In this document: in pieces, positions 1 to 64,000 of the stretch
Layout of the letters: each line of letters starts with the position of its first letter
Numbering within the stretch: position 1 is the stretch's first letter
Source of the DNA: Anaerocolumna chitinilytica
GTDB taxonomy: Bacteria; Bacillota; Clostridia; Lachnospirales; Lachnospiraceae
Assembly (NCBI RefSeq): GCF_014218355.1
Contig: NZ_AP023368.1
Location: 2,050,001-2,114,000, forward strand
Length of the DNA: 64,000 nt
Reading direction: 5' to 3'
Position numbers and translations under genes: made by a program
The notes under the pieces: generated by a model
The model's input: the letters and a program-made list of their open reading frames with translations, nothing else
What the model was told of the DNA's origin: nothing
Databases searched by the model: none

Positions 1-78
1 CATTGGCAGAGCATGGGAACTCAGGACGGCGCCATATGGATACTTTATGGTGAGCTCTTTGCAACGCGAAAAATATAA
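1..78 (+). CDS. possible 3' end of an upstream gene (partial)
   Basis: Frame 1 is open from the first base to a TAA at 76-78 and encodes 25 residues ending GELFATRKI. The composition looks protein-like (WILYGELFATRK), but the piece is too short to assign to a family. If it is real, the DJ-1/PfpI gene must start downstream of it, which agrees with the start chosen there. It could equally be chance. Confidence 0.3.
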   Translation, partial: HWQSMGTQDGAIWILYGELFATRKI

Positions 79-151
79 TATAATAGATTTGACAGCTCTT
101 TGGCCCTTGTCTATAATGAAAGAAATGGAAATGCAAAGTGAGGATGATGAG

Positions 152-739
152 GTGGATGTTAATATCCTGCTATTTACTGATTTTGAAACCTTAGATGTAT
201 TCGGCCCGGTGGAAGTCTTGGGACATTGGAAGGATTATCAACTTCGTTATATTTCCGCCACCGGTGGTTTAATTAAAAGCCGCCAGGGTACAGAGATTCA
301 GACAATGCCTGCAAAAGAGGCCGACTATTCCGGTATATTATTGATTCCCGGCGGTCAGGGGACAAGACTTCTTGTCAATAATCCTGAATTTATTGAACTA
401 TTGAATCAGATGGCTTTAAAAGCGGAATATTGTCTTTGTGTGTGTACAGGTTCTGCTCTTTTGGCGAAAACCGGTTTATTGGATGGACATAGAGCTACAT
501 CGAATAAGAGAGCTTTTGATTGGGTTAAATCTGTAAATACGAAGGTAGACTGGATTACAAAAGCGAGATGGGTAGTCGATGGCAAGTTCTATACTTCTTC
601 GGGGGTATCGGCTGGAATTGATATGTCTCTTGGTTTTATCTCAGACAGATTCGGGGAAGCGGCAGCTGCCAAGATAGCTGATGCCATTGAATATATTTGG
701 AATTCTGATAAAGAGAATGATATATTTGCTCAGGAATAA
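152..739 (+). CDS. DJ-1/PfpI family protein
   Basis: The protein has a class I glutamine-amidotransferase-like fold of the DJ-1/PfpI (isonitrile hydratase-like) type. Visible features are the conserved Glu near the N-terminus (GPVEVL, residue 21) and the nucleophile-elbow Cys (CTGSALL, Cys98), followed by a GLLDGHRAT segment usual in the family. The frame is open from 47, but I prefer GTG at 152. It follows GTGAGGATGA, gives a family-typical N-terminus (VDVNILLFTDFETLDVFGP) and yields 195 aa, the normal length. ATGs at 116, 125 and 131 are alternatives without a good ribosome binding site. The substrate is unknown; the family includes glyoxalases, isonitrile hydratases and chaperone-like proteins. 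No other gene appears to share its transcript. Confidence 0.82.
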   Translation: MDVNILLFTDFETLDVFGPVEVLGHWKDYQLRYISATGGLIKSRQGTEIQTMPAKEADYSGILLIPGGQGTRLLVNNPEFIELLNQMALKAEYCLCVCTGSALLAKTGLLDGHRATSNKRAFDWVKSVNTKVDWITKARWVVDGKFYTSSGVSAGIDMSLGFISDRFGEAAAAKIADAIEYIWNSDKENDIFAQE

Positions 740-839
740 GCTGTTTACAAGATAATTGGCTTAATATCTACCGTTAAAATCAGCGGTTTAAATCTTTGGC
801 TTTCATATATACGAATGAAAATTACATAAAAGAGGTCAT

Positions 840-1751
840 ATGAAAAGGTTGAATCTTCCATTAAAAAACAGCGTTTTATTCCAGCAGGCAGATACTGGTA
901 AAGTAAAATTAAATATTCCCATAACTATCTTAATTTATTTTGCTCTATGGCTGATTGGACTGGCCTTGGGACGTTTGCTGGCAATGCCTGTTATAAATCT
1001 AATAAAACATTCAGGTGAACTTACAGAAAGTCTTTCTGTCGCGCTGAGGAAGTTTATCGTTTGCGGGACACAGATAATAATTTTCTTTTCCTGGGTAAAG
1101 TTTGCAGAACGCTGCCCGGTAAAATCCATAGGTTTTCAGGGCGGAAAACCGTTGCAATCATACATAATTGGCTGTATCGTAGGGGTATGCACAATCTCTG
1201 CAGTTACAGCCGTTTTGGTTTATACAGGTGAGGTTAAACTTCCAAGCGGCCAGATACAAGATAGGTACCTGATTATCAACATAAGCATTTTGGCATTGGG
1301 ATGGATAGTACAAAGTGCCTCAGAAGAAATTGCAATAAGAGGGTGGTTGATTCCACGTTTAGGAAATCGTACTAACCCTATTATTGCTATTGCAATAACC
1401 GCAGTTATATTTGGTATCCTCCATTTGTTTAGTTCCGGAGTAACGGTCTTATCCTTTGTTAATCTAACCTTGTCCGGTATATTCTTCGCCGTTTATGCGA
1501 TTCTTAACGGGAATATATGGGGAACCTGCGGACTGCATTTTGCCTGGAATTTTGCTCTTGGTAATATTTATGGATTTCCTGTCAGTGGCTTCTTAGCCAA
1601 CGGCAGTACAGTTTTTAAGGCACAAGAGATTGGACCTGCTTTTCTAACAGGTGGAAGTTTTGGACCAGAGGGTGGATTGGTAACAACCATTATGTTATCA
1701 GTGGCGATTATTGCGTTAGTGGTGAAAGAGAAGAGAAAGTCTTATAGCTGA
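840..1751 (+). CDS. CPBP family intramembrane metalloprotease
   Basis: This is a polytopic membrane protein of 303 aa with the three CPBP/Abi (CAAX prenyl protease-like) motifs. They are EExxxR (Glu162, Glu163, Arg167 in SEEIAIRGW), a His within a helix (FGILHLF, His195), and HxxxN (HFAWN, about 232-236). Family members cleave peptides or prenylated substrates inside the membrane, and several bacterial ones serve in bacteriocin self-immunity. The substrate here cannot be inferred. The start is supported by AGAGGTC before the ATG. It leads a same-strand run with the YciI and membrane-protein genes, with gaps of 44 and 31 bases, so co-transcription is plausible. Confidence 0.85.
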   Translation: MKRLNLPLKNSVLFQQADTGKVKLNIPITILIYFALWLIGLALGRLLAMPVINLIKHSGELTESLSVALRKFIVCGTQIIIFFSWVKFAERCPVKSIGFQGGKPLQSYIIGCIVGVCTISAVTAVLVYTGEVKLPSGQIQDRYLIINISILALGWIVQSASEEIAIRGWLIPRLGNRTNPIIAIAITAVIFGILHLFSSGVTVLSFVNLTLSGIFFAVYAILNGNIWGTCGLHFAWNFALGNIYGFPVSGFLANGSTVFKAQEIGPAFLTGGSFGPEGGLVTTIMLSVAIIALVVKEKRKSYS

Positions 1752-1795
1752 TAATCATGGAAAGTAGTTTTTTCTATAATAAGGAGCGGACAGTT

Positions 1796-2068
1796 ATGTA
1801 TGTATATCTTATGAAGAATTTAAAGCCTCTCAATGAAGAGGTGGTAAAAAGTCACGTAGAACATCTAAGAGAATTAGATAGCACAGGGAAGCTTGTGCTT
1901 TGTGGGCCTTTCACAGATTATCCCGGCGGAATGGTAGTTTTCACAGCCAAAGATTTGGACGAGGCCATTACCATAGCGAATTCGGATCCTTTTATTGCCT
2001 TCGGATATAAATCCTTTGAAATAAGAACGCTGGAGCAAGCAAATGAAGAGAACAATTTTCTTATTTAA
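1796..2068 (+). CDS. YciI family protein
   Basis: A 90-aa single-domain YciI-like protein (dimeric alpha+beta barrel, ferredoxin-like). It shows the usual MYVYLMKNLKP start, an HVEHLRELDSTGKLVLCGPF core with the conserved His and the GPF turn, and a DPF motif (SDPFIAFGY). The frame is open from 1757, but the ATG at 1796 has a good AAGGAG site (1781-1786) and matches the family N-terminus. YciI-like proteins have no settled function in most bacteria; some relatives act as dehalogenase or isomerase-like enzymes. It sits between two membrane-protein genes on the same strand. Confidence 0.85.
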   Translation: MYVYLMKNLKPLNEEVVKSHVEHLRELDSTGKLVLCGPFTDYPGGMVVFTAKDLDEAITIANSDPFIAFGYKSFEIRTLEQANEENNFLI

Positions 2069-2099
2069 GAATAGAAAATCTTAGTTAGAATGGAGATTT

Positions 2100-2744
2100 A
2101 TGAAAGAAAAAAATAGTATCATAAAAATAGGCGGAATTGCATCCATTATTTCCGGTATTCTTACTCTTATTCAGAACCTGTTCCTTCTGCCTGTATTTAG
2201 TCCGCCGGCTATGGATACGGATTTAGAAACTTGGCTTTCCAGATGGCATTTTCACATTGCCATGGCAGATGAAGTGCTCTTATTTGCAACCTTAGCATTG
2301 ATTCCCACTATCGCAGCATTATATCAACTACTGGTAAATACAGAAAAAGCAAAAACATTAATTGGGTGCGGAATTATAGCGCTTATTCTTCCGATTAATG
2401 TATTCCTGGATATTATTCTGGGACGATTGGCTTACCCGGTATATAATATGGAAATGTCAGCCGGTATCAATAAACTGATACTTAGTGTCTTCTACGGAGG
2501 CATGCATTGTGCAGCTATCCTTTGGTGCATAGCTATCATTATACTTTGTTATCTGATTCGAAAAAGCGCTATTGGTAAAATGATTGCTTATTTCGGCTTT
2601 TTGACTGCGGCATTGGTTCTTATAGGTGCTTTTCCCTGGGTGATTGGAAATGTTTTGTACTTTATTACACAACTGTTTTTCTCAACATGGTTTGTTATTC
2701 TTGGAATAAGAATATTGTTCGTTCAAAAGCAGACAAACAACTAA
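2100..2744 (+). CDS. polytopic membrane protein, unknown function
   Basis: A 214-aa protein with about six hydrophobic helices (roughly residues 8-30, 58-76, 85-108, 123-146, 158-178 and 182-206). I do not recognise catalytic or transport motifs. It is loosely reminiscent of DUF4386-type membrane proteins, but I cannot assign it. The ATG follows TGGAG at modest spacing. It is the third gene of the 840-2744 run, and its end overlaps the end of the convergent MarR gene by 4 bases. That overlap suggests a compact locus in which the MarR protein may control this run. Confidence 0.7.
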   Translation: MKEKNSIIKIGGIASIISGILTLIQNLFLLPVFSPPAMDTDLETWLSRWHFHIAMADEVLLFATLALIPTIAALYQLLVNTEKAKTLIGCGIIALILPINVFLDIILGRLAYPVYNMEMSAGINKLILSVFYGGMHCAAILWCIAIIILCYLIRKSAIGKMIAYFGFLTAALVLIGAFPWVIGNVLYFITQLFFSTWFVILGIRILFVQKQTNN

Positions 2745-3187
2745 TTATTTATTTTCTTAAGAAGTGAAAGCGTCTCAAGGAAATTTTTATATTGCTCATC
2801 ACCAATTGACTGTTGCAGATTGGTTTGAGCATTTTTCCAAAGGGGTAGGGCGTCCTTCAGTTTCTCCTTTCCTTCATCACTTAAGGTAATTCTTTTTCTG
2901 CGTGAGTCTTTCTCTTCTGTTTGAACAATTACATACCCATTCTTACGTAGGATTTCAATATTACGTGTGACAGTTGTCTGGTCCATCATGGAATATTCAG
3001 CCAGTTCGTTAATTGAAAGGCCTTCTTCTTTGGAAGCAATATCATTTAATAAAGCGAACTGCGTCGATTTTATACCGGAATCATTAAGTGCCTTGTCATA
3101 ATACTGTGTAACCATTCGGGTTGTCATACGTAGATTTCGGCATGCACAGTTTATTAGTCTCGGTTCTTCCTTTTTATCTGTTTTCAT
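2741..3187 (-). CDS. MarR family transcriptional regulator
   Basis: A winged-helix MarR repressor of 148 aa. The helix-turn-helix (LSINELAEYSMMDQTTVTRNIEILRKNGYV) and the wing with the family signature EEKDSRRKRITLSDEGKEK are clear, with dimerisation helices at both ends. The open frame extends upstream to 3313, but the ATG at 3187 is preceded by an excellent GAAAGGAG, so the first 42 residues of the longer frame are not coding. A perfect palindrome lies immediately upstream at 3203-3229 and is probably its own operator. Its ligand and other targets are unknown. Confidence 0.88.
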   Translation of the reverse strand: MKTDKKEEPRLINCACRNLRMTTRMVTQYYDKALNDSGIKSTQFALLNDIASKEEGLSINELAEYSMMDQTTVTRNIEILRKNGYVIVQTEEKDSRRKRITLSDEGKEKLKDALPLWKNAQTNLQQSIGDEQYKNFLETLSLLKKINN

Positions 3188-3202
3188 CTTAACTCCTTTC
3201 GT

Positions 3203-3229
3203 GAATATCAAATCTTCGATTTGATATTC
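3203..3229. promoter_or_regulatory. perfect palindrome, likely MarR operator
   Basis: Arms GAATATCAAATC (3203-3214) and GATTTGATATTC (3218-3229) are exact inverse complements around TTC. The dyad ends 16 bases before the MarR start codon. MarR repressors usually bind 16-20 bp dyads of this A+T-rich kind in their own promoters, so autoregulation is the natural reading. A hairpin in the 5' leader is the alternative. Confidence 0.6.
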
Positions 3230-3335
3230 CTGAATCTGTAGTTGAAAAAACGTCTTTTGTTTTTTCAAAGAAATAATATATATAACAATAAAGGTTGAAA
3301 AACCGCTTGTCAAGTGCTGTAAAAATTCCTGCCTC

Positions 3336-4376
3336 TCAATTCTTATCGATGGAATAAAGGACGCAGATACTTTCTGCCATTTCTCTTACTTTAGGATAGG
3401 GGCTTTCCAAAGCGTCCAAAACTAACTGACGGTATTGCTCTTGGTAATGGTTCTTTATATAATTAAGTGCATTTACCTTCCATTTCCAGAGTTCATCTGC
3501 TGTAAGGTAGAAAAATTTGGGCTGGACCTTATCTCGATAGAAGTCCTCTCCCATATTCAGAAGGGCTTCTGCGGTAAGAGAAGGGGCGAGTTCAGTAAGT
3601 CCCGGAAAAGCCTCTTGTGCTGCCCACTTTTTGTGATTCATAGGGCATACATCCTGACAGACATCACACCCATAAATCCATTCTCCAAAATTCTCGGCCA
3701 TAGGTTCCTGTGGGAGGTTCCTTCCGCCGAAAGTTGTTAAAAAGGAAATGCAGCGAAGGGGATTCATGGTGTAGGCATTACAAAGGGAAGCGGTGGGACA
3801 GGCTTTGATACAACGGTCACAGTTTTTCGGGCAGGGAGGCAGAGTGGTATTACTTTTAAGTTCCAGTTCCATGTCAATCAAAAATGCTTCCAGATGAACC
3901 CAGGAACCAGATTCCGTATAGAAAAAATTATTCCGTCGGATAATTCCCAGACCAGCCTGTAATGCTGCCCAGCGCATTCCGACAACTCCAAATTTCCGGT
4001 TGATTTCAACTTTCAGCCCAAGGCTTTGCAGGTATAATTCCAATTGGCGGCTCTGTTGATATTCCGTGGTATTCTCGTCAATACGTACATCAAAAAGGTA
4101 TGACTTCCCAATATGTCCGGAAACATTTTCTGGAACATGATACTTCGAATAAGGAACAGTCAGTATAATTACAGATTTCGCCCAAGGGAATTCCTCCTGA
4201 ACATGAGCCAGGCGCTGTTGGCCTTTATAAAATACTCCGGAGTCCGGAACATTTTTAACCCGTTCCTCCAGTTTCTCCTGATATCCGTCCAGCATAGGAA
4301 TTGGAATGATGCCGCATTTTTCATAGCCTAATTCTAAAGCCTTTTGTTTTATTGATAATGCGATTGATTCGATCAT
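3336..4376 (-). CDS. QueG-like double [4Fe-4S] protein (epoxyqueuosine reductase family)
   Basis: A 346-aa protein related to epoxyqueuosine reductase and reductive-dehalogenase-like corrinoid/Fe-S enzymes. It has an N-terminal DUF1730-like half. The ferredoxin-type half carries two cluster motifs: CPKNCDRCIKACP (Cys182, 186, 189, 193) and CDVCQDVCP (Cys237, 240, 244), with a further Cys209 in LRCISFLTT. Canonical QueG has a catalytic Asp before the cofactor-binding segment. Here the equivalent stretch reads EINRKFGVVGMRWAA, with no obvious Asp, so queuosine synthesis is not assured. The ATG at 4376 has a distant AAAGGA. No queuosine genes are nearby. The family call is firm; the reaction is uncertain. 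Confidence 0.75.
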   Translation of the reverse strand: MIESIALSIKQKALELGYEKCGIIPIPMLDGYQEKLEERVKNVPDSGVFYKGQQRLAHVQEEFPWAKSVIILTVPYSKYHVPENVSGHIGKSYLFDVRIDENTTEYQQSRQLELYLQSLGLKVEINRKFGVVGMRWAALQAGLGIIRRNNFFYTESGSWVHLEAFLIDMELELKSNTTLPPCPKNCDRCIKACPTASLCNAYTMNPLRCISFLTTFGGRNLPQEPMAENFGEWIYGCDVCQDVCPMNHKKWAAQEAFPGLTELAPSLTAEALLNMGEDFYRDKVQPKFFYLTADELWKWKVNALNYIKNHYQEQYRQLVLDALESPYPKVREMAESICVLYSIDKN

Positions 4377-4584
4377 ACAGATACTTATCCTTTCGAAATC
4401 ATATTATATTCTATTATTATATGTATATACATATAATATCAAGCACTATTATATTTGTCAACAATATTCATTCGTTTATTATGTTGTAACCCAATTCCTG
4501 GACAAGAGTTTCAGGCAGTGTTATAGTATTGTTAATTTGTGAGTTGTGGTATTTTGCGGAAATGAGTGTAAGGAGGATTTGATA

Positions 4585-5436
4585 ATGATTTATTTTAAGA
4601 CTTTAGACAATATCAGTATTGAAGTTGTACATAAAACCTTTCAGGAGGCATTTTCAGATTATCAGGTTAAGATAGAGCTGCCGCTCTGGAAGTTTCAGCA
4701 GATGCTTCTAAGAAGAGGGTATCATCCTGCAATATCTATAGGAGCTTTCCAGGATGAGAGGCTGGTCGGGATCGTGCTGAATGGATTACGACAATGGAAG
4801 GGAAAGGTTACCGCATATGATCTTGGAACCGGTGTTATTGCGGAATTCAGAAGACAGGGTATAACCAGTGAGATGCTTTTGCAAGTCAAAAGCTTACTTA
4901 AGACAAAGCAGGTGGAGCAATATTTACTTGAAGTGCTGAAAACCAACCAATCTGCCATAGAGCTTTATAATAAGCAGGGATTTGAGTTACAAAGAGAATT
5001 TTCCTGCTATCAATTAGAGAAAGAAAAATTTATCCCCAAAACAAGTGTTAAGGTGAAGCACCTTGAGAGGCTTGAGCTTAAGGAACTAAGAGAATTCTGG
5101 AACTTTGAACCTTCCTGGCAGAATTCTGAGTCATCAATTGAAGCTGTACCGGAAGCTTTCGAATATGTCATTGCGGAATACAGCAGTACTGTGATAGCTT
5201 ATGGTATGATTGATAAAAAGACCGGTGATATACCTCAGATTGCGGTTCATAAGGATATCAGGCGCAAAGGGATCGGGAGCAGTATATTGTCCGAATTAGT
5301 TAGAAGTACTGATGCACAGAGAGTTAGTGTACTCAATGTAGAGGCCTCTGATAAAAGCATGAATGATTTTCTGGTTCAATCAGGTTTTAATTATCAGGTT
5401 GGCCAATACGAAATGCTTTTAAAAGTACAATTCTGA
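4585..5436 (+). CDS. tandem GNAT acetyltransferase
   Basis: A 283-aa protein with two GCN5-type N-acetyltransferase domains. The first (about residues 10-140) has the acetyl-CoA motif region GTGVIAEFRRQGITSEML. The second (about 150-283) has IAVHKDIRRKGIGSSILSEL, a textbook R-x-x-G-x-G/A loop. The frame is open from 4546, but the ATG at 4585 is directly preceded by AAGGAGG (4570-4576). The acceptor substrate is not predictable. The stop codon abuts a short inverted-repeat element at 5435-5525. Confidence 0.85.
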   Translation: MIYFKTLDNISIEVVHKTFQEAFSDYQVKIELPLWKFQQMLLRRGYHPAISIGAFQDERLVGIVLNGLRQWKGKVTAYDLGTGVIAEFRRQGITSEMLLQVKSLLKTKQVEQYLLEVLKTNQSAIELYNKQGFELQREFSCYQLEKEKFIPKTSVKVKHLERLELKELREFWNFEPSWQNSESSIEAVPEAFEYVIAEYSSTVIAYGMIDKKTGDIPQIAVHKDIRRKGIGSSILSELVRSTDAQRVSVLNVEASDKSMNDFLVQSGFNYQVGQYEMLLKVQF

Positions 5437-5525
5437 GACTGTTGTAAAAGGAATTTCGGAATGGTGTCTTGCTTCCACAGGGGTCAACCCGTCTTTAACC
5501 CGTAACTTCCCTTTACACAGTCCCT
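5435..5525. repeat. short inverted-repeat element (MITE-like)
   Basis: The left end GAGACTGTTGTAAAAGGAA (5435-5453) pairs imperfectly with the right end AACTTCCCTTTACACAGTCC (5504-5523). The element is about 91 bp and begins at the stop codon of the GNAT gene. Inside it, AACCCGT occurs twice. The ends resemble the GGGACTGTGTAAA type seen at some insertion sequences, which I note from memory only. No transposase is present. It may also serve as a terminator. Confidence 0.4.
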
Positions 5526-5542
5526 GAAACCAGCTTAATGGT

Positions 5543-7042
5543 TTATCTTGAAGCTGGCCTTTCTATTGCTTTATCGGTTTGCGCTGCATTTTTGCTGGCT
5601 TCTTCTTTGTTTCTTCGCATTTCCTCTATGGACTTCTCAGGTACTTTGATACCTTTATAGTCTTTGGAAGGTATCAAGTTTTCAGAAGACAGTCTTACCT
5701 TTGCCAGCTTAATTTCCTCCTGATACTGAGGTAACCAAGCTTCGCCTGCGACCAGCATTTCATCCACCATCTGATAGATTTCTGCAGGTGTGCAGACTGC
5801 ACCTGTTAATGGGTCCATTAACATTGCCTGGCGGAGCAGGGCAATATCACCAGTTACAGCAGCTTCTACAGCCAGGCGCTGTACCCAGATACTTTGAGAA
5901 CAAATAGCAGCACAACCAAGGGGCAGATCACCTACCTTTGGGATATTAATACCATTAGCATCTATGTATCCAGGAACCTCAACTACACTCTCCGCAGGAA
6001 GATTCGTAATACAACCGTCATTCATCACATTAAAATGTCCGCGGTATACCCGTCCGGTTTCCAGACCTTCAATGATGTAGGAGCCATGTTCCTGGCTTCG
6101 ATTCTCTGAAGTATATTGCTTTGCTGGTTCTTTCATCCAGTTAGGGAAATCATCCTCGAACCAATTTCTTCCTTCCCTGCAAACTCTGAGATATCCACCG
6201 GTTTCACCATTAATCCAAACACCTAAGTCAATCCATTTTTCCACTTCGTCAGGGCGTTTTCTGTACCAGGCAACATATTCGGACAAATGTCCATTCGATT
6301 CCGTAGAATAAAATCCAAAATTCTTTAAGACATCAATTCGAACCTTCTCAGTCTTTGATAATTCTTCATTTGCAAGGTAAGCCGGAAGAATTTTAGGCAG
6401 CATATCCTCCCCTTTGTGTTTAACAGAGATATACCAAGTCTGGTGATTGATTCCGGCACAGATAATATCAACTTCTTCTTTCTTTAATCCAAGAGCTCGG
6501 GCAATCTGGTCATGGCCGCCTTGTACTCCATGACATAGACCGATGGTCTTAACTTTTCCGTATTTATTGGCAGCCCAGGTAAGCATTGCATTAGGATTGG
6601 AATAATTGAGCATAATTGCACCAGGGGCAGCAACTTCTCTGATATCCTTGCAGAAATCCAATATTGCAGCCACACCACGCTGGCCATACATTATCCCTCC
6701 GGCACATAAGGTATCGCCCACACATTGGTCTATTCCGTATTTTAAAGGAATCTCCACATCAGTTTCAAAAGCTTCCAGCATTCCGATGCGGACACAATTA
6801 ATAATATAGCGGGCATTTGTAAAGGCCTCCCTACGGTCAGTGGTTGCGTGAATCTGGATGGAGAGACCATTCTCCTGAAGGTCTCTTTGGCAAAGAGATG
6901 TAACCATGTCCAAATTGTGTTGATTGATATCAGTAAAAGCTACTTCAAGATCATGGAACTCAGGAACTGCCATCAAATCGGAGAATAAAGTCCTTGTAAA
7001 ACCTACACTTCCGGCACCGATAAAAGCAATTTTAAATGACAT
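5543..7042 (-). CDS. melA: GH4 alpha-galactosidase/glucosidase (MelA-type, NAD- and metal-dependent)
   Basis: A glycoside hydrolase family 4 enzyme of 499 aa. It shows a Rossmann NAD site (FIGAGSVGFTRTLF, residues 8-20), the NYSNPNAM segment (147-153), the metal/active-site CHGVQGG (Cys170, His171) and AGINHQTWY (Asn199, His200). GH4 enzymes hydrolyse glycosides by an NAD-dependent oxidation-elimination route with Mn2+. The CHGVQ form is closest to alpha-galactosidases rather than phospho-glucosidases. That would make it a cytoplasmic enzyme for raffinose-type oligosaccharides or related sugars; galacturonidase is an alternative within the family. It is about 50 residues longer at the C-terminus than typical MelA. 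GGAGG precedes the ATG. An AraC regulator is divergently transcribed upstream. Confidence 0.82.
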   Translation of the reverse strand: MSFKIAFIGAGSVGFTRTLFSDLMAVPEFHDLEVAFTDINQHNLDMVTSLCQRDLQENGLSIQIHATTDRREAFTNARYIINCVRIGMLEAFETDVEIPLKYGIDQCVGDTLCAGGIMYGQRGVAAILDFCKDIREVAAPGAIMLNYSNPNAMLTWAANKYGKVKTIGLCHGVQGGHDQIARALGLKKEEVDIICAGINHQTWYISVKHKGEDMLPKILPAYLANEELSKTEKVRIDVLKNFGFYSTESNGHLSEYVAWYRKRPDEVEKWIDLGVWINGETGGYLRVCREGRNWFEDDFPNWMKEPAKQYTSENRSQEHGSYIIEGLETGRVYRGHFNVMNDGCITNLPAESVVEVPGYIDANGINIPKVGDLPLGCAAICSQSIWVQRLAVEAAVTGDIALLRQAMLMDPLTGAVCTPAEIYQMVDEMLVAGEAWLPQYQEEIKLAKVRLSSENLIPSKDYKGIKVPEKSIEEMRRNKEEASKNAAQTDKAIERPASR

Positions 7043-7314
7043 AAATTATAACCTCCTGTTAAGTATGGTAGTAAATTATTTACTTGCAGTAATGCTAACA
7101 GTATTATATTCTATAATAAAAGAAGAGAAGGAAAGAATTCTTAACTTTATCATTAAATGTAAGAAATTATGATATATAAGTATGGAAATGAGCTATTTTA
7201 TTCTTGATTACGCCTGTATGTATTTCGTATGGTTTGTATTTAGAGTTATATAATTGATTCTGGGCTAGAAAGCCTTTCTCCCTTATGTTTACAGGCAATA
7301 CGCCTAAATCAAAA

Positions 7315-7357
7315 AGAAAGAATGCGCCTTGGAACCAGCGCATGAGTCTATCTTTCT
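7315..7357. repeat. imperfect hairpin in the GH4/AraC control region
   Basis: AGAAAGA and ATGCGC (7315-7327) pair with GCGCAT and TCTTTCT (within 7338-7357), around the loop CTTGGAACCA and with a 7-base bulge on the right side. No T-tract follows, so it is not an ordinary terminator. A regulatory site or leader structure for the AraC gene or for the GH4 promoter is possible. Confidence 0.4.
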
Positions 7358-7419
7358 GGTTTGGACGATTGCGTTCCCATTACTAAAACTAATCCATGAA
7401 TATTTAAATTAAAATTAAC

Positions 7420-7428
7420 TGGTATAAT
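7420..7428 (+). promoter_or_regulatory. extended -10 promoter of the AraC gene
   Basis: TGGTATAAT fits the extended -10 form (TG-N-TATAAT) with a perfect hexamer at 7423-7428. It lies 22 bases before the AraC start codon and just ahead of its AAAAGGAG site. No good -35 is visible, as expected for extended -10 promoters. Confidence 0.5.
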
Positions 7429-7450
7429 TATCCGAAAAGGAGATAGGAAT

Positions 7451-8374
7451 ATGAAAGATTTCATTAGAGAGCAAAGTGTTCAAGCAGCAGATAATGTAAG
7501 CTTATACAGTAGGAACAATCGGGATAACTGGTTTAAGGTTAACAGGTACTACGCTATGAACTTTGATTTCTTTGAGATGGAACCCCACACCCACGGAGAA
7601 TTTGAGATTATGTATATAGCCAGCGGCTGCTGTAATATATACAGCTGGACTCAAAAGGAAGAAAAAAGATGGGAGATGAAAGAAGGAGAGTATGTAATCA
7701 TTGACGGTGATACAAAACATCAGCTGGAAGTAGTAAGAGGAGTAAGATGCCGAATATTAAACCTGGAAATCTCGCTGTTACCACAGGTGGAGGATTTGAG
7801 TATAAAAAAGCTTAGCGGTCAGTCCAAATCCCTGGAGGATTTTTTGAAAATGCCGGTCCCCATATTCAAGGGTTATGATGCAGAGGGCAATTTGCATTCG
7901 ATTCTGACAGATATTCATAAGCAGCTGCAAAATTCAACGGATGAAATGGAACATAAGGTAATGCAGAATCTGAACCTGGCCAGACTTCTGATTGAGCTTG
8001 GAAGACAAAGAATGAAAAAATATCGGAACGATGGCGGGAGTAAGTATGTGCGCATGGCTCTTGCTTATATGAATAATAATTACGATAAAGATATCAGAAT
8101 TGAAGATATTGCAGAAGAGATAGGGATATCCTCCGCTTATCTTCAGCGGCTGTTTAAAGAACAAACCGGTAAGACACTGGTGGATAAAGTGAATGAGCTT
8201 CGGATTGAAAAGGCGAAACTTCTTCTTGAAACCAGCAGGCTGCCTGTAACGGACATTGCATTTAGTGTTGGCTTTAACAACCGCCAGCATTTTGCCTATA
8301 CCTTTCGAAAGCTTACCGGATGCTCGCCTTCTGTTTACTGCAAACACAGGGGAGATTATCAAATCTGGATATAA
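7451..8374 (+). CDS. AraC family regulator with cupin sensor domain
   Basis: A 307-aa AraC-type regulator. An N-terminal cupin (about residues 30-120; HTHGEFEIMYIASG with metal/ligand-type His residues) is followed by a C-terminal double helix-turn-helix (about 205-300; DIRIEDIAEEIGISSAYLQRLFKEQTG and the second motif PVTDIAFSVGFNNRQHFAYTFRKLTG). The ATG has a clear AAAAGGAG. It is divergent from the GH4 gene. By the usual arrangement in this bacterial group, it likely activates that gene when its sugar is present. It ends 14 bases before the end of the convergent HxlR gene. Confidence 0.88.
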   Translation: MKDFIREQSVQAADNVSLYSRNNRDNWFKVNRYYAMNFDFFEMEPHTHGEFEIMYIASGCCNIYSWTQKEEKRWEMKEGEYVIIDGDTKHQLEVVRGVRCRILNLEISLLPQVEDLSIKKLSGQSKSLEDFLKMPVPIFKGYDAEGNLHSILTDIHKQLQNSTDEMEHKVMQNLNLARLLIELGRQRMKKYRNDGGSKYVRMALAYMNNNYDKDIRIEDIAEEIGISSAYLQRLFKEQTGKTLVDKVNELRIEKAKLLLETSRLPVTDIAFSVGFNNRQHFAYTFRKLTGCSPSVYCKHRGDYQIWI

Positions 8375-8388
8375 TAGACATTACCGGT

Positions 8389-8742
8389 TTACTGTTCTAG
8401 CTTACCTGTCAGTTTCTGATAGCCTATACCCCAATCAAACATTGCCTGAATAATCGGGCGCATGGATTCGCCAAGTTCTGTCAAGGCATAATCCACTCGA
8501 GGAGGAACTTCCGCATAGACCGTTCTCTCAACGATACCGTCTTCTTCAAGCTGACGCAATTGAAGAGTTAAAGTACGAAAGGTAATAGTTGGCATTAGTT
8601 TTTTTAATTCGCCAAAACGCTTCTTTCCGCCCAGAAGCCGGAAAAGTATAATGCCTTTCCATTTTCCGCTTATAATATTTAAAGTGGTTTCAACAGGGCA
8701 GATTCCATTGGTGCAATCCGGTGAAAGTGTATAATGTTCCAT
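8389..8742 (-). CDS. HxlR family transcriptional regulator
   Basis: A 117-aa winged-helix protein of the HxlR/DUF24 type. It has the N-terminal Cys pair region (CTNGICPVETTLNIISGKWK), the RFGELKKLMPTITFRTLTLQLRQLEEDGIV recognition region and the VDYALTELGES wing. HxlR proteins such as HypR, YodB and CatR sense quinones, aldehydes or disulfide stress through the conserved Cys. The gene is divergent from a nitroreductase, the classical target type of such regulators. An imperfect dyad at 8767-8803 is a candidate shared operator. Confidence 0.9.
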   Translation of the reverse strand: MEHYTLSPDCTNGICPVETTLNIISGKWKGIILFRLLGGKKRFGELKKLMPTITFRTLTLQLRQLEEDGIVERTVYAEVPPRVDYALTELGESMRPIIQAMFDWGIGYQKLTGKLEQ

Positions 8743-8766
8743 AGTTTTTCTCCAATACTATATAAA

Positions 8767-8803
8767 ATGATAGTAATAATACTTTGAGTATATTATATAT
8801 CAT
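8767..8803. promoter_or_regulatory. candidate HxlR operator (imperfect dyad)
   Basis: ATGATAGTAATAATAC (8767-8782) faces GTATATTATATATCAT (8788-8803) across 5 bases. 11 of 16 positions are symmetric, with perfect ATGATA and ATAC outer and inner ends. It lies 25-61 bases upstream of the hxlR-like start and between the two divergent genes, as expected for an HxlR-controlled nitroreductase. Confidence 0.4.
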
Positions 8804-8874
8804 TTTTTTGCGTACTTCAACTATCTGACATTAAGTGATAATATGGCTACATTAAACGAAAGGTGGTAACAAAT

Positions 8875-9543
8875 ATGAGTAATATCAATGAAACAATTAT
8901 AAAGGCATTCCAATTCCGCCATGCCTGCAAGAATTTTGATGGAAACAAAGCTGTATCAAAAGAAGATTTTGATACTATTTTAGAGGCAGCACATCTGTCC
9001 CCTTCCTCTTTTGGCTTCGAACCTTGGAAACTGATAGTAGTTCAGGATGAAGAAATAAAAAAGAAACTTTACCCGATTGCCTGGGGAGCTCAGAATAGTT
9101 TAAAGGGTGCCAGTCATTTGGTGATATTATTAGCCAGAAAAAAATCTGATACTATTTATAGCTCCGACTATGTAACCCATATAATGCGGGATGTACAGAA
9201 GCTGCCGGAGCAGATTGTAGAAGGTAAGAGAGAGGCATTTCGTAATTTCCAGCAAAATGATTTTAACCTGCTGGAAAGTGATAGAGCATTGTTTGACTGG
9301 GCTAGTAAGCAGACCTATATTGCCATGGCAAATATGTTAACTACGGCAGCATTTTTAGGGATTGACTCCTGTCCCATTGAAGGTTTTCATCAAAAGGCAG
9401 TTGAAGAGCTGCTTGCAAATGAAGGGCTTCTGGATCAGAACCTGTTCGGTGTATCCGTTATGGCAAGCTTTGGCTATCGCGCAGAAGCACCAAGCTTTGA
9501 AAAGACAAGACAGCCATTAAGTGATATTGTTATCTGGAAATAA
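8875..9543 (+). CDS. nitroreductase family NAD(P)H:FMN oxidoreductase
   Basis: A 222-aa NfsB-like flavoprotein. It has the typical FMN-binding start (FQFRHACKNFDGNKAVSKEDFDTILEAAHLSPSSFGFEPW), the central WASKQTYIAMANMLTTAAFLGIDSCPIEGF segment, and a C-terminal GYRAE motif before the last strand. The ATG at 8875 with AAAGGTGG before it is preferred over the in-frame GTG at 8863. These enzymes reduce nitroaromatics, quinones or dyes with NAD(P)H in the cytoplasm. Divergence from HxlR suggests induction by electrophiles. Confidence 0.9.
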   Translation: MSNINETIIKAFQFRHACKNFDGNKAVSKEDFDTILEAAHLSPSSFGFEPWKLIVVQDEEIKKKLYPIAWGAQNSLKGASHLVILLARKKSDTIYSSDYVTHIMRDVQKLPEQIVEGKREAFRNFQQNDFNLLESDRALFDWASKQTYIAMANMLTTAAFLGIDSCPIEGFHQKAVEELLANEGLLDQNLFGVSVMASFGYRAEAPSFEKTRQPLSDIVIWK

Positions 9544-9638
9544 AATAATATGAACTAGTGTTAGCAAGGGTTTAAGCTAGTAAGAACTTAATGTAGCATG
9601 AACTTAAGATAGATTCTAAAAGAAAAGAGATTAAATAT

Positions 9639-9680
9639 ATATGGACTTGTGTCTATGTTATTGACACAAGTCCATATTTT
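9639..9680. terminator. bidirectional intrinsic terminator
   Basis: ATATGGACTTGTGTC (9639-9653) and GACACAAGTCCATAT (9663-9677) form a perfect 15-bp stem with a 9-base loop, followed by TTT. The complementary strand is also preceded by A-rich sequence. It lies between the convergent nitroreductase and DUF3888-like genes. Confidence 0.75.
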
Positions 9681-9711
9681 CCAACTATTATTTTTTTGCT
9701 AATCCACATTA

Positions 9712-10185
9712 TTACTTCGTTTCGGGATAAGACTTAATCATATTAGGTTTTAACCTTTCGGGAATTTCGTATGATTTTTTATGAATAAAATTCACAAGTA
9801 TCTTATTACCGAGTGCATCTACTTTATAAATAATTTCATCATCTCCTATTGGAATATGTGGACCTATAACTGGGGTTGTCTCAAATGTAATGTAAACATT
9901 TACTGGTTCGCCCTCTTTTTTAATATCTTTAATTTTAAATTCATAATTAAAATATTCTATCGGATACGAATCTGGAAAATAATTATCATAAAAATTACTG
10001 CTATCGGCGATGATATTGTCCATAAATAAGGCAATGATTAATTCATCTTTTATTTCAGACTCGGTAGTTGACCTGACACTAAATGTTGGTATGGTGTGAT
10101 TTAAATAATAAAAAACCATTTCAAAGAGTAATATACCCGATAAAACTAGTATGACGATAAAATTACATTTTTTACCATGCTTCAT
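9712..10185 (-). CDS. membrane-anchored DUF3888-like protein
   Basis: A 157-aa protein with an N-terminal basic stretch and one hydrophobic helix (residues 8-28: signal anchor or signal peptide), then a soluble domain presumably outside the membrane. The segment DELIIALFMDNI, the strand VNVYITFETTPVIGPH followed by GDDEI, and the C-terminal VNFIHKKSYEIP resemble DUF3888 proteins of Firmicutes; I judge this by eye. Function is unknown. No partner gene is adjacent, and it is convergent with the nitroreductase gene. Confidence 0.65.
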   Translation of the reverse strand: MKHGKKCNFIVILVLSGILLFEMVFYYLNHTIPTFSVRSTTESEIKDELIIALFMDNIIADSSNFYDNYFPDSYPIEYFNYEFKIKDIKKEGEPVNVYITFETTPVIGPHIPIGDDEIIYKVDALGNKILVNFIHKKSYEIPERLKPNMIKSYPETK

Positions 10186-10613
10186 AACTTCACCTTGAAT
10201 CTATTCATTGCAATATATTAAAGCCTAAAATAAATATTCGCGTATACTATTGCATTTTTTATTGCGGCCATGTAGCCAGCTTTATAGAGTTGCATGCCTT
10301 TGTTTTTAACTCACACTTGAGCATCTACTATTGTTTCACAACCTAAACAATTTATTTACGACAGATACTTTTTAGATGCACTTATCTAAGAAATATTATG
10401 CTATAAGCATGATTTCAACTCATCAAATTAGGGCAGTAAAGAGACATTTCAATTATCTGTATTTAATGTTATAAAATGCTGTAAAAATATGAAAAAAATA
10501 TATAACTTCCCAGTTGTATTTTCAGAGAATCAGGCGTATATTTAGGTAGTAACTTAATTGTCACAAAATAGCAAATAATGTGACAAAATACGTAGAAGGA
10601 AGTGGAAGGTAAT
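10186..10613. other. intergenic region before the SPFH gene
   Basis: 428 bp without a credible gene. The only strong structure is an exact inverted repeat, TTGTCACA (10558-10565) and TGTGACAA (10579-10586), 13 bases apart and ending 27 bases before the SPFH start codon. It could be an operator or a leader hairpin. No convincing promoter was identified. Confidence 0.45.
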
Positions 10614-12653
10614 ATGGAACTTATTTGGTTAGCATGTATTGTATTAGGTGCAATTCTTGTATTTTACCTCTTAATTTTTGTTATTCTCGGGCTTAGGGTT
10701 ATTTCCTCTGACCAGGTAGCAGTGGTGGAGAAATGGTGGAGTTTTAAAGGGTCCTTAAAGGATTCTATTATTGCATTAAACGGTGAAGCCGGTTATGCAC
10801 CCATGCTGCTTCGTGGTGGTATACATTTTAAAACAGCTTTAATGTACAAGATTCATAAATATCCTTTGATTACAATTCCGCAAGGTCAGATAGCATACAT
10901 ATTCGCTCGTGACGGTAAGCCACTGGAACCGACACAGACCTTAGGTAAAGTAATCCCTGAAGCTAATAACTTTCAGGATGTAACAGGCTTCTTAAAAAAT
11001 GGAGGCCAGAGAGGCCCTCAAAGAGGTATCTTAAGAGAAGGTACCTATGCAATTAACCTGGCACAGTTTATTGTTATTACACCTACAGATATAAAAGCAG
11101 TCTTTAACAGTTCGAAGAGTGAGCGTATGGAGCTGGTTACCATGCAAAAGACTCTCTTGGACCGCAACGCCTTCAGCCCTGTTATTATTATGGGACAGGG
11201 GGCTGAAGCTAGCGATGTTATGGGAATTGTTACTGTTCATGACGGCCCTTCCCTCCAGGAAGGAGAGATTATCGCTCCGTATGTGGGAGAAGCCCATGCA
11301 AGCTTCCAGGACCCTGAGAAATTCCTGGCATTAAGCGGCAGAAGAGGTAAGCAAATACAGGTATTGACAGATGGTACCTATTATATCAACCGTTTATTTG
11401 CAACAGTAGAATACCGTGCTAAAACTGTAGTACCTATCGGTTTTGTAGGTGTTGTAGTATCTTTCTTTGGTAAAGAAGGAGTAGATACCACCGGTGAGAA
11501 CTATAAGCATGGCGAACTGGTTGGCGAAGGCTGCAAGGGTGTTCTTGAAAAACCGTTAATGCCCGGTAAATATGCTTTTAATACCGATGCCGGTAAAGTT
11601 GTACTTGTACCGACTACGAATATCATCTTAAAATGGAATAAGTCAGAAGTCGGTTCCCATAAATACGATGAAAATCTGACAGAAGTGGATATTATAACGA
11701 AAGATGCCTTTGAACCTTCACTGCCGTTATCAGTAGTTATGCATATTGATTATAAGCAGGCTCCATGGGTTATCCAGCGTTTTGGTGACATCAATATGTT
11801 GGTTAACCAGTCTCTTGATCCTCTGGTAAGTGCTTACTTTAAAGATGTCGCCCAGACAAAGACCTTAATTGAACTTATTCAGGAGCGTAGTGAAATCCGT
11901 GAAAGAGCATTGGGAGAGATGTTAGAAAAATTCCATAAATACAACCTGCAATTGGAGGAAGTTCTGATTGGTACTCCCAAATCCCCTACTTCCGATATAC
12001 AGATTGAAAATATCCTTACGCAGCTCAGAGAAAGACAGATTGCCGAAGAAAAGAAGGTTACTTACCAGAAGCAGCAGTCAGCAGCAGAAAGTGAGAAATC
12101 CCTTCGTGAAGCCCAGGCAGTTGCTGAACAGCAGAGCTTCCTGACAAAGTCTAAGATTCAGATTGATATTGAGCGAAATAACGGTGCTGCTCTTGCCAGC
12201 AAGGCAGAACAGGAAGCAAACCAGATTATCGCTCTTGCAAAGGCTAATGCCTCAAGAATTACGCTGGAAGGCGAGGCGGAAGCTTCCAAGGAAAGTAATG
12301 TCGGTCTTGCAAAGGCCAGAGCAATTGATGCACAGGTTAAAGCTTATGGCGGAGCAGAATTCCGTGTTATTCAGGAAGTAACCGATAAGCTCTCCGATGC
12401 TGTGAAGACTGCCAAAGTAGATATTGTACCTAAGACCGTGGTAAATATGGGAGAAGGTGACGGTAAAGGAAATGGCAGTACCATCATAGATACCCTATTA
12501 AGATTCATTACCATGGAGAAATTGGGCGTATCATTAGGTAATACGGCTGAGAAACCCTGGAGCGAAGATCTGGATGTTGCAGCCGCTGCAAAAGAAACCG
12601 CTGCCAAAGAAGCTGCAGCAGCAGAAAGTACTGTAATAGAAAATCAGGAATAG
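10614..12653 (+). CDS. SPFH/flotillin-like membrane scaffold protein
   Basis: A 679-aa protein with one N-terminal transmembrane helix (residues 1-28), SPFH/band-7-type beta-rich regions (about 30-400), and a long Ala/Glu/Lys-rich coiled coil (about 430-590; many EAQAVAEQQ, KAEQEAN and LAKA heptads). The tail is acidic and Ala-rich. Flotillins organise membrane microdomains and respond to envelope stress. This protein is longer than typical flotillins because the N-terminal part appears to contain repeated beta modules. The ATG at 10614 follows GGAAGG; the frame could also start at a GTG at 10602. It is monocistronic, with a terminator at 12688-12735. Confidence 0.75.
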   Translation: MELIWLACIVLGAILVFYLLIFVILGLRVISSDQVAVVEKWWSFKGSLKDSIIALNGEAGYAPMLLRGGIHFKTALMYKIHKYPLITIPQGQIAYIFARDGKPLEPTQTLGKVIPEANNFQDVTGFLKNGGQRGPQRGILREGTYAINLAQFIVITPTDIKAVFNSSKSERMELVTMQKTLLDRNAFSPVIIMGQGAEASDVMGIVTVHDGPSLQEGEIIAPYVGEAHASFQDPEKFLALSGRRGKQIQVLTDGTYYINRLFATVEYRAKTVVPIGFVGVVVSFFGKEGVDTTGENYKHGELVGEGCKGVLEKPLMPGKYAFNTDAGKVVLVPTTNIILKWNKSEVGSHKYDENLTEVDIITKDAFEPSLPLSVVMHIDYKQAPWVIQRFGDINMLVNQSLDPLVSAYFKDVAQTKTLIELIQERSEIRERALGEMLEKFHKYNLQLEEVLIGTPKSPTSDIQIENILTQLRERQIAEEKKVTYQKQQSAAESEKSLREAQAVAEQQSFLTKSKIQIDIERNNGAALASKAEQEANQIIALAKANASRITLEGEAEASKESNVGLAKARAIDAQVKAYGGAEFRVIQEVTDKLSDAVKTAKVDIVPKTVVNMGEGDGKGNGSTIIDTLLRFITMEKLGVSLGNTAEKPWSEDLDVAAAAKETAAKEAAAAESTVIENQE

Positions 12654-12687
12654 GTAAGTTTTATTTCTATTTAATCATATTAATCAT

Positions 12688-12735
12688 AAGCAATACGGTT
12701 TCTCATTATTATACAAGAAACCGTATTGCTTTTTT
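12688..12735 (+). terminator. intrinsic terminator of the SPFH gene
   Basis: AAGCAATACGGTTTC (12688-12702) pairs with GAAACCGTATTGCTT (12717-12731) in a 15-bp stem, followed by a run of T. It starts 34 bases after the stop codon. Confidence 0.85.
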
Positions 12736-12876
12736 GTGTTTTATTGGGATTATACGTATTATACGGTGGGCAAGAATAATTATAATGTAAAAGTCTTTAT
12801 GAATTACCCAGTAAATACAGTATAATTATGTATTACATATAAACAGTTGATGTAGTACAAATTATGGAGGATACTT

Positions 12877-13353
12877 ATGGAATTGAAAAAAGTTGAAATT
12901 CGCCCTTATAGCGATATAGATATGGCTAATTTTATAAGAATGTTTTGTAGCTATTTTAGAACTGATTTTAAGTATGATATATCCGATAAGAAGTCAGAGG
13001 AGTTATGCAATAAAATAGCAGATAGCGTTATGACAGGGGTTACAGCATTAGATATGTTAGCAGTTAATGGAGAATTAGTTGGTTTTATCAGCTATCAGGT
13101 TGATAGTCAAAAGAGTGATTGGTGTGAACGTGAGGGTTGGGGATTTATCAGAGAAATGTACATTAGTCATAACATGCGGAGAAAAGGGCTTGGGTCAATT
13201 TTAGTTGATCATGCAGAAATGATGCTTTACGACAAGGGTACTAAGCATATTTATCTTACTTCAGATGAAGCAGGTGAATTCTGGCGTTCCTGCGGATATA
13301 CAGAAACCAAAAGCTTGAGTACTATCAATCATGACCCGATTTATGAAAAGTAA
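12877..13353 (+). CDS. GNAT family N-acetyltransferase
   Basis: A 158-aa single-domain GNAT enzyme. The acetyl-CoA-binding segment is EMYISHNMRRKGLGSILVDHAE (R-R-K-G-L-G), followed by IYLTSDEAGEFWRSCGY, in which the last strand and the FWRSCGY motif are typical. GGAGG precedes the ATG by a good distance. The substrate is unknown and no functional neighbour helps. Confidence 0.88.
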   Translation: MELKKVEIRPYSDIDMANFIRMFCSYFRTDFKYDISDKKSEELCNKIADSVMTGVTALDMLAVNGELVGFISYQVDSQKSDWCEREGWGFIREMYISHNMRRKGLGSILVDHAEMMLYDKGTKHIYLTSDEAGEFWRSCGYTETKSLSTINHDPIYEK

Positions 13354-13542
13354 AATTATAATTCATCCATTAGGCTGAACTGTAATACAGAATAAAAATA
13401 ATTAGTACCTTTACTTGCACTGTGGATGAAATAGGACTATAGTTAAGTTGCGACCTTACAGAATTAAGCAGCTTTTGGTATCAATAATGCTTAATATTAT
13501 ATTTTGTAAGATTACAAATTATAAGAAAGAAGGAGCAGCATA

Positions 13543-13875
13543 ATGAGTGAAGAAAGAACGGTTGAGAAAATTCAGAAACTGACGGAAAAGAGAAAGACAG
13601 AAAAGGTTGAACAATTCCTTCACGATAAGGATGTAGAAGTTGTTAAAGCAGCGATAGCAGGGCTTGCCATTATTCGGGATGAAAAGTCGTTTAATCTGCT
13701 TAGCAAGTTGATAGATCATGAAAATCTAGAAATCAGGAAAGCAGCAATTGTTGCTTTTGCTAACACTGGAACAGAACAGGCCAGAAGTTTTTTACAGCTT
13801 CTTTTATCCAAGGAAACGGACGAGAGCGTAAAGGAAGTTACATCAAAAGCACTACGTGAATTTAAATTAAAATAG
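13543..13875 (+). CDS. small HEAT-repeat protein
   Basis: A 110-aa all-helical protein made of about three HEAT/PBS-lyase-like repeats. Examples are VEVVKAAIAGLAIIRDEKSFNLLSKLIDHENLEIRKAAIVAFANTG and TDESVKEVTSKALREFK. Such scaffolds bind protein partners; none is evident here. AGAAGGAG precedes the ATG at ideal spacing, and a strong terminator follows at 13928, so it is a separate transcription unit. Confidence 0.8.
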   Translation: MSEERTVEKIQKLTEKRKTEKVEQFLHDKDVEVVKAAIAGLAIIRDEKSFNLLSKLIDHENLEIRKAAIVAFANTGTEQARSFLQLLLSKETDESVKEVTSKALREFKLK

Positions 13876-13927
13876 AACAGATGGGACACTTAATACTTTA
13901 TTTGGGCTTATGAATAAAAATATAGTA

Positions 13928-13977
13928 AACCCCCTCTGCCAATTAGCAAGAATTCGCTTATTGGCAGAGGGGGTTAT
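13928..13977 (+). terminator. strong intrinsic terminator
   Basis: AACCCCCTCTGCCAATTAGC (13928-13947) pairs almost perfectly with GCTTATTGGCAGAGGGGGTT (13956-13975), giving a G+C-rich stem with a short loop, 53 bases after the HEAT-repeat gene. The following sequence is only moderately T-rich. Confidence 0.8.
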
Positions 13978-14019
13978 TATAACGGGAAAAATTAATGACA
14001 ATGTTTTATTACTAAATAC

Positions 14020-14048
14020 TTGACATATAAAATTAGGTAATATATTAT
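14020..14048 (+). promoter_or_regulatory. promoter of the MarR/membrane-protein pair
   Basis: TTGACA (14020-14025), a 17-bp spacer and TATTAT (14043-14048). The -10 hexamer lies inside the first of two tandem operator-like repeats (14034-14073), so repressor binding there would block RNA polymerase. Confidence 0.75.
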
Positions 14049-14073
14049 CTATATAGGTAATGTGTTATCTATT
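14034..14073. repeat. two 20-bp tandem operator-like repeats
   Basis: TAGGTAATATATTATCTATA (14034-14053) is followed directly by TAGGTAATGTGTTATCTATT (14054-14073). Each copy is itself a near palindrome (TAGGTAATA facing TATTATCTA in copy one). The first overlaps the -10 box. Two adjacent dyads suggest two repressor dimers, most likely of the MarR protein encoded just downstream. Confidence 0.65.
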
Positions 14074-14138
14074 TAAAAGGGCAACATAATAAGCTTTACC
14101 GCTTTGGTACGGAGCATTTTATTTCATTCATTTTTTAT

Positions 14139-14648
14139 ATGTACCAGAGTAATCAGATGGGAGAAAGATTGAGTAAACTTGAAGAAATGACGAATCAACA
14201 ATATATTTTCGGAGCGCTTTTTGTAGTAGCTAACAGAGTGGATACCTTATTGGAAAGGGAATTCAAGAAATTTGATATTACAACGAAACAGTGGTTCTTA
14301 TCTGTTGTGATTGATAACTTATTTGATTGTCCTCCTACGATCAAAGAAGCTGCAAGAGAGATGGGCAGTTCGCATCAGAATGTGAAACAAGTGGCATTAA
14401 AATTGGAGCAAAAGGGGTTGCTGGTTTTAGAAAAAGATGAGAAGGATTCACGTGCAACAAGGCTTAGGCTGGCAGAAAACAGCGTGGACTTCTGGAAGAG
14501 TTTAAGAGCAGAAAGTGCTGAATTTATGGGAGCATTGTTTAAAAATATCAGTGATGAGGAGAAGGCAGCAGCACGAAGCTTCCTAAAAAAAATGCTATCT
14601 AACATAGCAGAAATGGATAAAAATGAAGGGGGATATAAATATGACTGA
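14139..14648 (+). CDS. MarR family transcriptional regulator
   Basis: A MarR-type winged helix: TIKEAAREMGSSHQNVKQVALKLEQKGLLVLEKDEKDSRATRLRLAE contains the recognition helix and the DxRATR wing. The start is uncertain. The ATG at 14139 (169 aa) has no ribosome binding site, whereas an in-frame TTG at 14169 (159 aa) follows GGGAG at 5-base spacing. Tandem dyads over its promoter suggest autorepression. Its stop overlaps the start of the following membrane-protein gene (14641), so the two are translationally coupled and the membrane protein is the likely regulated function. Confidence 0.87.
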   Translation: MYQSNQMGERLSKLEEMTNQQYIFGALFVVANRVDTLLEREFKKFDITTKQWFLSVVIDNLFDCPPTIKEAAREMGSSHQNVKQVALKLEQKGLLVLEKDEKDSRATRLRLAENSVDFWKSLRAESAEFMGALFKNISDEEKAAARSFLKKMLSNIAEMDKNEGGYKYD

Positions 14649-15561
14649 AAGTAAGAAAGCAGACAGCGTAAAAGCAAAAAATGTAAACACAAAAAACATA
14701 AATACAAAAAACATAAATACAAAAAGCATAAACTCTAAAAACATTGAAATAAACAAAGATAAAGTACTTGTATATTTTACTATCCCAATTGTTGTTTTAA
14801 TTATCCTTTGCAGTGGTATCGGTATCCTGAATCAGGATGTCTATGCTAAGGAAACGATAGACTGGATGTCACAGTGTCTTGGACAGGATATATCAAATCT
14901 GGTTTGTGTGGCTCCGATTCTTATAATATCTGCATTCCTGATAACAAAAGGTGTAAGAGGTGCTAAAATTATCTGGGCAGGTACGATGCTTACGAATATT
15001 TACTCCTATGTGATTTATGCCTTTGCTGTTCACTTTAACTTTCTGTTTCTCCTGTACTGCCTGATATTAGGGTTGTCTATCTATGCTGTGATTTATTTTT
15101 TCTCTCAATATATGAAAGAAGATTTCAGGGAATGGTATGAAAAAGGAGTTGCAACAAGGGCAGTGGGAAACTTCCTATTGATTGTAGGTATTTTATTTGT
15201 TCTCTTATGGCTTTCCCAATCACTTCCGTCTGCACTGGCAAATACAGTACCGGAAAGTATTCAGACCGATGGACTCCTTACTAATCCGGTTCATGCATTA
15301 GATTTTTCTTTTTATTTACCGCTAATGTTGGTCGCTGCGGTTAAGCTTAAAAAAAAGAAAGCCCTAGGATTCCTCCTTGCACCGATGATGTTGGTTTTTG
15401 CAGGGATAACTAGTGTAAATATTATATCATTAATGGTTGTTTCTGCTATTAAGACATCAGCGGATAATACACCGATGATAATTGCTTTTAGTATTCTTTT
15501 GATAATTTGCCTTGTATTTTTAAGATTAATACTAAAGAAACTTATAAAAGAGCGCATATAA
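14641..15561 (+). CDS. polytopic membrane protein with N-terminal pentapeptide repeat
   Basis: A 306-aa protein. A hydrophilic Lys/Asn-rich N-terminus (residues 1-45) contains four units of an NTKNI-type pentapeptide, followed by about eight hydrophobic helices. I do not recognise the family. The ATG at 14641 has GGGGGA before it and overlaps the MarR stop by 8 bases (an ATGACTGA overlap), so it is expressed with the MarR gene. MarR-linked membrane proteins are often exporters, but nothing in the sequence proves transport. The repeat is built from 15-bp DNA units (14686-14745) and could vary in copy number. Confidence 0.7.
   Translation: MTESKKADSVKAKNVNTKNINTKNINTKSINSKNIEINKDKVLVYFTIPIVVLIILCSGIGILNQDVYAKETIDWMSQCLGQDISNLVCVAPILIISAFLITKGVRGAKIIWAGTMLTNIYSYVIYAFAVHFNFLFLLYCLILGLSIYAVIYFFSQYMKEDFREWYEKGVATRAVGNFLLIVGILFVLLWLSQSLPSALANTVPESIQTDGLLTNPVHALDFSFYLPLMLVAAVKLKKKKALGFLLAPMMLVFAGITSVNIISLMVVSAIKTSADNTPMIIAFSILLIICLVFLRLILKKLIKERI
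14686..14745 (+). repeat. 15-bp coding tandem repeat (NTKNI x4)
   Basis: Four consecutive 15-bp units of the form AAYACAAAAARCATA encode NTKNI, NTKNI, NTKSI and NSKNI in the N-terminal tail of the membrane protein. The third and fourth units have diverged slightly. The 15-bp period keeps the frame, so changes in copy number would lengthen or shorten the tail without breaking the gene. Confidence 0.75.
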
Positions 15562-15564
15562 GAA

Positions 15565-15650
15565 TATAAAATGAGGCAAACAGACTTGATAGTTAAGTTC
15601 AGATAAGAATTTGTGACTTACTAACAGGGCTGTTTGCCTCATTTTATTTA
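15565..15650 (+). terminator. stem with long loop, likely terminator
   Basis: AAATGAGGCAAACAG (15568-15582) is the inverse complement of CTGTTTGCCTCATTT (15630-15644), followed by TATTTA. The loop is unusually long (about 47 bases) and may hold its own small stem. It starts just after the membrane-protein stop codon. Confidence 0.65.
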
Positions 15651-15728
15651 TTGAAAAGGGGTAAAAATCATGGTAACATGAAGATATTGGAAAATTGCCG
15701 CTAAGTGCTGGCAGGAATGGGGGAATTT

Positions 15729-17012
15729 ATGAAGCGCTTCAAGTTTTTTTACGGTTGGTATATTGTAATCGGAGGATTTCTGATTATGGCAACCTGTTAC
15801 ACCATCTTTGTTAATTGCATAAGTCTTTTTCTTGTTCCTGTTACCACGGATTTAAATATTACAAGAGCGCAATTTAATCTGTGCTTAAGTATCAGCGCGG
15901 TAGTTGGTATTGTAGCTTCTCTTGTAGTCGGAAAATTATTGGATAAGTATAATGCAAGGCTTATCGGCTCTATCAGTATCGGAATTATTGTTCTGGACTT
16001 GGCAGGCTGGGCATTTGTAAGGCATTTATGGCAGATGTACATATTAGCTTTTATAACAGGTTTTTGCGTTCTGGCAGGAACGAGGCTCTTAATATCGGTA
16101 CTTATTACAAATTGGTTTGACAGGAAGCGAGGACTAGCAGTTTCACTTGCATTGATGGGAAGCGGTTTCGGTGGTGTAGTTCTTAGTCCCATTATCAGCT
16201 GGATGATAATTAACAGTGGCTGGCATCGGACTTTTCTGCTACTTGCTGTCATTACGCTGATTGCAAGTATGCCCCTTACGATACTTACCTTTAGAAATCA
16301 TCCTTACAGTATGGGGCTTAAGCCATATGGAGCAGATGAACCATCTGCGAAGAAAAATAATAAGACTGCAGATTCCCCTATACAAATTGACGTTGGTTTT
16401 AAACTTGTACGTAAATCCAGTGCATTCTGGATGCTGATGCTTGGTTTTGTCTTTATGGGGATGGTAAATGGTGGTGTTATCATCAACATCTCTGCCCAAA
16501 TGACAGATGCAGGTCATTCTCCCGGGTTTGCCGCCATGATTCTGTCTGTTTATATGTCATCCGTAATTATCGGCAAGATTTCACTTGGTGCTGTTTATGA
16601 CCGTTTTGGATTAATTGCAGGAACGGTGTTTGGGAGTATAACCACACTTCTTGGTGTTATTTCCCTGTTATTTTCCGCCTCTGCCATAGGTCCCTATGTG
16701 TTTGCGGTTACCTTCGGTTTTGGTACCTGCCTTGGTACCGTTGCACCACCTTTAATGGCGGTGAATGAATTTGGGAAAAAGGACATTGGTACTATAGTGG
16801 GAATCATTACTGCTTTTGAAATGATTGGAACAGCCATAGCGGCACCTGTGACCGGTGCGGTAGCTGACCATTATGGAACCTATTCGCCGGCTTGGGTGGC
16901 TCTTATTATCGTGACTCTTTTCATGCTTGTAACACTGGTGATTTCTGTTGTTCTGGCTAAAAAGTTTATACGCAGGCTGGAATCTTCCATAAGAAATCCA
17001 GAGGTTGCCTGA
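15729..17012 (+). CDS. MFS transporter (OFA/monocarboxylate-like)
   Basis: A 427-aa, 12-helix major facilitator. The start FKFFYGWYIVIGGFLI, the loop-2 motif GKLLDKYNARL and the central loop after FRNHPYSMGLKPYGADE resemble oxalate/formate-antiporter and monocarboxylate-type MFS proteins. The ATG at 15729 follows GGGGGA; the longer frame from 15705 lacks a site. No regulator or enzyme is adjacent, so the substrate is unknown. Confidence 0.85.
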   Translation: MKRFKFFYGWYIVIGGFLIMATCYTIFVNCISLFLVPVTTDLNITRAQFNLCLSISAVVGIVASLVVGKLLDKYNARLIGSISIGIIVLDLAGWAFVRHLWQMYILAFITGFCVLAGTRLLISVLITNWFDRKRGLAVSLALMGSGFGGVVLSPIISWMIINSGWHRTFLLLAVITLIASMPLTILTFRNHPYSMGLKPYGADEPSAKKNNKTADSPIQIDVGFKLVRKSSAFWMLMLGFVFMGMVNGGVIINISAQMTDAGHSPGFAAMILSVYMSSVIIGKISLGAVYDRFGLIAGTVFGSITTLLGVISLLFSASAIGPYVFAVTFGFGTCLGTVAPPLMAVNEFGKKDIGTIVGIITAFEMIGTAIAAPVTGAVADHYGTYSPAWVALIIVTLFMLVTLVISVVLAKKFIRRLESSIRNPEVA

Positions 17013-17050
17013 ATCTAACTTTATTAATTTTTATATTAAATAAATTTGGA

Positions 17051-17184
17051 GGGGCTGTTGCAAAATTGCCATAATAAACTCTAAAACAGGACTGGGTGTA
17101 TACTAATACATTTCGAGCAGCTAAATGTATTATTATACACCCAGTCCTTTTAAAAGAGTAAATTAGCTATTTTGCAACAGCCCC
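17051..17184. mobile_element. MITE-like element, copy 1 (134 bp)
   Basis: Terminal inverted repeats GGGGCTGTTGCAAAAT (17051-17066) and the complementary ATTTTGCAACAGCCCC (17169-17184). The interior folds back further (GGACTGGGTGTATA facing TATACACCCAGTCC). The element is non-coding. The same sequence recurs, in reverse orientation and shortened, at 31482-31589, and as ends only at 19974-20016. I saw no clear target duplication. The right end lies only 15 bases from the HssR-like box. Confidence 0.7.
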
Positions 17185-17199
17185 TTCTTTTTATAGAAT

Positions 17200-17219
17200 G
17201 GACATATTCAGGACATATT
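17200..17219 (+). promoter_or_regulatory. HssR-like direct-repeat box before hrtBA
   Basis: GGACATATT-CA-GGACATATT is a direct repeat of 9-mers separated by 2 bases. The staphylococcal HssR target upstream of hrtAB is, to my knowledge, GTTCATATT-N2-GTTCATATT, the same layout with 7 of 9 identical positions per half. It sits 150 bases upstream of the permease gene of an HrtBA-like exporter whose third gene encodes an OmpR-type regulator. Confidence 0.65.
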
Positions 17220-17283
17220 ACTATGGTATTTTATCTGTATCTTATTTTAATGCATAACAATCACAGGAGGATAAAATTCTTAT

Positions 17284-17373
17284 ATGATAACTGCCATTCG
17301 ATATTTTATTAAAACCGACAGTATGAAAAAATCAGTAATTAAGATGACAAAGGAAGTGAAGGTAGTAAGATGA
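17284..17373 (+). CDS. possible 29-aa upstream ORF coupled to the permease gene
   Basis: An ATG at 17284 opens a 29-codon frame (MITAIRYFIKTDSMKKS..., Lys-rich) whose TGA at 17371-17373 overlaps the permease ATG at 17370 as ATGA. AGGAGG (17265-17270) lies 13 bases before the start, which is longer than ideal. A weaker site (GGAAGTGAAGG) sits directly before the permease start. It may be a leader peptide giving translational coupling, or a chance frame. Confidence 0.35.
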   Translation: MITAIRYFIKTDSMKKSVIKMTKEVKVVR

Positions 17374-18458
17374 AGTTAGCCTGGAAGGAAATCAAATACA
17401 ACTGGAAGAAGTATTTATTTATAGAGATACTTCTTGTTCTTATGATATTTATGGTAATGTTTTTGTCTGGTCTCGCAAATGGACTTGCAAGAGCGGTAAG
17501 TGCTGGTATTGAAAATATGAATGCCGCTAATTTTGTGTTAAGTTCTGATGCAGAGGATCTGATAACAGTTTCAAACATTAGTGAGGATACATTAACGCAG
17601 GTAAAAGAAGCTGCTGTCGGGCAAACAGCCACCCTGGATATCCAGAGAATGAATGTGAATATAAAAGGAAAAACAGAGAAACTGGATATAACCTATTTTG
17701 CAATTAATCCGGATGAGTTCTTAAATCCTGAAGTAATAAAAGGGGATAAACTAACAACGACAGCAAATACAATTGTTCTAGACCAGGCTTTTGAGGATAA
17801 CGGTATAAAGACAGGCGACACCATAGTGGATTCTACTTCCGGTATTGAACTTACAGTAGCAGGCTTTACAAAGGATGCGATGTATGGACACACTCCGGTA
17901 GGTTTTATCAGTACAAATACTTATACGGATATCCGCACTTCAGTTAATCCAGGTTATGTTGCCGGATACCATGCTATCGCCCTGCAAAGTGATAATCTGG
18001 TAGGCAAAACCATTGATAAGGCAGAGGTTGTCAGTAAAGCTGAAATTGTATCTCACATCCCAGGCTATCAGGCAGAACAAACCACCATCAATATGATACT
18101 CTGGGTGCTGGTATTTATATCAGCTGCTATACTAGGAGTGTTTTTCTATATTCTTACTATACAAAAGTATAAGCAGTTTGGTGTAATGAAAGCAATCGGT
18201 ATGAGAATGGGAGAAATCGCTAAAATGCAGTTTTCACAAGTATTGCTCCTAGCATGTTTTGGTATATTCTGCGGTAATGGGCTTGCTTTTGGAATGGCCG
18301 CCATGCTGCCAAAGTCTATGCCCTTTTATTTAAATGAGATAAATGCTCTTATCATATCGTTAGCTTTTGTAGCTATATCCCTGGTTTGCAGTCTGCTTTC
18401 AACCGCTAAGGTTGCAAAGGTTGACCCTGTCAAAATTATCGGAGGAAATGAGGAATAA
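17370..18458 (+). CDS. HrtB-like ABC transporter permease
   Basis: A 362-aa MacB/FtsX-type permease. TM1 (residues 15-38) is followed by a large extracytoplasmic domain (about 40-235) and three C-terminal helices (about 240-265, 285-310, 325-348) with an ExMKAIGM-type coupling segment (FGVMKAIGMRMGEIAKMQF). The opening MKLAWKEIKYNWKKYLFIEILL and SGLANGL closely resemble HrtB, the permease of the heme/porphyrin efflux pump HrtAB. An ATPase gene follows by 2 bases and a response regulator follows that. Inference: efflux of toxic heme, porphyrin or a similar amphiphile. Confidence 0.82.
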   Translation: MKLAWKEIKYNWKKYLFIEILLVLMIFMVMFLSGLANGLARAVSAGIENMNAANFVLSSDAEDLITVSNISEDTLTQVKEAAVGQTATLDIQRMNVNIKGKTEKLDITYFAINPDEFLNPEVIKGDKLTTTANTIVLDQAFEDNGIKTGDTIVDSTSGIELTVAGFTKDAMYGHTPVGFISTNTYTDIRTSVNPGYVAGYHAIALQSDNLVGKTIDKAEVVSKAEIVSHIPGYQAEQTTINMILWVLVFISAAILGVFFYILTIQKYKQFGVMKAIGMRMGEIAKMQFSQVLLLACFGIFCGNGLAFGMAAMLPKSMPFYLNEINALIISLAFVAISLVCSLLSTAKVAKVDPVKIIGGNEE

Positions 18459-18460
18459 TT

Positions 18461-19144
18461 ATGTATGCAATGGAATTAAATCATATAACAAAAGGATATC
18501 TGGACGGGGACAGAGAAAATCTTGTATTAAATGATATTTCTCTAAAAGTAAATAAGGGAGAGTTCATAGCAATTCTTGGCCCTTCCGGTTCCGGTAAAAG
18601 CACGCTTCTAACAATAGCAGGGATGTTGCTTTCTGCGGATAAAGGCAATATAATAATTAATGGCAGCAGCATGGACGAAATGAAACAAAAAGAATGGACA
18701 AAAATAAGAAGGGAAAAGCTTGGATTTATCTTTCAGAATCATCAGCTTCTTCCCTATCTGACAGCAGAAGAACAACTGATACTGGCTGCTGATATGAAAC
18801 CTTTTAGCAGTAAAGAAGAGAGAAATAGTACAGTGGATGAGCTGTTAGCAGAACTTGGAATCAGCAGTTGCAAGAAAAAATATCCGAAACAGATGTCCGG
18901 TGGTGAAAAACAGAGAGTTGCTATCGCAAGAGCCTTTATAAACAGACCGGAGGTAATATTAGCAGATGAACCGACCGCAAGTCTGGATGGGACAAGAGGC
19001 CGTCAGATTGCTGAGATGATAAGACAGGAAGTAAAACACAGAAATACAGCAGCTATTATGGTGACACATGATGAGCGTATTCTGGATTTAGTGGACCGGG
19101 TATACCGGTTAGAACAAGGGAAGTTATTACTCTCAGCTTTGTAG
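18461..19144 (+). CDS. HrtA-like ABC transporter ATPase
   Basis: A 227-aa LolD/MacB-type ATPase. It has Walker A (GPSGSGKST), a Q-loop (IFQNHQLLPY), the signature MSGGEKQR, Walker B (VILADEPTAS) and the H-switch (MVTHDERI). It begins 2 bases after the permease gene, behind GAGGAA, so the two are made together. It energises the adjacent permease. With its partner it forms a four-component (two plus two) exporter at the cytoplasmic membrane. Confidence 0.9.
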   Translation: MYAMELNHITKGYLDGDRENLVLNDISLKVNKGEFIAILGPSGSGKSTLLTIAGMLLSADKGNIIINGSSMDEMKQKEWTKIRREKLGFIFQNHQLLPYLTAEEQLILAADMKPFSSKEERNSTVDELLAELGISSCKKKYPKQMSGGEKQRVAIARAFINRPEVILADEPTASLDGTRGRQIAEMIRQEVKHRNTAAIMVTHDERILDLVDRVYRLEQGKLLLSAL

Positions 19145-19261
19145 TAGATATTGATGATTTTTTCAACATATGTTGAATGTAATTCTCAGTCGGTGTTGAT
19201 GTATTGTAAAAAAGCAGTCTGTAAGAATATTTCAAGGGAATAATCAAGGGGAGGAAAGGAA

Positions 19262-19930
19262 ATGTTTTCAATACTTGTTGTCGAAGATGATGAGACTCTA
19301 AATAAAATGATATGTGCAAAGCTGAAACAAGAAAATTTTAAAACGTTTCCCGCCTTTGACGGAGAAGATGCACTTAAGGTTATGGATAAAGAATACATTG
19401 ATTTAATAATCTGCGATATCATGATGCCGAAAATGGATGGTTATGAGCTGACAAGAACCTTACGGAGTGCTTCTTACCAGTTACCGATATTAATGATAAC
19501 CGCAAAAGATCAGATGGAAGACATGGAATGTGGTTTTAAGGCAGGAACAGACGATTATCTGGTGAAGCCGATTCGAATGAAAGAAATGATATTAAGAGTG
19601 AATGCACTGCTGCGCCGGGCGCAAATAGCCAATGACAAAAAAGTCGTTGTTGGAACGGCGGTGTTAGACTATAATGCTTTAACGGTTCGAATCAAAGATG
19701 AATATTTTGAGATGCCTCCAAAAGAATTCTATCTGCTGTTTAAGCTGTTAAGCAACCCGAATAAGATTTTTACCAGACTGGAGTTAATGGATGAAATCTG
19801 GGGAATGGATTCGGAGGCGGATGAAAGAGCGGTAGATTCCCATATCAAGAAATTAAGACGTAAGTTTGAGGATTATCCGGACTTTGAAATAATTACTGTA
19901 AGAGGTTTGGGATACAAGGCAAAATATTAA
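19262..19930 (+). CDS. HssR-like OmpR-family response regulator
   Basis: A 222-aa response regulator. The receiver domain has Asp9/Asp10, the phospho-acceptor Asp52 (IICDIMMPKMDGYEL) and Lys in the DDYLVKP motif. The C-terminal winged helix contains PPKEFYLLFKLLSNPNKIFTRLELMDEIWG and ADERAVDSHIKKLRRKF, which resembles HssR. GGGGAGGAAAGGAA precedes the ATG. Staphylococcal HssR activates hrtAB, and here the gene lies directly behind hrtBA-like genes and their HssR-like box. No histidine kinase gene is adjacent; the nearest is at 23391. Confidence 0.88.
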   Translation: MFSILVVEDDETLNKMICAKLKQENFKTFPAFDGEDALKVMDKEYIDLIICDIMMPKMDGYELTRTLRSASYQLPILMITAKDQMEDMECGFKAGTDDYLVKPIRMKEMILRVNALLRRAQIANDKKVVVGTAVLDYNALTVRIKDEYFEMPPKEFYLLFKLLSNPNKIFTRLELMDEIWGMDSEADERAVDSHIKKLRRKFEDYPDFEIITVRGLGYKAKY

Positions 19931-19973
19931 ACCTGGAAGCCGAATGCTATACAGGGTCCGATGCAGATTATTA

Positions 19974-20016
19974 GGGGCTGTTGCAAAATAGCCAATTTAC
20001 TATTTTGCAACAGCCC
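19974..20016. mobile_element. minimal MITE-like palindrome, copy 2 (43 bp)
   Basis: GGGGCTGTTGCAAAATAG (19974-19991) and CTATTTTGCAACAGCCC (20000-20016) surround 8 bases. These are the terminal repeats of the 17051 element with almost the whole interior missing. It lies exactly between the convergent response-regulator and chemoreceptor genes and folds into a 17-bp stem, so it may act as their shared terminator. Confidence 0.7.
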
Positions 20017-20027
20017 TTGGTAGGTTC

Positions 20028-21716
20028 TTATACGGTAAATTTGCTAACAGCACGCTTTAGTAATTCAGAATTAGAAACAGCAATTGACATCTGTTTTTGT
20101 ACTTCATCCTGCATCGCTACAATCTGAACCATTCTTTCTGATATTTCCTGTGTTTCAGAAGCACCTGAATTTACTGTAATGGCCACTTCGTTGATTGCTT
20201 TTATAATGCCTTCAATTGTTGCAGATAATTCCTGGGAAGAAGCACTGAATTCCGTTATCATACTATCAACGAAGGCTCCGTCCTGTCCATAAGATTCTCC
20301 GGTGCTTACCAGAGCATCATAATCCTTTAAAACAGTTTCATCAAAGAATCCCAATATGGTCTTAGAAGCATTCGTAAGTTCAGTTACAGCTTGTAGGACT
20401 TCTCCGGTTACTTTTTGTATTTCATTGACGGTGCTTCCTGAATTCTCTGCCAGTTTTCGGATTTCTTCGGCAACAACGGAGAACCCCCTGCCGGCTTCTC
20501 CCGCTCTGGCAGCTTCAATAGCCGCATTTAGTGCAAGCAGATTAGTCTGCCCTGAGATTTCAAGTATAGCTTCAGACAAGGCGTCAATATGAGAGATGGT
20601 TTCTGATTTTTTAAGAGCAAGCTCCAGTGATTCTTTTGTGCCATAATAGATATTAGTTGCCTTATTCTTAGAGCTGATGGCGCTGTGCTTCAAAGCGGTT
20701 GCTTTAGTATTAATTTCATTAACAGACATGGAACCTTGCTGTGACCTTTCAGACATGTCTACGGCTGCTCTTTCAATGTCCGCAGAAGAGGCATTAATCT
20801 CTTCCGCAGCGGCGGCGGTTTCTTCCAAACCTGCTGAAAGTTCTTCAATAATAGAAGAGGATTCCTCTACATTTTTACTTAAAACAGTTAAATGGCTGGA
20901 AACTTGGTTGGCAGATTCAAAGACCATATCACTGCAGGTATTTACTTCAATAATGATTTCCCTGACATTTTGTATAAATTGGTTTACAGCATCTGAGAGG
21001 GAGCCCACTTCATCCTTGGATTTAATATCGATGTTTTTTGTAAGGTCTCCGCCTTGTGCCACTAAATCCTGTAATTTACGTTGTAATAGTGAGATCGGCC
21101 TTGTGAAAGAAAGTATTATCCAACCAGCCATTATTACACTGACTACAATAATTATGATAACAGAACCGATCATAAATTTGCTGGTAGAGGCATAAATTGC
21201 ATCACCATTTGCACTTATCTGTTTTGCTTCTTTATCATCATTTGCTTTAAACTCCTGTATAATCGAAGCTATTTCATCGAAAGTACGCTTGCTCTCCCCC
21301 TTTATCTCATTCAAAGAACTGGATTTGTCATTTCCACGGCTGAGGGCAATAATTTTGTCATGCTCTGTGAGATAACTCTTCCAGTCCTTCATGAGTAGGT
21401 CTATTTTATCACTCTGCTCATAGGTTGTATATTGCTTAATACCATCCTGGATACTGTTCTTTAATGTATCCATTCTACCTTCCAATTCATCCATATCCGA
21501 TGTTTCGGTCAGCATATGTTGATATTCGTGAGAACGGAATCTTGCTAAATCATAGTTGATATTATTAATACATTCCAGTTTTGGGATTACCTCTTCCGCT
21601 ATAATTGTTGATGTTTGGTTTACCTTATTCAAAGAATAAACAGAAATACCACTGAGCAGTGCGATTGCTATAATTATTACGCTAAATGAAATAATTAATT
21701 TGTGTTTGATTTTCAT
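20028..21716 (-). CDS. methyl-accepting chemotaxis protein
   Basis: A 562-aa chemoreceptor. TM1 (residues 7-28) is followed by a periplasmic-side four-helix-bundle ligand domain (about 30-180), TM2 (182-203), HAMP (204-258) and a signalling domain. The latter includes the hairpin tip [39 protein letters not shown]. Gln/Glu-rich methylation helices flank the tip, and no C-terminal CheR-tethering pentapeptide is visible. GGAGAGAG precedes the ATG. No chemotaxis or flagellar genes lie nearby, so the ligand is unknown. It is divergent from the PAS-SARP gene. Confidence 0.92.
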
Positions 21717-22032
21717 AAATGTCTCTCTCCTTTATTATACCTCGCAAATTTTTAAAACTACTCCCCGAAAGATTATGAAATACTTCTGTAAATTCCTCCT
21801 TTGTATAATAATTAATTTATTAAGATATAGATATTTATAGATTAACTATACTATAGCATTCTCAAAATTTTCTCTAATAAATATCTAAAATCGACATAGA
21901 ATTTTAATTCTTTCGACATATATCGGCAGTATCTTTACAATTTTTTAGCGCAGTGATATTCTGTTTACATCGTATATCTGATTTGATATCGCCAGATAAT
22001 AAAGGTAAGCAAAAGGAAAGGAATCGAAAAAT
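21717..22032. other. A+T-rich divergent intergenic region
   Basis: 316 bp between the chemoreceptor and PAS-SARP genes, with no gene seen. TATCTG (21975-21980) and CAGATA (21993-21998) form a short dyad about 35 bases ahead of the PAS-SARP start. Nothing else stands out beyond A+T richness. Confidence 0.4.
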
Positions 22033-23304
22033 ATGAAAGAATCAAAAGAAGTGAAGAAATCTTCGGAAGAATATGATAAACTAGCCATATTAGAAAATAC
22101 AGCCGATTGCATCTGGGTATATTCACTGGCAGAGAATCGATTCCTTTATATTAGTCCTGCTATCTATACACAACGAGGCTTTACGGTAGAAGAAGCAATG
22201 AAAGAGACCTTGGAAAGTTCAATGACATCTGAAAGTATTCAGAAAATACTGAATGCTAGTAATAAATGCTTACCCAGATTTCTGGCGGGTGATCGGAGTG
22301 AAGAAGTTACGATAAATGTCAGTGATTTTGAAGTTTATTGCAAGGATGGAACCATTAAAAATATTGAGGTATCTACAAGACTGATTTTAAATGAGAATAC
22401 AAGAAGTGTGGATATAATTGGTGTATCAAGAGATATTACCAGACGGAAGCAATATGAAAATGAACTATTGGAAAAATTAAGGAGTCTATCAGAAACAGAG
22501 GCTTCCTATAAAGTGAATGATATAGTAAAAATCCGTATTCAATTCTTTAAAAAATTCTCGGTTTATGGCCCGGGGAACGCTGTACCGATACGTTGGACAA
22601 CTCTAAAAAATGAAGAACTACTTGCATTTTTATTAACCAGAACTCATAATTGTATAACGAAAGATGAAATTCTGGAAAGTCTTTGGCCGGAGGTTGAGTT
22701 CTACAAAGCCGGAGCGTATCTTCACAATACCCTGTATTCCATGAAGAAGGATCTGAAAAATGCAGGGATTTTTTTCGAAACAGTATTTAAAAATGGCTGT
22801 TATACTTACTATCTGGATGATTACTATTCAGATCTGCTGCATTTTAGTAAATTAATTCAGGATACTGTTCTGCCTTTCGATAGTGTTGATGATATAGCAA
22901 GAGCATCACTTGAGAAGATAGTAGAGTTGTATACGGGGGACTTTCTTGAAAAAAATGGTTATTTATGGGCACATTCAGATTGCAATTTTTATCGTACCAA
23001 GTTCAATTCAGCAGCATTAGCTCTTTCAAAATATTATTTTATGAAGAGAAATTATAATGCAGCAAAACGGGTTCTGTTAAAAATCCTGGAGGTTGATTAC
23101 TCGGACGAATATACCCATGAACTGCTGTTGCAAGTATATCTGCAGGATAATGATTATATAGCCTTTCTTAGACATTATAACGAATTGAAAAATTATCTCC
23201 AGCGTGAGCTGCAGATAACTCCAAAAACTACTATACAAAATCTGTACAATCGTTTTTACCCTGTAGCCATGAAGATTACAGAGGAGAAGACTTCCTTTTT
23301 TTAA
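22033..23304 (+). CDS. PAS domain fused to a SARP/BTAD transcription activator
   Basis: A 423-aa regulator. A PAS domain (about residues 15-140; ENTADCIWVYSLAENRFLYISPAIYTQRGFTVEEAM and the closing GVSRDITRRKQYENELLEKL) is joined to an OmpR-like winged helix (about 165-260; NEELLAFLLTRTHNCITKDEILESLWPE...AYLHNTLYSMKKDLK). A BTAD-type TPR domain follows (about 270-410; ELYTGDFLEKNGYLWAHSD). SARP-BTAD activators are best known from actinomycete antibiotic clusters; fusion to PAS makes this a candidate one-component sensor. The target is not evident. The histidine kinase gene 86 bases downstream may be co-transcribed. GGAAAGGAA lies before the ATG. Confidence 0.85.
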   Translation: MKESKEVKKSSEEYDKLAILENTADCIWVYSLAENRFLYISPAIYTQRGFTVEEAMKETLESSMTSESIQKILNASNKCLPRFLAGDRSEEVTINVSDFEVYCKDGTIKNIEVSTRLILNENTRSVDIIGVSRDITRRKQYENELLEKLRSLSETEASYKVNDIVKIRIQFFKKFSVYGPGNAVPIRWTTLKNEELLAFLLTRTHNCITKDEILESLWPEVEFYKAGAYLHNTLYSMKKDLKNAGIFFETVFKNGCYTYYLDDYYSDLLHFSKLIQDTVLPFDSVDDIARASLEKIVELYTGDFLEKNGYLWAHSDCNFYRTKFNSAALALSKYYFMKRNYNAAKRVLLKILEVDYSDEYTHELLLQVYLQDNDYIAFLRHYNELKNYLQRELQITPKTTIQNLYNRFYPVAMKITEEKTSFF

Positions 23305-23390
23305 GTATGGAAATTCGATGAACAACCTACAGATATCAAATACTACCTTACTGTATGGAGCAAATACTTGGGAAGGAAAACGGATAATTA

Positions 23391-24470
23391 ATGATGAAAC
23401 ATCACAAAAAGACAAAGAAAACCTACCGGATGTCATTGCGGCTTTATTTCTCACTGGTATCCATTACAACCCTATGCAGTGCTTGTGTATTTTCCTTGGT
23501 GCTGGTTTTGGCTGGTTTGAAACTATTCTACCATGGAGCCTTCACCCCACAGGCTGCTATTATTGTATGTCTCCTTATCTGTTTTCTTACAATGTTCTTT
23601 GGAGGTATTATGCTCTGGTTTGGAGCTATACATCTGACAAAGCCCATTGGAGAAATGACGGAAGCGGTAAAACGGGTAGCTAGCGGTGATTTTACAGCGC
23701 ATATTAACAGGAGAGAACATAAGAATGGGGAATATGAATACACCAATGAGATAGATGAACTTGCCAGGAACTTTAATACAATGGCAGCAGAATTAAATGG
23801 AATGGATTATATGCGGAAGGATTTTATGAGTAATGTATCCCATGAAGTAAAGACACCGGTAGCAGCAATAACCGGATTTACGGAAATTCTGATGGATGGT
23901 GGTCTTAGTCCTGAAGAACAGCAGGAATATCTCCAATTAGTAAATAAGGAATCTCTCCGATTATCCCGCCTATGTGAAAATATGCTTCGTATGTCAAGGT
24001 TAGATTACCAGCAGATTGTTGTAAAAAGGGATAACGTTCGTGTGGATGAACAGATTCGTAAATGCATTATTATGCTGTCTGAAAAATGGCCGGATAAATA
24101 TAGAAACTATGAAGTGGAGTGCGATAATCTTCTCGTGAAAAGTGATGCGGACCTTTTGATGCAGATATGGGTAAATCTTATAGATAATGCTATAAAATAT
24201 TCAGGCGAAGGCAGCAGTATATGGATTAACGGCAAAATAGTAAGCGGACAACTATTGGTGACTATTAAGGATGAAGGGGAAGGAATCAGCCTTCAAAAGC
24301 TGCCAAAGATTTTTGAAAAATTCTATCAGTGCGAGGAATCTCATAAAAAGCAGGGGAATGGGCTTGGATTATCTATTGTAAAAAGAATCACGGAGTTGCT
24401 GGGTGGCAGTATCACTTGCATGAGCGAGGAGAATAAGGGAACTCTAATGGAGGTAAAAATACCTGTATAA
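23391..24470 (+). CDS. sensor histidine kinase with minimal membrane sensor
   Basis: A 359-aa kinase. TM1 (about 19-42) and TM2 (55-80) are separated by only about 12 residues. HAMP follows (about 81-135), then HisKA with the phospho-acceptor His151 (SNVSHEVKTP), then HATPase_c with N-, G1- and G2-boxes (NLIDNAIKYS, DEGEGIS, GNGLGLSIVKRI). The short loop suggests sensing within or at the membrane rather than by an extracellular domain. It lies behind the PAS-SARP gene, with GGAAGGAAA upstream. No response regulator is adjacent, and the only one in this window is the HssR-like protein at 19262, so they may be partners. Classical HssS has a much larger outside loop, which weakens that pairing. 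Confidence 0.9.
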   Translation: MMKHHKKTKKTYRMSLRLYFSLVSITTLCSACVFSLVLVLAGLKLFYHGAFTPQAAIIVCLLICFLTMFFGGIMLWFGAIHLTKPIGEMTEAVKRVASGDFTAHINRREHKNGEYEYTNEIDELARNFNTMAAELNGMDYMRKDFMSNVSHEVKTPVAAITGFTEILMDGGLSPEEQQEYLQLVNKESLRLSRLCENMLRMSRLDYQQIVVKRDNVRVDEQIRKCIIMLSEKWPDKYRNYEVECDNLLVKSDADLLMQIWVNLIDNAIKYSGEGSSIWINGKIVSGQLLVTIKDEGEGISLQKLPKIFEKFYQCEESHKKQGNGLGLSIVKRITELLGGSITCMSEENKGTLMEVKIPV

Positions 24471-24569
24471 CCGTTAGATGGCTTGCTTAAACCTTAATAT
24501 GACTTTGAGGATTGTATTAAGGGACATGCTGCTTGTTAATTATAAACATAAGAAAGGAAAATAATTAGA

Positions 24570-25604
24570 ATGAATTCTGTATTTACCGGTGTTAGAGCCA
24601 AATGGTTACCCTTATATGAAGAGTTTCGTGGGGCGGCGGAAAAAAAATTGGGAGCTTTTAATGAATATGAGTCCTCCGGTTCAATTATATGGAAACATAC
24701 TTCTAGCTTTGCTGAGTTCAATGCAAAAAAGGATTGTATGATTATAGGATTTGCTTCGGACAGTATCCATGAGGAATGGGGGCCAGCCAAAGTTATCAGA
24801 ACCTCAAAGAACAGAGTTGCTCATTATTTTGAAGTTACAGATGATACTTTATTTTCCGAGTTAATCAGTTGGATTGCTGCTGCATATGAACTGACAATGT
24901 CAAATCGCAATTCAAGGAACAATACAAGCCCAGCCAAGGAAAAAACAGAATATCACAATTTTGAGGAGTATTTTGCCCTTTTTCCGGAAGATATTCAGGA
25001 AATCCTTGAGAAGATCCGCAAGTCTATAAGAGCAGCGGCTCCGGAAGCAATCGAGAAGATTAGCTGGCAGATGCCAACTTTCTGGCAGAAGGAGAATCTA
25101 ATTCACTTTGCTGCTATGAAGAACCACATAGGTATATATCCGGGAGCGACAGGTGTACAAGTATTTGCCGATAAACTGACAGGTTATAAGACTTCAAAGG
25201 GGGCTATACAACTTCCATTATCTCAGCCTATCCCTTATGATTTAATTGAAGAGATTACAAGATTTCGAGTGAATGAAGCAACCAATGGTGTTGCGGATAC
25301 AAGTCTTGACATCAGTGAGACAGTCCTTAAGGAAGAGTTATGTGAATTTGATGCAGTTATAAAGAAAGTTCCTGATATTGACGGAGCTTATGTTGAGATA
25401 CCCTTTGATGTAAAAGAGAGATATGGAAAAGGAAGAGTTCCGGTACATGCCACCTTTGACGGAGAGCCTTATGACGGCAGTCTGGTTAAGATGAAGACTC
25501 CCTGCCATATCCTTGGAATACGCAAGGAGATTCGCGAAAAGATTGGTAAACAACCGGGAGATATGGTTAAAGTTACTCTGCAAGAGCGGAATACCAAAAA
25601 ATAA
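24570..25604 (+). CDS. three-domain DUF5655-DUF1801-DUF1905 protein
   Basis: A 344-aa fusion of three small domains. Residues 1-110 resemble DUF5655 ([17 protein letters not shown]...[26 protein letters not shown]). Residues about 125-240 are DUF1801/YdhG-like ([39 protein letters not shown]). Residues 262-344 are DUF1905-like ([34 protein letters not shown]...GDMVKVTL). DUF1801 members include frataxin-like iron chaperone candidates; the others are uncharacterised. GAAAGGAAAA precedes the ATG. It is 60 bases ahead of the TetM-NYN gene on the same strand. Confidence 0.8.
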
Positions 25605-25664
25605 ATGAGCTTCTAAAAGACAAGAAGTTTAAAATAGACTAGAAATGAAGGTTTTATATTATTT

Positions 25665-28328
25665 ATGAGAAAACTTGTTATCGGAATATTAGCCCACGTA
25701 GACGCAGGTAAGACAACCCTGTCCGAGGGGATACTGTATCTAAGCGGTAAAATCGGTAAGCTTGGGAGAGTAGATAAAAAGGATGCCTATTTGGATACCT
25801 ATGAACTGGAAAAGGCTAGAGGGATAACTATTTTCTCTAAACAAGCAGTCTTTGAAACCGGTGATATTCAGGTTACTTTGCTGGATACCCCCGGACATGT
25901 GGATTTTTCCGCAGAGATGGAGAGGACACTCCAGGTACTGGATTATGCAATTCTGGTAGTAAGTGGTACAGACGGAATACAGGGACATACAAAAACCTTG
26001 TGGAAACTTTTAAAACAGTATCATATACCGGTTATTTTATTTATTAATAAAATGGATATGCAAGGCGCTAGCAAGAACAGCTTGATGAATGAATTAAAAC
26101 AGCTGGATGATGGATGTATCGAATTTGAAGATACTTTGACAGAAACTTTTTTCGATCAGCTTGCCATGTGTGATGAAAAGATGCTGGAAGCCTATCTTGA
26201 AAGAGGAACAATCGAAACCGTTCTGATGAAAGAGGCTATACGAAACCGTAAAGTGTTTCCCTGTTACTTTGGCTCTGCCTTAAAACTGGAAGGAGTGGAG
26301 CAGTTGCTGCAAGGTATTGCCAGCTTCTCTGTCATACCCTCATATCCGGCAGAATTTGGAGCCAGAGTATTTAAAATTACAAGAGATGAACAGGGTAACC
26401 GTCTTACACACTTGAAGATTACCGGAGGAAGCCTAAAGATAAGAGACATCTTATCCAATGGTATATGGGAAGATAAAGTAAATCAAATACGTATATATTC
26501 CGGTCAAAAATATGAAACCGTAAATGAAGCTATTGCTGGATCAGTCTGTGCAGTAGTTGGGCTTAGCGGTACAAAGACGGGAGAAGGCTTAGGCATAGAA
26601 AGTGCAGTCCATGCACCTATCCTGGAACCGGTATTGTCCTATCAGGTTCTGCTCCCGGCAGGGTGCGATCCCAGGGCAATGCTGCCGAAATTGCGGCAAT
26701 TAGAGGAAGAGGAACCGGAACTTCATATTGTATGGGAAGAAGAATTACAGGAAATACAGGCCCAGCTTATGGGTGAAGTACAGATAGAGATTCTATGCAG
26801 TCTCATAGAAACCCGTTTTGGAGTAAAAGTAGCCTTTGGCGAAGGAAAGATTGTCTATAAGGAAACCATTTCTGATATGGTAGAAGGGGTAGGGCATTTT
26901 GAACCATTGCGCCATTATGCGGAAGTTCATCTGTTGCTGGAACCAGGAGAGAGCGGAAGTGGTCTGATTTTTGAAACAAATTGCAGTGAGGATATCCTTG
27001 GAAAGAGCTGGCAGAGACTTATACTTACTCATCTGGAAGAGAAAGAGCATAGAGGGGTATTGACAGGTGCACCTATAACAGATATGAAAATCACATTGAT
27101 TTCCGGCAGGGCACATAACAAACATACGGAAGGCGGGGACTTCAGAGAAGCTACCTACCGGGCGGTACGAAATGGGCTTAAACAGGCGAAGTCTGTACTA
27201 TTAGAACCCTATTATTCTTTTCAACTGGAGCTGCCGGAGAAAATGGTCGGCAGGGCTATGGCAGACATTGAGAAGATGTGCGGAACCAGCGAATTGGCCC
27301 AGAATCATAATGGAATGGCACTTCTTACAGGCAGCGGGCCAGTAATTACCATGAGAAACTATCAGAAAGAAGTGGCGGCTTATACCCAGGGGCTTGGCAG
27401 ATTGTTTTTGAGTCTGGAAGGATACGAGCCCTGCCATAACACAGAAGAGGTGCTTGAGATTATCGGTTATGATTCGGAAAGAGATATCATGAATCCGACC
27501 GGTTCGGTATTCTGTGCCCATGGTACAGGATTTTTGGTAGAATGGTACGATGTTAAGAAGTATATGCATGTAGAAGGATATCTAAAAGAGAAGTCTGTCG
27601 GTCAAAAAGAAAAGGCCGAGAGCAGGGCACCACAGGTGGAAGAACCATGGATATCCCTGGAAGAAATAGACAAGATTATTAATAATACCGCATACAGTAA
27701 CCAGGGAAAGAAGTCCGGATGGAAAAGACCAAAGACAGCGTTGGAAAGCTACTATGAAAGTTTAGGTTCAGGAAACTCAAGCAGCGGTGGAAAACAGAAA
27801 GAAACCAGGGAAGAATATCTGCTGGTAGACGGTTATAATATTATCTTTGCATGGCCTGATTTAAAGGAACTGGCAGCACAGAATATGGATGGTGCCAGAA
27901 TGAAGCTCATGGATGCTCTGTGTAATTACCAGGGGATTCGGGGAGGACAGATTATTGTTGTATTTGATGCTTATCTTGTGCAGGGACATATCGAAGAAGT
28001 CATAGACTACCACAATATCCATATGGTATTTACCAGAGAAGCCCAGACAGCAGACCAGTATATAGAGAAATTTGCCCATGACAACCAGAAAAAGTACAAT
28101 ATTGTAGTAGCTACCTCCGATGGCTTGCAGCAGGTGATAATCAGAGGAGCTGGTTGTGCTCTTTTGTCTGCCAGGGAATTGAAGGAGGATATGGATGCGG
28201 CAAGTGAAAGACTGCGTCAGGAATATACGGATTTACAGGAACATAAACGCAACCATCTGATTGACAACTTATCGAAAGATGCAAAGAAGCAGTTAAGTGA
28301 ATTGATACATGAAGAAAAGGAGAAGTAA
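25665..28328 (+). CDS. TetM-like ribosomal-protection GTPase fused to a YacP/Rae1-type NYN nuclease domain
   Basis: An 887-aa protein. Residues 1-640 are an EF-G/TetM-like translational GTPase with G1 (AHVDAGKTT), RGIT, G3 (DTPGHVDF), G4 (NKMD) and G5 (GSA), then domains II-V. Residues about 640-715 form a polar linker. Residues 716-887 are an NYN/PIN-like domain of the YacP type, with acidic residues in LLVDGYNIIFAW, VVFDAY, TADQYIEKFA and VVATSDGLQQ. YacP of B. subtilis is Rae1, an endoribonuclease that cuts mRNA in the ribosomal A site, and TetM-type factors also enter the A site. A single protein that clears or opens stalled ribosomes and cleaves the mRNA is a reasonable inference. Tetracycline resistance is not established. 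A terminator follows at 28315. Confidence 0.9.
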   Translation: MRKLVIGILAHVDAGKTTLSEGILYLSGKIGKLGRVDKKDAYLDTYELEKARGITIFSKQAVFETGDIQVTLLDTPGHVDFSAEMERTLQVLDYAILVVSGTDGIQGHTKTLWKLLKQYHIPVILFINKMDMQGASKNSLMNELKQLDDGCIEFEDTLTETFFDQLAMCDEKMLEAYLERGTIETVLMKEAIRNRKVFPCYFGSALKLEGVEQLLQGIASFSVIPSYPAEFGARVFKITRDEQGNRLTHLKITGGSLKIRDILSNGIWEDKVNQIRIYSGQKYETVNEAIAGSVCAVVGLSGTKTGEGLGIESAVHAPILEPVLSYQVLLPAGCDPRAMLPKLRQLEEEEPELHIVWEEELQEIQAQLMGEVQIEILCSLIETRFGVKVAFGEGKIVYKETISDMVEGVGHFEPLRHYAEVHLLLEPGESGSGLIFETNCSEDILGKSWQRLILTHLEEKEHRGVLTGAPITDMKITLISGRAHNKHTEGGDFREATYRAVRNGLKQAKSVLLEPYYSFQLELPEKMVGRAMADIEKMCGTSELAQNHNGMALLTGSGPVITMRNYQKEVAAYTQGLGRLFLSLEGYEPCHNTEEVLEIIGYDSERDIMNPTGSVFCAHGTGFLVEWYDVKKYMHVEGYLKEKSVGQKEKAESRAPQVEEPWISLEEIDKIINNTAYSNQGKKSGWKRPKTALESYYESLGSGNSSSGGKQKETREEYLLVDGYNIIFAWPDLKELAAQNMDGARMKLMDALCNYQGIRGGQIIVVFDAYLVQGHIEEVIDYHNIHMVFTREAQTADQYIEKFAHDNQKKYNIVVATSDGLQQVIIRGAGCALLSARELKEDMDAASERLRQEYTDLQEHKRNHLIDNLSKDAKKQLSELIHEEKEK

Positions 28329-28353
28329 GCCAAAGAGGTTGCTTCTCCTTTTT
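28315..28353 (+). terminator. intrinsic terminator of the TetM-NYN gene
   Basis: AAAAGGAGAAG (28315-28325) pairs with CTTCTCCTTTT (28342-28352). The stop codon lies in the loop, and the T-run is part of the right arm. Confidence 0.7.
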
Positions 28354-28451
28354 ACAATTTTAGAATTAATGGTAAAGATAGATATTTCCTAAGAAGTATT
28401 TTATGCATATAGTAAATTACCACCTAAAACAGCATTATCATACTTGAATTC

Positions 28452-29756
28452 TTAACTGCGCAATAATTTTCCAGCATGGTAATTTGATAGCCGTAAGATG
28501 ATCCCTGTAAATAAGAGTAGTAACTGTACTAAAACAACCGTGTACCATACACCGTCAATACCAAAGAGTTTTGGAAGAAAAAAGGCTGCAAGGGGCAGCA
28601 GTACAATGGCTTCTCCATATACCATAACCGCAGAACTCCTGCTCTTCTTTATTGCATTAAAATATTCTGTAGTCACACGGGAAAAGGCATACAGCGGCAG
28701 GGAAAAGGCACATAAGGGGAGGGCTGTCTGTAAGACCTTTGCGGTTTCATGGGATACACCAAAGAAGCCGGCAATTTGATCTCGAAGCAGAATAATTATA
28801 ATAGTTGCTAATATCCCCACAGTAAAAGCCATATAATAGGTCCATTTTCGAAAAGTTTTTACAGCTTTTTTATCTTTGGCACCATAATAAAAGCTGATAA
28901 GCGGTTGTGTTCCTTCTCCCACACCCTGTAAGAGAAGCTGTCCGATGCTTAAGACATAGGAGATAACTGCAAATGCTGCTATTGCTGTGGTTCCGCCGTA
29001 AGTAGCTGCCTGCCGGTTAATAATCAGTATTGTCAGAGAAGGAATAAAACAAAGGCCAAAGACAGGTGTACCTACCTTTATAATGCTTCCGATTACATCT
29101 TTCTTTGGAAGGTAACAGGAAGCCGGAATGCGGTTTTCTTTCTTGAACAGAATGAATAGGGCTGGTATGCAAGTGATAAGCTGACCTGCTAATGTAGCTA
29201 AGGCAGCCCCTCTTACACCAAGGCCAAGAACCATTACAAATACACCGCTAAGTATAGTATCAATCGTAAAATTCATCAACATCAAAGCCATTGCAAGCAT
29301 CGGCTTGTTCTGATTGCGAAGCAGTGGTGTGACACCGGTAGCAAATACCTGAACGACAGCACCGGAAGAAAGAATCATTATATAATCGCTCCCTAATTTG
29401 AGAAGTTCACCCTCCGCACCCATAAGGCGAAGTAAAGGCTTTCCGAAAAGGAGTAAAAAAACGGTAATAAATATAGAGAATAGCATTAGTAATACCAGAG
29501 TGTTGCCAAAAGCTTTATCAGCTCTTTTTTTATCTCCTGCACCCATGTAATGGGAGATGTTCACGGAACCTCCCATACCGATACCGGTACCGATATCAAG
29601 AATCAGGGCTGCTAAAGGCCAAGCAACATTAATACTGCCAAGTCCCACATCACCTACTGTTCGTCCTACAAAAAAACCATCCACGCTGACATATATTCCC
29701 GTAACCAAAAAGGTTATCATAGAGGGCAGAATGTATTTCCAAAATTGCTTTTTCAT
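28452..29756 (-). CDS. MATE family efflux transporter (MepA-like)
   Basis: A 434-aa, 12-helix multidrug and toxin extrusion protein. The first helix has the family pattern (MITFLVTGIYVSVDGFFVGRTVGDVGLGSINVAWP), and the symmetric second half repeats it (GEGTQPLISFYYGAK). Cation-coupled export of drugs or metabolites is the expected role. The start overlaps the stop of the MarR gene by 4 bases (ATGA), so the two are translationally coupled, as in mepR-mepA of staphylococci. Confidence 0.9.
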   Translation of the reverse strand: MKKQFWKYILPSMITFLVTGIYVSVDGFFVGRTVGDVGLGSINVAWPLAALILDIGTGIGMGGSVNISHYMGAGDKKRADKAFGNTLVLLMLFSIFITVFLLLFGKPLLRLMGAEGELLKLGSDYIMILSSGAVVQVFATGVTPLLRNQNKPMLAMALMLMNFTIDTILSGVFVMVLGLGVRGAALATLAGQLITCIPALFILFKKENRIPASCYLPKKDVIGSIIKVGTPVFGLCFIPSLTILIINRQAATYGGTTAIAAFAVISYVLSIGQLLLQGVGEGTQPLISFYYGAKDKKAVKTFRKWTYYMAFTVGILATIIIILLRDQIAGFFGVSHETAKVLQTALPLCAFSLPLYAFSRVTTEYFNAIKKSRSSAVMVYGEAIVLLPLAAFFLPKLFGIDGVWYTVVLVQLLLLFTGIILRLSNYHAGKLLRS

Positions 29757-30223
29757 CTGATACCTCCGGATTGTTTCTCGGATTTCTCAAGTGCTTCTTT
29801 TAAATTATGATAAAATGCAAAATTACCGTTCATCATGCCTTCCCTCTCTGCAGAACTCATCTGAAGAAAAGCTTCCTGTTCAAAATTAAGTAACTCCGTT
29901 AAAAGACTGGCAGCATATTGACCGCCTGCTTTTGTAAGCAGGATATTCTTGCTTCGTTTATCCTTTGCGGAGGTTTCTCGTACCAAATATCCCTTCTCTT
30001 CAAAAGAATCAAGAATCGTATTTATGGTCTGCTTTGGGAAAAGCAGTTTCTCACAAAGAAAACTTAAAGTACAATGTCCCGGATTTTCATAAATTAAGTA
30101 CAATGTAAACAGAGAATTAATTGTAAGGTCGTGATGTTTGGCCCAATTCTCATAGATTGAATTGATACCCCAATAAACATCATAGTAATTTTTGATGTTC
30201 TGGAGGATATCATTATTAAGCAT
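29753..30223 (-). CDS. MarR family repressor of the MATE operon (MepR-like)
   Basis: A 156-aa winged-helix protein. HCTLSFLCEKLLFPKQTINTILDSFEEKGYLV is the DNA-binding part, followed by the wing with AKDKRSKNILLTKAGGQY. A good GGAGG precedes the ATG. It is the first gene of a two-gene operon with the MATE exporter. A perfect 18-bp dyad 20 bases upstream (30243-30260) is the likely operator, giving drug-inducible autorepression. Confidence 0.9.
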   Translation of the reverse strand: MLNNDILQNIKNYYDVYWGINSIYENWAKHHDLTINSLFTLYLIYENPGHCTLSFLCEKLLFPKQTINTILDSFEEKGYLVRETSAKDKRSKNILLTKAGGQYAASLLTELLNFEQEAFLQMSSAEREGMMNGNFAFYHNLKEALEKSEKQSGGIR

Positions 30224-30242
30224 AGAATTACCTCCTTCTATA

Positions 30243-30260
30243 TAGTCCGTAAACGGACTA
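30243..30260. promoter_or_regulatory. perfect dyad, likely operator of the MarR-MATE operon
   Basis: TAGTCCGT (30243-30250) and ACGGACTA (30253-30260) are exact inverse complements around AA, 20 bases upstream of the regulator start and next to its ribosome binding site. Position and symmetry fit a MarR dimer site. Confidence 0.65.
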
Positions 30261-30379
30261 ATATGATTTTAACACATATTTTTATATTTTGCTATCTGTT
30301 TTCATACTTTTATCTTTATTCAGAAATACCTTCTAATACGAAGAATCAGAGACTTGATTTGATGTCAAAAACGTGCTAA

Positions 30380-30398
30380 TCTGGTTATAATAACCAGA
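30380..30398. promoter_or_regulatory. 19-bp perfect palindrome upstream of degV
   Basis: TCTGGTTAT and ATAACCAGA surround a single A. It lies 150 bases upstream of the DegV gene in the divergent region. It could be an operator; no factor can be named. Confidence 0.45.
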
Positions 30399-30488
30399 TA
30401 TGATGATATTGATATTACAGCATATATAATCACTTGAGAAATAGATGGAGATTGGATTATACAAGAATACATAATCATTTCTGCACAA

Positions 30489-30515
30489 GTTTGTGTTTGT
30501 AGCTTTGACACAAAC
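30489..30515 (+). promoter_or_regulatory. inverted repeat in the degV leader
   Basis: GTTTGTGT (30489-30496) and ACACAAAC (30508-30515) are exact inverse complements 11 bases apart, ending 32 bases before the DegV start. It may be an operator or a leader hairpin. Confidence 0.4.
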
Positions 30516-30547
30516 AATAGAGGTATAGAGAAAGGTATGGAAGACAG

Positions 30548-31396
30548 ATGGAAAAGATAGCTTTAATTACAGATTCTGCATGTGATATTGACGAAGAAAC
30601 CCTTAAAAAATATAAAGTTCATGTTCTGCCCTTTAAGATTATATATAAAGAACGTGAATATACAGATGGGATAGATATCACTCCACAGGAAGTTTATATT
30701 AATATGAAAACGGAAATTCCAACATCTTCACAACCGGCAATGGAAGATATTGAAAAGCTGTATCAAAAGCTCCAAGAGGAGAATTATACCCATGTAATTT
30801 CGATTAATATTTCCAGCGGTATATCGGGGACGGTAAATGGGGTTGCACTTATCAGCAGCCAATATCCAGAAATAAGAACATTTCTTTATGATACAAAATC
30901 AACCTCTGCCATTCAGGGGATTCTGGTAAAGCAATGCGGGGAATTAATTGAGAAAGGGATTGAATTTGAAGAAATAGTCAAAGCAATTCCGGAAATGAAA
31001 AAGAAAGTGCATATGTATTTTGTATTCGGCACCCTGGAATATGCCATAAAAGGCGGCCGAATCGGTAAAATCTCCGGTACAATCGGAGATATTCTTAATA
31101 TCAAGCCTATTGTAAGCTTTGATGATGAATTCGGACAATGTTATACCTGTGAGAAAATCAGAGGAAGGGTAAAGTCCATTAACCGCTTGATAGAAATGGG
31201 TGAGAAGTATACCGCTAAAAATAAATGTGATGCATATGTCATTCATGGAAATGTGGAAGAGGATGCCGTAAAAATATGCAGCAGACTTCGTATGAACCCA
31301 GGTATTAGAAATGTGTATTTAATCGGGCAAATTAGTGCTATTGTAGGGGTATATTGCGGCCCGGGTACAGTTGGCGTTTGTTATGCGGAAGTATAA
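30548..31396 (+). CDS. DegV family fatty-acid-binding protein
   Basis: A 282-aa DegV protein. It has the N-terminal TDSACDIDEETLKKYKVHVLPFKI, the EIPTSSQPAMEDIEKLYQKL segment with the conserved TSQP Ser pair, the ISSGISGTVNG loop that holds the fatty-acid carboxylate, and the GRIGKISGTIGDILNIKPI core. Relatives (FakB) present fatty acids to the kinase FakA. No kinase gene is nearby. AAAGGTATGG lies upstream with long spacing to the ATG. Single-gene unit. Confidence 0.9.
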   Translation: MEKIALITDSACDIDEETLKKYKVHVLPFKIIYKEREYTDGIDITPQEVYINMKTEIPTSSQPAMEDIEKLYQKLQEENYTHVISINISSGISGTVNGVALISSQYPEIRTFLYDTKSTSAIQGILVKQCGELIEKGIEFEEIVKAIPEMKKKVHMYFVFGTLEYAIKGGRIGKISGTIGDILNIKPIVSFDDEFGQCYTCEKIRGRVKSINRLIEMGEKYTAKNKCDAYVIHGNVEEDAVKICSRLRMNPGIRNVYLIGQISAIVGVYCGPGTVGVCYAEV

Positions 31397-31481
31397 GACA
31401 AGCCATATTAAAGAATATTAATGTAATAGAAAGATAAAAATTTAGAGATAGAAAATGTCTATACTTTCCTGTATGTTTGAA

Positions 31482-31589
31482 GGATTGTTGCAAAATAGCT
31501 AATTTACTCTTTTGAAAGGATTGGGGGTGTATAATAATACACTCCCAATCTTGTTTTAGAGTTTATTATGGCTATTTTGCTGCTGCCCC
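31482..31589. mobile_element. MITE-like element, copy 3 (108 bp, degraded ends)
   Basis: The copy matches the reverse complement of the 17051 element along its whole length (GTTGCAAAATAGCTAATTTA, then GTGTATAATAATACA, then GTTTTAGAGTTTATTATGGC). It lacks about 26 bases at the tip of the central hairpin. The ends have drifted: GGATTGTTGC on the left and GCTGCTGCCCC on the right. It lies between the convergent DegV and AraC genes and may contribute to termination. Confidence 0.7.
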
Positions 31590-31595
31590 TTTATA

Positions 31596-32483
31596 TTACT
31601 TTGCCTCTACCCTGATCCAGGTCTCACACCAGCAATTGTCGCCGCTTCCATAATATAACTCCAGCTCAAAGCCGTCTACTTTGTCATAGCTGGCAGTTGG
31701 GAGCCAGTCTGTATACACGCGGCTGGTGAGTTTTTGTATGACGTTGCTGGTTTCTTCAATTTTGTGTTTTTCACTTTTGAATATTGCCCAGGTCGCAGAC
31801 GGTACCTCAATAGTCTTAAAACCGGAGGTATCACTTTTGTCCGTTTGGAAGGCAAAAATCATGTAGGGAAACTGATTGCTGTCTAATACTTCATAATCGC
31901 AGATAGAATTAATCAAACACAAATCCCTTGTCTCCTCGTCCTGTAGATGAGTTGATTGTCTCAGCTTTTCATATTGTCCGTTGGAAATCACTTCTTGCCA
32001 AAATAAAGGTATAGTTTGCAGATTTTCACCATTTTCAGAAGTAAAGACCCCTTCAATACCGTACACAGGAAAAGCTTCCTTTTTCTCAATTCTGTAATCC
32101 ATAGGTATAGCTCCTTTTAATGTTAGTAGAAAAGAGATACGTGGATAAGCTCTTAACATAACGCCTTTACGACGTGCTAAGGAAGGAGTTGTGCCATGAA
32201 GGGAATTAAAAGCTCTGGTAAAAGCTTCCGGTGAGTCATAGCCGTATTTTAGAGCCAGATCAATTACTTTTATATTGCTGTTTTGGAGCTCAAAAGCCGC
32301 CAGTGTTAATCGTCTGCGCCTAATGTACTCAGATAAGGGAATCTCTGCAATAATTGAAAAGACTCTTTGCAGATTAACCAAGGAATAGCAGGCAATCGAT
32401 GCAAGCTTATCCATATCGATTTCGTTACCCAGGTTCTCCTCAATATAGTCCAGAACTTTATTCATTCGTTCAAGCCATGTCAT
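31596..32483 (-). CDS. AraC-type regulator with GyrI-like effector domain
   Basis: A 295-aa protein. The N-terminal AraC double helix-turn-helix (residues 1-105; NEIDMDKLASIACYSLVNLQRVFS and KVIDLALKYGYDSPEAFTRAFNSLHG) is followed by a GyrI-like/effector-binding domain (about 135-295). It resembles Rob/SoxS-type or BltR-like regulators that bind lipophilic drugs through the C-terminal domain. The ATG at 32483 has GGAGGTTAAT immediately upstream; the longer frame to 32516 is not needed. The target is unknown. Confidence 0.88.
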   Translation of the reverse strand: MTWLERMNKVLDYIEENLGNEIDMDKLASIACYSLVNLQRVFSIIAEIPLSEYIRRRRLTLAAFELQNSNIKVIDLALKYGYDSPEAFTRAFNSLHGTTPSLARRKGVMLRAYPRISFLLTLKGAIPMDYRIEKKEAFPVYGIEGVFTSENGENLQTIPLFWQEVISNGQYEKLRQSTHLQDEETRDLCLINSICDYEVLDSNQFPYMIFAFQTDKSDTSGFKTIEVPSATWAIFKSEKHKIEETSNVIQKLTSRVYTDWLPTASYDKVDGFELELYYGSGDNCWCETWIRVEAK

Positions 32484-32741
32484 ATTAACCTCCATGTTAT
32501 GCACTTTTGCGTACATTGCTGATAAATGCTGCCTTCGCTTTACAACTCTCTCTTTTCTCTATACATAATGTAACATTGTATAAAAGAAAATGCCGTGCAG
32601 TCACTGTTCATTTATTGCAAGCCTCTTATGAGGATTCGATTTTAGTTGTTTTTTCTTCTATAATTAATTTTAATACAATTATAATTCCTATTGATAAAAA
32701 ATAATAGAATGAGTTAAAATTATAGATGATTAACCCTAATA
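32484..32741. other. A+T-rich intergenic region
   Basis: About 260 bp upstream of the AraC-GyrI gene with no credible gene. AATGTAACATT (around 32570) is a short palindrome 90 bases upstream of the regulator and might be part of its control region. Nothing else is seen. Confidence 0.35.
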
Positions 32742-32900
32742 ATGGTACAGATGGAAATCTATAAGCGGTTATTAGAAATCGGTGTAGGTGAACCTTATCA
32801 CATCAGTGACTTTAGTTCCGATTTTTACAGCTATGTGGCAGCGAAGGAGAAGCGAGGAATTGAATTAAGCATAAATCACATCAGGTCGGAATGGGAATAA
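32742..32900 (+). CDS. possible small ORF or gene remnant (52 aa)
   Basis: A 53-codon frame (MVQMEIYKRLLEIGVGEPYHISDF...HIRSEWE) has natural-looking amino acid composition but no ribosome binding site upstream. It ends 28 bases before the start of the propeller gene. It reads like the end of a soluble helical protein that has lost its beginning. I do not recognise the family. Confidence 0.35.
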   Translation: MVQMEIYKRLLEIGVGEPYHISDFSSDFYSYVAAKEKRGIELSINHIRSEWE

Positions 32901-32928
32901 TCAAATGAAAGGGGAAAGAAAGGGAACT

Positions 32929-33768
32929 ATGAGCAGAAAACAAGAATGTACATTGGAGATTATGGAAGTCAGCACCGGAAACAGGACAGTATTAGGTCAG
33001 TTTGACCGTGTTATTGAGGCACCTAATTGGACCAGAGATGGTAAGGCCTTAATATATAACAGTGAAGGGCTCCTATATCGTTTTGAACTGGAGACACGTA
33101 CTAGCAGCTGTATTGATACTGATTTTGCGAATCAGTGTAATAATGACCATGTGCTGTCAGCAGATGGTAGAATGCTTGCAATCAGCCATTTTGAGAAAGA
33201 AACAGCCGTATCTAAAATATATATTCTGCCAATTGAGGGTGGGATACCAAGATGTATTACTCCTAAGGGACCGAGTTACTTGCATGGCTGGTCACCTGAT
33301 AAGAAAGAACTGGCTTATTGCGCAGAAAGAGAAGGTATATATGATGTCTATACTATATCTGCTGATGGCGGCAGTGAAAAAAGACTGACCTATACAGCCG
33401 GACTGGATGACGGGCCGGAATACGACCCCAAAGGAGAAAGAATCTGGTTTAATTCTTCACGTTCCGGCCTTATGCAGATTTGGTCGATGAACAGGGATGG
33501 CAGTGATCAGCGTCAAATAACAAATATTGAGATGAACTGCTGGTTTCCTCATGTGTCTCCGGAAGGGGATAGAGTTGTATATCTAACATACCGGCTAGAT
33601 GAATTAAAACCGGAGGAACATTTACCGGATAAACATGTTCAGCTTCGGATTATGGATATAGACGGTAAGAATGACATGATGTTAGCAGAATTCATGGGTG
33701 GTCAGGGTACAATCAATGTGAATTCCTGGTCCCCGGACGGTAAGTATATAGCATATGTGGTTTATTAA
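32929..33768 (+). CDS. cytoplasmic TolB-like beta-propeller (PD40 repeats)
   Basis: A 279-aa protein consisting of about six WD40-like/PD40 blades, each with the pattern S/P-D-G-x-x-(I/L)-A/V. Examples are WTRDGKALIYNSEG, SADGRMLAISHFE, WSPDKKELAYCAE, YDPKGERIWFNSSRSG, VSPEGDRVVYLTY and WSPDGKYIAYV. There is no signal peptide, unlike periplasmic TolB, so it probably stays in the cytoplasm. AAAGGGA precedes the ATG at 32929. Proteins of this kind often act as binding scaffolds or lyase-like enzymes (oligogalacturonate lyase has the same repeats), but no active site is evident. Confidence 0.8.
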   Translation: MSRKQECTLEIMEVSTGNRTVLGQFDRVIEAPNWTRDGKALIYNSEGLLYRFELETRTSSCIDTDFANQCNNDHVLSADGRMLAISHFEKETAVSKIYILPIEGGIPRCITPKGPSYLHGWSPDKKELAYCAEREGIYDVYTISADGGSEKRLTYTAGLDDGPEYDPKGERIWFNSSRSGLMQIWSMNRDGSDQRQITNIEMNCWFPHVSPEGDRVVYLTYRLDELKPEEHLPDKHVQLRIMDIDGKNDMMLAEFMGGQGTINVNSWSPDGKYIAYVVY

Positions 33769-33800
33769 ACAAGTTGTTAATCACATACTAATCCTATAAG

Positions 33801-33840
33801 AACAAGGCTAGCCTTAATAAAGGGCTGGCCTTTGTTTTTA
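33801..33840 (+). terminator. intrinsic terminator of the propeller gene
   Basis: AACAAGGCTAGCC (33801-33813) pairs with GGCTGGCCTTTGTT (33823-33836) with one mismatch and continues into a T-run. Confidence 0.75.
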
Positions 33841-33962
33841 TAATGGAATAGAGTACGAAGTAACGTGGCAGAAAAAGATACAAAAAGAATAGAAGCTTAT
33901 AAAAATAGATAGAAACAAATAGCAACAAAAATAAACAAAATATATAAAACACCAATTTAATA

Positions 33963-33991
33963 TTGACAAATATTATAGATTAAGCTAATAT
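33963..33991 (+). promoter_or_regulatory. promoter of the HTH/DUF4180 pair
   Basis: TTGACA (33963-33968), a 17-base spacer, and TAATAT (33986-33991), 55 bases upstream of the start codon of the excisionase-like HTH gene. Confidence 0.7.
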
Positions 33992-34046
33992 TGAGCTACC
34001 GATGAGCTGGAAGGTGAACATAAAAATTCATCATATGGAGGAAATC

Positions 34047-34529
34047 ATGGCAAAAGATATATTCTATACAATTTATCAGGTTGCTGATTTACTGGGAATG
34101 CATCATAAAACAATAAGAAATTTTATTGCAGAGGGAAAGCTGGGGGCTACAAAAGTCGGAAAACAGTGGAGAATTTCAGACAGTGACTTATCTGCATTTA
34201 TGGAGAAAGATAATAAAAAATCAGAAGGTAAGATAGAAGGGGAAACGTCATTAGAGTTTATGACAAATACAATGTCAACAGATATTACTAAAAGAAAGAT
34301 AACGGTATCCTCTGTAATTGATATCAATGACATTAGTAAAAGCGAATATATGAGGCTTTCCAATACGCTTATTGCTTCCATGAACAGCAGAGATACGAAA
34401 TTCCAGGACTCTACGCTCCATGTAAAATACTACGAAAGTGAGAGGCAACTAAAGATACTCCTTTGGGGGCCGGTAAAATTTATAGAAAGCATGATGGAAT
34501 TGGTTACAATGTTGCTGGAGTCTGATTAG
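34047..34529 (+). CDS. excisionase-type HTH regulator with C-terminal effector-like domain
   Basis: A 160-aa protein. Residues 5-50 form a MerR/excisionase-like HTH (YTIYQVADLLGMHHKTIRNFIAEGKLGATKVGKQWRISDSDL). A Lys/Glu-rich linker and an alpha/beta C-terminal domain (about 80-160) follow. The latter is unlike phage excisionases, which end after the HTH, so it is more likely a chromosomal regulator. GGAGGAAATC sits before the ATG at 34047; the longer frame from 34002 is rejected. The DUF4180 gene follows after 52 bases and is probably co-transcribed. Confidence 0.82.
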   Translation: MAKDIFYTIYQVADLLGMHHKTIRNFIAEGKLGATKVGKQWRISDSDLSAFMEKDNKKSEGKIEGETSLEFMTNTMSTDITKRKITVSSVIDINDISKSEYMRLSNTLIASMNSRDTKFQDSTLHVKYYESERQLKILLWGPVKFIESMMELVTMLLESD

Positions 34530-34551
34530 GTTTAAATACAGAAAGGAGAAT

Positions 34552-34581
34552 ATGACGGTATTTCAAAGTAAATACGCATAA
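34552..34581 (+). CDS. 9-residue upstream minicistron before the DUF4180 gene
   Basis: AGAAAGGAG is followed by ATG at 34552, which opens MTVFQSKYA and stops at TAA (34579-34581). The ATG of the DUF4180 gene follows with no gap (TAAATG). The downstream ATG has no ribosome binding site of its own, so ribosomes probably reach it by termination-reinitiation from this minicistron. It could be a leader peptide or simply a vestige of a shifted start. Confidence 0.5.
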   Translation: MTVFQSKYA

Positions 34582-34956
34582 ATGAAAAAGATGAATATTA
34601 AAACGTTAGAAAGAAACAATACTTTAATTGCGATTATACAAAGTGAGGAAGTTATTATAACAGATGCTCAATCCGCATTGGATTTCATAATGTCTATCAA
34701 TTATGAAACCGGCAGCAGACATATTGTTATAAATAAATCTGGGATTTCGGAGGAGTTCTTTCGGCTGAGCACCGGAATTGCTGGTGAAATCTTGCAGAAG
34801 TTTATTAATTATCATATGAAAGTGGCAATTATCGGAGACTTTTCCCATTATACAAGTAAACCTTTAAAAGACTTGATCTATGAGAGCAATCATGGAAAAG
34901 ATACATTTTTTGTTTCCACAGAGGATGAGGCAGTTGAAAAGTTGGCAAGCATTTAA
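34582..34956 (+). CDS. DUF4180 domain protein
   Basis: A 124-aa single-domain DUF4180 protein with a STAS-like alternation of strands and helices. Conserved stretches are IITDAQSALDFIMSINYETGSRHIVINKSGISEEFFRLSTGIAGEILQKFINYHMKVAIIGDF, then YTSKPLKDLIYESN and FFVSTEDEA. The function is unknown. The domain commonly accompanies HTH regulators in Firmicutes, and its neighbour here is one, so a regulator-antagonist relationship is conceivable but unproven. Translation is apparently coupled to a 9-codon minicistron directly upstream. Confidence 0.85.
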   Translation: MKKMNIKTLERNNTLIAIIQSEEVIITDAQSALDFIMSINYETGSRHIVINKSGISEEFFRLSTGIAGEILQKFINYHMKVAIIGDFSHYTSKPLKDLIYESNHGKDTFFVSTEDEAVEKLASI

Positions 34957-35001
34957 TGCAGCAGTTGAAATATGGTACAATATAAATAGCTGGGGAATAA
35001 A

Positions 35002-35053
35002 AAAAGGGCAAAAAGCACAGGCTTAAGGATAAACCTGTGCTTTTTGCCCTTTT
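35002..35053. terminator. bidirectional intrinsic terminator
   Basis: AAAAGGGCAAAAAGCACAGG (35002-35021) and CCTGTGCTTTTTGCCCTTTT (35034-35053) form a perfect 20-bp stem with a 12-base loop. A-runs and T-runs on both sides serve the DUF4180 gene and the convergent Rrf2 gene. Confidence 0.9.
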
Positions 35054-35501
35054 AAGCTTGAAAAGAGGGCTTATCCTCAGGAAAGGATTTTAATTCTTTT
35101 GTCAAATCTTCCAAGGTTATCTTTGATAATTCGGCTCGCATAGCCGCGATTGCATCATCCAGATGAGACATTAAGAGACTGCGGATATTACTTCCTACAG
35201 GGCAGGTACAGGAAGTATTGGAATGAAATTTAAAGATTTCATCCGTTTCATCTGTTTCAACAGCAGCATAAATGTCCCAAAGGGAAATTTCACTGACAGG
35301 CTTAGCAAGCTCCATTTTACTCCTGCCGGGTTTAATGGATATTAATTCTGCCTTTTTTAGTTTTAAGAATATATTGCGGATAATAACGGAATTACAACCT
35401 GCACTTTCAGCGGCAAGGTCACTGGTAATCCGCTTCTCCGGGAAAAAAGCAACCATCATCAGAGCATGAACTGCGATGGGAAATTGTGTACTGACACGCA
35501 T
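35052..35501 (-). CDS. Rrf2 family transcriptional regulator
   Basis: A 149-aa Rrf2 protein of the YwnA/YwgB type. It has an N-terminal winged helix (FPIAVHALMMVAFFPEKRITSDLAAESAGCNSVIIRNIFLKLKKAELI), a wing GRSKMELAKPVSEISLWDIY, and a Cys-containing segment NTSCTCPVGSNI. The three-Cys spacing of IscR-type Fe-S regulators is absent, so redox or electrophile sensing by thiols is more likely. It is divergent from a nitroreductase gene. A TTGTAAT-N7-ATTACAA dyad between them is the probable operator. Confidence 0.88.
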   Translation of the reverse strand: MRVSTQFPIAVHALMMVAFFPEKRITSDLAAESAGCNSVIIRNIFLKLKKAELISIKPGRSKMELAKPVSEISLWDIYAAVETDETDEIFKFHSNTSCTCPVGSNIRSLLMSHLDDAIAAMRAELSKITLEDLTKELKSFPEDKPSFQA

Positions 35502-35548
35502 ATTTTATCACCCTATAAGATTGTAACCGATTTTGAAAAAAAAGTCAA

Positions 35549-35606
35549 TTGTAATAGTTGACATTACAAAGTCGATGTGATATTATTGTAACGAAAAATA
35601 TTACAG
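35549..35606 (+). promoter_or_regulatory. nitroreductase promoter with overlapping operator dyads
   Basis: TTGACA (35558-35563), 17 bases, TATTAT (35581-35586). A dyad TTGTAAT (35549-35555) / ATTACAA (35563-35569) covers the -35 box. A second, TTGTAA (35586-35591) / TTACAG (35601-35606), covers the start region. A single half site, TTGTAA, occurs at 35521. This arrangement suits repression by the divergently encoded Rrf2 protein. Confidence 0.7.
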
Positions 35607-35620
35607 AAGGAGTATATTAT

Positions 35621-36142
35621 ATGGAGTTAATGAAAGCAATTGCACTGAGAAAGTCAGTGCGCGCGTATAATGATGAACAAATAGCAGAAGAGAAAATAGA
35701 TACGATACTATCTGCCGGCAGTGCGGCACCTGTTGGTATGGGAAGATTTGATAATTTGCATATAACAGTAATCCAGAATAAGGACATAATCAATAAGATT
35801 TCAGCAGGCATCAAGGCAATGATGAAGAGAGAAGGAGATCCTCTCTATAATGCTCAGACACTGATTTTAGTTTCTTCCAAGGAAGCTGAGGCTCCCGGTA
35901 TTGATTATACCAACGCCTCCTGTGTGATGGAAAATATGCTGCTGGCAGGAGCAGACCTTGGAATAGGAAGTGTTATTGTTTGGGGAATAGCTATGGTAGT
36001 TGAGGCCGATCAGAGCTTAAAAGATGCTCTTTCCATACCGGAAGGATACCATGCCCTTATTGGTGCAAGCTTTGGATATGCAGCAAATGCAGATCAAAAA
36101 GAGAAGGAATTAGTACAGAAGATTCAGACAAGCAGAGTGTAA
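35621..36142 (+). CDS. small nitroreductase family flavoprotein
   Basis: A 173-aa nitroreductase-fold enzyme. It has MKAIALRKSVRAYNDEQIAEEKIDTILSAGSAAPVGMG (FMN phosphate-binding Arg and Ser), a shortened middle, and GIGSVIVWGIAMVVEADQSLKDALSIPEGYHALIGASFGYAAN at the C-terminus. AGAAGGAG precedes the ATG at 35621; the longer frame from 35558 runs through the promoter and is rejected. The likely role is NAD(P)H-dependent reduction of electrophiles, under Rrf2 control. A terminator follows at 36207. Confidence 0.88.
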   Translation: MELMKAIALRKSVRAYNDEQIAEEKIDTILSAGSAAPVGMGRFDNLHITVIQNKDIINKISAGIKAMMKREGDPLYNAQTLILVSSKEAEAPGIDYTNASCVMENMLLAGADLGIGSVIVWGIAMVVEADQSLKDALSIPEGYHALIGASFGYAANADQKEKELVQKIQTSRV

Positions 36143-36461
36143 ATACAAGGTTATAGGGCTGTTAGCTTATGTTTGAAAAGAAATGTATTTATGATTGCTA
36201 AAATAGAAAAGACATTGTAAAGTTCTAACACTCTACAATGTCTTTTTTATTTACTAGTGATTTGTATGTTCAAGCCCCAAGCTCGTGACCTGTCTGCTTT
36301 TTCGGAAAATAAGAGACATAGTTTAAGTGATATAAGGAATTTGATAAGAAAAAAAGGAACTTGCCTGCACGAAGTTGACATCTCCAAGGAAAAGCAGTAT
36401 AACTGTGTTATAATCAGACTTATTATTAAGGACAGAAACGTAGGGATGGGAGAAGAAAACC
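36143..36461. other. intergenic region, terminator plus unassigned sequence
   Basis: 319 bp. It contains the nitroreductase terminator. The frame at 36257-36487 (76 aa) overlaps the DUF402 gene, lacks a ribosome binding site and looks like chance. GGGATGGGAG at about 36443-36452 is the ribosome binding site of the DUF402 gene. Confidence 0.4.
36207..36249 (+). terminator. intrinsic terminator of the nitroreductase gene
   Basis: AAAAGACATTGTA (36207-36219) pairs exactly with TACAATGTCTTTT (36234-36246), followed by more T. Confidence 0.85.
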
Positions 36462-37004
36462 TTGAAGAGAAGAAGATTTACATATGATGAATGGTATGCT
36501 AATCTACCGCAAAAAAGATTCTGCCAGCAAAGGATAGATAACCCATTCTTTCATGGAATGGTACGGCTTATCTGCATGGATAAGGTGGAAGAGCCAATCC
36601 GCTGGAACTTTCAAAATGATAATATCCTTATAGGTGATGACGGTATGAAGTGGCTCGCATTGCTGCCGGATAAGGAATACTATGTAATCAGTGCCTTGAT
36701 AAACCAGAAAGATGAAATTATATTGTGGTATATTGATATGATAGCGGATTCCGGGCTCGATGAAGACGGGATAGTGTATTATGATGATTTATATTTGGAT
36801 TTGGTGGTTTATCCTGACGGTAAAATCTATATGGATGATATGGATGAATTGAAAGAAGCTTTTAATCAGAAGGACATTTCAGAGGAACTGTTTCAACTGG
36901 CTCTTAACACATGTGAGAATTTGAAGCTGGGATTGTTGGCAGATAAGAAGCAATTGATGAAGGTCTCAAAGGCATGCCTGCAGGAAATGCTAAGAGTTAT
37001 CTAG
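36462..37004 (+). CDS. DUF402 domain protein
   Basis: A 180-aa protein of the DUF402 family (YgaC/FomD-like fold). It has RWNFQNDNILIGDDGMKWLALLPDKEYYVISALINQKDEIILWYIDMIADSGLDEDGIVYYDDLYLDLVVYPDG, which contains the conserved Asp cluster that binds metal in related nucleotide phosphatases such as FomD and SSP-type enzymes. The start is a TTG behind GGGAG, with no better ATG nearby. Hydrolysis of a nucleotide-like substrate is inferred from the family only. A terminator follows at 37038. Confidence 0.82.
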   Translation: MKRRRFTYDEWYANLPQKRFCQQRIDNPFFHGMVRLICMDKVEEPIRWNFQNDNILIGDDGMKWLALLPDKEYYVISALINQKDEIILWYIDMIADSGLDEDGIVYYDDLYLDLVVYPDGKIYMDDMDELKEAFNQKDISEELFQLALNTCENLKLGLLADKKQLMKVSKACLQEMLRVI

Positions 37005-37037
37005 AAAATTCCATATTAATCCATCTCTATATATAAT

Positions 37038-37077
37038 AAGACTGCATCTTCAATTTTAAAAGGAGGCAGTCTTTTTA
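37038..37077. terminator. intrinsic terminator
   Basis: AAGACTGC (37038-37045) pairs with GCAGTCTT (37066-37073), followed by TTT. It lies between the DUF402 gene and the convergent YibE/F genes. Confidence 0.65.
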
Positions 37078-37091
37078 TATTTATCTATTAT

Positions 37092-37949
37092 TTACAGAAT
37101 TGATATTTTATCAGGGTTTGCTTTATCAGTGTCTTCTGATGGAAGTTTATCATTGATTTCTTGCGGTAATTTAAAGGGAATATCACCTTCAAGGTTTTGC
37201 TTCCTGGTAAGGAGAATATAGGAGTTAATGCCTGCAGTAATCGGTATAATCAAGATAACTCCAAGGCTGCTGCAGAGTATGGATATTATTTCAGAGCAGA
37301 ATACCTTTGAATTAATTATAGTGCCAAGGGAGTAATGCAGGTCTTTCATCCATAGGATAAGAGCCATGTAGCCTCCTATGAATGCAAAATAAAGCGTATT
37401 TGTAGTGGTTCCCAGGATATCTCTCGCAATATTTAAGCCGGATTGGTATAATTCGCGCTTTGAAATAGATGGATTATGAAGGTATACCTCATTCATGGAA
37501 GAAGAAATAGAGATAGCCGTATCAATAATCGCACCGATTAAGCTCATGATAATCGTACTGATAACAATTTTAGTAAAGTTGGTACCGATGAAAAGGGAGT
37601 AGAGGCTGATTTCTTCGAATTCCTCTTCACTAAAACCCTGTATACGCGTTGCAGATCCAATAATATAAATAAAGAAAAATAAAATAACTAAAGTAAGAAG
37701 TGTAGATAAAAAAGCAGCAGTGGTTTTGGGATGCTTCCCGTTAATGTAGAAAAGAGAAACATAGCTTATCAGGATACAGGCCAGAATTGTTACCACAATT
37801 GAGTTAACATTATGTGCAATCAGTATAATAGCAACATAAATAATAAAGAAATTTATCAGTAAGGAAAGAAAAGATTTTGTTCCCTTTTCTTTACCGATTA
37901 TCTTCATAAGAAGAAAAAGAATAACGGCTAAAACAACTATTACATTCAT
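37092..37949 (-). CDS. YibE/F family membrane protein (second of pair)
   Basis: A 285-aa polytopic protein with about seven to eight helices. The family's signature region is IGAIIDTAISISSSMNEVYLHNPSISKRELYQSGLNIARDILGTTTNTLYFAFIGG. This family is found in Firmicutes with no established biochemical role; transport has been suggested. It overlaps the upstream YibE/F gene by 4 bases (ATGA), so the two are co-translated and probably form a complex. It lacks the extracytoplasmic N-terminal domain of its partner. Confidence 0.88.
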   Translation of the reverse strand: MNVIVVLAVILFLLMKIIGKEKGTKSFLSLLINFFIIYVAIILIAHNVNSIVVTILACILISYVSLFYINGKHPKTTAAFLSTLLTLVILFFFIYIIGSATRIQGFSEEEFEEISLYSLFIGTNFTKIVISTIIMSLIGAIIDTAISISSSMNEVYLHNPSISKRELYQSGLNIARDILGTTTNTLYFAFIGGYMALILWMKDLHYSLGTIINSKVFCSEIISILCSSLGVILIIPITAGINSYILLTRKQNLEGDIPFKLPQEINDKLPSEDTDKANPDKISIL

Positions 37950-39097
37950 CTGGTCAGACCACTCCTTTTCTTGAATTTTTGTTGCACGAATACCGTAGTG
38001 AACAAGGAAAGAGGAATGGCAAGAACGATTCCGATGCTTCCGGTGAGGGCACGAATCAGTTCCAGAGAAAGATTCATATAGAAGCTGTATCCTGTCTGAA
38101 AGCCATTTTTTAGATATATTAACAGCATAGGAATACCTCCGCTGACATAAGCAAAAAACAGTACATTTGTCATAGTACCCATAATATCTTTTCCAATTTC
38201 TCTGCCGGAATCCATTAAAGCCTTCGAGGAAAGGCTGGGATTGGTTTCACACAATTCATAGATGGAAGAGGAGATGGTAATGCACACATCCATAACAGCC
38301 CCAAGGCAGCCAACCAGAATCTCAGCCATAAAGATTTCGTGAGGAGGATGGGTTAGGAACTGCATCTCTTCATATCTAACACCCTTTTCATTGGTTACTT
38401 TCATTACAATATAGGCGATAATAAGCGTAAGAAAGGTACCAAGGAGTGTGGAAATAACTGCTGTAAAAGTCTTCTGGTTGTAGCCGCCGACCAGAATAAG
38501 TGAGAAGACGGTAAATACAATTACAACAATACTGCAGACCAGCAACAGATTGATTCCTTTTAAATACAAGTCCATCACAAGAGAGAAAAGAACAATATTA
38601 AAGATAAGACTAAATAAAGAGAAAAGCCCTTTCTTCTTGCCGACTGCTATAATAAAAACGGTAAAAAGAACAGCCATAAATACAAGATAGGTATCCCTCT
38701 TTAGCCCATTAATGGTTCCGCTAATAGCAGAAGCAGAGCTATCGTTTTTGTTAGCGTTGATACTAGTGTTATCCAGTGAAACAAACAGTTTGTCTCCCGC
38801 CTTATATTGGTTATCCGCTGCACCGGAATAGGAGTATTGGTTTTTTAACTCGACAGTTTTCCCTTTTAAGGCTCCATTTAGAATCTTGCCGGTGAGAACT
38901 TGCGTGTAAAGGATATCATTATTCTTATAATAATCCGTAATTTTTTCTTTTTTTACTATCTGTACAGTGGTTACCTTTACAATGGTTTCTTTATAGAAAT
39001 TATAATCGTTATACACAAATAGGAGGGAAAATAAACAACAGATTGTTAACAGAGTATATAATAAGATTTTCTTTTTATGTAACATTAAGTTTTTCAT
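37946..39097 (-). CDS. YibE/F family membrane protein (first of pair)
   Basis: A 383-aa paralogue of the downstream gene with an additional N-terminal part. TM1 (residues 9-28) is followed by an extracytoplasmic beta-rich domain (about 30-130; VTTVQIVKKEKITDYYKNNDILYTQVLTGKILNGALKGKTVEL) and then about eight helices. These include GAVMDVCITISSSIYELCETNPSLSSKALMDSGREIGKDIMGTMTNVLFFAYVSGG. The ATG follows AAAGGCG. It leads a two-gene operon; no regulator is adjacent. Confidence 0.88.
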   Translation of the reverse strand: MKNLMLHKKKILLYTLLTICCLFSLLFVYNDYNFYKETIVKVTTVQIVKKEKITDYYKNNDILYTQVLTGKILNGALKGKTVELKNQYSYSGAADNQYKAGDKLFVSLDNTSINANKNDSSASAISGTINGLKRDTYLVFMAVLFTVFIIAVGKKKGLFSLFSLIFNIVLFSLVMDLYLKGINLLLVCSIVVIVFTVFSLILVGGYNQKTFTAVISTLLGTFLTLIIAYIVMKVTNEKGVRYEEMQFLTHPPHEIFMAEILVGCLGAVMDVCITISSSIYELCETNPSLSSKALMDSGREIGKDIMGTMTNVLFFAYVSGGIPMLLIYLKNGFQTGYSFYMNLSLELIRALTGSIGIVLAIPLSLFTTVFVQQKFKKRSGLTR

Positions 39098-39259
39098 ATG
39101 CGCGCCTTTGACACAAATAATATGGTCTTAAAATCTCTAATCATCCTATCACAACGTTATTGAAATGTAAATCACTATATTTAATATAGTAAACCAAAGT
39201 CGAAGAAACATCGTCTAATAAATATAATATCAAATTTTTCAAGTATGGGGGCAAATGTT

Positions 39260-39667
39260 ATGAAAAAAGTAACTATTCTATCCTTGCTATCTGTAGTGAT
39301 AATGATTTTTGTTGTTTTATTATTAAATTTATCAGGAAAGAAACCATTTAAAGTATTACAGATGGATGATGTCATAAAAGTCGAGGTATTAGTACAACCA
39401 CCTAATACAACGAAGGAAATATCGGATAGCGCACAGATTCAAAAATTAGTTGAGATTTTAAATAATGTTACAATCTACAAAAAAGATAATTCATGGAGAG
39501 AATATAGCGGCCAATATGTACAATATACAATTACCAAAAAGAATCGTGAGGTTATAACAATAGGGGCTTACAATCCGTTTTTGATTATAGATGATATTGG
39601 TTATAAAACAAAATATCAGCCTTGTGAAGATTTAAATGCACTAGCAAATTCTATAATTGGAGATTAA
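39260..39667 (+). CDS. membrane-anchored or secreted protein, unknown function
   Basis: A 135-aa protein with an N-terminal hydrophobic segment (residues 5-25) and a soluble domain of about 105 residues (VIKVEVLVQPPNTTKEISDSAQIQKLVEILNNV, YVQYTITKKNREVITIGAY). The domain resembles the small DUF5301-like or lipoprotein-type extracytoplasmic domains of Firmicutes, but no lipobox Cys is present and I cannot assign it. GGGGG precedes the ATG at 39260. Confidence 0.65.
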   Translation: MKKVTILSLLSVVIMIFVVLLLNLSGKKPFKVLQMDDVIKVEVLVQPPNTTKEISDSAQIQKLVEILNNVTIYKKDNSWREYSGQYVQYTITKKNREVITIGAYNPFLIIDDIGYKTKYQPCEDLNALANSIIGD

Positions 39668-39716
39668 TGTAGTTTCAGATATTTTTTATCTAACAGAGTC
39701 TATTCTGAAATAAATA

Positions 39717-39764
39717 CTGGGTTATCCAATTTATCATATAAAACCGATAAATTGGATAACCCAG
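39717..39764. terminator. stem-loop between convergent genes
   Basis: CTGGGTTATCCAATTTATC (39717-39735) and GATAAATTGGATAACCCAG (39746-39764) form a perfect 19-bp stem with a 10-base loop. Flanking T-tracts are weak on both sides, but its position between convergent genes suggests termination. Confidence 0.7.
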
Positions 39765-39825
39765 CAAAATGCTTTTTATGATTTTTGTACCCGATTTTAG
39801 AAGAATTGCTTCACTTAATAGCTAT

Positions 39826-42800
39826 TTACGGATTGTTTCTTCTAGTACGGCTTGTTATCTTTTCCTGAATATCTATGAGAGCCGGAATAACAACAGGAAG
39901 GAATACAAGGCTTAGGAGCATGAGGCCGATTACTACTGCAATTGCAAGTTCCATCAGAATTACCAGGTTGGACGGATACAAGGTGGCAAAGGTTCCGGAG
40001 AGTATAATTGCAGCGGACAATACCACAGAACCGACATGTTTGGCTGCCAGTACGATAGCATCTTTTGGAGGAAGTTCCGGATATTCACGGAAGCGTTCCA
40101 TCAAGAAGATACTATAATCAACGCCCAAAGCTGCAATCATGACAAATGCAAAGAAGGGAACATTCCATGCCATACCATTTGGATTGTTGTATAATACATC
40201 TGAAAGCCAGGAAGTAATCGACAGGGAAGTATAGTAAGCCGCAATCAGGGAACCGATGATATACACCGGAATCCAGAAGGAACGGGTAACTAAAATCAAC
40301 AGTACAAAAATGGCCGAAAGTACAATAATCTGGGTAAAAGTAATATCATGGGTAGCCATATCACTCATATCCTTAGATACGGCTGTGGCTCCTGCAAAAC
40401 CAAAGGATGCATTGTGAAGCTTTGAACCATTCAGGTTACTGTTTACAACTTCATTGAGGGTATCTATCAACTGTATGGAAGAATCTGCGTAAGGTTCGGT
40501 ATCTAAGGTAATAGATAACTTCGCATAGGTTCTGTCGTCTGACATATATGCATTCAGCATTTTATTAATGTCATCGGAGTTTAAAGCTTCCTTCGGAATA
40601 TAGAAGGATTTTGTGGCAGTTAACTGGTTAAGGAAATCATTTCCCTGGGTTAGACCATCGGTAATCTGAGTTAGACCGTCCTTTCCGGCACTGATACCAT
40701 CCTTTAAATCACCTATTCCGCCGCCAAGAGCAGTAAGCTTTGTAGTAAGTGTTGCTACACCTTCGTGTATCTGATCAGCACCACTTTGCAGTTTAGCCAT
40801 ATTTGTGATTATCTGCTGCTGTCCTGCACTTCCTTTATTCAAGCCATCGGAGAGGGCCTTGGCACCTGTGGCCAGACTGTCGATTCCTTTAACCAATTCG
40901 GATTCTTCGGAAGTACTTGCTATTACAGATGATAGACCACTGCTTATCTGATTCAGCCCATTATTTAGCGCTGTATAATTCGTATTTGCCTGAGTCATTC
41001 CCTGAGATAACTGGTCAAGGGATTTCGATAGTGTGGCAAGATATGCTTTAAGAGTAGCAACGTCTACATCACCAGGCAGCTTTTTATCAAGGTTACCTAC
41101 GGAAACTTCCATCATTTGTTCCAATTGTTTTAGCTGGCTGATTGAAGAAGTCATGGTTGTATAACCGTCTGCCAAGCTTACATAACCTGCTTTGATTTTA
41201 TCCAAATTGGTCTTAATATCTTTCAGACCTTTATTCAAGGCGGCAATTCCTGTTTTTAGTTTCGTGGCACCATCAGACAGGGAGGAAGCACCCCCTGCAC
41301 CTTGGGATATACCTGTGTCAACAGCCTTAAGTCCGCTATTAATCGCAGTAAGTCCATTTGCCAGATCACCAGCGCCTTTTGTCAGATCGTTAAGTTGAGA
41401 AAAGTCCGGAACGCTTAATTGATCTTCAATGGTACCAAGTCCGTCGTTTACTTTTCCTATCCCATCCTTAGCGTCAGACAAGCCTTTTGTTACTGTCTTA
41501 AGTTGACTGTCCGTATACAAATCGGCAATTGGACTGCCAAGAGGCTGGGTAGGCCCGGATACGGAGGCAACACCATTTACAGTTTTCAGGGCTTCTGTCA
41601 GATTATCAAGCGCAGCCAGTGCCTCGTTGTTATCCATGGCAGAGGGATTTTTGATAACCAGGGTTACAGGCATAGCCTTGCCGGCACCGAATTCATCGGA
41701 AATGATCTGAAAGCCTTTTACCGAAGGTGTACCTGCAGGCATATCAGCCATACTGTCAAAAGATAGTCTTGTGGTATTAAAGAATATTACCGGAGTGATA
41801 ACAGCTGCAACAATTAATAATGAAAGGATAGGATGTTTTACACTGTTAGAGGTAAGTCCTGCCCAGAATTTACTTTCCTTATGTCCGGCAGCTGTTTTAG
41901 AAGGCCAGAAAAGGTGTGGTCCTAATATTCTCATTAATACCGGAGTCAGAGTGAGGATTTCAAGAAGCAGTATAGCAATTCCGATAGCTACGGAGTTGGC
42001 AGAGCGGTATACCGGGAACTGTACGAAGCTTAAGCTTACGAATCCCATAAATACAGTTAAGCCACTGTACAGAATGGTCTTACCGGAGGTTTTAAGACTC
42101 TTTATAACCGCATCATCAACAGAAAGCCCGTGGGATAACTCTTCCTTAAAGCGATTGAGTAACAGTATATGATAGTCAGTACCGATACCAAAGAGTATTA
42201 CAATGATAAACATCTGGGTAAAGTTGGTGATGGGGAAGCCAAAAGCTGTATTGAGGAGACCTACAATACCCATTGAGCAAATGTAAGAAATTCCTACCGC
42301 TAAGAGGGAAACCAAAGGAGTAACAGCAGAGCGGAACATCAGGATTAGTACTACCAGGATAAAGATAATGGTGATAGCACCGCTCTTTTCCACGCCTTTA
42401 TTAACGGTGTTCATATAGTCATTGGCTATTGCAGGTCCGCCGGTTATATAATGTTCAACGGGAATATCTTTTACGGCAGTATCAAAGCTGTCAATAATCT
42501 CTTTTCGGTTTCTGTCAGCGCTGTCATATGTAATCTGAACCATCAAAGTGGTTTTATCTTCAGATATTAGCTGATCCTTAGCTGAGGGTGTACCAAAAGG
42601 GTCAATAAGATTGGTGATTTTTAAGTTTTCTTTATCAGCTTTTAACTTGTCAATTCCTTTGCTGATAGCATCCATGTCATCATCGGACAGGGATTTTTCA
42701 TTGTGAAATACTACGATTAAAGTATCGCCGCTGGAAGTGTTCATTTCATCCAGCATTTTTTGGGCAACGTTGGAAGGAGAATCTTCCTGTAGTGTCGCTT

Positions 42801-42912
42801 CCCCTTTTCCGCCGAGAATACTGCTGATGTCAGGCTGGTTAAATACAAATAGTACAGTTACGGCAACCCAAATAGCTAATATCAGATAGCGGAAGCGAAT
42901 CATATTGCGCAT
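39826..42912 (-). CDS. MMPL/RND family exporter with long coiled-coil insert
   Basis: A 1028-aa protein with two MMPL transport halves: TM1 at 7-25 and a five-helix bundle at about 175-350, then the second bundle at about 850-1015. Each half contains the typical G-x-x-x-D-Y motif (FGIGTDYHILLLNRF and LGVDYSIFLMERF). Between them, an extracytoplasmic region of about 330 residues (455-790) is full of heptads such as LSDGLNKGSAGQQQI, LKDGISAGKDGL and LANGLTAINSGL, and probably forms a long coiled coil. Export of lipids or large amphiphiles is the family role. AAGGAGG precedes the ATG. A TetR gene is divergent. Confidence 0.88.
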   Translation of the reverse strand: MRNMIRFRYLILAIWVAVTVLFVFNQPDISSILGGKGEATLQEDSPSNVAQKMLDEMNTSSGDTLIVVFHNEKSLSDDDMDAISKGIDKLKADKENLKITNLIDPFGTPSAKDQLISEDKTTLMVQITYDSADRNRKEIIDSFDTAVKDIPVEHYITGGPAIANDYMNTVNKGVEKSGAITIIFILVVLILMFRSAVTPLVSLLAVGISYICSMGIVGLLNTAFGFPITNFTQMFIIVILFGIGTDYHILLLNRFKEELSHGLSVDDAVIKSLKTSGKTILYSGLTVFMGFVSLSFVQFPVYRSANSVAIGIAILLLEILTLTPVLMRILGPHLFWPSKTAAGHKESKFWAGLTSNSVKHPILSLLIVAAVITPVIFFNTTRLSFDSMADMPAGTPSVKGFQIISDEFGAGKAMPVTLVIKNPSAMDNNEALAALDNLTEALKTVNGVASVSGPTQPLGSPIADLYTDSQLKTVTKGLSDAKDGIGKVNDGLGTIEDQLSVPDFSQLNDLTKGAGDLANGLTAINSGLKAVDTGISQGAGGASSLSDGATKLKTGIAALNKGLKDIKTNLDKIKAGYVSLADGYTTMTSSISQLKQLEQMMEVSVGNLDKKLPGDVDVATLKAYLATLSKSLDQLSQGMTQANTNYTALNNGLNQISSGLSSVIASTSEESELVKGIDSLATGAKALSDGLNKGSAGQQQIITNMAKLQSGADQIHEGVATLTTKLTALGGGIGDLKDGISAGKDGLTQITDGLTQGNDFLNQLTATKSFYIPKEALNSDDINKMLNAYMSDDRTYAKLSITLDTEPYADSSIQLIDTLNEVVNSNLNGSKLHNASFGFAGATAVSKDMSDMATHDITFTQIIVLSAIFVLLILVTRSFWIPVYIIGSLIAAYYTSLSITSWLSDVLYNNPNGMAWNVPFFAFVMIAALGVDYSIFLMERFREYPELPPKDAIVLAAKHVGSVVLSAAIILSGTFATLYPSNLVILMELAIAVVIGLMLLSLVFLPVVIPALIDIQEKITSRTRRNNP

Positions 42913-42941
42913 ATTTATTCCTCCTTAATTGAAATGCATTT

Positions 42942-42972
42942 GTACAAGATGTTTGATATAAAACACTTGTAT
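42942..42972. promoter_or_regulatory. candidate TetR operator upstream of the MMPL gene
   Basis: ACAAG (about 42944-42948) and CTTGT (42966-42970) face each other across 17 bases, and the inner TGTTT / AAACA extends the symmetry with a one-base offset. It is 30-60 bases upstream of the MMPL start. A similar CAAG-N16-CTTGT arrangement precedes the other TetR-controlled exporter at about 51026-51050. Confidence 0.45.
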
Positions 42973-43132
42973 ATTATCTCAAGTGAGAGTATTTTAGTAT
43001 AAGAGAAGATTTGATTCAATCGTTAATACAGGGGTATTTTGTGGGATAATCGACAAATAAGGGACAATTGTAGAATAGTTTATAAAAAAATTATAATAAA
43101 TCAAAGATTTAAGGTTCGTGAAAGGAGTTATG

Positions 43133-43720
43133 ATGAAGGATAATATCAATGACCGCAGGGTAAGAAGGACAAAAAAACTTTTGACCAAGAGTCTTACTAC
43201 TTTGATGAGGGAAAAGAAAATAAATAAAATTACCGTTACGGAGCTGACAGAGTTAGCTGATGTGAACCGTTCTACCTTTTATCTATATTACAAAGATATT
43301 TATGATATGGTTGAAAAGATTGAAAATGAAATGTTTGATGATTTTAGCATAGAGCTGAACAAATTGTATCTTTCAGAAACGAAAAAGGAAAGCACTCTGT
43401 CTTTCTTTATTTTTGTCTTTGATTTCATCAGAGAGAATGCTGATATCTGCAAGATTCTTTTAGGAGAGGATGGTGATTACAACTTCTTAAATAAATTCAA
43501 AGAAGCAATTCTAAAGTACCAGCCGCCCATCATGTATAAAATGGGAGATGATATGGGAAGGTATTTTATGCCCTTTGCCATCTCCGGCTGTATCGGAGCA
43601 ATCCAGCAGTGGCTGGAGGATGATCTGAAAATATCTTCCATGGATATGTCGCTTTTCTTAATGGATTTGATAACCGGTGGTATCAAATCCATAGACGAAG
43701 AATTTATCTTAAGAGATTAG
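43133..43720 (+). CDS. TetR/AcrR family regulator (MMPL-linked)
   Basis: A 195-aa TetR protein. The HTH is residues 8-55 (RVRRTKKLLTKSLTTLMREKKINKITVTELTELADVNRSTFYLYYKDIYDM), followed by a C-terminal ligand domain of the TetR_C_7-like type. AAAGGAG (43121-43127) favours the second ATG at 43133. It is divergent from the MMPL exporter. It resembles the TetR protein at 51168 in both the HTH and the IENEM/IENDI stretch after it, so the two exporter systems probably share ancestry in their regulators. Confidence 0.88.
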   Translation: MKDNINDRRVRRTKKLLTKSLTTLMREKKINKITVTELTELADVNRSTFYLYYKDIYDMVEKIENEMFDDFSIELNKLYLSETKKESTLSFFIFVFDFIRENADICKILLGEDGDYNFLNKFKEAILKYQPPIMYKMGDDMGRYFMPFAISGCIGAIQQWLEDDLKISSMDMSLFLMDLITGGIKSIDEEFILRD

Positions 43721-43747
43721 AAAAAAGGGAAGAATTGTATTGTTATA

Positions 43748-43776
43748 TTGACTTATATAGATTATCTATCTATAAT
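43748..43776 (+). promoter_or_regulatory. promoter of the PadR-SEDS operon
   Basis: TTGACT (43748-43753), a 17-base spacer and TATAAT (43771-43776). The spacer is occupied by the left arm of a large palindrome (43754-43799). Confidence 0.8.
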
Positions 43777-43799
43777 GATATATATAGATAATCTATATA
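43754..43799. promoter_or_regulatory. 16-bp-arm palindrome, PadR operator
   Basis: TATATAGATTATCTAT (43754-43769) and ATAGATAATCTATATA (43784-43799) are exact inverse complements separated by 14 bases. The left arm fills the -35/-10 spacer and the right arm covers the transcription start and leader. Each arm also contains an AGATTATCT-type internal symmetry, so two regulator dimers may bind. Confidence 0.75.
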
Positions 43800-43813
43800 A
43801 AGGAGGCCGATAT

Positions 43814-44161
43814 ATGCCTATTGATAAAAGTCTGCTGACGGGCAGTACAACAACTTTAATTTTGAAACTGTTGGAAGAAAAAGATATGTACGGTTACCAA
43901 ATGATTGAAACCCTTGCAAAAAAGTCAGATGATACATTTACTCTAAAAGCAGGTACTTTATATCCTATTTTGCATGGTCTAGAAAAGGACAAGATGGTGG
44001 AGTCCTATGACGATAAAACAGATGGGGCAAGAGTAAGAAAGTACTACCATATCACTACAAAAGGGCAGAAGCTTTTGAAAGAAAAGGAACAAGAGTGGGA
44101 AGTCTATACCTCGGCAGTTAATAAGGTATTGAAAGGGGGTATAGCTTATGCAGCCACTTGA
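43814..44161 (+). CDS. PadR family transcriptional regulator
   Basis: A 115-aa PadR protein (subfamily 1). It has LLTGSTTTLILKLLEEKDMYGYQMIETLAKKSDDTFTLKAGTLYPILHGLEKDKMVESYDDKTDGARVRKYYHITTKGQKLLKEKEQEW, with the usual recognition helix TLYPILHGLEK and wing. AAGGAGG precedes the ATG at 43814; the frame upstream of it runs through the promoter. It overlaps the SEDS-like gene by 14 bases. Autorepression through the palindrome in its promoter is likely. Confidence 0.92.
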   Translation: MPIDKSLLTGSTTTLILKLLEEKDMYGYQMIETLAKKSDDTFTLKAGTLYPILHGLEKDKMVESYDDKTDGARVRKYYHITTKGQKLLKEKEQEWEVYTSAVNKVLKGGIAYAAT

Positions 44162-45551
44162 CGAAGTAAGAAAATACAGCCAAACCGTATGCGAACAAAT
44201 AAGGTGGAAAAAAGCGCATAGCGTAATTACTGAAGAATTAGAGAATCATATATACGACCAGAGAGATGTATTTATACAGGAAGGTAAAGGGGAGGAAGAG
44301 GCAACCTATTGTGCGATAAATGAAATGGGGGATGCAGTCAGTGTCGGTTCACAATTGGACATCATTCACAGGCCAAAGCCTCAATGGATACTAATTACCT
44401 TAACGTTAGTATTGATATTGATGGGAGGGGGAATCAGTAGTTTAAATAGTATTCAATGGAATGCACAGAGTAATTTTCATATTTTACCTTTTGTTGGCGC
44501 AGTAGCAGTATTTTTCACTGCTTATTTTGTGGATTTTTCTATATTGGGAAAGTACCCGAAACAGTGCTATTTTCTGATTATGGTAATTGGATTGGCAGGG
44601 TTGTTATTCTCTTCTCAGGTTAATGGGAAAGCATGGTTTATATGGGGTGATATTTCGTTAGGATTGGTATATTTATCCTTACTATTTCCATTAACGTATT
44701 CATTATTCATCTACACAATGAGAAATAGGGGAATAATTGGTATCATCTTTAGTGGTGTAGGTTATATTCCATATGCAATTATTTTATTGCTTATTCCTAC
44801 AGTTACAGGTTTTATATTGTATACTTTTTCAGCTCTTGTCCTTCTTTGTGTCGCTGTTACACGGGGGTGGTTTGGGGGCAGTAGAAAAAGAGGTTTACTT
44901 TTAGTGATAATCCCTGCAGTTACTGCAACTGCACTTCTATCTTATTGGTTTGTGCTCAATTCCTATCGGATAAGCCGTATTAGTGCTTTTTTACATCCAT
45001 ATTCTGATCCAAAGGGCTATCAGATTCTTCTCATTCGGAATATGTTATCGAAAGCAGAATTTATCGGAAAAGGTGCGGCCTTTGAGCAAATGAGTACGAA
45101 TTCCATGTTCAACCCGCTATATGGAACTGATTTGGTACTGACGGCATTGACATCATATTATGGGTGGATTGCATTTTTTGGTGTTGTGATTGTTTTTGCT
45201 GCCTTTTCTATCATAGGATTCCTTTATATAGCAAAGCAAAAAAGCGTTCTGGGAGTAATGGTATCATTGTCAATTCTTCTTACTGTTGTAATACAGACGG
45301 TGGTTTATATCATCGGTAATTTAGGTTACGGTTTATTATCGGTACTTTCCTTGCCTCTGGTATCTTATGGTAAAACGGCATTGTTAATCAATTCAATGCT
45401 TATTGGATTTATGCTTTCCGTATTTCGAACGGGGAGTATTTTTAAGGATAGTTGTAAGCCTTATAATAAGCAAAATTCATTTATTCTCTATGAAGACGGA
45501 AGATTGATAATACAGTTAAGAAAAAGGAAAGAATTATACATAACGAAATAG
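44148..45551 (+). CDS. SEDS (FtsW/RodA-like) membrane protein with N-terminal HAAS-type domain
   Basis: A 467-aa protein. Residues 1-75 resemble the permease-prefix/HAAS-type domain found next to PadR regulators (ITEELENHIYDQRDVFIQEGKGEEEATYCAINEMGDAVSVGSQLD). Residues 80-440 form about ten helices of the SEDS family, including YGTDLVLTALTSYYGWIAF and LPLVSYGKTALLINSMLIGFML, which resembles the FtsW/RodA signature LPFVSYGG. SEDS proteins polymerise peptidoglycan glycan strands with a class B PBP. No PBP gene is adjacent here, so a specialised wall-synthesis or stress role is inferred. GAAAGGGGG lies before the ATG. It is translationally coupled to PadR. Confidence 0.8.
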   Translation: MQPLDEVRKYSQTVCEQIRWKKAHSVITEELENHIYDQRDVFIQEGKGEEEATYCAINEMGDAVSVGSQLDIIHRPKPQWILITLTLVLILMGGGISSLNSIQWNAQSNFHILPFVGAVAVFFTAYFVDFSILGKYPKQCYFLIMVIGLAGLLFSSQVNGKAWFIWGDISLGLVYLSLLFPLTYSLFIYTMRNRGIIGIIFSGVGYIPYAIILLLIPTVTGFILYTFSALVLLCVAVTRGWFGGSRKRGLLLVIIPAVTATALLSYWFVLNSYRISRISAFLHPYSDPKGYQILLIRNMLSKAEFIGKGAAFEQMSTNSMFNPLYGTDLVLTALTSYYGWIAFFGVVIVFAAFSIIGFLYIAKQKSVLGVMVSLSILLTVVIQTVVYIIGNLGYGLLSVLSLPLVSYGKTALLINSMLIGFMLSVFRTGSIFKDSCKPYNKQNSFILYEDGRLIIQLRKRKELYITK

Positions 45552-45570
45552 TTAAAACGACACTAAGCTA

Positions 45571-45711
45571 GACTCCAGAAAAGAGTTACTGATTGAGCAG
45601 AGAGACCTGCTGGAGGCGAGGGTTGAAGAGATAACGATGACTTTGGAGCGTCTGAATCAAAAGATTGAACGTTATCAGCAGATTGTAGTTCCTGATAAGA
45701 AAGAATTATAA
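45571..45711 (+). pseudogene. C-terminal remnant of a MerR-family regulator
   Basis: The frame ending at TAA 45709-45711 reads SRKELLIEQRDLLEARVEE followed by TMTLERLNQKIERYQQIV. This is the typical C-terminal dimerisation helix of MerR-type regulators (EQREELLARIAELQ...LERLNYKIENYE). The DNA-binding half is missing, the frame is closed upstream by TAA at 45553, and there is no start codon with a ribosome binding site. Hence it is a truncated gene remnant directly behind the SEDS-like gene. Confidence 0.6.
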
Positions 45712-45721
45712 TATTAATAAT

Positions 45722-45826
45722 AGGCCGCCCGGAGTAATGATATGCTTCCTCCGAAGTAACAGATTTTTATATTTTATCTGTCTACTTTAGAGGAAGCATA
45801 TCAATTCAAAATCTGGGCGGCTCTTA
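45722..45826. repeat. large multi-segment hairpin (about 105 bp)
   Basis: Three nested stems share one axis. GCCGCCC (45724-45730) pairs with GGGCGGC (45815-45821). TGATATGCTTCCTC (45738-45751) pairs with GAGGAAGCATATCA (45790-45803). AAGTAACAGAT (about 45754-45764) pairs with ATCTGTCTACTT (about 45775-45786), with one bulged base. It may be a palindromic MITE-like element, a strong terminator between converging genes, or a structured RNA. Confidence 0.6.
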
Positions 45827-45848
45827 TTATCTATATATGGGGTAATAA

Positions 45849-46271
45849 TTAACTTTCACACATTGAGGAAAATAAATCATATAATTCCGGCAGTACCTTC
45901 TTTAGGGAAACAGGGCGCTTTCTTACTGAATCAAAATAACAGTGACTGCTTTCTCCGGTAGTTCTGAGTTTCCCGGTTGCAGCGTCAGTAATTTCATAAT
46001 ATACCGTCATTTTGGTTACGGTGATAGAACGGATAGAAACTTTTATATTTACAGTATCCCCAAAGCGAACCATGGATTTATATTCACAGGATAAACCCAG
46101 CAGAGCAAAGTCAATTCCTTCCTTTACCGCACGGTCATAACCAAAACCAATTTGCTCCATAAAGTCCACACGGGCTTCTTCCATCCAATGAATGTAATTA
46201 GCATGGTGGATGATGCCCATCTGGTCTGTTTCATAATAATTTGCTTTTCTGACATAAGGGTTAATATTCAT
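45849..46271 (-). CDS. acyl-CoA thioesterase, YbgC/FadM-type hotdog
   Basis: A 140-aa hotdog-fold protein. It has YYETDQMGIIHHANYIHWMEEARVDFMEQIG, in which the conserved Asp of the Y-x-x-T-D-x-x-G/H-x-x-HHANY motif is the catalytic residue in YbgC-like 4-hydroxybenzoyl-CoA or acyl-CoA thioesterases. The rest (YKSMVRFGDTVNIKVSI, KMTVYYEITDAATGKLRTTGES) matches the fold. It would hydrolyse acyl-CoA thioesters in the cytoplasm. It shares the strand with the monooxygenase-like gene 48 bases upstream and may be co-transcribed with it. Confidence 0.9.
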   Translation of the reverse strand: MNINPYVRKANYYETDQMGIIHHANYIHWMEEARVDFMEQIGFGYDRAVKEGIDFALLGLSCEYKSMVRFGDTVNIKVSIRSITVTKMTVYYEITDAATGKLRTTGESSHCYFDSVRKRPVSLKKVLPELYDLFSSMCES

Positions 46272-46319
46272 TATAACAGCCTTTCTTTACACATTCATCT
46301 GGCATTCCGTTAAAAAAAT

Positions 46320-46610
46320 CTATGCCAGCTTTTCGTATAGATTAACTTCACCGGGTTTCTCCAGAAAATCAGGAAAAGCAGAGGTAGCTTCTTTAAAATG
46401 CTTTGCCTGCATATGTTCATTCAGAGATTTCATATCATCCCACTCTTCGATAATTGTTAAAATTTTAGAATCGGATGTATCTTGAAATAATTCATAACGG
46501 ATACAACCGGCATCCTTTTCATTGGTGTCCTTTACAAGCTGCTTGGCTATAGTAAGGAATTCACTTAATTTATCTGCTTTGATATAATTTTTTGCAACTA
46601 CTTTAATCAT
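46320..46610 (-). CDS. antibiotic biosynthesis monooxygenase (ABM) domain protein, YgiN-like
   Basis: A 96-aa dimeric alpha+beta barrel protein. It has MIKVVAKNYIKADKLSEFLTIAKQLVKDTNEKDAGCIRYELFQD, the central ILTIIEEWDDMKSLNEHMQAKHFKEATSAFPDFLEKP and the conserved His region. Relatives include quinol monooxygenase YgiN and heme-degrading IsdG-type enzymes; no metal or heme ligand pattern is obvious here. AAAAGGAG precedes the ATG. It is followed on the same strand by the thioesterase gene. Confidence 0.88.
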   Translation of the reverse strand: MIKVVAKNYIKADKLSEFLTIAKQLVKDTNEKDAGCIRYELFQDTSDSKILTIIEEWDDMKSLNEHMQAKHFKEATSAFPDFLEKPGEVNLYEKLA

Positions 46611-46664
46611 TTTGAATTCTCCTTTTATTAATTTAGTTCATACAAGCTTATTATAAAGGTTATT

Positions 46665-46709
46665 TGTAATGAATGCAAATGAAGAAGTGGATAATATTTG
46701 CATTTTACA
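46665..46709. promoter_or_regulatory. dyad upstream of the ABM gene
   Basis: TGTAA (46665-46669) and AATGCAAAT (46672-46680) face ATTTGCATT (46696-46704) and TTACA (46705-46709), giving 14 symmetric base pairs with a 15-base centre. It lies 55-99 bases upstream of the ABM start codon. It is probably a regulator site or remains of a terminator. Confidence 0.4.
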
Positions 46710-46743
46710 TCTATTCTGTTATAATTTCCTATAAAAAGCTTGA

Positions 46744-47001
46744 CTTAAAAAGCCGACAGCAGCCCTGGACCCGGTAGCGGAATATGAAATATATACGAAA
46801 TTCAATGAGATAGTCGGTAAAAGGACAGCGGTCTATATCAGCCATAGACTTTCTTCCTGTAGGTTCTGCGATGAAATAGCTGTCTTCCATGAAGGTGAAA
46901 TGATTGAGCAGGGAAGTCATGAAGAATTACTGGCGAATAAAAAAGGCAAGTATAGTGAGCTCTGGAATACCCAGGCACAATATTATTTAAAGGATGCATA
47001 G
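46744..47001 (+). pseudogene. C-terminal remnant of an ABC-type exporter ATPase
   Basis: The frame up to TAG (46999-47001) reads KKPTAALDPVAEYEIY (Walker B end and D-loop; DEPTAALDP in intact proteins), then TAVYISHRLSSCRFCDEIAVF (H-switch), then EGEMIEQGSHEELLANKKGKYSELW. This is clearly the last 85 residues of a fused ABC exporter. Everything upstream (membrane part, Walker A, signature) is missing, and TGA at 46741-46743 closes the frame, so it is a decayed gene end. A strong terminator (47033-47083) still follows it. Confidence 0.75.
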
Positions 47002-47032
47002 CAGTTCAGTTATCCTTTAATCTGCTAAAAAT

Positions 47033-47093
47033 GCCAGGCTGTATGGTAATCGTATGTAATGAACGATTACCATACAGCCTGGCGATAATTTTT
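47033..47093. terminator. strong intrinsic terminator
   Basis: GCCAGGCTGTATGGTAATCG (from 47033) pairs perfectly with CGATTACCATACAGCCTGGC (ending 47083) through a 21-bp stem and 9-base loop. TTTTTTT follows on the + strand. It serves the former ABC gene and probably the convergent permease gene. Confidence 0.85.
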
Positions 47094-47106
47094 TTAGCCG
47101 TTGGTT

Positions 47107-50100
47107 TTACTCCACAGATTTTAAAGATTCTATCATATCTATCTGTCTGAGTTTGAAATACGTATTTATCTGCATAACCAGAGAAAAGACCATGGTTATG
47201 AGGAAAGTCCATAAAAAGCTTAAGCCTTTTACGGATTTGAAGTATACAAATTCGTCTCTTGATATCATACCCATAACAAAACCGTGGAAAACCACACCTA
47301 ATAAAAGGCCGACTCCGATACTGATTATGGTCAGAAGAAGAGCTTCCCGGTAAATATACTCATTTGTTTCCATGTCATTAAAACCAAGAACCTTTAAAGT
47401 GGCAATTTCACGTTTCCTTTCACTGATATTAATTGAAGTCAGATTGTAGAGAACAATCACTGCCAGGAGGGAGGAGATTACTACAAGGAGGAGAACAACG
47501 CTGTTTAGGCTGCTGTTTTCCTTGATAGCACGGGTAAGAATATCCTTTGTAAAAGTAACATTGATTACATTTTTACTAGCAAGAAGGCTTTTGGCAAGAG
47601 CAGCACCATCACCCTTATAATCCGAAACTATCATGTTGTAAGTGGGTTCTGATTGAAAGGTTTTCGTGTAAAGAGCCTTACTGATGTAGATATAATTCTT
47701 TATATGGTTCTCTGCAATAGCACTTATGGGCAAAGAGTAGGAATTATTATCGGGGTCCTTCATACTTAGTGCATCACCTATCTTAAGATGAAAGAGCTCA
47801 GCAATTTTTTCTGATATAATTACACCATTATCATTAAGACTGATGGCTGAACCATTCTTGTAATTGCTTAACTTATAATAGTCTGTAAATGCCTTCTTGT
47901 CCTCAGGTGTAATTAAATAGGCATCCAGCTCTTTCTTTTTGGAGAGAGCGGTTACGGAAATTTGCTTAATCAGCAAAGGGTTTATGACTTCTCCTTTCTC
48001 TAACAGAGAAGTAAGTTCATTATCCATACTATTGGTGTCTTCTTTTAAAACAATCATATCGTTGTAACGGAAGATATCTCCGTACTGTTTCTCTGCCACC
48101 CCGGTAATGCTGTCTTTTACTCCAAAGCCCGTAAGCAGCAGGGCTGTGCAGCCGGATATACCGATAACAGTCATAAATACTCTGGGTTTATACCGGAAGA
48201 TATTACGCATTGTAACCTTCCAGGTAAAGGAAAGATGCTTCCAGATTACACCGATACGTTCTAAAAGAATAATCTGCCCTTTTTTGGGTGGAATGGGTCG
48301 CATCAGGGCAGCCGGATGCTCTTTTAACTCATGACGGCAGAAGATAATAGTTACAATGGTCATAAGGAATACCGCTACCACCAGAATCAGAAGAAAGCTA
48401 ATGGCATTAAATTGCAGGTTTAACGGCGGCAGAATATACGGAAAGCACTTATAAACAATTTGAGGAATTACACTGCAGCCTATAAAATATCCGCTGATAC
48501 TGCCTAAAACAGTAGCAGTCAGTACATAAAGCAAATAGGTGGTAACGATACTTGGATCACTAAAGCCTAAAGAAGCAAGGGTACCAAGTTCTCCCCTTTC
48601 TTCAGCAATCATTCGTCCCATGGTATTGGAAGTCATCAAAACAACGATGAGAATAAAGAACAAGGGAATGACTACAGCAATCTGCTGTATTGTGCCAGCT
48701 GCAGTTTTTATATCATCGTACCCGTTAATCACATTACTTCGTTCCAGAATTGTCCACTTTGGTTTTTCTATATCTGCCAGTTTGTCTTTTGCTTCGTTTA
48801 GTTTGGATTCCCCATCAGATATCTTGGTTTGGAATTCTTTTAAATTTTTGTTGTACTTATCATAACCGTCATTTATCTTTTTATCATTCTTAGCAAGTTC
48901 TTTCTTTCCCTTTTCTATCTGAACTTTGGCACTGTCTATTTGTGTATGAAAGGCAGCGATACCCCCATTTAGTTCTTTTTCCTTGACAGTCAGGTTCTGA
49001 ATGGAATTCTTCAAGGAAAGAAGACCTTGATAAGCAACGGTGTAGTTCTGCAGCTGTGCATCAAGTTCTTTATATTGAGGGCTGTCTTTTGGCAATTGGC
49101 TCATGTTTGTTTTCAAAGTGTCTAGAGCAGAGCCAAGTTCGGCTATCTTGCCATCCAACTCACTCCTTTTTATGCCGTTCTTTGCTAAAGCAGAATCAAT
49201 CTGGGCCCACCCGTCTGCTATTTGTTTCTTCGCATCTGCAAAGGTTGCATTTTGTTTTGTGATAGTTTTATTCAGATCGGATTCTTTTTCTGAGAGCTCT
49301 TTTTTTGCGGTGTTTAATTTGGATGCATTCTTATCGAGAGTTTTTTTAGCATCCGATAGCTTCTTTTCACCTTTAGCCTTTTCCTTCTCAAAATCCCTTT
49401 GTTTGCTTAAGATTTTATTATTTGCCTTATCATATATTTCCTGATATCTGGCAGTCTCTCTGGAAGACTTTATACTTTCAATTTCAGTTTGCAGCTTTGT
49501 AGTCTTAGCTTTGTATTCTGAAGAAAAGGCATTGAGATTATCTGTTCCGGCTGCCAGAATATTGATATTGGTAAAGGCTTCGAGGATAAAATTCTCTTTT
49601 TTTACATAAAGAAAGGAATAGAGTTTACCGTCTCCTACAATAGTACTTCCATAATCTGCGTTGAGAAACAAGGGAGTTTTTATGGTACCGACAACAGTGA
49701 ATTCTGTATTCTTTAGTTTATCACTTTCATCACTGGTAATCTTAATTTTATCTCCAAGATTATAATGGCTGTTATCTGCAATACATTCGGTCAAAGTTTC
49801 CGGCATACGGCCTTTAAGGAGTTGTACTGTATTGATGTCCTGTTCCAGGGCTTGAATTCTTAGTGCATTACCATCCGCCAGTACATCCAGGGAATAGCTG
49901 GGGGTTACTGTACGAATATTTTTCAGAGCTTTTAGGGCAGTTACATCTTCCGAGGTCAGCCCCATGGTGCTGACAATCTGAAAGTTCATTAGTTTCTGGG
50001 TCTGCATATAATTGCTGAGGGAAGAAGTGATATCAGGAACACTTTCATTGATTCCTGCAAAGAAGCCTACTCCTACCAGTATAATCATAAAAAGAGAGAG

Positions 50101-50163
50101 AAATCTCCCGATGGACTTTTTTATTTTAATCAAAGTATTTTTATAAAGCACTTTTCTCACCAC
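47107..50163 (-). CDS. FtsX-like ABC permease with long extracytoplasmic coiled coil
   Basis: A 1018-aa permease with two FtsX/MacB modules. TM1 lies at about 18-38. A large extracytoplasmic part follows, in which residues about 240-480 are a Lys/Glu-rich coiled coil (many K-x-L-x-x-A/K heptads, such as EKAKGEKKLSDAKKTLDKNA). Three helices lie at about 495-620. A second MacB-like domain with four helices (about 665-1010) includes ATLKVLGFNDMETNEYIYREALLL as the coupling segment. The start is GTG (50163 or 50160). The ATPase gene overlaps its start by 7 bases. Export or membrane remodelling is the likely function. Confidence 0.87.
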   Translation of the reverse strand: MVRKVLYKNTLIKIKKSIGRFLSLFMIILVGVGFFAGINESVPDITSSLSNYMQTQKLMNFQIVSTMGLTSEDVTALKALKNIRTVTPSYSLDVLADGNALRIQALEQDINTVQLLKGRMPETLTECIADNSHYNLGDKIKITSDESDKLKNTEFTVVGTIKTPLFLNADYGSTIVGDGKLYSFLYVKKENFILEAFTNINILAAGTDNLNAFSSEYKAKTTKLQTEIESIKSSRETARYQEIYDKANNKILSKQRDFEKEKAKGEKKLSDAKKTLDKNASKLNTAKKELSEKESDLNKTITKQNATFADAKKQIADGWAQIDSALAKNGIKRSELDGKIAELGSALDTLKTNMSQLPKDSPQYKELDAQLQNYTVAYQGLLSLKNSIQNLTVKEKELNGGIAAFHTQIDSAKVQIEKGKKELAKNDKKINDGYDKYNKNLKEFQTKISDGESKLNEAKDKLADIEKPKWTILERSNVINGYDDIKTAAGTIQQIAVVIPLFFILIVVLMTSNTMGRMIAEERGELGTLASLGFSDPSIVTTYLLYVLTATVLGSISGYFIGCSVIPQIVYKCFPYILPPLNLQFNAISFLLILVVAVFLMTIVTIIFCRHELKEHPAALMRPIPPKKGQIILLERIGVIWKHLSFTWKVTMRNIFRYKPRVFMTVIGISGCTALLLTGFGVKDSITGVAEKQYGDIFRYNDMIVLKEDTNSMDNELTSLLEKGEVINPLLIKQISVTALSKKKELDAYLITPEDKKAFTDYYKLSNYKNGSAISLNDNGVIISEKIAELFHLKIGDALSMKDPDNNSYSLPISAIAENHIKNYIYISKALYTKTFQSEPTYNMIVSDYKGDGAALAKSLLASKNVINVTFTKDILTRAIKENSSLNSVVLLLVVISSLLAVIVLYNLTSINISERKREIATLKVLGFNDMETNEYIYREALLLTIISIGVGLLLGVVFHGFVMGMISRDEFVYFKSVKGLSFLWTFLITMVFSLVMQINTYFKLRQIDMIESLKSVE

Positions 50164-50858
50164 ACAATCTCACTTGGACTTTTCGGATTTTCATTTTCAA
50201 CAATATGATGGACGGTTCCGTTCTTAATGTGAATAACCTTATCAGCAATATCTGCTAAAACCGCATTATGGGTAATAATAATTGTTGTTGTGCCCATGGT
50301 TCTGCAGGTATTTTGAAGCAATTCTATGATAAGCTGTCCGGTGGTGCTGTCAAGGGCTCCGGTAGGCTCATCACATAATAAAAGCTTGGGATTTTTTGCA
50401 ATGGCTCTTGCAATTGCCACACGCTGCTGCTCACCGCCGGAGAGCTGAGCTGGAAAGTTATTCATGCGTTCTGCCAAACCGACTTGTTCCAGGATGGATT
50501 TGGGATCCAGGGAATCACGGCATATCTGACAGGCCAGCTCTACATTTTCAAGAGCTGTCAGATTGGCTACCAGATTGTAGAATTGAAATACAAATCCGAT
50601 ATCATTTCTTCTGTAATTTATAAGATTCCGCTTATTATAATTATGAACTTCCTTTTCATCCACCAGGATACTGCCATCACTGGGACTATCCATGCCGCCA
50701 AGTAGATTCAATACGGTAGTTTTTCCTGCTCCTGAAGGCCCAAGAATTACGACCAGCTCTCCTTTTTCTACGGAGAAAGAGCAGTCTCTAACAGCAGTTA
50801 TGGTAACATCTCCTATGTTATATTCTTTTTTTATATTCTTTAGCTCGATAAATGCCAT
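50157..50858 (-). CDS. ABC transporter ATPase (LolD/MacB type)
   Basis: A 233-aa ATPase: Walker [11 protein letters not shown]-loop FVFQFYNL, signature LSGGEQQR, Walker [15 protein letters not shown]-switch IITHNA. GGAGG precedes the ATG at 50858; the longer frame to 50936 is rejected. It overlaps the coiled-coil permease gene by 7 bases and is its energy subunit. It is divergent from the TetR gene at 51168. Confidence 0.92.
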
Positions 50859-51025
50859 GGGTACAATCCTCCAAGATATTGAACATGATGTTGTATAAAT
50901 TTCTCTGATATAGTATACTGACTTCGTGGCTTTCATTCAATAATCAAAATAGAAAGATATGAAATTTAGGCAACATATTTTATTAATGTGTTGGAAAATT
51001 AATAGAACTTTAATAGAAGGTTTTC

Positions 51026-51050
51026 CAAGTACTGAAGTTTTTACACTTGT
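51026..51050. promoter_or_regulatory. candidate TetR operator upstream of the ABC operon
   Basis: CCAAG (about 51025-51029) and CTTGT (about 51046-51050) are separated by 16 bases, and the right half reads ACACTTGTATA, exactly as at the MMPL operator (ACACTTGTATA from about 42964). The TetR proteins linked to the two sites are related. It is a weak dyad taken alone. Confidence 0.4.
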
Positions 51051-51071
51051 ATAAAAAACTTTGGTGTTTGG

Positions 51072-51139
51072 TATAAGTAAAGAAGATATTATAAAAAGTG
51101 TTAGATATAAGTAAAGAAGATGTAATAAGAAGTTTTTCA
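51072..51139. repeat. 34-bp tandem direct repeat upstream of TetR
   Basis: Two copies starting TATAAGTAAAGAAGAT (51072 and 51106) follow each other with a 34-bp period; the second halves have diverged (ATTATAAAAAGTGTTAGA against GTAATAAGAAGTTTTTCAGA). The repeat ends 28 bases before the TetR start. It may hold regulatory sites or be a slippage product. Confidence 0.6.
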
Positions 51140-51167
51140 GATGATTTCTGTATTTGTGGAGGTAAGT

Positions 51168-51743
51168 ATGGAGAAGAAAACAGACAGGCGTGTAAGATAT
51201 ACAAGAATGGTGATTAAACAAAGCTTTGTAAAGCTTCTAAAGATCAAACCAATATCCAAGATAACAATTAAAGAAATATGTGAAGAAGCAGATATCAACC
51301 GTGCTACTTTTTATGCACATTACAAGGACCAATATGACCTGCTGCAGCAGATCGAAAATGATATAATCAATGATATTAATCAATACCTTGGAATCTATAA
51401 TCTGCGGACAGTAAACGAATTTCCCATTGAAATGTTAGATAAGGTCCTGGAATACATAAAAGAAAATTCTGAAATCTTTGAGGTGCTTCTTAATTATTGC
51501 GGAGATACGAAATTTCAGCAGGAAATTACGAATATAATCGGCAGTCAGCATTTTTCACTCCAGGCAGCGAAGGGAGATACGGCAGAGTATGTCTATTTGT
51601 TTTACGCCAGCGGCAGCATCGGTATTATCATAAAGTGGCTGAAAGAAGGGATGAAGAAGCCGGTAAAAGAAATAACTCAGCTAATCATGGATTTATCCTC
51701 CAAGGGGGTAGGAGCCTTTAAGGAATACGAAAACGAAATTTAA
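51168..51743 (+). CDS. TetR/AcrR family regulator (ABC-linked)
   Basis: A 191-aa TetR protein. The HTH is RVRYTRMVIKQSFVKLLKIKPISKITIKEICEEADINRATFYAHYKDQYDLLQQIEND, followed by a C-terminal domain like that of the MMPL-linked regulator at 43133 (about 195 aa, ending in a similar GxIGxIxxWLxxxx segment). GGAGG precedes the ATG at 51168. It is divergent from the ABC exporter operon, which it probably represses. Confidence 0.9.
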   Translation: MEKKTDRRVRYTRMVIKQSFVKLLKIKPISKITIKEICEEADINRATFYAHYKDQYDLLQQIENDIINDINQYLGIYNLRTVNEFPIEMLDKVLEYIKENSEIFEVLLNYCGDTKFQQEITNIIGSQHFSLQAAKGDTAEYVYLFYASGSIGIIIKWLKEGMKKPVKEITQLIMDLSSKGVGAFKEYENEI

Positions 51744-51822
51744 TTTTTCTTTTGCTTGTAAACAAAGAAAAACATAGCACCCAGGCAGCTCTGCCAGGCA
51801 GGTTCAGAGGAGGTTAATCATT

Positions 51823-52305
51823 ATGATTCATATGAGTTCAGTACTGGCTTCCATTAAACAGGGAATTCTGATATGCAACAAAGAAGGAAAAATTGTATAT
51901 TTTAATGATACATATGGCAAGATGCTCGGCAAGAGATTAGAGGAAGTGGCAGGTATGCCTATTAGCAAACTACGTCCCGGTGCGCAGGTTCCCCAAGTTC
52001 TGAGGAAAGGAAGAAAAAAGGAAAACATTCTAAGGACGGAAGGGAATCAGGAGTATTATACCAATATATATCCTATTCTTGAAAATGAAATTCTCACAGG
52101 TACTATTTCTATCGTCACTACCATTGATAAAGAAAAAAGAAAGACACAGAAAAAGGAAACCCTGCAGAAAAGAGTCAGAGAATTTGAAAAGAAAGAAATT
52201 GAAGAGATGCTCTTCTTATATGGCTATGATACAGAGGGGAAAAAGAAGGTTGCAAAGGAATTGGGGATATCACTTGCAACCTTATATAATAAACTTTCAT
52301 TCTAA
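51823..52305 (+). CDS. PAS-Fis mini-regulator (PAS + HTH_8, no AAA+ domain)
   Basis: A 160-aa protein. The PAS domain is about residues 5-105 (ASIKQGILICNKEGKIVYFNDTYGKMLGKRLEEVAGMPIS), then a charged linker, then a Fis-type HTH (EKKEIEEMLFLYGYDTEGKKKVAKELGISLATLYNKL) at the C-terminus. Both ends look like a sigma-54-dependent activator, but the central AAA+ ATPase domain is absent, so it cannot open sigma-54 promoters itself. GGAGG precedes the ATG. The peptidase-like hydrolase gene begins 123 bases downstream and may be its target. Confidence 0.85.
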   Translation: MIHMSSVLASIKQGILICNKEGKIVYFNDTYGKMLGKRLEEVAGMPISKLRPGAQVPQVLRKGRKKENILRTEGNQEYYTNIYPILENEILTGTISIVTTIDKEKRKTQKKETLQKRVREFEKKEIEEMLFLYGYDTEGKKKVAKELGISLATLYNKLSF

Positions 52306-52428
52306 AATATTAGAAAAAGACTCAGAAACTTTTGACTGATGCACTTAAAAATATTTATAATATTTTCATGAATGGTGATGAATTCACTAGTTATAAGATT
52401 TTAGAGAGCAAAGTACAGGAGTTGGATT

Positions 52429-54267
52429 ATGGAAAATGCAAAAACACAGATGGAATACGACAATTCCGGCTATCAAGAGTTGTTTTCATCTTATATTGAA
52501 TCAGAAGAGATGCTTACTATGGCTGATGGTATAAAGCTTAAGACATATTTATTTAAGCCAATTGACAAAACAGGAAGCATGACGAACACTTCGTTACCTG
52601 CAATTCTGGTTCGAAGCTGTTATCCTTCTCAGCTGTCTGAGTACAGAATTCACGGCAAGAATCTGGCTAAGAGGGGATATGCCTTTGTAGTTCAATTCTG
52701 CCGTGGAACCGGAGACTCTGAGGGGGAGTGGTTTCCCAATGTTAATGAAAGAGAGGACGGGCTAAGAACTATAAATTGGTTGAATGAGCAGGATTGGGTG
52801 GATGTAATAGGGTACTGGGGAAACTCCTATCTGGCACTGACCGGCTGGGCAATAGCAGACCGGGTACCGGACAAGGTGAAAGGTATGTGTCTGACCCATT
52901 ATGGTACAGACCGCTATTACTCAGCTTATGAAAAGGGAATGTTCCGACAGGATGTACTGACTTCCTGGGCAATGGATAACTCCGGCTTTAAAGTTACTGC
53001 TGATTATACGGAATCCCTGAAATATATGCCGCAGTTAGAAGTGGATGAAAAATTGTGGGGTGGACGGCTTGACTGGTACAGGGATTGGATAAGCAGCACA
53101 CACAGGGAAGATAATTACTGGCAGCAGGGCTTTTGGAAGGAATTATATGAAATACCTTCTAAAGTAAAGGTCCCCCTATATATCCGCAGCGGTTGGTATG
53201 ACCATCATCATGGCAGCTCTATGCGTACTTGGGATAACCTAAGACCGGAAACAAAAGAGAAGTCCTGGTTAGATATCGGAGGATGGAATCATTCCTTTCA
53301 GCCCTGCCTTGAAGATTGCAGTACTGAGAACAGCGGCAGTAATGAGGTGGCAGCGATTCTGGAATGGTTTGATCTGGTGCTGCAGAAAAAAGAAATACCA
53401 AAGGGAAGAATCCGTACCTATGCTATCGGAGCAGACAGATGGATCAGCCGTAAGAGTTGGCCGGAAAAGGACAGTAAATTAAGTATATGGTATATGGGAC
53501 AGGAGAGACGGGAAGAAAGCGCAGAGAGTAAAACAGAAAAGAGTAAAACTCCAGAGAATAAAGATTTAGAAAGTAAAACAATAGAAAGTAAAGCAATAGA
53601 AAGTATAACAATAGAATGGAAAACAACAGAAAGTGCAACAGAAAATTCAATATCACAAGATAATAATACTGCAGTGGGAACATTAGGAGTACTGGAAAAG
53701 GCGCCTCAAGCTGATTTGGCGATGTATACATACATATATAATCCCGAGAACCCCGTGATATCCTATGGAGCGGAAGCCCTCTTAAAGAATATGGAGCATA
53801 ACGGCAGCCTAAAACAGCCGGAATGCGGTTACAGGCCGGATGTAATAAGTTTTGTTTCTGAACCTCTTTTAGAGAATATGCTGATAAGCGGAAAGATAAG
53901 AGCATTTCTCTATGTATCTTCTGATTGTCCGGATACAGCTTTTACTGCAAAGGTTATGGAGATAAGAGAGAGTGGGGAGGCATATAACATTCGTTCCTCT
54001 ATCACAAGCCTTTGCCATGATATTGGGCATGCCTACGAGCCGGGTACTGTAGAAGAAGTTTCCATCGATATGTGGGATATTGTGTATGAATTGCACAAGG
54101 GTTCCAGGCTGCGCTTAGATATATCCTCATCTGATTTTCCTCAGTATCATTTGCACAGCAATTGTGCCGGTAATTGGGCAAGTATTGATAAATATCAGAT
54201 TGCAGTACAAAAAATATATAGTGGCGGATTCTTTGCTTCAAGGATAGAGATTCCAGCTAATAATTAA
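52429..54267 (+). CDS. CocE/NonD family serine hydrolase (X-Pro dipeptidyl-peptidase type)
   Basis: A 612-aa alpha/beta hydrolase. The N-terminal catalytic part has VVQFCRGTGDSEGEW (oxyanion region), GYWGNSYLALTGW (nucleophile Ser in G-N-S-Y), a YIRSGWYDHHHG segment (Asp region) and GGWNHSFQP (His). The C-terminal jelly-roll domain includes LYVSSDCPDTAFTAKVMEI. Between them (about residues 362-407) lies a low-complexity Glu/Ser/Lys/Thr/Ile repeat not found in typical members. Substrates of the family range from Xaa-Pro peptides to acyl esters. No signal peptide is visible. Confidence 0.85.
   Translation: MENAKTQMEYDNSGYQELFSSYIESEEMLTMADGIKLKTYLFKPIDKTGSMTNTSLPAILVRSCYPSQLSEYRIHGKNLAKRGYAFVVQFCRGTGDSEGEWFPNVNEREDGLRTINWLNEQDWVDVIGYWGNSYLALTGWAIADRVPDKVKGMCLTHYGTDRYYSAYEKGMFRQDVLTSWAMDNSGFKVTADYTESLKYMPQLEVDEKLWGGRLDWYRDWISSTHREDNYWQQGFWKELYEIPSKVKVPLYIRSGWYDHHHGSSMRTWDNLRPETKEKSWLDIGGWNHSFQPCLEDCSTENSGSNEVAAILEWFDLVLQKKEIPKGRIRTYAIGADRWISRKSWPEKDSKLSIWYMGQERREESAESKTEKSKTPENKDLESKTIESKAIESITIEWKTTESATENSISQDNNTAVGTLGVLEKAPQADLAMYTYIYNPENPVISYGAEALLKNMEHNGSLKQPECGYRPDVISFVSEPLLENMLISGKIRAFLYVSSDCPDTAFTAKVMEIRESGEAYNIRSSITSLCHDIGHAYEPGTVEEVSIDMWDIVYELHKGSRLRLDISSSDFPQYHLHSNCAGNWASIDKYQIAVQKIYSGGFFASRIEIPANN
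53514..53650 (+). repeat. 15-bp coding repeat tract in the hydrolase gene
   Basis: Units of the form GAAAGTAAAACAATA encode ESKTI, ESKAI and ESITI-type pentapeptides in the loop joining the catalytic and jelly-roll domains. At least three clear units are flanked by looser ones (ESKTE, ENKDL, EWKTT, ESATE). The period of 15 bp keeps the frame. Confidence 0.65.
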
Positions 54268-54328
54268 TGAGTTGGAATCCATTGGGTAGTACAGGATTTT
54301 TTAGACAATTAAAAAACCATAAGCATTG

Positions 54329-54371
54329 AAAAAAGTTGGACTGTTTCTATCTTAGAACAGTCCAACTTTTT
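54329..54371. terminator. bidirectional intrinsic terminator
   Basis: AAAAAGTTGGACTGTT (54329-54344) pairs with AACAGTCCAACTTTTT (54356-54371) across an 11-base loop. A-runs and T-runs occur on both sides, between the convergent hydrolase and esterase genes. Confidence 0.85.
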
Positions 54372-54388
54372 AGTTATGTAGGATTTTT

Positions 54389-55258
54389 TTACAGATGTTC
54401 ATCAATAAAATCTTTAATTAATGCCAGCAATTCCTTACTCCAGAAGGAGCCCTCATGAGGAGCGCCATCCACACAGATAAGAGCAGCATCCGCACCAGCC
54501 TCAAGCAGTTTATGATACATTAACTCACTTTGGGAGTACTCAACTATAAAATCCTGATTACCCTGAAGAATCAGGAAGGGTGGATAAGCTGCACCCTTTC
54601 TGACATGGTTGACAGGATTCATATCCTGAAGCCTTGCTACGTTTTCTTTTGTATCTTCCCCGCGAAGTGCTGCAAATAACTTCTTAGAATCTTCCTCCAT
54701 TAACTCGATCTTCTCAATAGCTTCGGATAAATCTGCTGGTCCGAAACAATCGATTACTATCTTAACTGAATCTGAATGATCCGGATATTCTTGTGTCTTA
54801 TACTGTTTCTCATTTCCGGTTAGACCAACCAGTAAGGCGGTATTCCCGCCGGAAGAGGTTCCCCAGATACCTACTCTTTCAGTATCTATCTGGTACCTTT
54901 CAGCATTTTTTCTAAGGTAACGGATTCCAGTCTTAACGTCTTCCAGAAAGGCAGGATAGGGATGCCCCTCTAAGCTGCTGCGGTGGGTTAAGGTGGCCAC
55001 CACATAGCCCTCCCTGGAAAACTGTGCCAACTGAGGGATTTGATAATACACATCCGGAAAGGTCCAGGCACTGCCCTGTACAAATACAATTAAGGGATAT
55101 TTCTTTGGTTCCTTCGCTGTTTCATCCTTCCAGGGCATAAATAACTGCAGTTTTAGATCGACTCCCTGAGCGGTTGAGAATATAACATCAGGAATCATAA
55201 CTGCCATTCCTTCCAGACTGGGGTTATTCTTTATTACTTTTACCTCTTTGTAAGCCAT
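54389..55258 (-). CDS. alpha/beta hydrolase (esterase/lipase-like)
   Basis: A 289-aa alpha/beta hydrolase of the BD-FAE/esterase type. It has VQGSAWTF (oxyanion hole; variant of HGGxW), GIWGTSSGGNTALLVG (nucleophile Ser in G-T-S-S-G-G), LQGNQDFIVEYSQ (acid Asp) and DGAPHEGSFW (His). It is cytoplasmic, with no signal peptide. Such enzymes deacetylate xylans or cleave small esters. It lies downstream of no obvious operon partner and is convergent with the CocE-type gene. Confidence 0.88.
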   Translation of the reverse strand: MAYKEVKVIKNNPSLEGMAVMIPDVIFSTAQGVDLKLQLFMPWKDETAKEPKKYPLIVFVQGSAWTFPDVYYQIPQLAQFSREGYVVATLTHRSSLEGHPYPAFLEDVKTGIRYLRKNAERYQIDTERVGIWGTSSGGNTALLVGLTGNEKQYKTQEYPDHSDSVKIVIDCFGPADLSEAIEKIELMEEDSKKLFAALRGEDTKENVARLQDMNPVNHVRKGAAYPPFLILQGNQDFIVEYSQSELMYHKLLEAGADAALICVDGAPHEGSFWSKELLALIKDFIDEHL

Positions 55259-55351
55259 AATAGATACCTCCCAAATACATTATAGTAAGTTGATTTGTTC
55301 CTTAAGGTATTTTACCATAATTTACAAAAGAAGGTCAAAGGGGAAAAATCT

Positions 55352-56368
55352 TTAACTTAACAGTAAGAACTGTACCAGCAAAGAAGTCACGGAAAGAATA
55401 GCCCAGCAGCAAAGCCCTAGCAAAATCGGTTGTAATCCGTTTTTAACAAGTTTAACAAGGTTGGTATTCAAACCGATAGCTGACATAGCCATAACTATCA
55501 CATATTTTCCTGCCTTTACAAGAACCTCCTTCATAAACACCGGTATTGGAAGGAAGGTGCTTAATATGGAAGCAGCCACAAAGCCTAAGATGAACCAGGG
55601 AAATATTTTGGATATACTATAATTAATCTTAGTATCTTTCGTTCTATTTCTGGATGTCCAATATGCCAGAACAAGCGTTACAGGTATAATCATCAGAGTT
55701 CTTGTGAGCTTCACAATAACAGCAAGATTACCGGCAGCATTACTAAAGGAATATCCGGCAGCTACAACAGAGGAGGTATCATTTACAGCAGTTCCTGCCC
55801 AGAGTCCAAAGTGATAGTCTGTCATATGAAGAAAATGGCCTAAAAAGGGAAAGAGAAAAGCTGCTATAACATTGAAGAAAAATATGGTTGAGATGGAGCT
55901 TGCAACATCTTCATCCTCAGCCTGAATCACAGGGGCGGTAGCAGCTATGGCAGAGCCGCCGCAGATGGCGGTACCGACACCTATTAGAATATTGGTGTTT
56001 TTCTGGACTTTTAATAATTTACCAATAAAAAAGGCACTTAAAAATGTAGCGGAAAGAGTAAATATCATAAGCAGGATAGTCTGACTCCCTACTTTTAGCA
56101 CACTGTAGAGATTCATATTAAAACCCAATAATATAATAGAATACTGCAAGAGTTTTTTTGAAGTATATGAAATTCCTGCATCAAAGTATTTAGGCCTTTT
56201 TAGAAAGGCAAGTATCATACCAAAGAGAATACCCAATACGGGACTTCCGATTATGGGGAATTTTTCACCGATGAACCAAGCAGGAATTGCAATTATTGCC
56301 GTTAATAGGATTCCCGGTAATAGATCCGTTTTTTTAGTAGTTGTTTTTGTAACACTGGTTGTATTCAT
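55352..56368 (-). CDS. YeiH/UPF0324 family putative exporter
   Basis: A 338-aa polytopic protein of the UPF0324 (YeiH) family. It has LGFNMNLYSVLKVG, GVGTAICGGSAIAATAPVIQAEDEDVASSISTIF (highly conserved family signature) and GLWAGTAVNDTSSVVAAGYSFS, with about ten helices. Members are predicted exporters of sulfate or sulfonate-type anions; evidence is limited. GGGAGGAAAT precedes the ATG at 56368. It is divergent from a LysR gene, the usual arrangement (yeiE-yeiH). Confidence 0.88.
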   Translation of the reverse strand: MNTTSVTKTTTKKTDLLPGILLTAIIAIPAWFIGEKFPIIGSPVLGILFGMILAFLKRPKYFDAGISYTSKKLLQYSIILLGFNMNLYSVLKVGSQTILLMIFTLSATFLSAFFIGKLLKVQKNTNILIGVGTAICGGSAIAATAPVIQAEDEDVASSISTIFFFNVIAAFLFPFLGHFLHMTDYHFGLWAGTAVNDTSSVVAAGYSFSNAAGNLAVIVKLTRTLMIIPVTLVLAYWTSRNRTKDTKINYSISKIFPWFILGFVAASILSTFLPIPVFMKEVLVKAGKYVIVMAMSAIGLNTNLVKLVKNGLQPILLGLCCWAILSVTSLLVQFLLLS

Positions 56369-56559
56369 ATTTCCTCCCATTACATACCGCAGGTTCTGAT
56401 GCGGTTGCATAATTCTTAGAGTGAAGCTGTTAATTCTCTTCCTTTCACTCCCTTTTATTAAGTCTATCAGTCTGTGTAAATGAAACAGTCCTTCATAAAC
56501 TATGATTTAGTATATCTCTTGACATGACATAAGTAAAATATTATTATCTGATATATATA

Positions 56560-56575
56560 ATAAGTAATTACTTAT
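56560..56575. promoter_or_regulatory. 16-bp palindrome, likely LysR site
   Basis: ATAAGTAATTACTTAT is a perfect palindrome in the divergent region between the YeiH-like and LysR genes, 48 bases before the LysR start. LysR proteins bind such T-N11-A-type dyads near their own promoter. Confidence 0.5.
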
Positions 56576-56622
56576 TGATATAAATATTCGAATGAATAAC
56601 TTAAGTGATAGGAGGAAATCAT

Positions 56623-57498
56623 ATGACATTAAGACATTTTCAGATATTTGTAGCTGTTTGTGATACTATGAATATGACAGCGGCAGCCTCCGGTATGTTT
56701 ATGTCGCAATCAGCCGTAAGTCAGGCGGTAGCAGAAATGGAAGAATACTATAATGTACGACTTTTTGAAAGACTGTCAAAAAGATTGCACCTTACTCAAG
56801 CTGGTGAAAAACTGCTAGGATATGCCAGGCATATTATTGGACTTAACATTGCAGCAGAGAAGGAACTACGCACCTTAAGCGAACATGAGAGGGTGAGGAT
56901 TGGTGCCAGTGTGACTATCGGGTCCTGTGTTCTGCCGAAACTGGTGGCTGACTTTAAGCGGAAAGCACCAGGATTAAAAATAGAAGTTACAGAGGATAAT
57001 ACTACAAAAATTGAGCAGATGATAATAACAGACAGGCTTGATATAGGTCTTGTAGAAGGTGAGATTGTATCACAGGATATTATCAGTAAACCTATGGCTG
57101 AGGATCTTTTGGTTCTGATATGTTCCAACCAGCATCCTTTTTCACAGCGCGGGGTTATCGAACCTAAGGAACTTGAAGGAGAGAACTTCATTCTAAGGGA
57201 AGTAGGAAGCGGAACCAGAAAGACCTTTGAAGATGTTATGGCTGGAAATGGGTTGAATTGGACAGCAAGCTGGACCTGCAGCAATGCAGATACAATCAAA
57301 ATGGCAGTGGCAGAAGGTCTGGGAATCTCTGTAATCTCAAAAAGGGCTGTTGAAAAAGAGGCCAGGGAAGGTCTCTTTCAGATTGTGAATATGAATGGTC
57401 TAGCCTTTAAGCGTCAATTTAAACTGGTGTACCATAAAAATAAATATCTGACAGAAGCGATAAAAAACTTTATTGATTTTTGTGATATAGAGCAGTAG
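56623..57498 (+). CDS. LysR family transcriptional regulator
   Basis: A 291-aa LysR protein. N-terminal winged helix MTLRHFQIFVAVCDTMNMTAAASGMFMSQSAVSQAVAEMEEYYNVRLFERL (residues 1-60), then the PBP2 effector domain (about 88-290; VRIGASVTIGSCVLPKLVADFKRKAPGLKIEV). GGAGGAAATC precedes the ATG; the GTG at 56605 is rejected. It is divergent from the YeiH-type exporter and is its probable activator. CysB-like ligand specificity is a guess. Confidence 0.9.
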   Translation: MTLRHFQIFVAVCDTMNMTAAASGMFMSQSAVSQAVAEMEEYYNVRLFERLSKRLHLTQAGEKLLGYARHIIGLNIAAEKELRTLSEHERVRIGASVTIGSCVLPKLVADFKRKAPGLKIEVTEDNTTKIEQMIITDRLDIGLVEGEIVSQDIISKPMAEDLLVLICSNQHPFSQRGVIEPKELEGENFILREVGSGTRKTFEDVMAGNGLNWTASWTCSNADTIKMAVAEGLGISVISKRAVEKEAREGLFQIVNMNGLAFKRQFKLVYHKNKYLTEAIKNFIDFCDIEQ

Positions 57499-57547
57499 CG
57501 AAATGGTCAAAAAAAGTCGAAAAATAAATGATTTGGACGTTATTCCA

Positions 57548-57576
57548 TTGACATGTATATTAATATCTTGTATGCT
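57548..57576 (+). promoter_or_regulatory. promoter of the diguanylate cyclase gene
   Basis: TTGACA (57548-57553), a 17-base spacer, TATGCT (57571-57576). It is about 140 bases upstream of the ATG, leaving a long leader with a small imperfect hairpin (CCTGTAAA facing TTTAACAGG around 57652-57680). Confidence 0.5.
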
Positions 57577-57718
57577 TGTTTTATACTATAATGGCAGTAT
57601 TCTTCCTACATACGCTGCATTTCATCGTGTATATAACCTGTAAACGAGATGTCCTGTAAAATGTTAACGATTTAACAGGCACTCAGACTGTCTTTCAATA
57701 ATATGGGGTGATGTCCAA

Positions 57719-59257
57719 ATGATTAAAAGGCATACGATTGCCAGTACCGTAATGATAATTACCATATGTATAGTAATCAGCATTTTCTTCTGGGTATCGT
57801 ACCAGCATATTAATGATGTGTATCAGGAAGAAACCAAGCTTTCTATTACAAATATGCGCAAGCTGTTTCTGAAGGACACCGTAAATAATATCATTCGGGA
57901 GATAGCCGCAGACAGGGAGAACAAAAGAGAAGATTATAAAAGGAGTATTGAGCTAAGATATCAGACCCTTTCTTACGAGCCCAGTTTGTCTGATAAGGAA
58001 TATAAGGATTATTTTATCCATTGGTTCAGTGCGGATTATTCAAAGGACATCAGCCAAAATGAGTGGACGGTGCTTTTATGGAATAATAATACGGAAGAAG
58101 TTCTCTATGATCCCGCACGTCTTCATAACGGGGATATCAGTGAGACATTAAAACGGGTAAAACCATTACTATCCTATTACCGTGTCATTGTACATGGTGA
58201 AGTGTTTGGGTTAATCGGAGTCAGCAGGAATTACATTGATAATAAAGTGAAAGAAGAAATGGCTGATAAAATCAGAAAGCTGCGGTTTGAGAACGGCTCT
58301 TATGTATGGGTAAATGAAATAATTAATTACCATGGAGGCGATAACTATGCCATCCGGCTGGTGCATCCCAATCTCCCAGGCACAGAAGGCATGCATCTCT
58401 CAACAAGTATGACAGATATCAAAGGAAATCACCCCTATTCCGAAGAACTCCAGGGGGTTAAACTATACGGAGAGCTGTTTTTTACTTATTATTTTAAAGA
58501 ATTACACAGCAGTGAAGTCTCAGAAAAACTGACCTATGCCAAGCTGTACAAGGATTATAACTGGGTAATTGATATGGGCATTCCCTTGGATGATATCAGG
58601 AAGTATATTGACCGCACCAACAAAAAAAGTATGGAAACCGTCAGAAGCCAGATGATATCCTTAATATCCTTAATGGTTATTGTTGTTGGGTGCAGTCTTA
58701 TTCTTTTCTTAATTTTAGAGAGGCTTTATACAAAACGTATCAGAAAACAGATGGAACTGGAGATGAAGAAGGATATCCTGTCAAAAGCCAACAGCAGAAG
58801 ATATGGTACCATAGAACTGACAAGAGCATTTAAAGCATTTAAGAAAAACAGAAGAAGAGATACAGCAATCGTTTTATTTGATGTGGATAATTTTAAAGGA
58901 ATTAATGATACTTATGGACATGATGTGGGAGATAAGGTGCTTACGGAGATTGTAAATAAGGTCTACCAGGTAATACGAAGTTCCGATAGTCTGATACGCT
59001 GGGGTGGTGATGAATTCGTTGGTATCTTTAGAGGGCTTACGGAAGAGAATGCGGTTTATATCTGCGAGAAGGTGGTTAGTGCAGTAGCAGGCCTAAAGAT
59101 ACAGCAAGGTGAAGATTATATCAACCCTACCATATCTCTTGGAATCGCTTATTTTAATAAGAAGGACAACAGTTTTGAAGAAGTTCTAAAACGAGCCGAT
59201 GCCGCAATGTATATGTCCAAAAAAGCTGGAAAGAACAAGGCAAGCCTGATAGATTAA
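57719..59257 (+). CDS. membrane diguanylate cyclase with Cache-type sensor
   Basis: A 512-aa protein. TM1 (about 8-28) is followed by an extracytoplasmic Cache-like sensor (about 30-305; GSYVWVNEIINYHGGDNYAIRLVHPNLPGTEG), TM2 (about 315-338) and a GGDEF domain (about 350-510). The active-site GGDEF is intact (RWGGDEFVGI), and the RxxD inhibitory site lies five residues before it (RSSDSLIRWGGDEF), so product feedback by c-di-GMP is expected. GGGGTGATG precedes the ATG. It makes the second messenger in response to an outside ligand. Its end overlaps the end of the convergent AraC gene by 4 bases. Confidence 0.9.
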   Translation: MIKRHTIASTVMIITICIVISIFFWVSYQHINDVYQEETKLSITNMRKLFLKDTVNNIIREIAADRENKREDYKRSIELRYQTLSYEPSLSDKEYKDYFIHWFSADYSKDISQNEWTVLLWNNNTEEVLYDPARLHNGDISETLKRVKPLLSYYRVIVHGEVFGLIGVSRNYIDNKVKEEMADKIRKLRFENGSYVWVNEIINYHGGDNYAIRLVHPNLPGTEGMHLSTSMTDIKGNHPYSEELQGVKLYGELFFTYYFKELHSSEVSEKLTYAKLYKDYNWVIDMGIPLDDIRKYIDRTNKKSMETVRSQMISLISLMVIVVGCSLILFLILERLYTKRIRKQMELEMKKDILSKANSRRYGTIELTRAFKAFKKNRRRDTAIVLFDVDNFKGINDTYGHDVGDKVLTEIVNKVYQVIRSSDSLIRWGGDEFVGIFRGLTEENAVYICEKVVSAVAGLKIQQGEDYINPTISLGIAYFNKKDNSFEEVLKRADAAMYMSKKAGKNKASLID

Positions 59258-60159
59258 TGGGATTTCTTATAAGCACTTGGTGTTGTTCCAGTCAGCTTTT
59301 TAAAAACTTCGTTAAAATGCTTGATATCACTGTAGCCTATTTTCTGAGCAACAGCTATCACTTTTAAATCAGTAGTCATTAATAAATTACAGGCTTCTTC
59401 AATTCGAAGTTTTTGAATATATTCGGAAATGGTTACACCGGTATAATCTTTAAACAGTTTACAATAGTAAGTTGGGCTTAAAAAGGATAGGGAAGCAAGC
59501 TCAGATAACTTAACATTGACTTTATAATTGGATTTTAAGTACTGTATGGACTGTTCCATAAGGCTGGCATGATGAGACATCATGTCAGTTTTTTTGTGGA
59601 TCGAAGCTTTCATGGACCGGAATATCTGAATCAGGAGCTCTATCAGGTAAACCCGTAAAAGCTCAATATACCCGTCTTCCTTTGCTGTGAATTCTTTTAA
59701 CATCTTTTTGTATATGTTTTCTAAAGCAGGATTCTCTCCTTCTGATAACTTCAGATCATCTACATTGTCTGGATTTAGTGAGAAAATGGAGCGAAAGGAG
59801 AGATATTGTATTACATCCTTAAAATCTTTGTAGTCTAGAAGGTTAATATCAATAAACTCCGGCTTAAATACACAATTATACACGTTGATAGGTTCTGCAT
59901 CAGAAGGCTGAAAAGAACGAAACTCATGGGGAATATGATAATTAATAAGAAATAGGTCACCTTTATTAACTCGATATTCTTTATCACCCAGAATGTGGAC
60001 ACCTGATCCGGAGGCAACATAGGATATCTCTATGAACTCATGGGCATGTAAGTGCGGTTCAGAACCTTCAATAATATTATTTATATAGATAGAATTACCA
60101 TTCTCAAATAGTTTCTCCCCGGTATCCCGGTAGACTGGAATTATGTTCATAAAATTCAC
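59254..60159 (-). CDS. AraC family regulator with cupin sensor (rhamnosidase-linked)
   Basis: A 301-aa AraC protein. N-terminal cupin (about residues 20-130; EPHLHAHEFIEISYVASGSGVHILGD with His residues, GDLFLINYHIPHEF) and C-terminal double HTH (about 195-300; VNVKLSELASLSFLSPTYYCKLFKDYTGVTISEYIQKLR and IAVAQKIGYSDIKHFNEVFKKLTGTTPSAYKK). It is divergent from the GH78 alpha-L-rhamnosidase gene and most likely controls it. Confidence 0.9.
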   Translation of the reverse strand: MNFMNIIPVYRDTGEKLFENGNSIYINNIIEGSEPHLHAHEFIEISYVASGSGVHILGDKEYRVNKGDLFLINYHIPHEFRSFQPSDAEPINVYNCVFKPEFIDINLLDYKDFKDVIQYLSFRSIFSLNPDNVDDLKLSEGENPALENIYKKMLKEFTAKEDGYIELLRVYLIELLIQIFRSMKASIHKKTDMMSHHASLMEQSIQYLKSNYKVNVKLSELASLSFLSPTYYCKLFKDYTGVTISEYIQKLRIEEACNLLMTTDLKVIAVAQKIGYSDIKHFNEVFKKLTGTTPSAYKKSH

Positions 60160-60268
60160 CCCATTTCATTATAATATACCCCCATGAAATTGAAAACAGA
60201 AAATGTATAATTAACTCATAGAATTAAATGACAAGCATCTGATATGTTGTGAAAGGGGTATCAATCTT

Positions 60269-62920
60269 ATGAGAATAACAGATATGAAATGCAATCGCAT
60301 AATCAACCCGCTGGGGTTTGAATTAGACGAACCTGTACTTAGCTGGATTGTTGAGACAGAAGAAGCTAAATTGCAGAAAGCCTGCCGTATTGTAGTGGCA
60401 GAAGACGAAGGATTTTCCTCAATCGTTTTTGACAGCAATGAAAGGGAGGAGTTAAGCGGTATTGGGGTTCCTTTGCCAATAGAGTTAAAGCCCCGGACCA
60501 GATATTTCTGGAAGGTTCACGTTTGGACGGATGCCGGAGAGGCTAAGAGTGATATTGCCTGGTTTGAAACTGCTAAACTTGACGAAGCCTGGGAGGCCAA
60601 ATGGATTACTCCGGATACCGAGGATACATCCGTGCACCCTATTATCAGAAAGAATTTCAATATATCAAAAGAAGTAGCGTCTGCCAGACTCTATATTAGC
60701 GGCTTAGGTTTATATGAGGCAGAGGTGAATGGCAGCAGGGTCAGTGATGAATATTTTGCACCTTATTGTAATGATTATAATGACTGGATTCAGTATCAGA
60801 CCTTTGATGTAACGAAGCTATTAACCCAGGGGGAGAACTGTCTGGCTGCCCTTCTTGGAAATGGCTGGTATAAGGGACGTTTTGGGTTTAGCGGCAGACA
60901 AGAGGGATATTACGGGGATCGCTTCTTATTAATAAGTGAACTTGTAATTCAATATACCGATGGTACCATGGAAAAAATCTGTTCCGATGAAAGTTTTCTT
61001 TCTACTTCCTCCCATATCACAAAGAGCAATATCTATGATGGAGAAGCACAGGATGCCAACAAGTACATAAAAGGCTGGTCAGAGACTTCCCTTTCAATAG
61101 CAGACTGGCAGAAGGTCAGAGTATGGGATAAGGACACCGGGCTTTTAGAAGCTAGAAGAAGTCTTCCTGTTATCATAAAAGAAAAACGTAAGCCGGTTAA
61201 AGTTATTCATACTCCAAAAGGGGAAACTGTTCTTGATATGGGTCAGAACATGGTAGGCTTTATTCAATTTAAAGTACAGGCACCTAAGGGTACACGTATC
61301 TGGCTTCAATACGGAGAAGAGATGCAGGAAGGGTGCTTCTACAGGGAGAATCTGCGTACTGCCAAAGCAGAGTTTGAATATGTATCCGATGGAGAAGCCT
61401 CAGAAGTCAGGCCTTATTTTACCTTCTATGGATTTCGTTATGTAAAGGTTGAAGGATTGGGAGAAGAAATAAATCCCGAGGATTTTACCGGATGTGTTAT
61501 CTATTCCGATCTTGAAAGAACAGGAAATATCGAGACTTCCAATCCAATGATTAACCGTCTTTTCTTAAATGCCTTATGGGGGCAGAAAGGAAACTTTCTG
61601 GATGTTCCCACAGATTGTCCTCAGCGTGACGAGAGAATGGGCTGGACAGGAGATGCCCAGATGTTCTCCGGGACTGCATGTTTTAATATGGATTGTGATG
61701 CTTTCTTTCGAAAGTTCTTATATGATCTGGCAAAGGAACAGGCCAATTATAATGGAGTCGTTCCTCATACAGTACCAAGCTTCGGTTTTATAAATACGCA
61801 GGATGGAGAGGATTTTGCAGCAGGAAATTCCAGTGCTTGGGCTGATGTGGCAACGATTATTCCCTGGAACCTATACTTGTATTACGGAGATAAGAGTGCT
61901 TTAAGAAAACAATTTGACAGCATGAAAGCCTATGTTGACAGCATCCGAAGAAAGGATGACGGCAGCAGGCTCTGGAACAGCGGATTTCACTTTGGAGACT
62001 GGGTAGCTTTGGATGGCAAAAGCGAGTATGACACCTTTGGCGGAACACCAAGAGATATCATAGCTACCGCATATTATGCCTATTCCTCTGAGCTGGTTGG
62101 AAAAGCTGCAGGAGTACTAGGAATGAAAGCGATGGAAGAGGAGTATTTGCAGCTATCAAAGGAAATAAAGGCAGCATTTACAGAAGAATTCGTATCACCA
62201 AGAGGAAGGCTGGTGGCAGATACTCAGACATCTTATATTCTGCCGCTGTTTATGAACCTGATACCGAATGAGCTTAGAGGCAGGGTGCTGGAAGATCTTT
62301 GCAGGAATCTGAAAGAAAATAATTATTTTCTAAAGACAGGTTTTGTTGGAACTCCTTATTTATGCAGAGTTTTATCGGAGAATGGGCATAATGATATTGC
62401 GTATAAGCTGTTACTCAATGAAGAATATCCAAGCTGGATATATGAAATAAAGCTTGGTGCAACCACTATCTGGGAGAGGTGGAACTCCTTGCTTCCTGAC
62501 GGAAAATTCGGTGAGCTGGGGATGAATTCCCTGAATCACTATGCTTACGGTTCTATCGTAGAGTGGATGTACCGCAATATGTGCGGGATAAATCCCACAG
62601 AAGAGTATCCGGGCTTTCAAAAAATCAAGCTGAAACCCTATCCGGATAAACGAATCAGTCAGGTAAAGGCATCCCTTAAGACGGCAGCCGGAAGTTATGA
62701 GAGCGGTTGGAGTTATGAAGAAGATGGTCTTCATTACAATATATTGATTCCTTTTAATGCACAAGCTGAGTTTCTGGTAGATGAGACGGAGGAAGATAAA
62801 ATTATCGTGAATGGTATAGCTCTAAAGGATTCAGACTTATCTTATGATAAGAAAGAGTCAGGACTAAACATTCTCCTGGCTGCCGGCAGATATCAGATAA
62901 TACGTTTGGATGCGAAGTAA
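60269..62920 (+). CDS. GH78 alpha-L-rhamnosidase
   Basis: An 883-aa enzyme with the multi-domain GH78 layout. An N-terminal FnIII-like domain carries LDEPVLSWIVETEE. Beta-sandwich domains include YISGLGLYEAEVNGSRVSDEYFAPYCNDY. An (alpha/alpha)6 barrel has the catalytic segment DVPTDCPQRDERMGWTGDAQMF (around residue 448; the Asp/Glu there are the usual acid-base residues) and the second ATTIWERWNSLLPDG and LNHYAYGSIVEWMY. A C-terminal beta domain follows. No signal peptide is visible, so it is intracellular and acts on imported rhamnosides. GGGG precedes the ATG. It is under the divergent AraC regulator; a terminator follows at 62944. Confidence 0.93.
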   Translation: MRITDMKCNRIINPLGFELDEPVLSWIVETEEAKLQKACRIVVAEDEGFSSIVFDSNEREELSGIGVPLPIELKPRTRYFWKVHVWTDAGEAKSDIAWFETAKLDEAWEAKWITPDTEDTSVHPIIRKNFNISKEVASARLYISGLGLYEAEVNGSRVSDEYFAPYCNDYNDWIQYQTFDVTKLLTQGENCLAALLGNGWYKGRFGFSGRQEGYYGDRFLLISELVIQYTDGTMEKICSDESFLSTSSHITKSNIYDGEAQDANKYIKGWSETSLSIADWQKVRVWDKDTGLLEARRSLPVIIKEKRKPVKVIHTPKGETVLDMGQNMVGFIQFKVQAPKGTRIWLQYGEEMQEGCFYRENLRTAKAEFEYVSDGEASEVRPYFTFYGFRYVKVEGLGEEINPEDFTGCVIYSDLERTGNIETSNPMINRLFLNALWGQKGNFLDVPTDCPQRDERMGWTGDAQMFSGTACFNMDCDAFFRKFLYDLAKEQANYNGVVPHTVPSFGFINTQDGEDFAAGNSSAWADVATIIPWNLYLYYGDKSALRKQFDSMKAYVDSIRRKDDGSRLWNSGFHFGDWVALDGKSEYDTFGGTPRDIIATAYYAYSSELVGKAAGVLGMKAMEEEYLQLSKEIKAAFTEEFVSPRGRLVADTQTSYILPLFMNLIPNELRGRVLEDLCRNLKENNYFLKTGFVGTPYLCRVLSENGHNDIAYKLLLNEEYPSWIYEIKLGATTIWERWNSLLPDGKFGELGMNSLNHYAYGSIVEWMYRNMCGINPTEEYPGFQKIKLKPYPDKRISQVKASLKTAAGSYESGWSYEEDGLHYNILIPFNAQAEFLVDETEEDKIIVNGIALKDSDLSYDKKESGLNILLAAGRYQIIRLDAK

Positions 62921-62943
62921 AGAGAAAGCAGGCAGCAGATAAA

Positions 62944-62993
62944 AAAAGGACATAACCCTCAGAAAATATATTCTGTGGGTTATGTCCTTTTCA
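62944..62993. terminator. bidirectional intrinsic terminator
   Basis: AAAAGGACATAACCCTCAGAA (from 62944) pairs with TTCTGTGGGTTATGTCCTTT (to 62990), with one mismatch and a 6-base loop, followed by T. It lies between the rhamnosidase and the permease gene of the opposite strand. Confidence 0.85.
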
Positions 62994-63086
62994 TTCTGTA
63001 TGCTTATATCATTTCGTAATTGTTTTCTATAACACTTTTTCTATATTCCTGCTATCCTTTTAGTCTTATAAAAAGGGAGCATATAC

Positions 63087-64000
63087 TTACTGCTGGTCGT
63101 TCATCATGTGTAACTTCTCAAATGCATAGAAGAGAAGAGATAATCCCATACCAACAATACTGGAAAGAACCATACCGGTTAAGGTAACTTTACCAAACTG
63201 TAATGTAACACCTGACAGACCGGTTATAAAAATAACAGAGGTCAGAACCAGGTTGCGGCTGCGGCTGTAATCCACCTGTCCGTCTACCATTACACGGATA
63301 CCGGAAGCTCCGATTGTACCATATAATAGGAAGGAGATTCCACCGATTACAGGGCCGGGAATTGTACGAATCAATTCTGCTACGGGACCGATAAATGCGG
63401 AAAGGATGGAAATTATAGCAGCTCCTGCAATAACCTGTACGGAATAAACCTTTGTCATAGCCATAACTCCGATATTCTCACCATATGTAGTAGTAGGAAC
63501 GGAGCCAACAAAACCGGAGAGCATTGTTGAAATACCATCAGCTAAAAGAGAACGGTGCAAACCGGGATTCTTTAACAAGTCCCTATCAACAATCTTACTG
63601 GTAACAATCTGATGTCCAATATGTTCAGATGCAAGTACTAAAATTACAGGCAGGATCATAATGATAGCTTCAATTTTAAATTGGGGTAATTGGAAGTTGG
63701 GCATATGAAAGAAAGGAACATGAACTGCCTTGCTAAGATCGGAGATGGTTATTACTTTTGCAAAAAGTGCTGTAATGTATCCGGCAACAATTGCAATTAA
63801 TATGGGGATTACAGCAAAGAATTTACGGAAGAGTACATTACCTAACACGGCAACAGCAAGAGTTACAAGAAATACAAGAACATTCTTAGGTTCAATCGGA
63901 ACATCAGGAGAAGTGGAGACAACACCGCCTGTTTCTGCGGCTGTTTTTGCTAATTCGAGACCAATGAGAGCAACGACAGGTCCCATGGCAGCGGCGGGAA
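63087..64000 (-). CDS. UraA/nucleobase:cation symporter-2 permease (partial, N-terminus beyond the window)
   Basis: The frame is open to the window edge, continuing upstream of the ATG at 63986 (AAAM, then GPVVALIGLELA). That start is therefore probably internal, and the true N-terminus is outside. The visible part holds the family core: ILVLASEHIGHQIVTSKIVDRDLLKNPGLHRSLLADGISTMLSGFVGSVPTTTYGENIGVMAMTKVYSVQV, with the conserved E-H pair and TTYGEN segment of UraA/PyrP proton symporters. The likely substrate is uracil, since purine permeases differ in the TTYGEN region. About ten helices are visible. It runs convergent to the rhamnosidase gene. Confidence 0.88.
   Translation of the reverse strand, partial: PAAAMGPVVALIGLELAKTAAETGGVVSTSPDVPIEPKNVLVFLVTLAVAVLGNVLFRKFFAVIPILIAIVAGYITALFAKVITISDLSKAVHVPFFHMPNFQLPQFKIEAIIMILPVILVLASEHIGHQIVTSKIVDRDLLKNPGLHRSLLADGISTMLSGFVGSVPTTTYGENIGVMAMTKVYSVQVIAGAAIISILSAFIGPVAELIRTIPGPVIGGISFLLYGTIGASGIRVMVDGQVDYSRSRNLVLTSVIFITGLSGVTLQFGKVTLTGMVLSSIVGMGLSLLFYAFEKLHMMNDQQ

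Follow-up and report, generated by a model that had tools for sequence, protein, structure and literature searches.

What can be the role of a single polypeptide that carries both a translational GTPase of the TetM/EF-G type and a nuclease domain of the Rae1 type, and does such a protein belong with the tetracycline resistance determinants? The question is raised by a gene in a 64,000-nucleotide stretch of the Anaerocolumna chitinilytica genome (hereafter the window). The reading favored here, for which we see about an even chance on the strength of sequence comparison, is that of a housekeeping translation factor in Clostridia: Rae1 would have left its place beside rlmB and become the C-terminal part of a GTPase of the TetM/EF-G type. 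Among the open-licence PMC papers listed by literature searches, there was no experimental study of the fusion.

The complete set of EF-G/Tet-type GTPase domains and a C-terminal YacP-like NYN domain lie in one frame of the 887-aa protein (Table 1). The Pfam matches, which all exceed their cut-offs except EFG_III (26.9 bits against 27), and the G boxes confirm the fusion described in the earlier note on this DNA. The motifs AHVDAGKTT, RGITI, DTPGH, NKMD and GSALK start at residues 10, 52, 74, 128 and 203, and we take them to be boxes G1, G2, G3, G4 and a G5-like box, respectively. In the predicted structure the linker is mostly disordered (pLDDT below 50 at residues 642-662, 676-695 and 697-713), with two short helices.

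Table 1. Coordinates, in the window, of the fused gene and the features of its product.
Feature	Positions	Strand	Basis
Fused gene, 887 aa	25665..28328	+	Single uninterrupted frame: translational GTPase, linker and Rae1-type NYN nuclease
G domain, residues 4-219	25674..26321	+	Pfam GTP_EFTU PF00009, 6.5e-52; G boxes present
EF-G domain II, residues 231-307	26355..26585	+	EF-G_D2, PF22042
EF-G domain III, residues 321-392	26625..26840	+	EFG_III, PF14492, 26.9 bits (cut-off 27)
EF-G domain IV, residues 394-509	26844..27191	+	EFG_IV, PF03764
Domain IV tip SGRAHNKHTEGGDF, residues 480-493	27102..27143	+	Alignment of relatives
EF-G domain V, residues 511-592	27195..27440	+	EFG_C, PF00679
C-terminal extension, residues 593-640	27441..27584	+	Common to fused and unfused clades
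Linker, residues 641-714 (about 75)	27585..27806	+	Predicted structure, low pLDDT
Rae1/YacP-type NYN nuclease domain, residues 719-880	27819..28304	+	NYN_YacP PF05991, 6.6e-53; PDB 5mq8/5mq9
GAAGG, weak Shine-Dalgarno-like, 13 bases 5' of ATG	25647..25651	+	By eye

Neighborhoods of the fused gene differ among the genomes compared, which rules out a conserved partner gene beside the fusion. In the window, a 344-aa protein with DUF5655, DUF1801 and DUF1905 (24570-25604) ends 60 bases upstream, and a MATE efflux pump with an overlapping MarR regulator (28452-30223, minus strand) is convergent with the fused gene. Farther upstream, a protein at 22033-23304 combines a PAS domain with a BTAD (SARP-like) activator domain. 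By eye, a terminator was suspected just 3' of the stop codon (28316-28353), but a scan gave none there.

The NYN domain was modelled alone because the best 50 Foldseek rows for the full model were, by title, chains of the EF-G, EF-2 or EF-G2 type. It aligns with B. subtilis Rae1/YacP (PDB 5mq8/5mq9) and has the Rae1 fold. Residues D722, N725, D768, D797, E801 and D819 do not vary among the 83 NYN domains compared, and the alignment lacks none of the acidic residues whose absence had been named beforehand as evidence against the nuclease assignment. The NYN domain of another protein, L197, has a motif that reads DAYN.

Among 7981 scored homologues, the best 120 all contain NYN_YacP together with the GTPase domains. 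A family sample of 120 genomes, including the window's own and assigned by homologue names that point to Lachnospiraceae, gave an NYN_YacP match in 108; in 97 of the 120 the domain lies inside frames of 516-1038 aa, several frames in the samples being truncated by contig ends. This recurrence, together with the 120 best homologues, argues that the fusion is neither chance nor an assembly artefact. Two more genomes carry split fusions, G042 as overlapping frames and G095 at two contig ends, which brings the total to 99 of 120. The fusion is the common form in its bacterial family and is not unique to the window. The view of it as a find of this window has to be given up, since fused proteins were already in print in 2015: Atkinson 2015 (PMC4342817) states that Tet proteins of ten Clostridiales species acquired a YacP-like NYN RNase domain.

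Nine family genomes contain a free NYN domain (G007, G016, G020, G024, G029, G054, G059, G068 and G099). The GTPase query matches 105 of the 120; the match in G068 (32% identity, 644 aa, Tet-like) was left out of the count. At an E threshold of 1e-20, the query matched nothing in the 12 genomes devoid of NYN. G099, which keeps a free rae1, also has an unfused GTPase copy that is broken (L144, about 6638-8215). A class sample comprised 157 genomes, judged to be Clostridia by homologue names, from which GTPase rows below 40% identity were dropped as ordinary EF-G or Tet-like. Here 58 genomes carry the fusion, 3 a free NYN plus an unfused GTPase, 4 an unfused GTPase without NYN, 1 (G250) an edge fragment with GTPase only, 42 NYN alone and 49 neither. 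NYN without such a GTPase was seen in 4 of the 120 family genomes. At the level of the phylum, the GTPase is present in 10 of 149 genomes, always in frames of 857-909 aa.

Fused and free NYN domains were not found together in any of the 120 family or 157 class genomes, with the exception of a fragment in G039, where the fused gene is accompanied by a second NYN cut by a contig end, so that either a free or a fused form is possible. This fragment (L273, contig C121, 2-421) lies next to an oppositely oriented frame of 1847 aa, and neither a sigH-like gene nor queH was found in the 6 kb examined. A second NYN in G255 was considered as a counter-example and was not counted, as it scored 21.3 bits, under the cut-off, and tblastn gave no match. 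Likewise, fused and unfused GTPases were not seen within one genome; G240 has two unfused copies (L129 and L130) and a free rae1. Chance values computed for this pattern take no account of kinship, and the exclusivity follows in part from ancestry, because the fusion event itself converts the free form into the fused one. A stricter rule, that the GTPase is always accompanied by the nuclease, is true in the 120 family genomes and fails in Bifidobacterium and in the class sample, where the exceptions are the four unfused forms without NYN and the edge fragment of G250, a less complete genome.

In the GTPase tree, the fused proteins form one group (support 0.982) that contains both split proteins. 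Its sister is an unfused form of about 650 aa (11 rows), and three Tet-like rows lie outside. The group that unites fused and unfused forms has support of 0.935 and 0.94 in two trees, with 3 and 4 Tet-like rows outside. In a tree with named loci, the fused group (0.885) also includes nuclease-less GTPases of two Bifidobacterium (L196 and L201) and one Collinsella (L200), in frames of 686-741 aa. No NYN domain was found in the two Bifidobacterium genomes; in that of Collinsella, a frame of 232 aa elsewhere gives a weaker match to NYN (91 bits). Neobacillus cucumis and Intestinibacter bartlettii, each of which has a free NYN, fall in the unfused sister clade.

The origin of the nuclease domain can be traced through the surroundings of the free gene. 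Among nine free-NYN loci compared, rlmB is present in nine, a sigma-70-type (sigH-like) gene in eight, and mrnC and cysS in seven. Pfam confirms the arrangement for G024, where CysS is accompanied by an RNase III domain, a methylase of the SpoU type, NYN and, beyond queH, a sigma-70 protein. In B. subtilis, yacO (rlmB) and rae1 are reported to be co-transcribed. When rlmB was located in 23 genomes and NYN was sought within about 1.5 kb of it, the domain was found after rlmB in G024 and G054. Within that distance it was absent from each of the 17 fused genomes tested, among them the window's own, and from four other genomes with an unfused GTPase and no NYN. In six of the 17, 14-55 bp separate the ends of the rlmB and sigH-like matches. 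The window's genome keeps cysS-mrnC-rlmB with no NYN there, and the fused gene holds its sole NYN_YacP. G024 belongs to the same genus; it has a free rae1 and an unfused GTPase that shares 46% identity with that of the window. Taken at sequence level, the fusion thus appears to replace free rae1 in this lineage, an apparent replacement that the earlier note overlooked.

The reverse course, in which free Rae1 proteins of the family are break-up products of the fusion, was also considered. A FastTree NYN tree nests the free family domains among the fused ones, on weak inner branches. This reading was nevertheless rejected, because four family loci adjoin rlmB, mrnC and cysS as elsewhere in Clostridia, and because a single fused clade was not rejected by IQ-TREE (p 0.777, the constrained tree being the better one, in a quick search with weak inner branches).

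The nuclease domain itself has changed since it was joined to the GTPase. Twenty-eight positions are conserved at 95% or more in the 22 free domains, and 24 of these are still conserved at 90% or more in the 61 fused ones. Fused domains have a higher mean identity than free ones (0.54 versus 0.45), yet four positions have decayed in them: E109 (0.69), R120 (0.44), E125 (0.61) and R168 (0.30, with a gap in 21 of 61 fused forms, whose C-terminal alignment is uncertain), in the numbering of L037. Both R120 and R168 are present in 22 of 22 free domains and missing in many fused forms, including the window's protein, although related rows share residue changes and the losses of arginine amount to few events. 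R168 aligns with Rae1 R165, which adjoins R166; the Rae1 change R166P is reported as a suppressor that fits a loss of function (PMC6613710), and PDB 5mq9 is, by its entry title, the W164L form of Rae1. From these correspondences we infer that part of the Rae1 docking surface may no longer be needed in the fused forms.

An alternative explanation is that the protein is an intrinsic ribosome-protection protein, whose GTPase expels tetracycline or another A-site drug and whose NYN domain adds an RNase to resistance; ribosome protection combined with an RNase was suggested as a new resistance mechanism in Atkinson 2015 (PMC4342817). The nearest solved relatives of the GTPase by sequence search are TetO and TetM, its domain-IV loop equals that of TetO in length, and its best NCBIfam model is tet_protect. 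The score for that model, however, is 428.7 bits, far below the NCBI cut-off of 775; fused L045 (429.6) and unfused L012 (406.2) score alike, while the Tet-like relative L137 reaches 1000.8 bits. An annotation as a tetracycline-resistance gene does look misleading, as had been anticipated. The YYSPVSTP tip of TetM, TetO and L137 is absent from the window's protein, and the fused proteins instead have a strongly conserved KHT[EQ]GGDF (56 of 59); in the unfused sister clade all 11 proteins read KHT[ESCN]GGDF. Neither kind of tip occurs in the Tet-like rows L135 and L136. Pro509 of TetM is reported to overlap the drug site (PMC7456112). The altered tip is no disproof, since TetM with S508A/P509A/V510A was reported active (PMC4750697), and the proposal that the protein is not plain tetracycline resistance consequently stands as regards the Tet cut-off and not as an exclusion of drug protection.

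Relatives also occur in 38 plasmid records, of which 33 are from Ligilactobacillus, a distribution in keeping with a resistance function. Against this, the fused and unfused clades branch apart from the Tet-like rows, and a presence in about four-fifths of the family genomes is unlike acquired resistance. By score, tree and domain-IV tip, the GTPase thus falls outside the Tet resistance group as judged from sequence, and a protection role is unlikely. Some fused and unfused relatives are labelled 'tetracycline resistance' in database records, among them a 644-aa unfused relative on Ligilactobacillus salivarius plasmid pHN3 (L272, 1822-3756), located between rpsN and tkt. Two unannotated phage records ('Bacteriophage sp.', MT835514 and MT835563), which may be bacterial contigs, contain 59-63% relatives of domain IV-V.

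Another possibility is that the GTPase is a ribosome-recycling or translocation paralogue, similar to EF-G2, which performs its own role without cutting, while the nuclease rides along for general mRNA decay. This would account for the GTPases found without any NYN in two Bifidobacterium and in four class genomes with the unfused sister form. Structure alignment also ranks EF-G chains above TetM, though conformation affects this order. We nonetheless consider this reading improbable: the fusion persists over many families, and no fused genome was seen with a free second copy, the G039 fragment aside, which suggests that the joined activity matters. A third possibility, an older proposal for NYN domains repeated in Atkinson 2015 (PMC4342817), is that the substrate is not mRNA but rRNA or tRNA, on the ribosome or on ribosome precursors. 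It suits the RNase III-domain protein and SpoU-type methylase among the old neighbors of the domain (Mini-III and the 23S methyltransferase homologue YacO in B. subtilis). We hold it very improbable, given that B. subtilis Rae1, the homologue studied best, is described as an endonuclease that cuts mRNA in the A site.

If the protein is instead the housekeeping translation factor favored here, its action may be outlined as follows. From an ancestral order cysS-mrnC-rlmB-rae1, Rae1 would have been relocated to the C terminus of the GTPase. The GTP-bound factor would enter paused or stalled ribosomes with a free A site, and its conserved domain-IV tip would be placed in the decoding region. GTP hydrolysis and the exit of domain IV would leave the A site open, and the NYN domain, kept nearby by the long flexible linker, would cut the mRNA at that point, destroying the message and making rescue of the ribosome possible. 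Docking, which free Rae1 manages alone, would be the task of the GTPase. Ribosome binding, A-site cutting and this order of events are inferred for the fused protein by analogy, as Rae1 is reported to attack mRNA in the A site and TetM and TetO to bind it.

Several observations weigh against the scheme. A TetM-type domain IV and Rae1 would use the same A site and cannot both sit fully in it; because of this competition the GTPase and the NYN domain would have to act one after the other, for which the long linker leaves room. In addition, the clade has relatives without a nuclease (the two Bifidobacterium, and four of the seven class genomes with the unfused sister form), which suggests that the GTPase also has an independent role. 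The genomes with NYN but no such GTPase (42 of 157 in the class, 4 of 120 in the family), the second NYN of G039, the share of ancestry in the exclusivity and the variable neighborhoods of the fused gene count against the scheme as well. The more specific version of the mechanism is put forward only tentatively: a widespread clostridial 'clear and cut' factor for quality control, in which GTP serves to open the A site when a ribosome has stalled and the tethered Rae1 cuts the mRNA, and which could have replaced free Rae1 with the GTPase standing in for the lost docking surface. Of the rescue or antibiotic-response factor proposed earlier, the ribosome-directed nuclease factor survives as the best reading, with no sign of drug removal or of an antibiotic response.

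If this reading is true, about a third of the sampled class genomes (58 of 157) possess an mRNA nuclease that a translational GTPase directs to the ribosome, which would represent a second way of bringing a nuclease to the A site. How Rae1 chooses its ribosomes could then be tested by setting fused against free forms, a comparison possible even inside a single genus (the window's genome and G024). The 'tetracycline resistance' labels on some fused and unfused relatives would need correction; several homologues already bear the NCBI name 'translation factor GTPase family protein'.

Compared with known systems, the window's NYN domain shares the fold and all conserved acidic residues of B. subtilis Rae1/YacP, whereas the Rae1 family consists of free enzymes of about 170 aa that keep the two arginines lost in many fused forms. 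The yacO-rae1 pairing of B. subtilis matches the free Clostridia homologues that adjoin rlmB. With TetM and TetO (PDB 3j9y, 4v6v) the protein shares a five-domain GTPase and a C-terminal extension, and it differs from them in the lack of a YYSPV tip, the sub-cut-off score, the extra nuclease and its presence in most family genomes. EF-G-type chains are about 20-28% identical to it in structural alignments; EF-G differs in the domain-IV tip and the 'GHFEPLRHYAE' stretch, and the linker and nuclease are extra in the window's protein. The closest precedent is the set of fused proteins of Atkinson 2015, with which the architecture and host group are shared and of which the window's protein is a member. 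Those proteins were filed under Tet in ten species, whereas here they lie apart from Tet-like rows, are far commoner and seemingly replace rae1. To that precedent the present analysis adds that free Rae1 appears to have been replaced, that two of its arginines have decayed in fused forms, and that the GTPase is separate from the Tet proteins by sequence.
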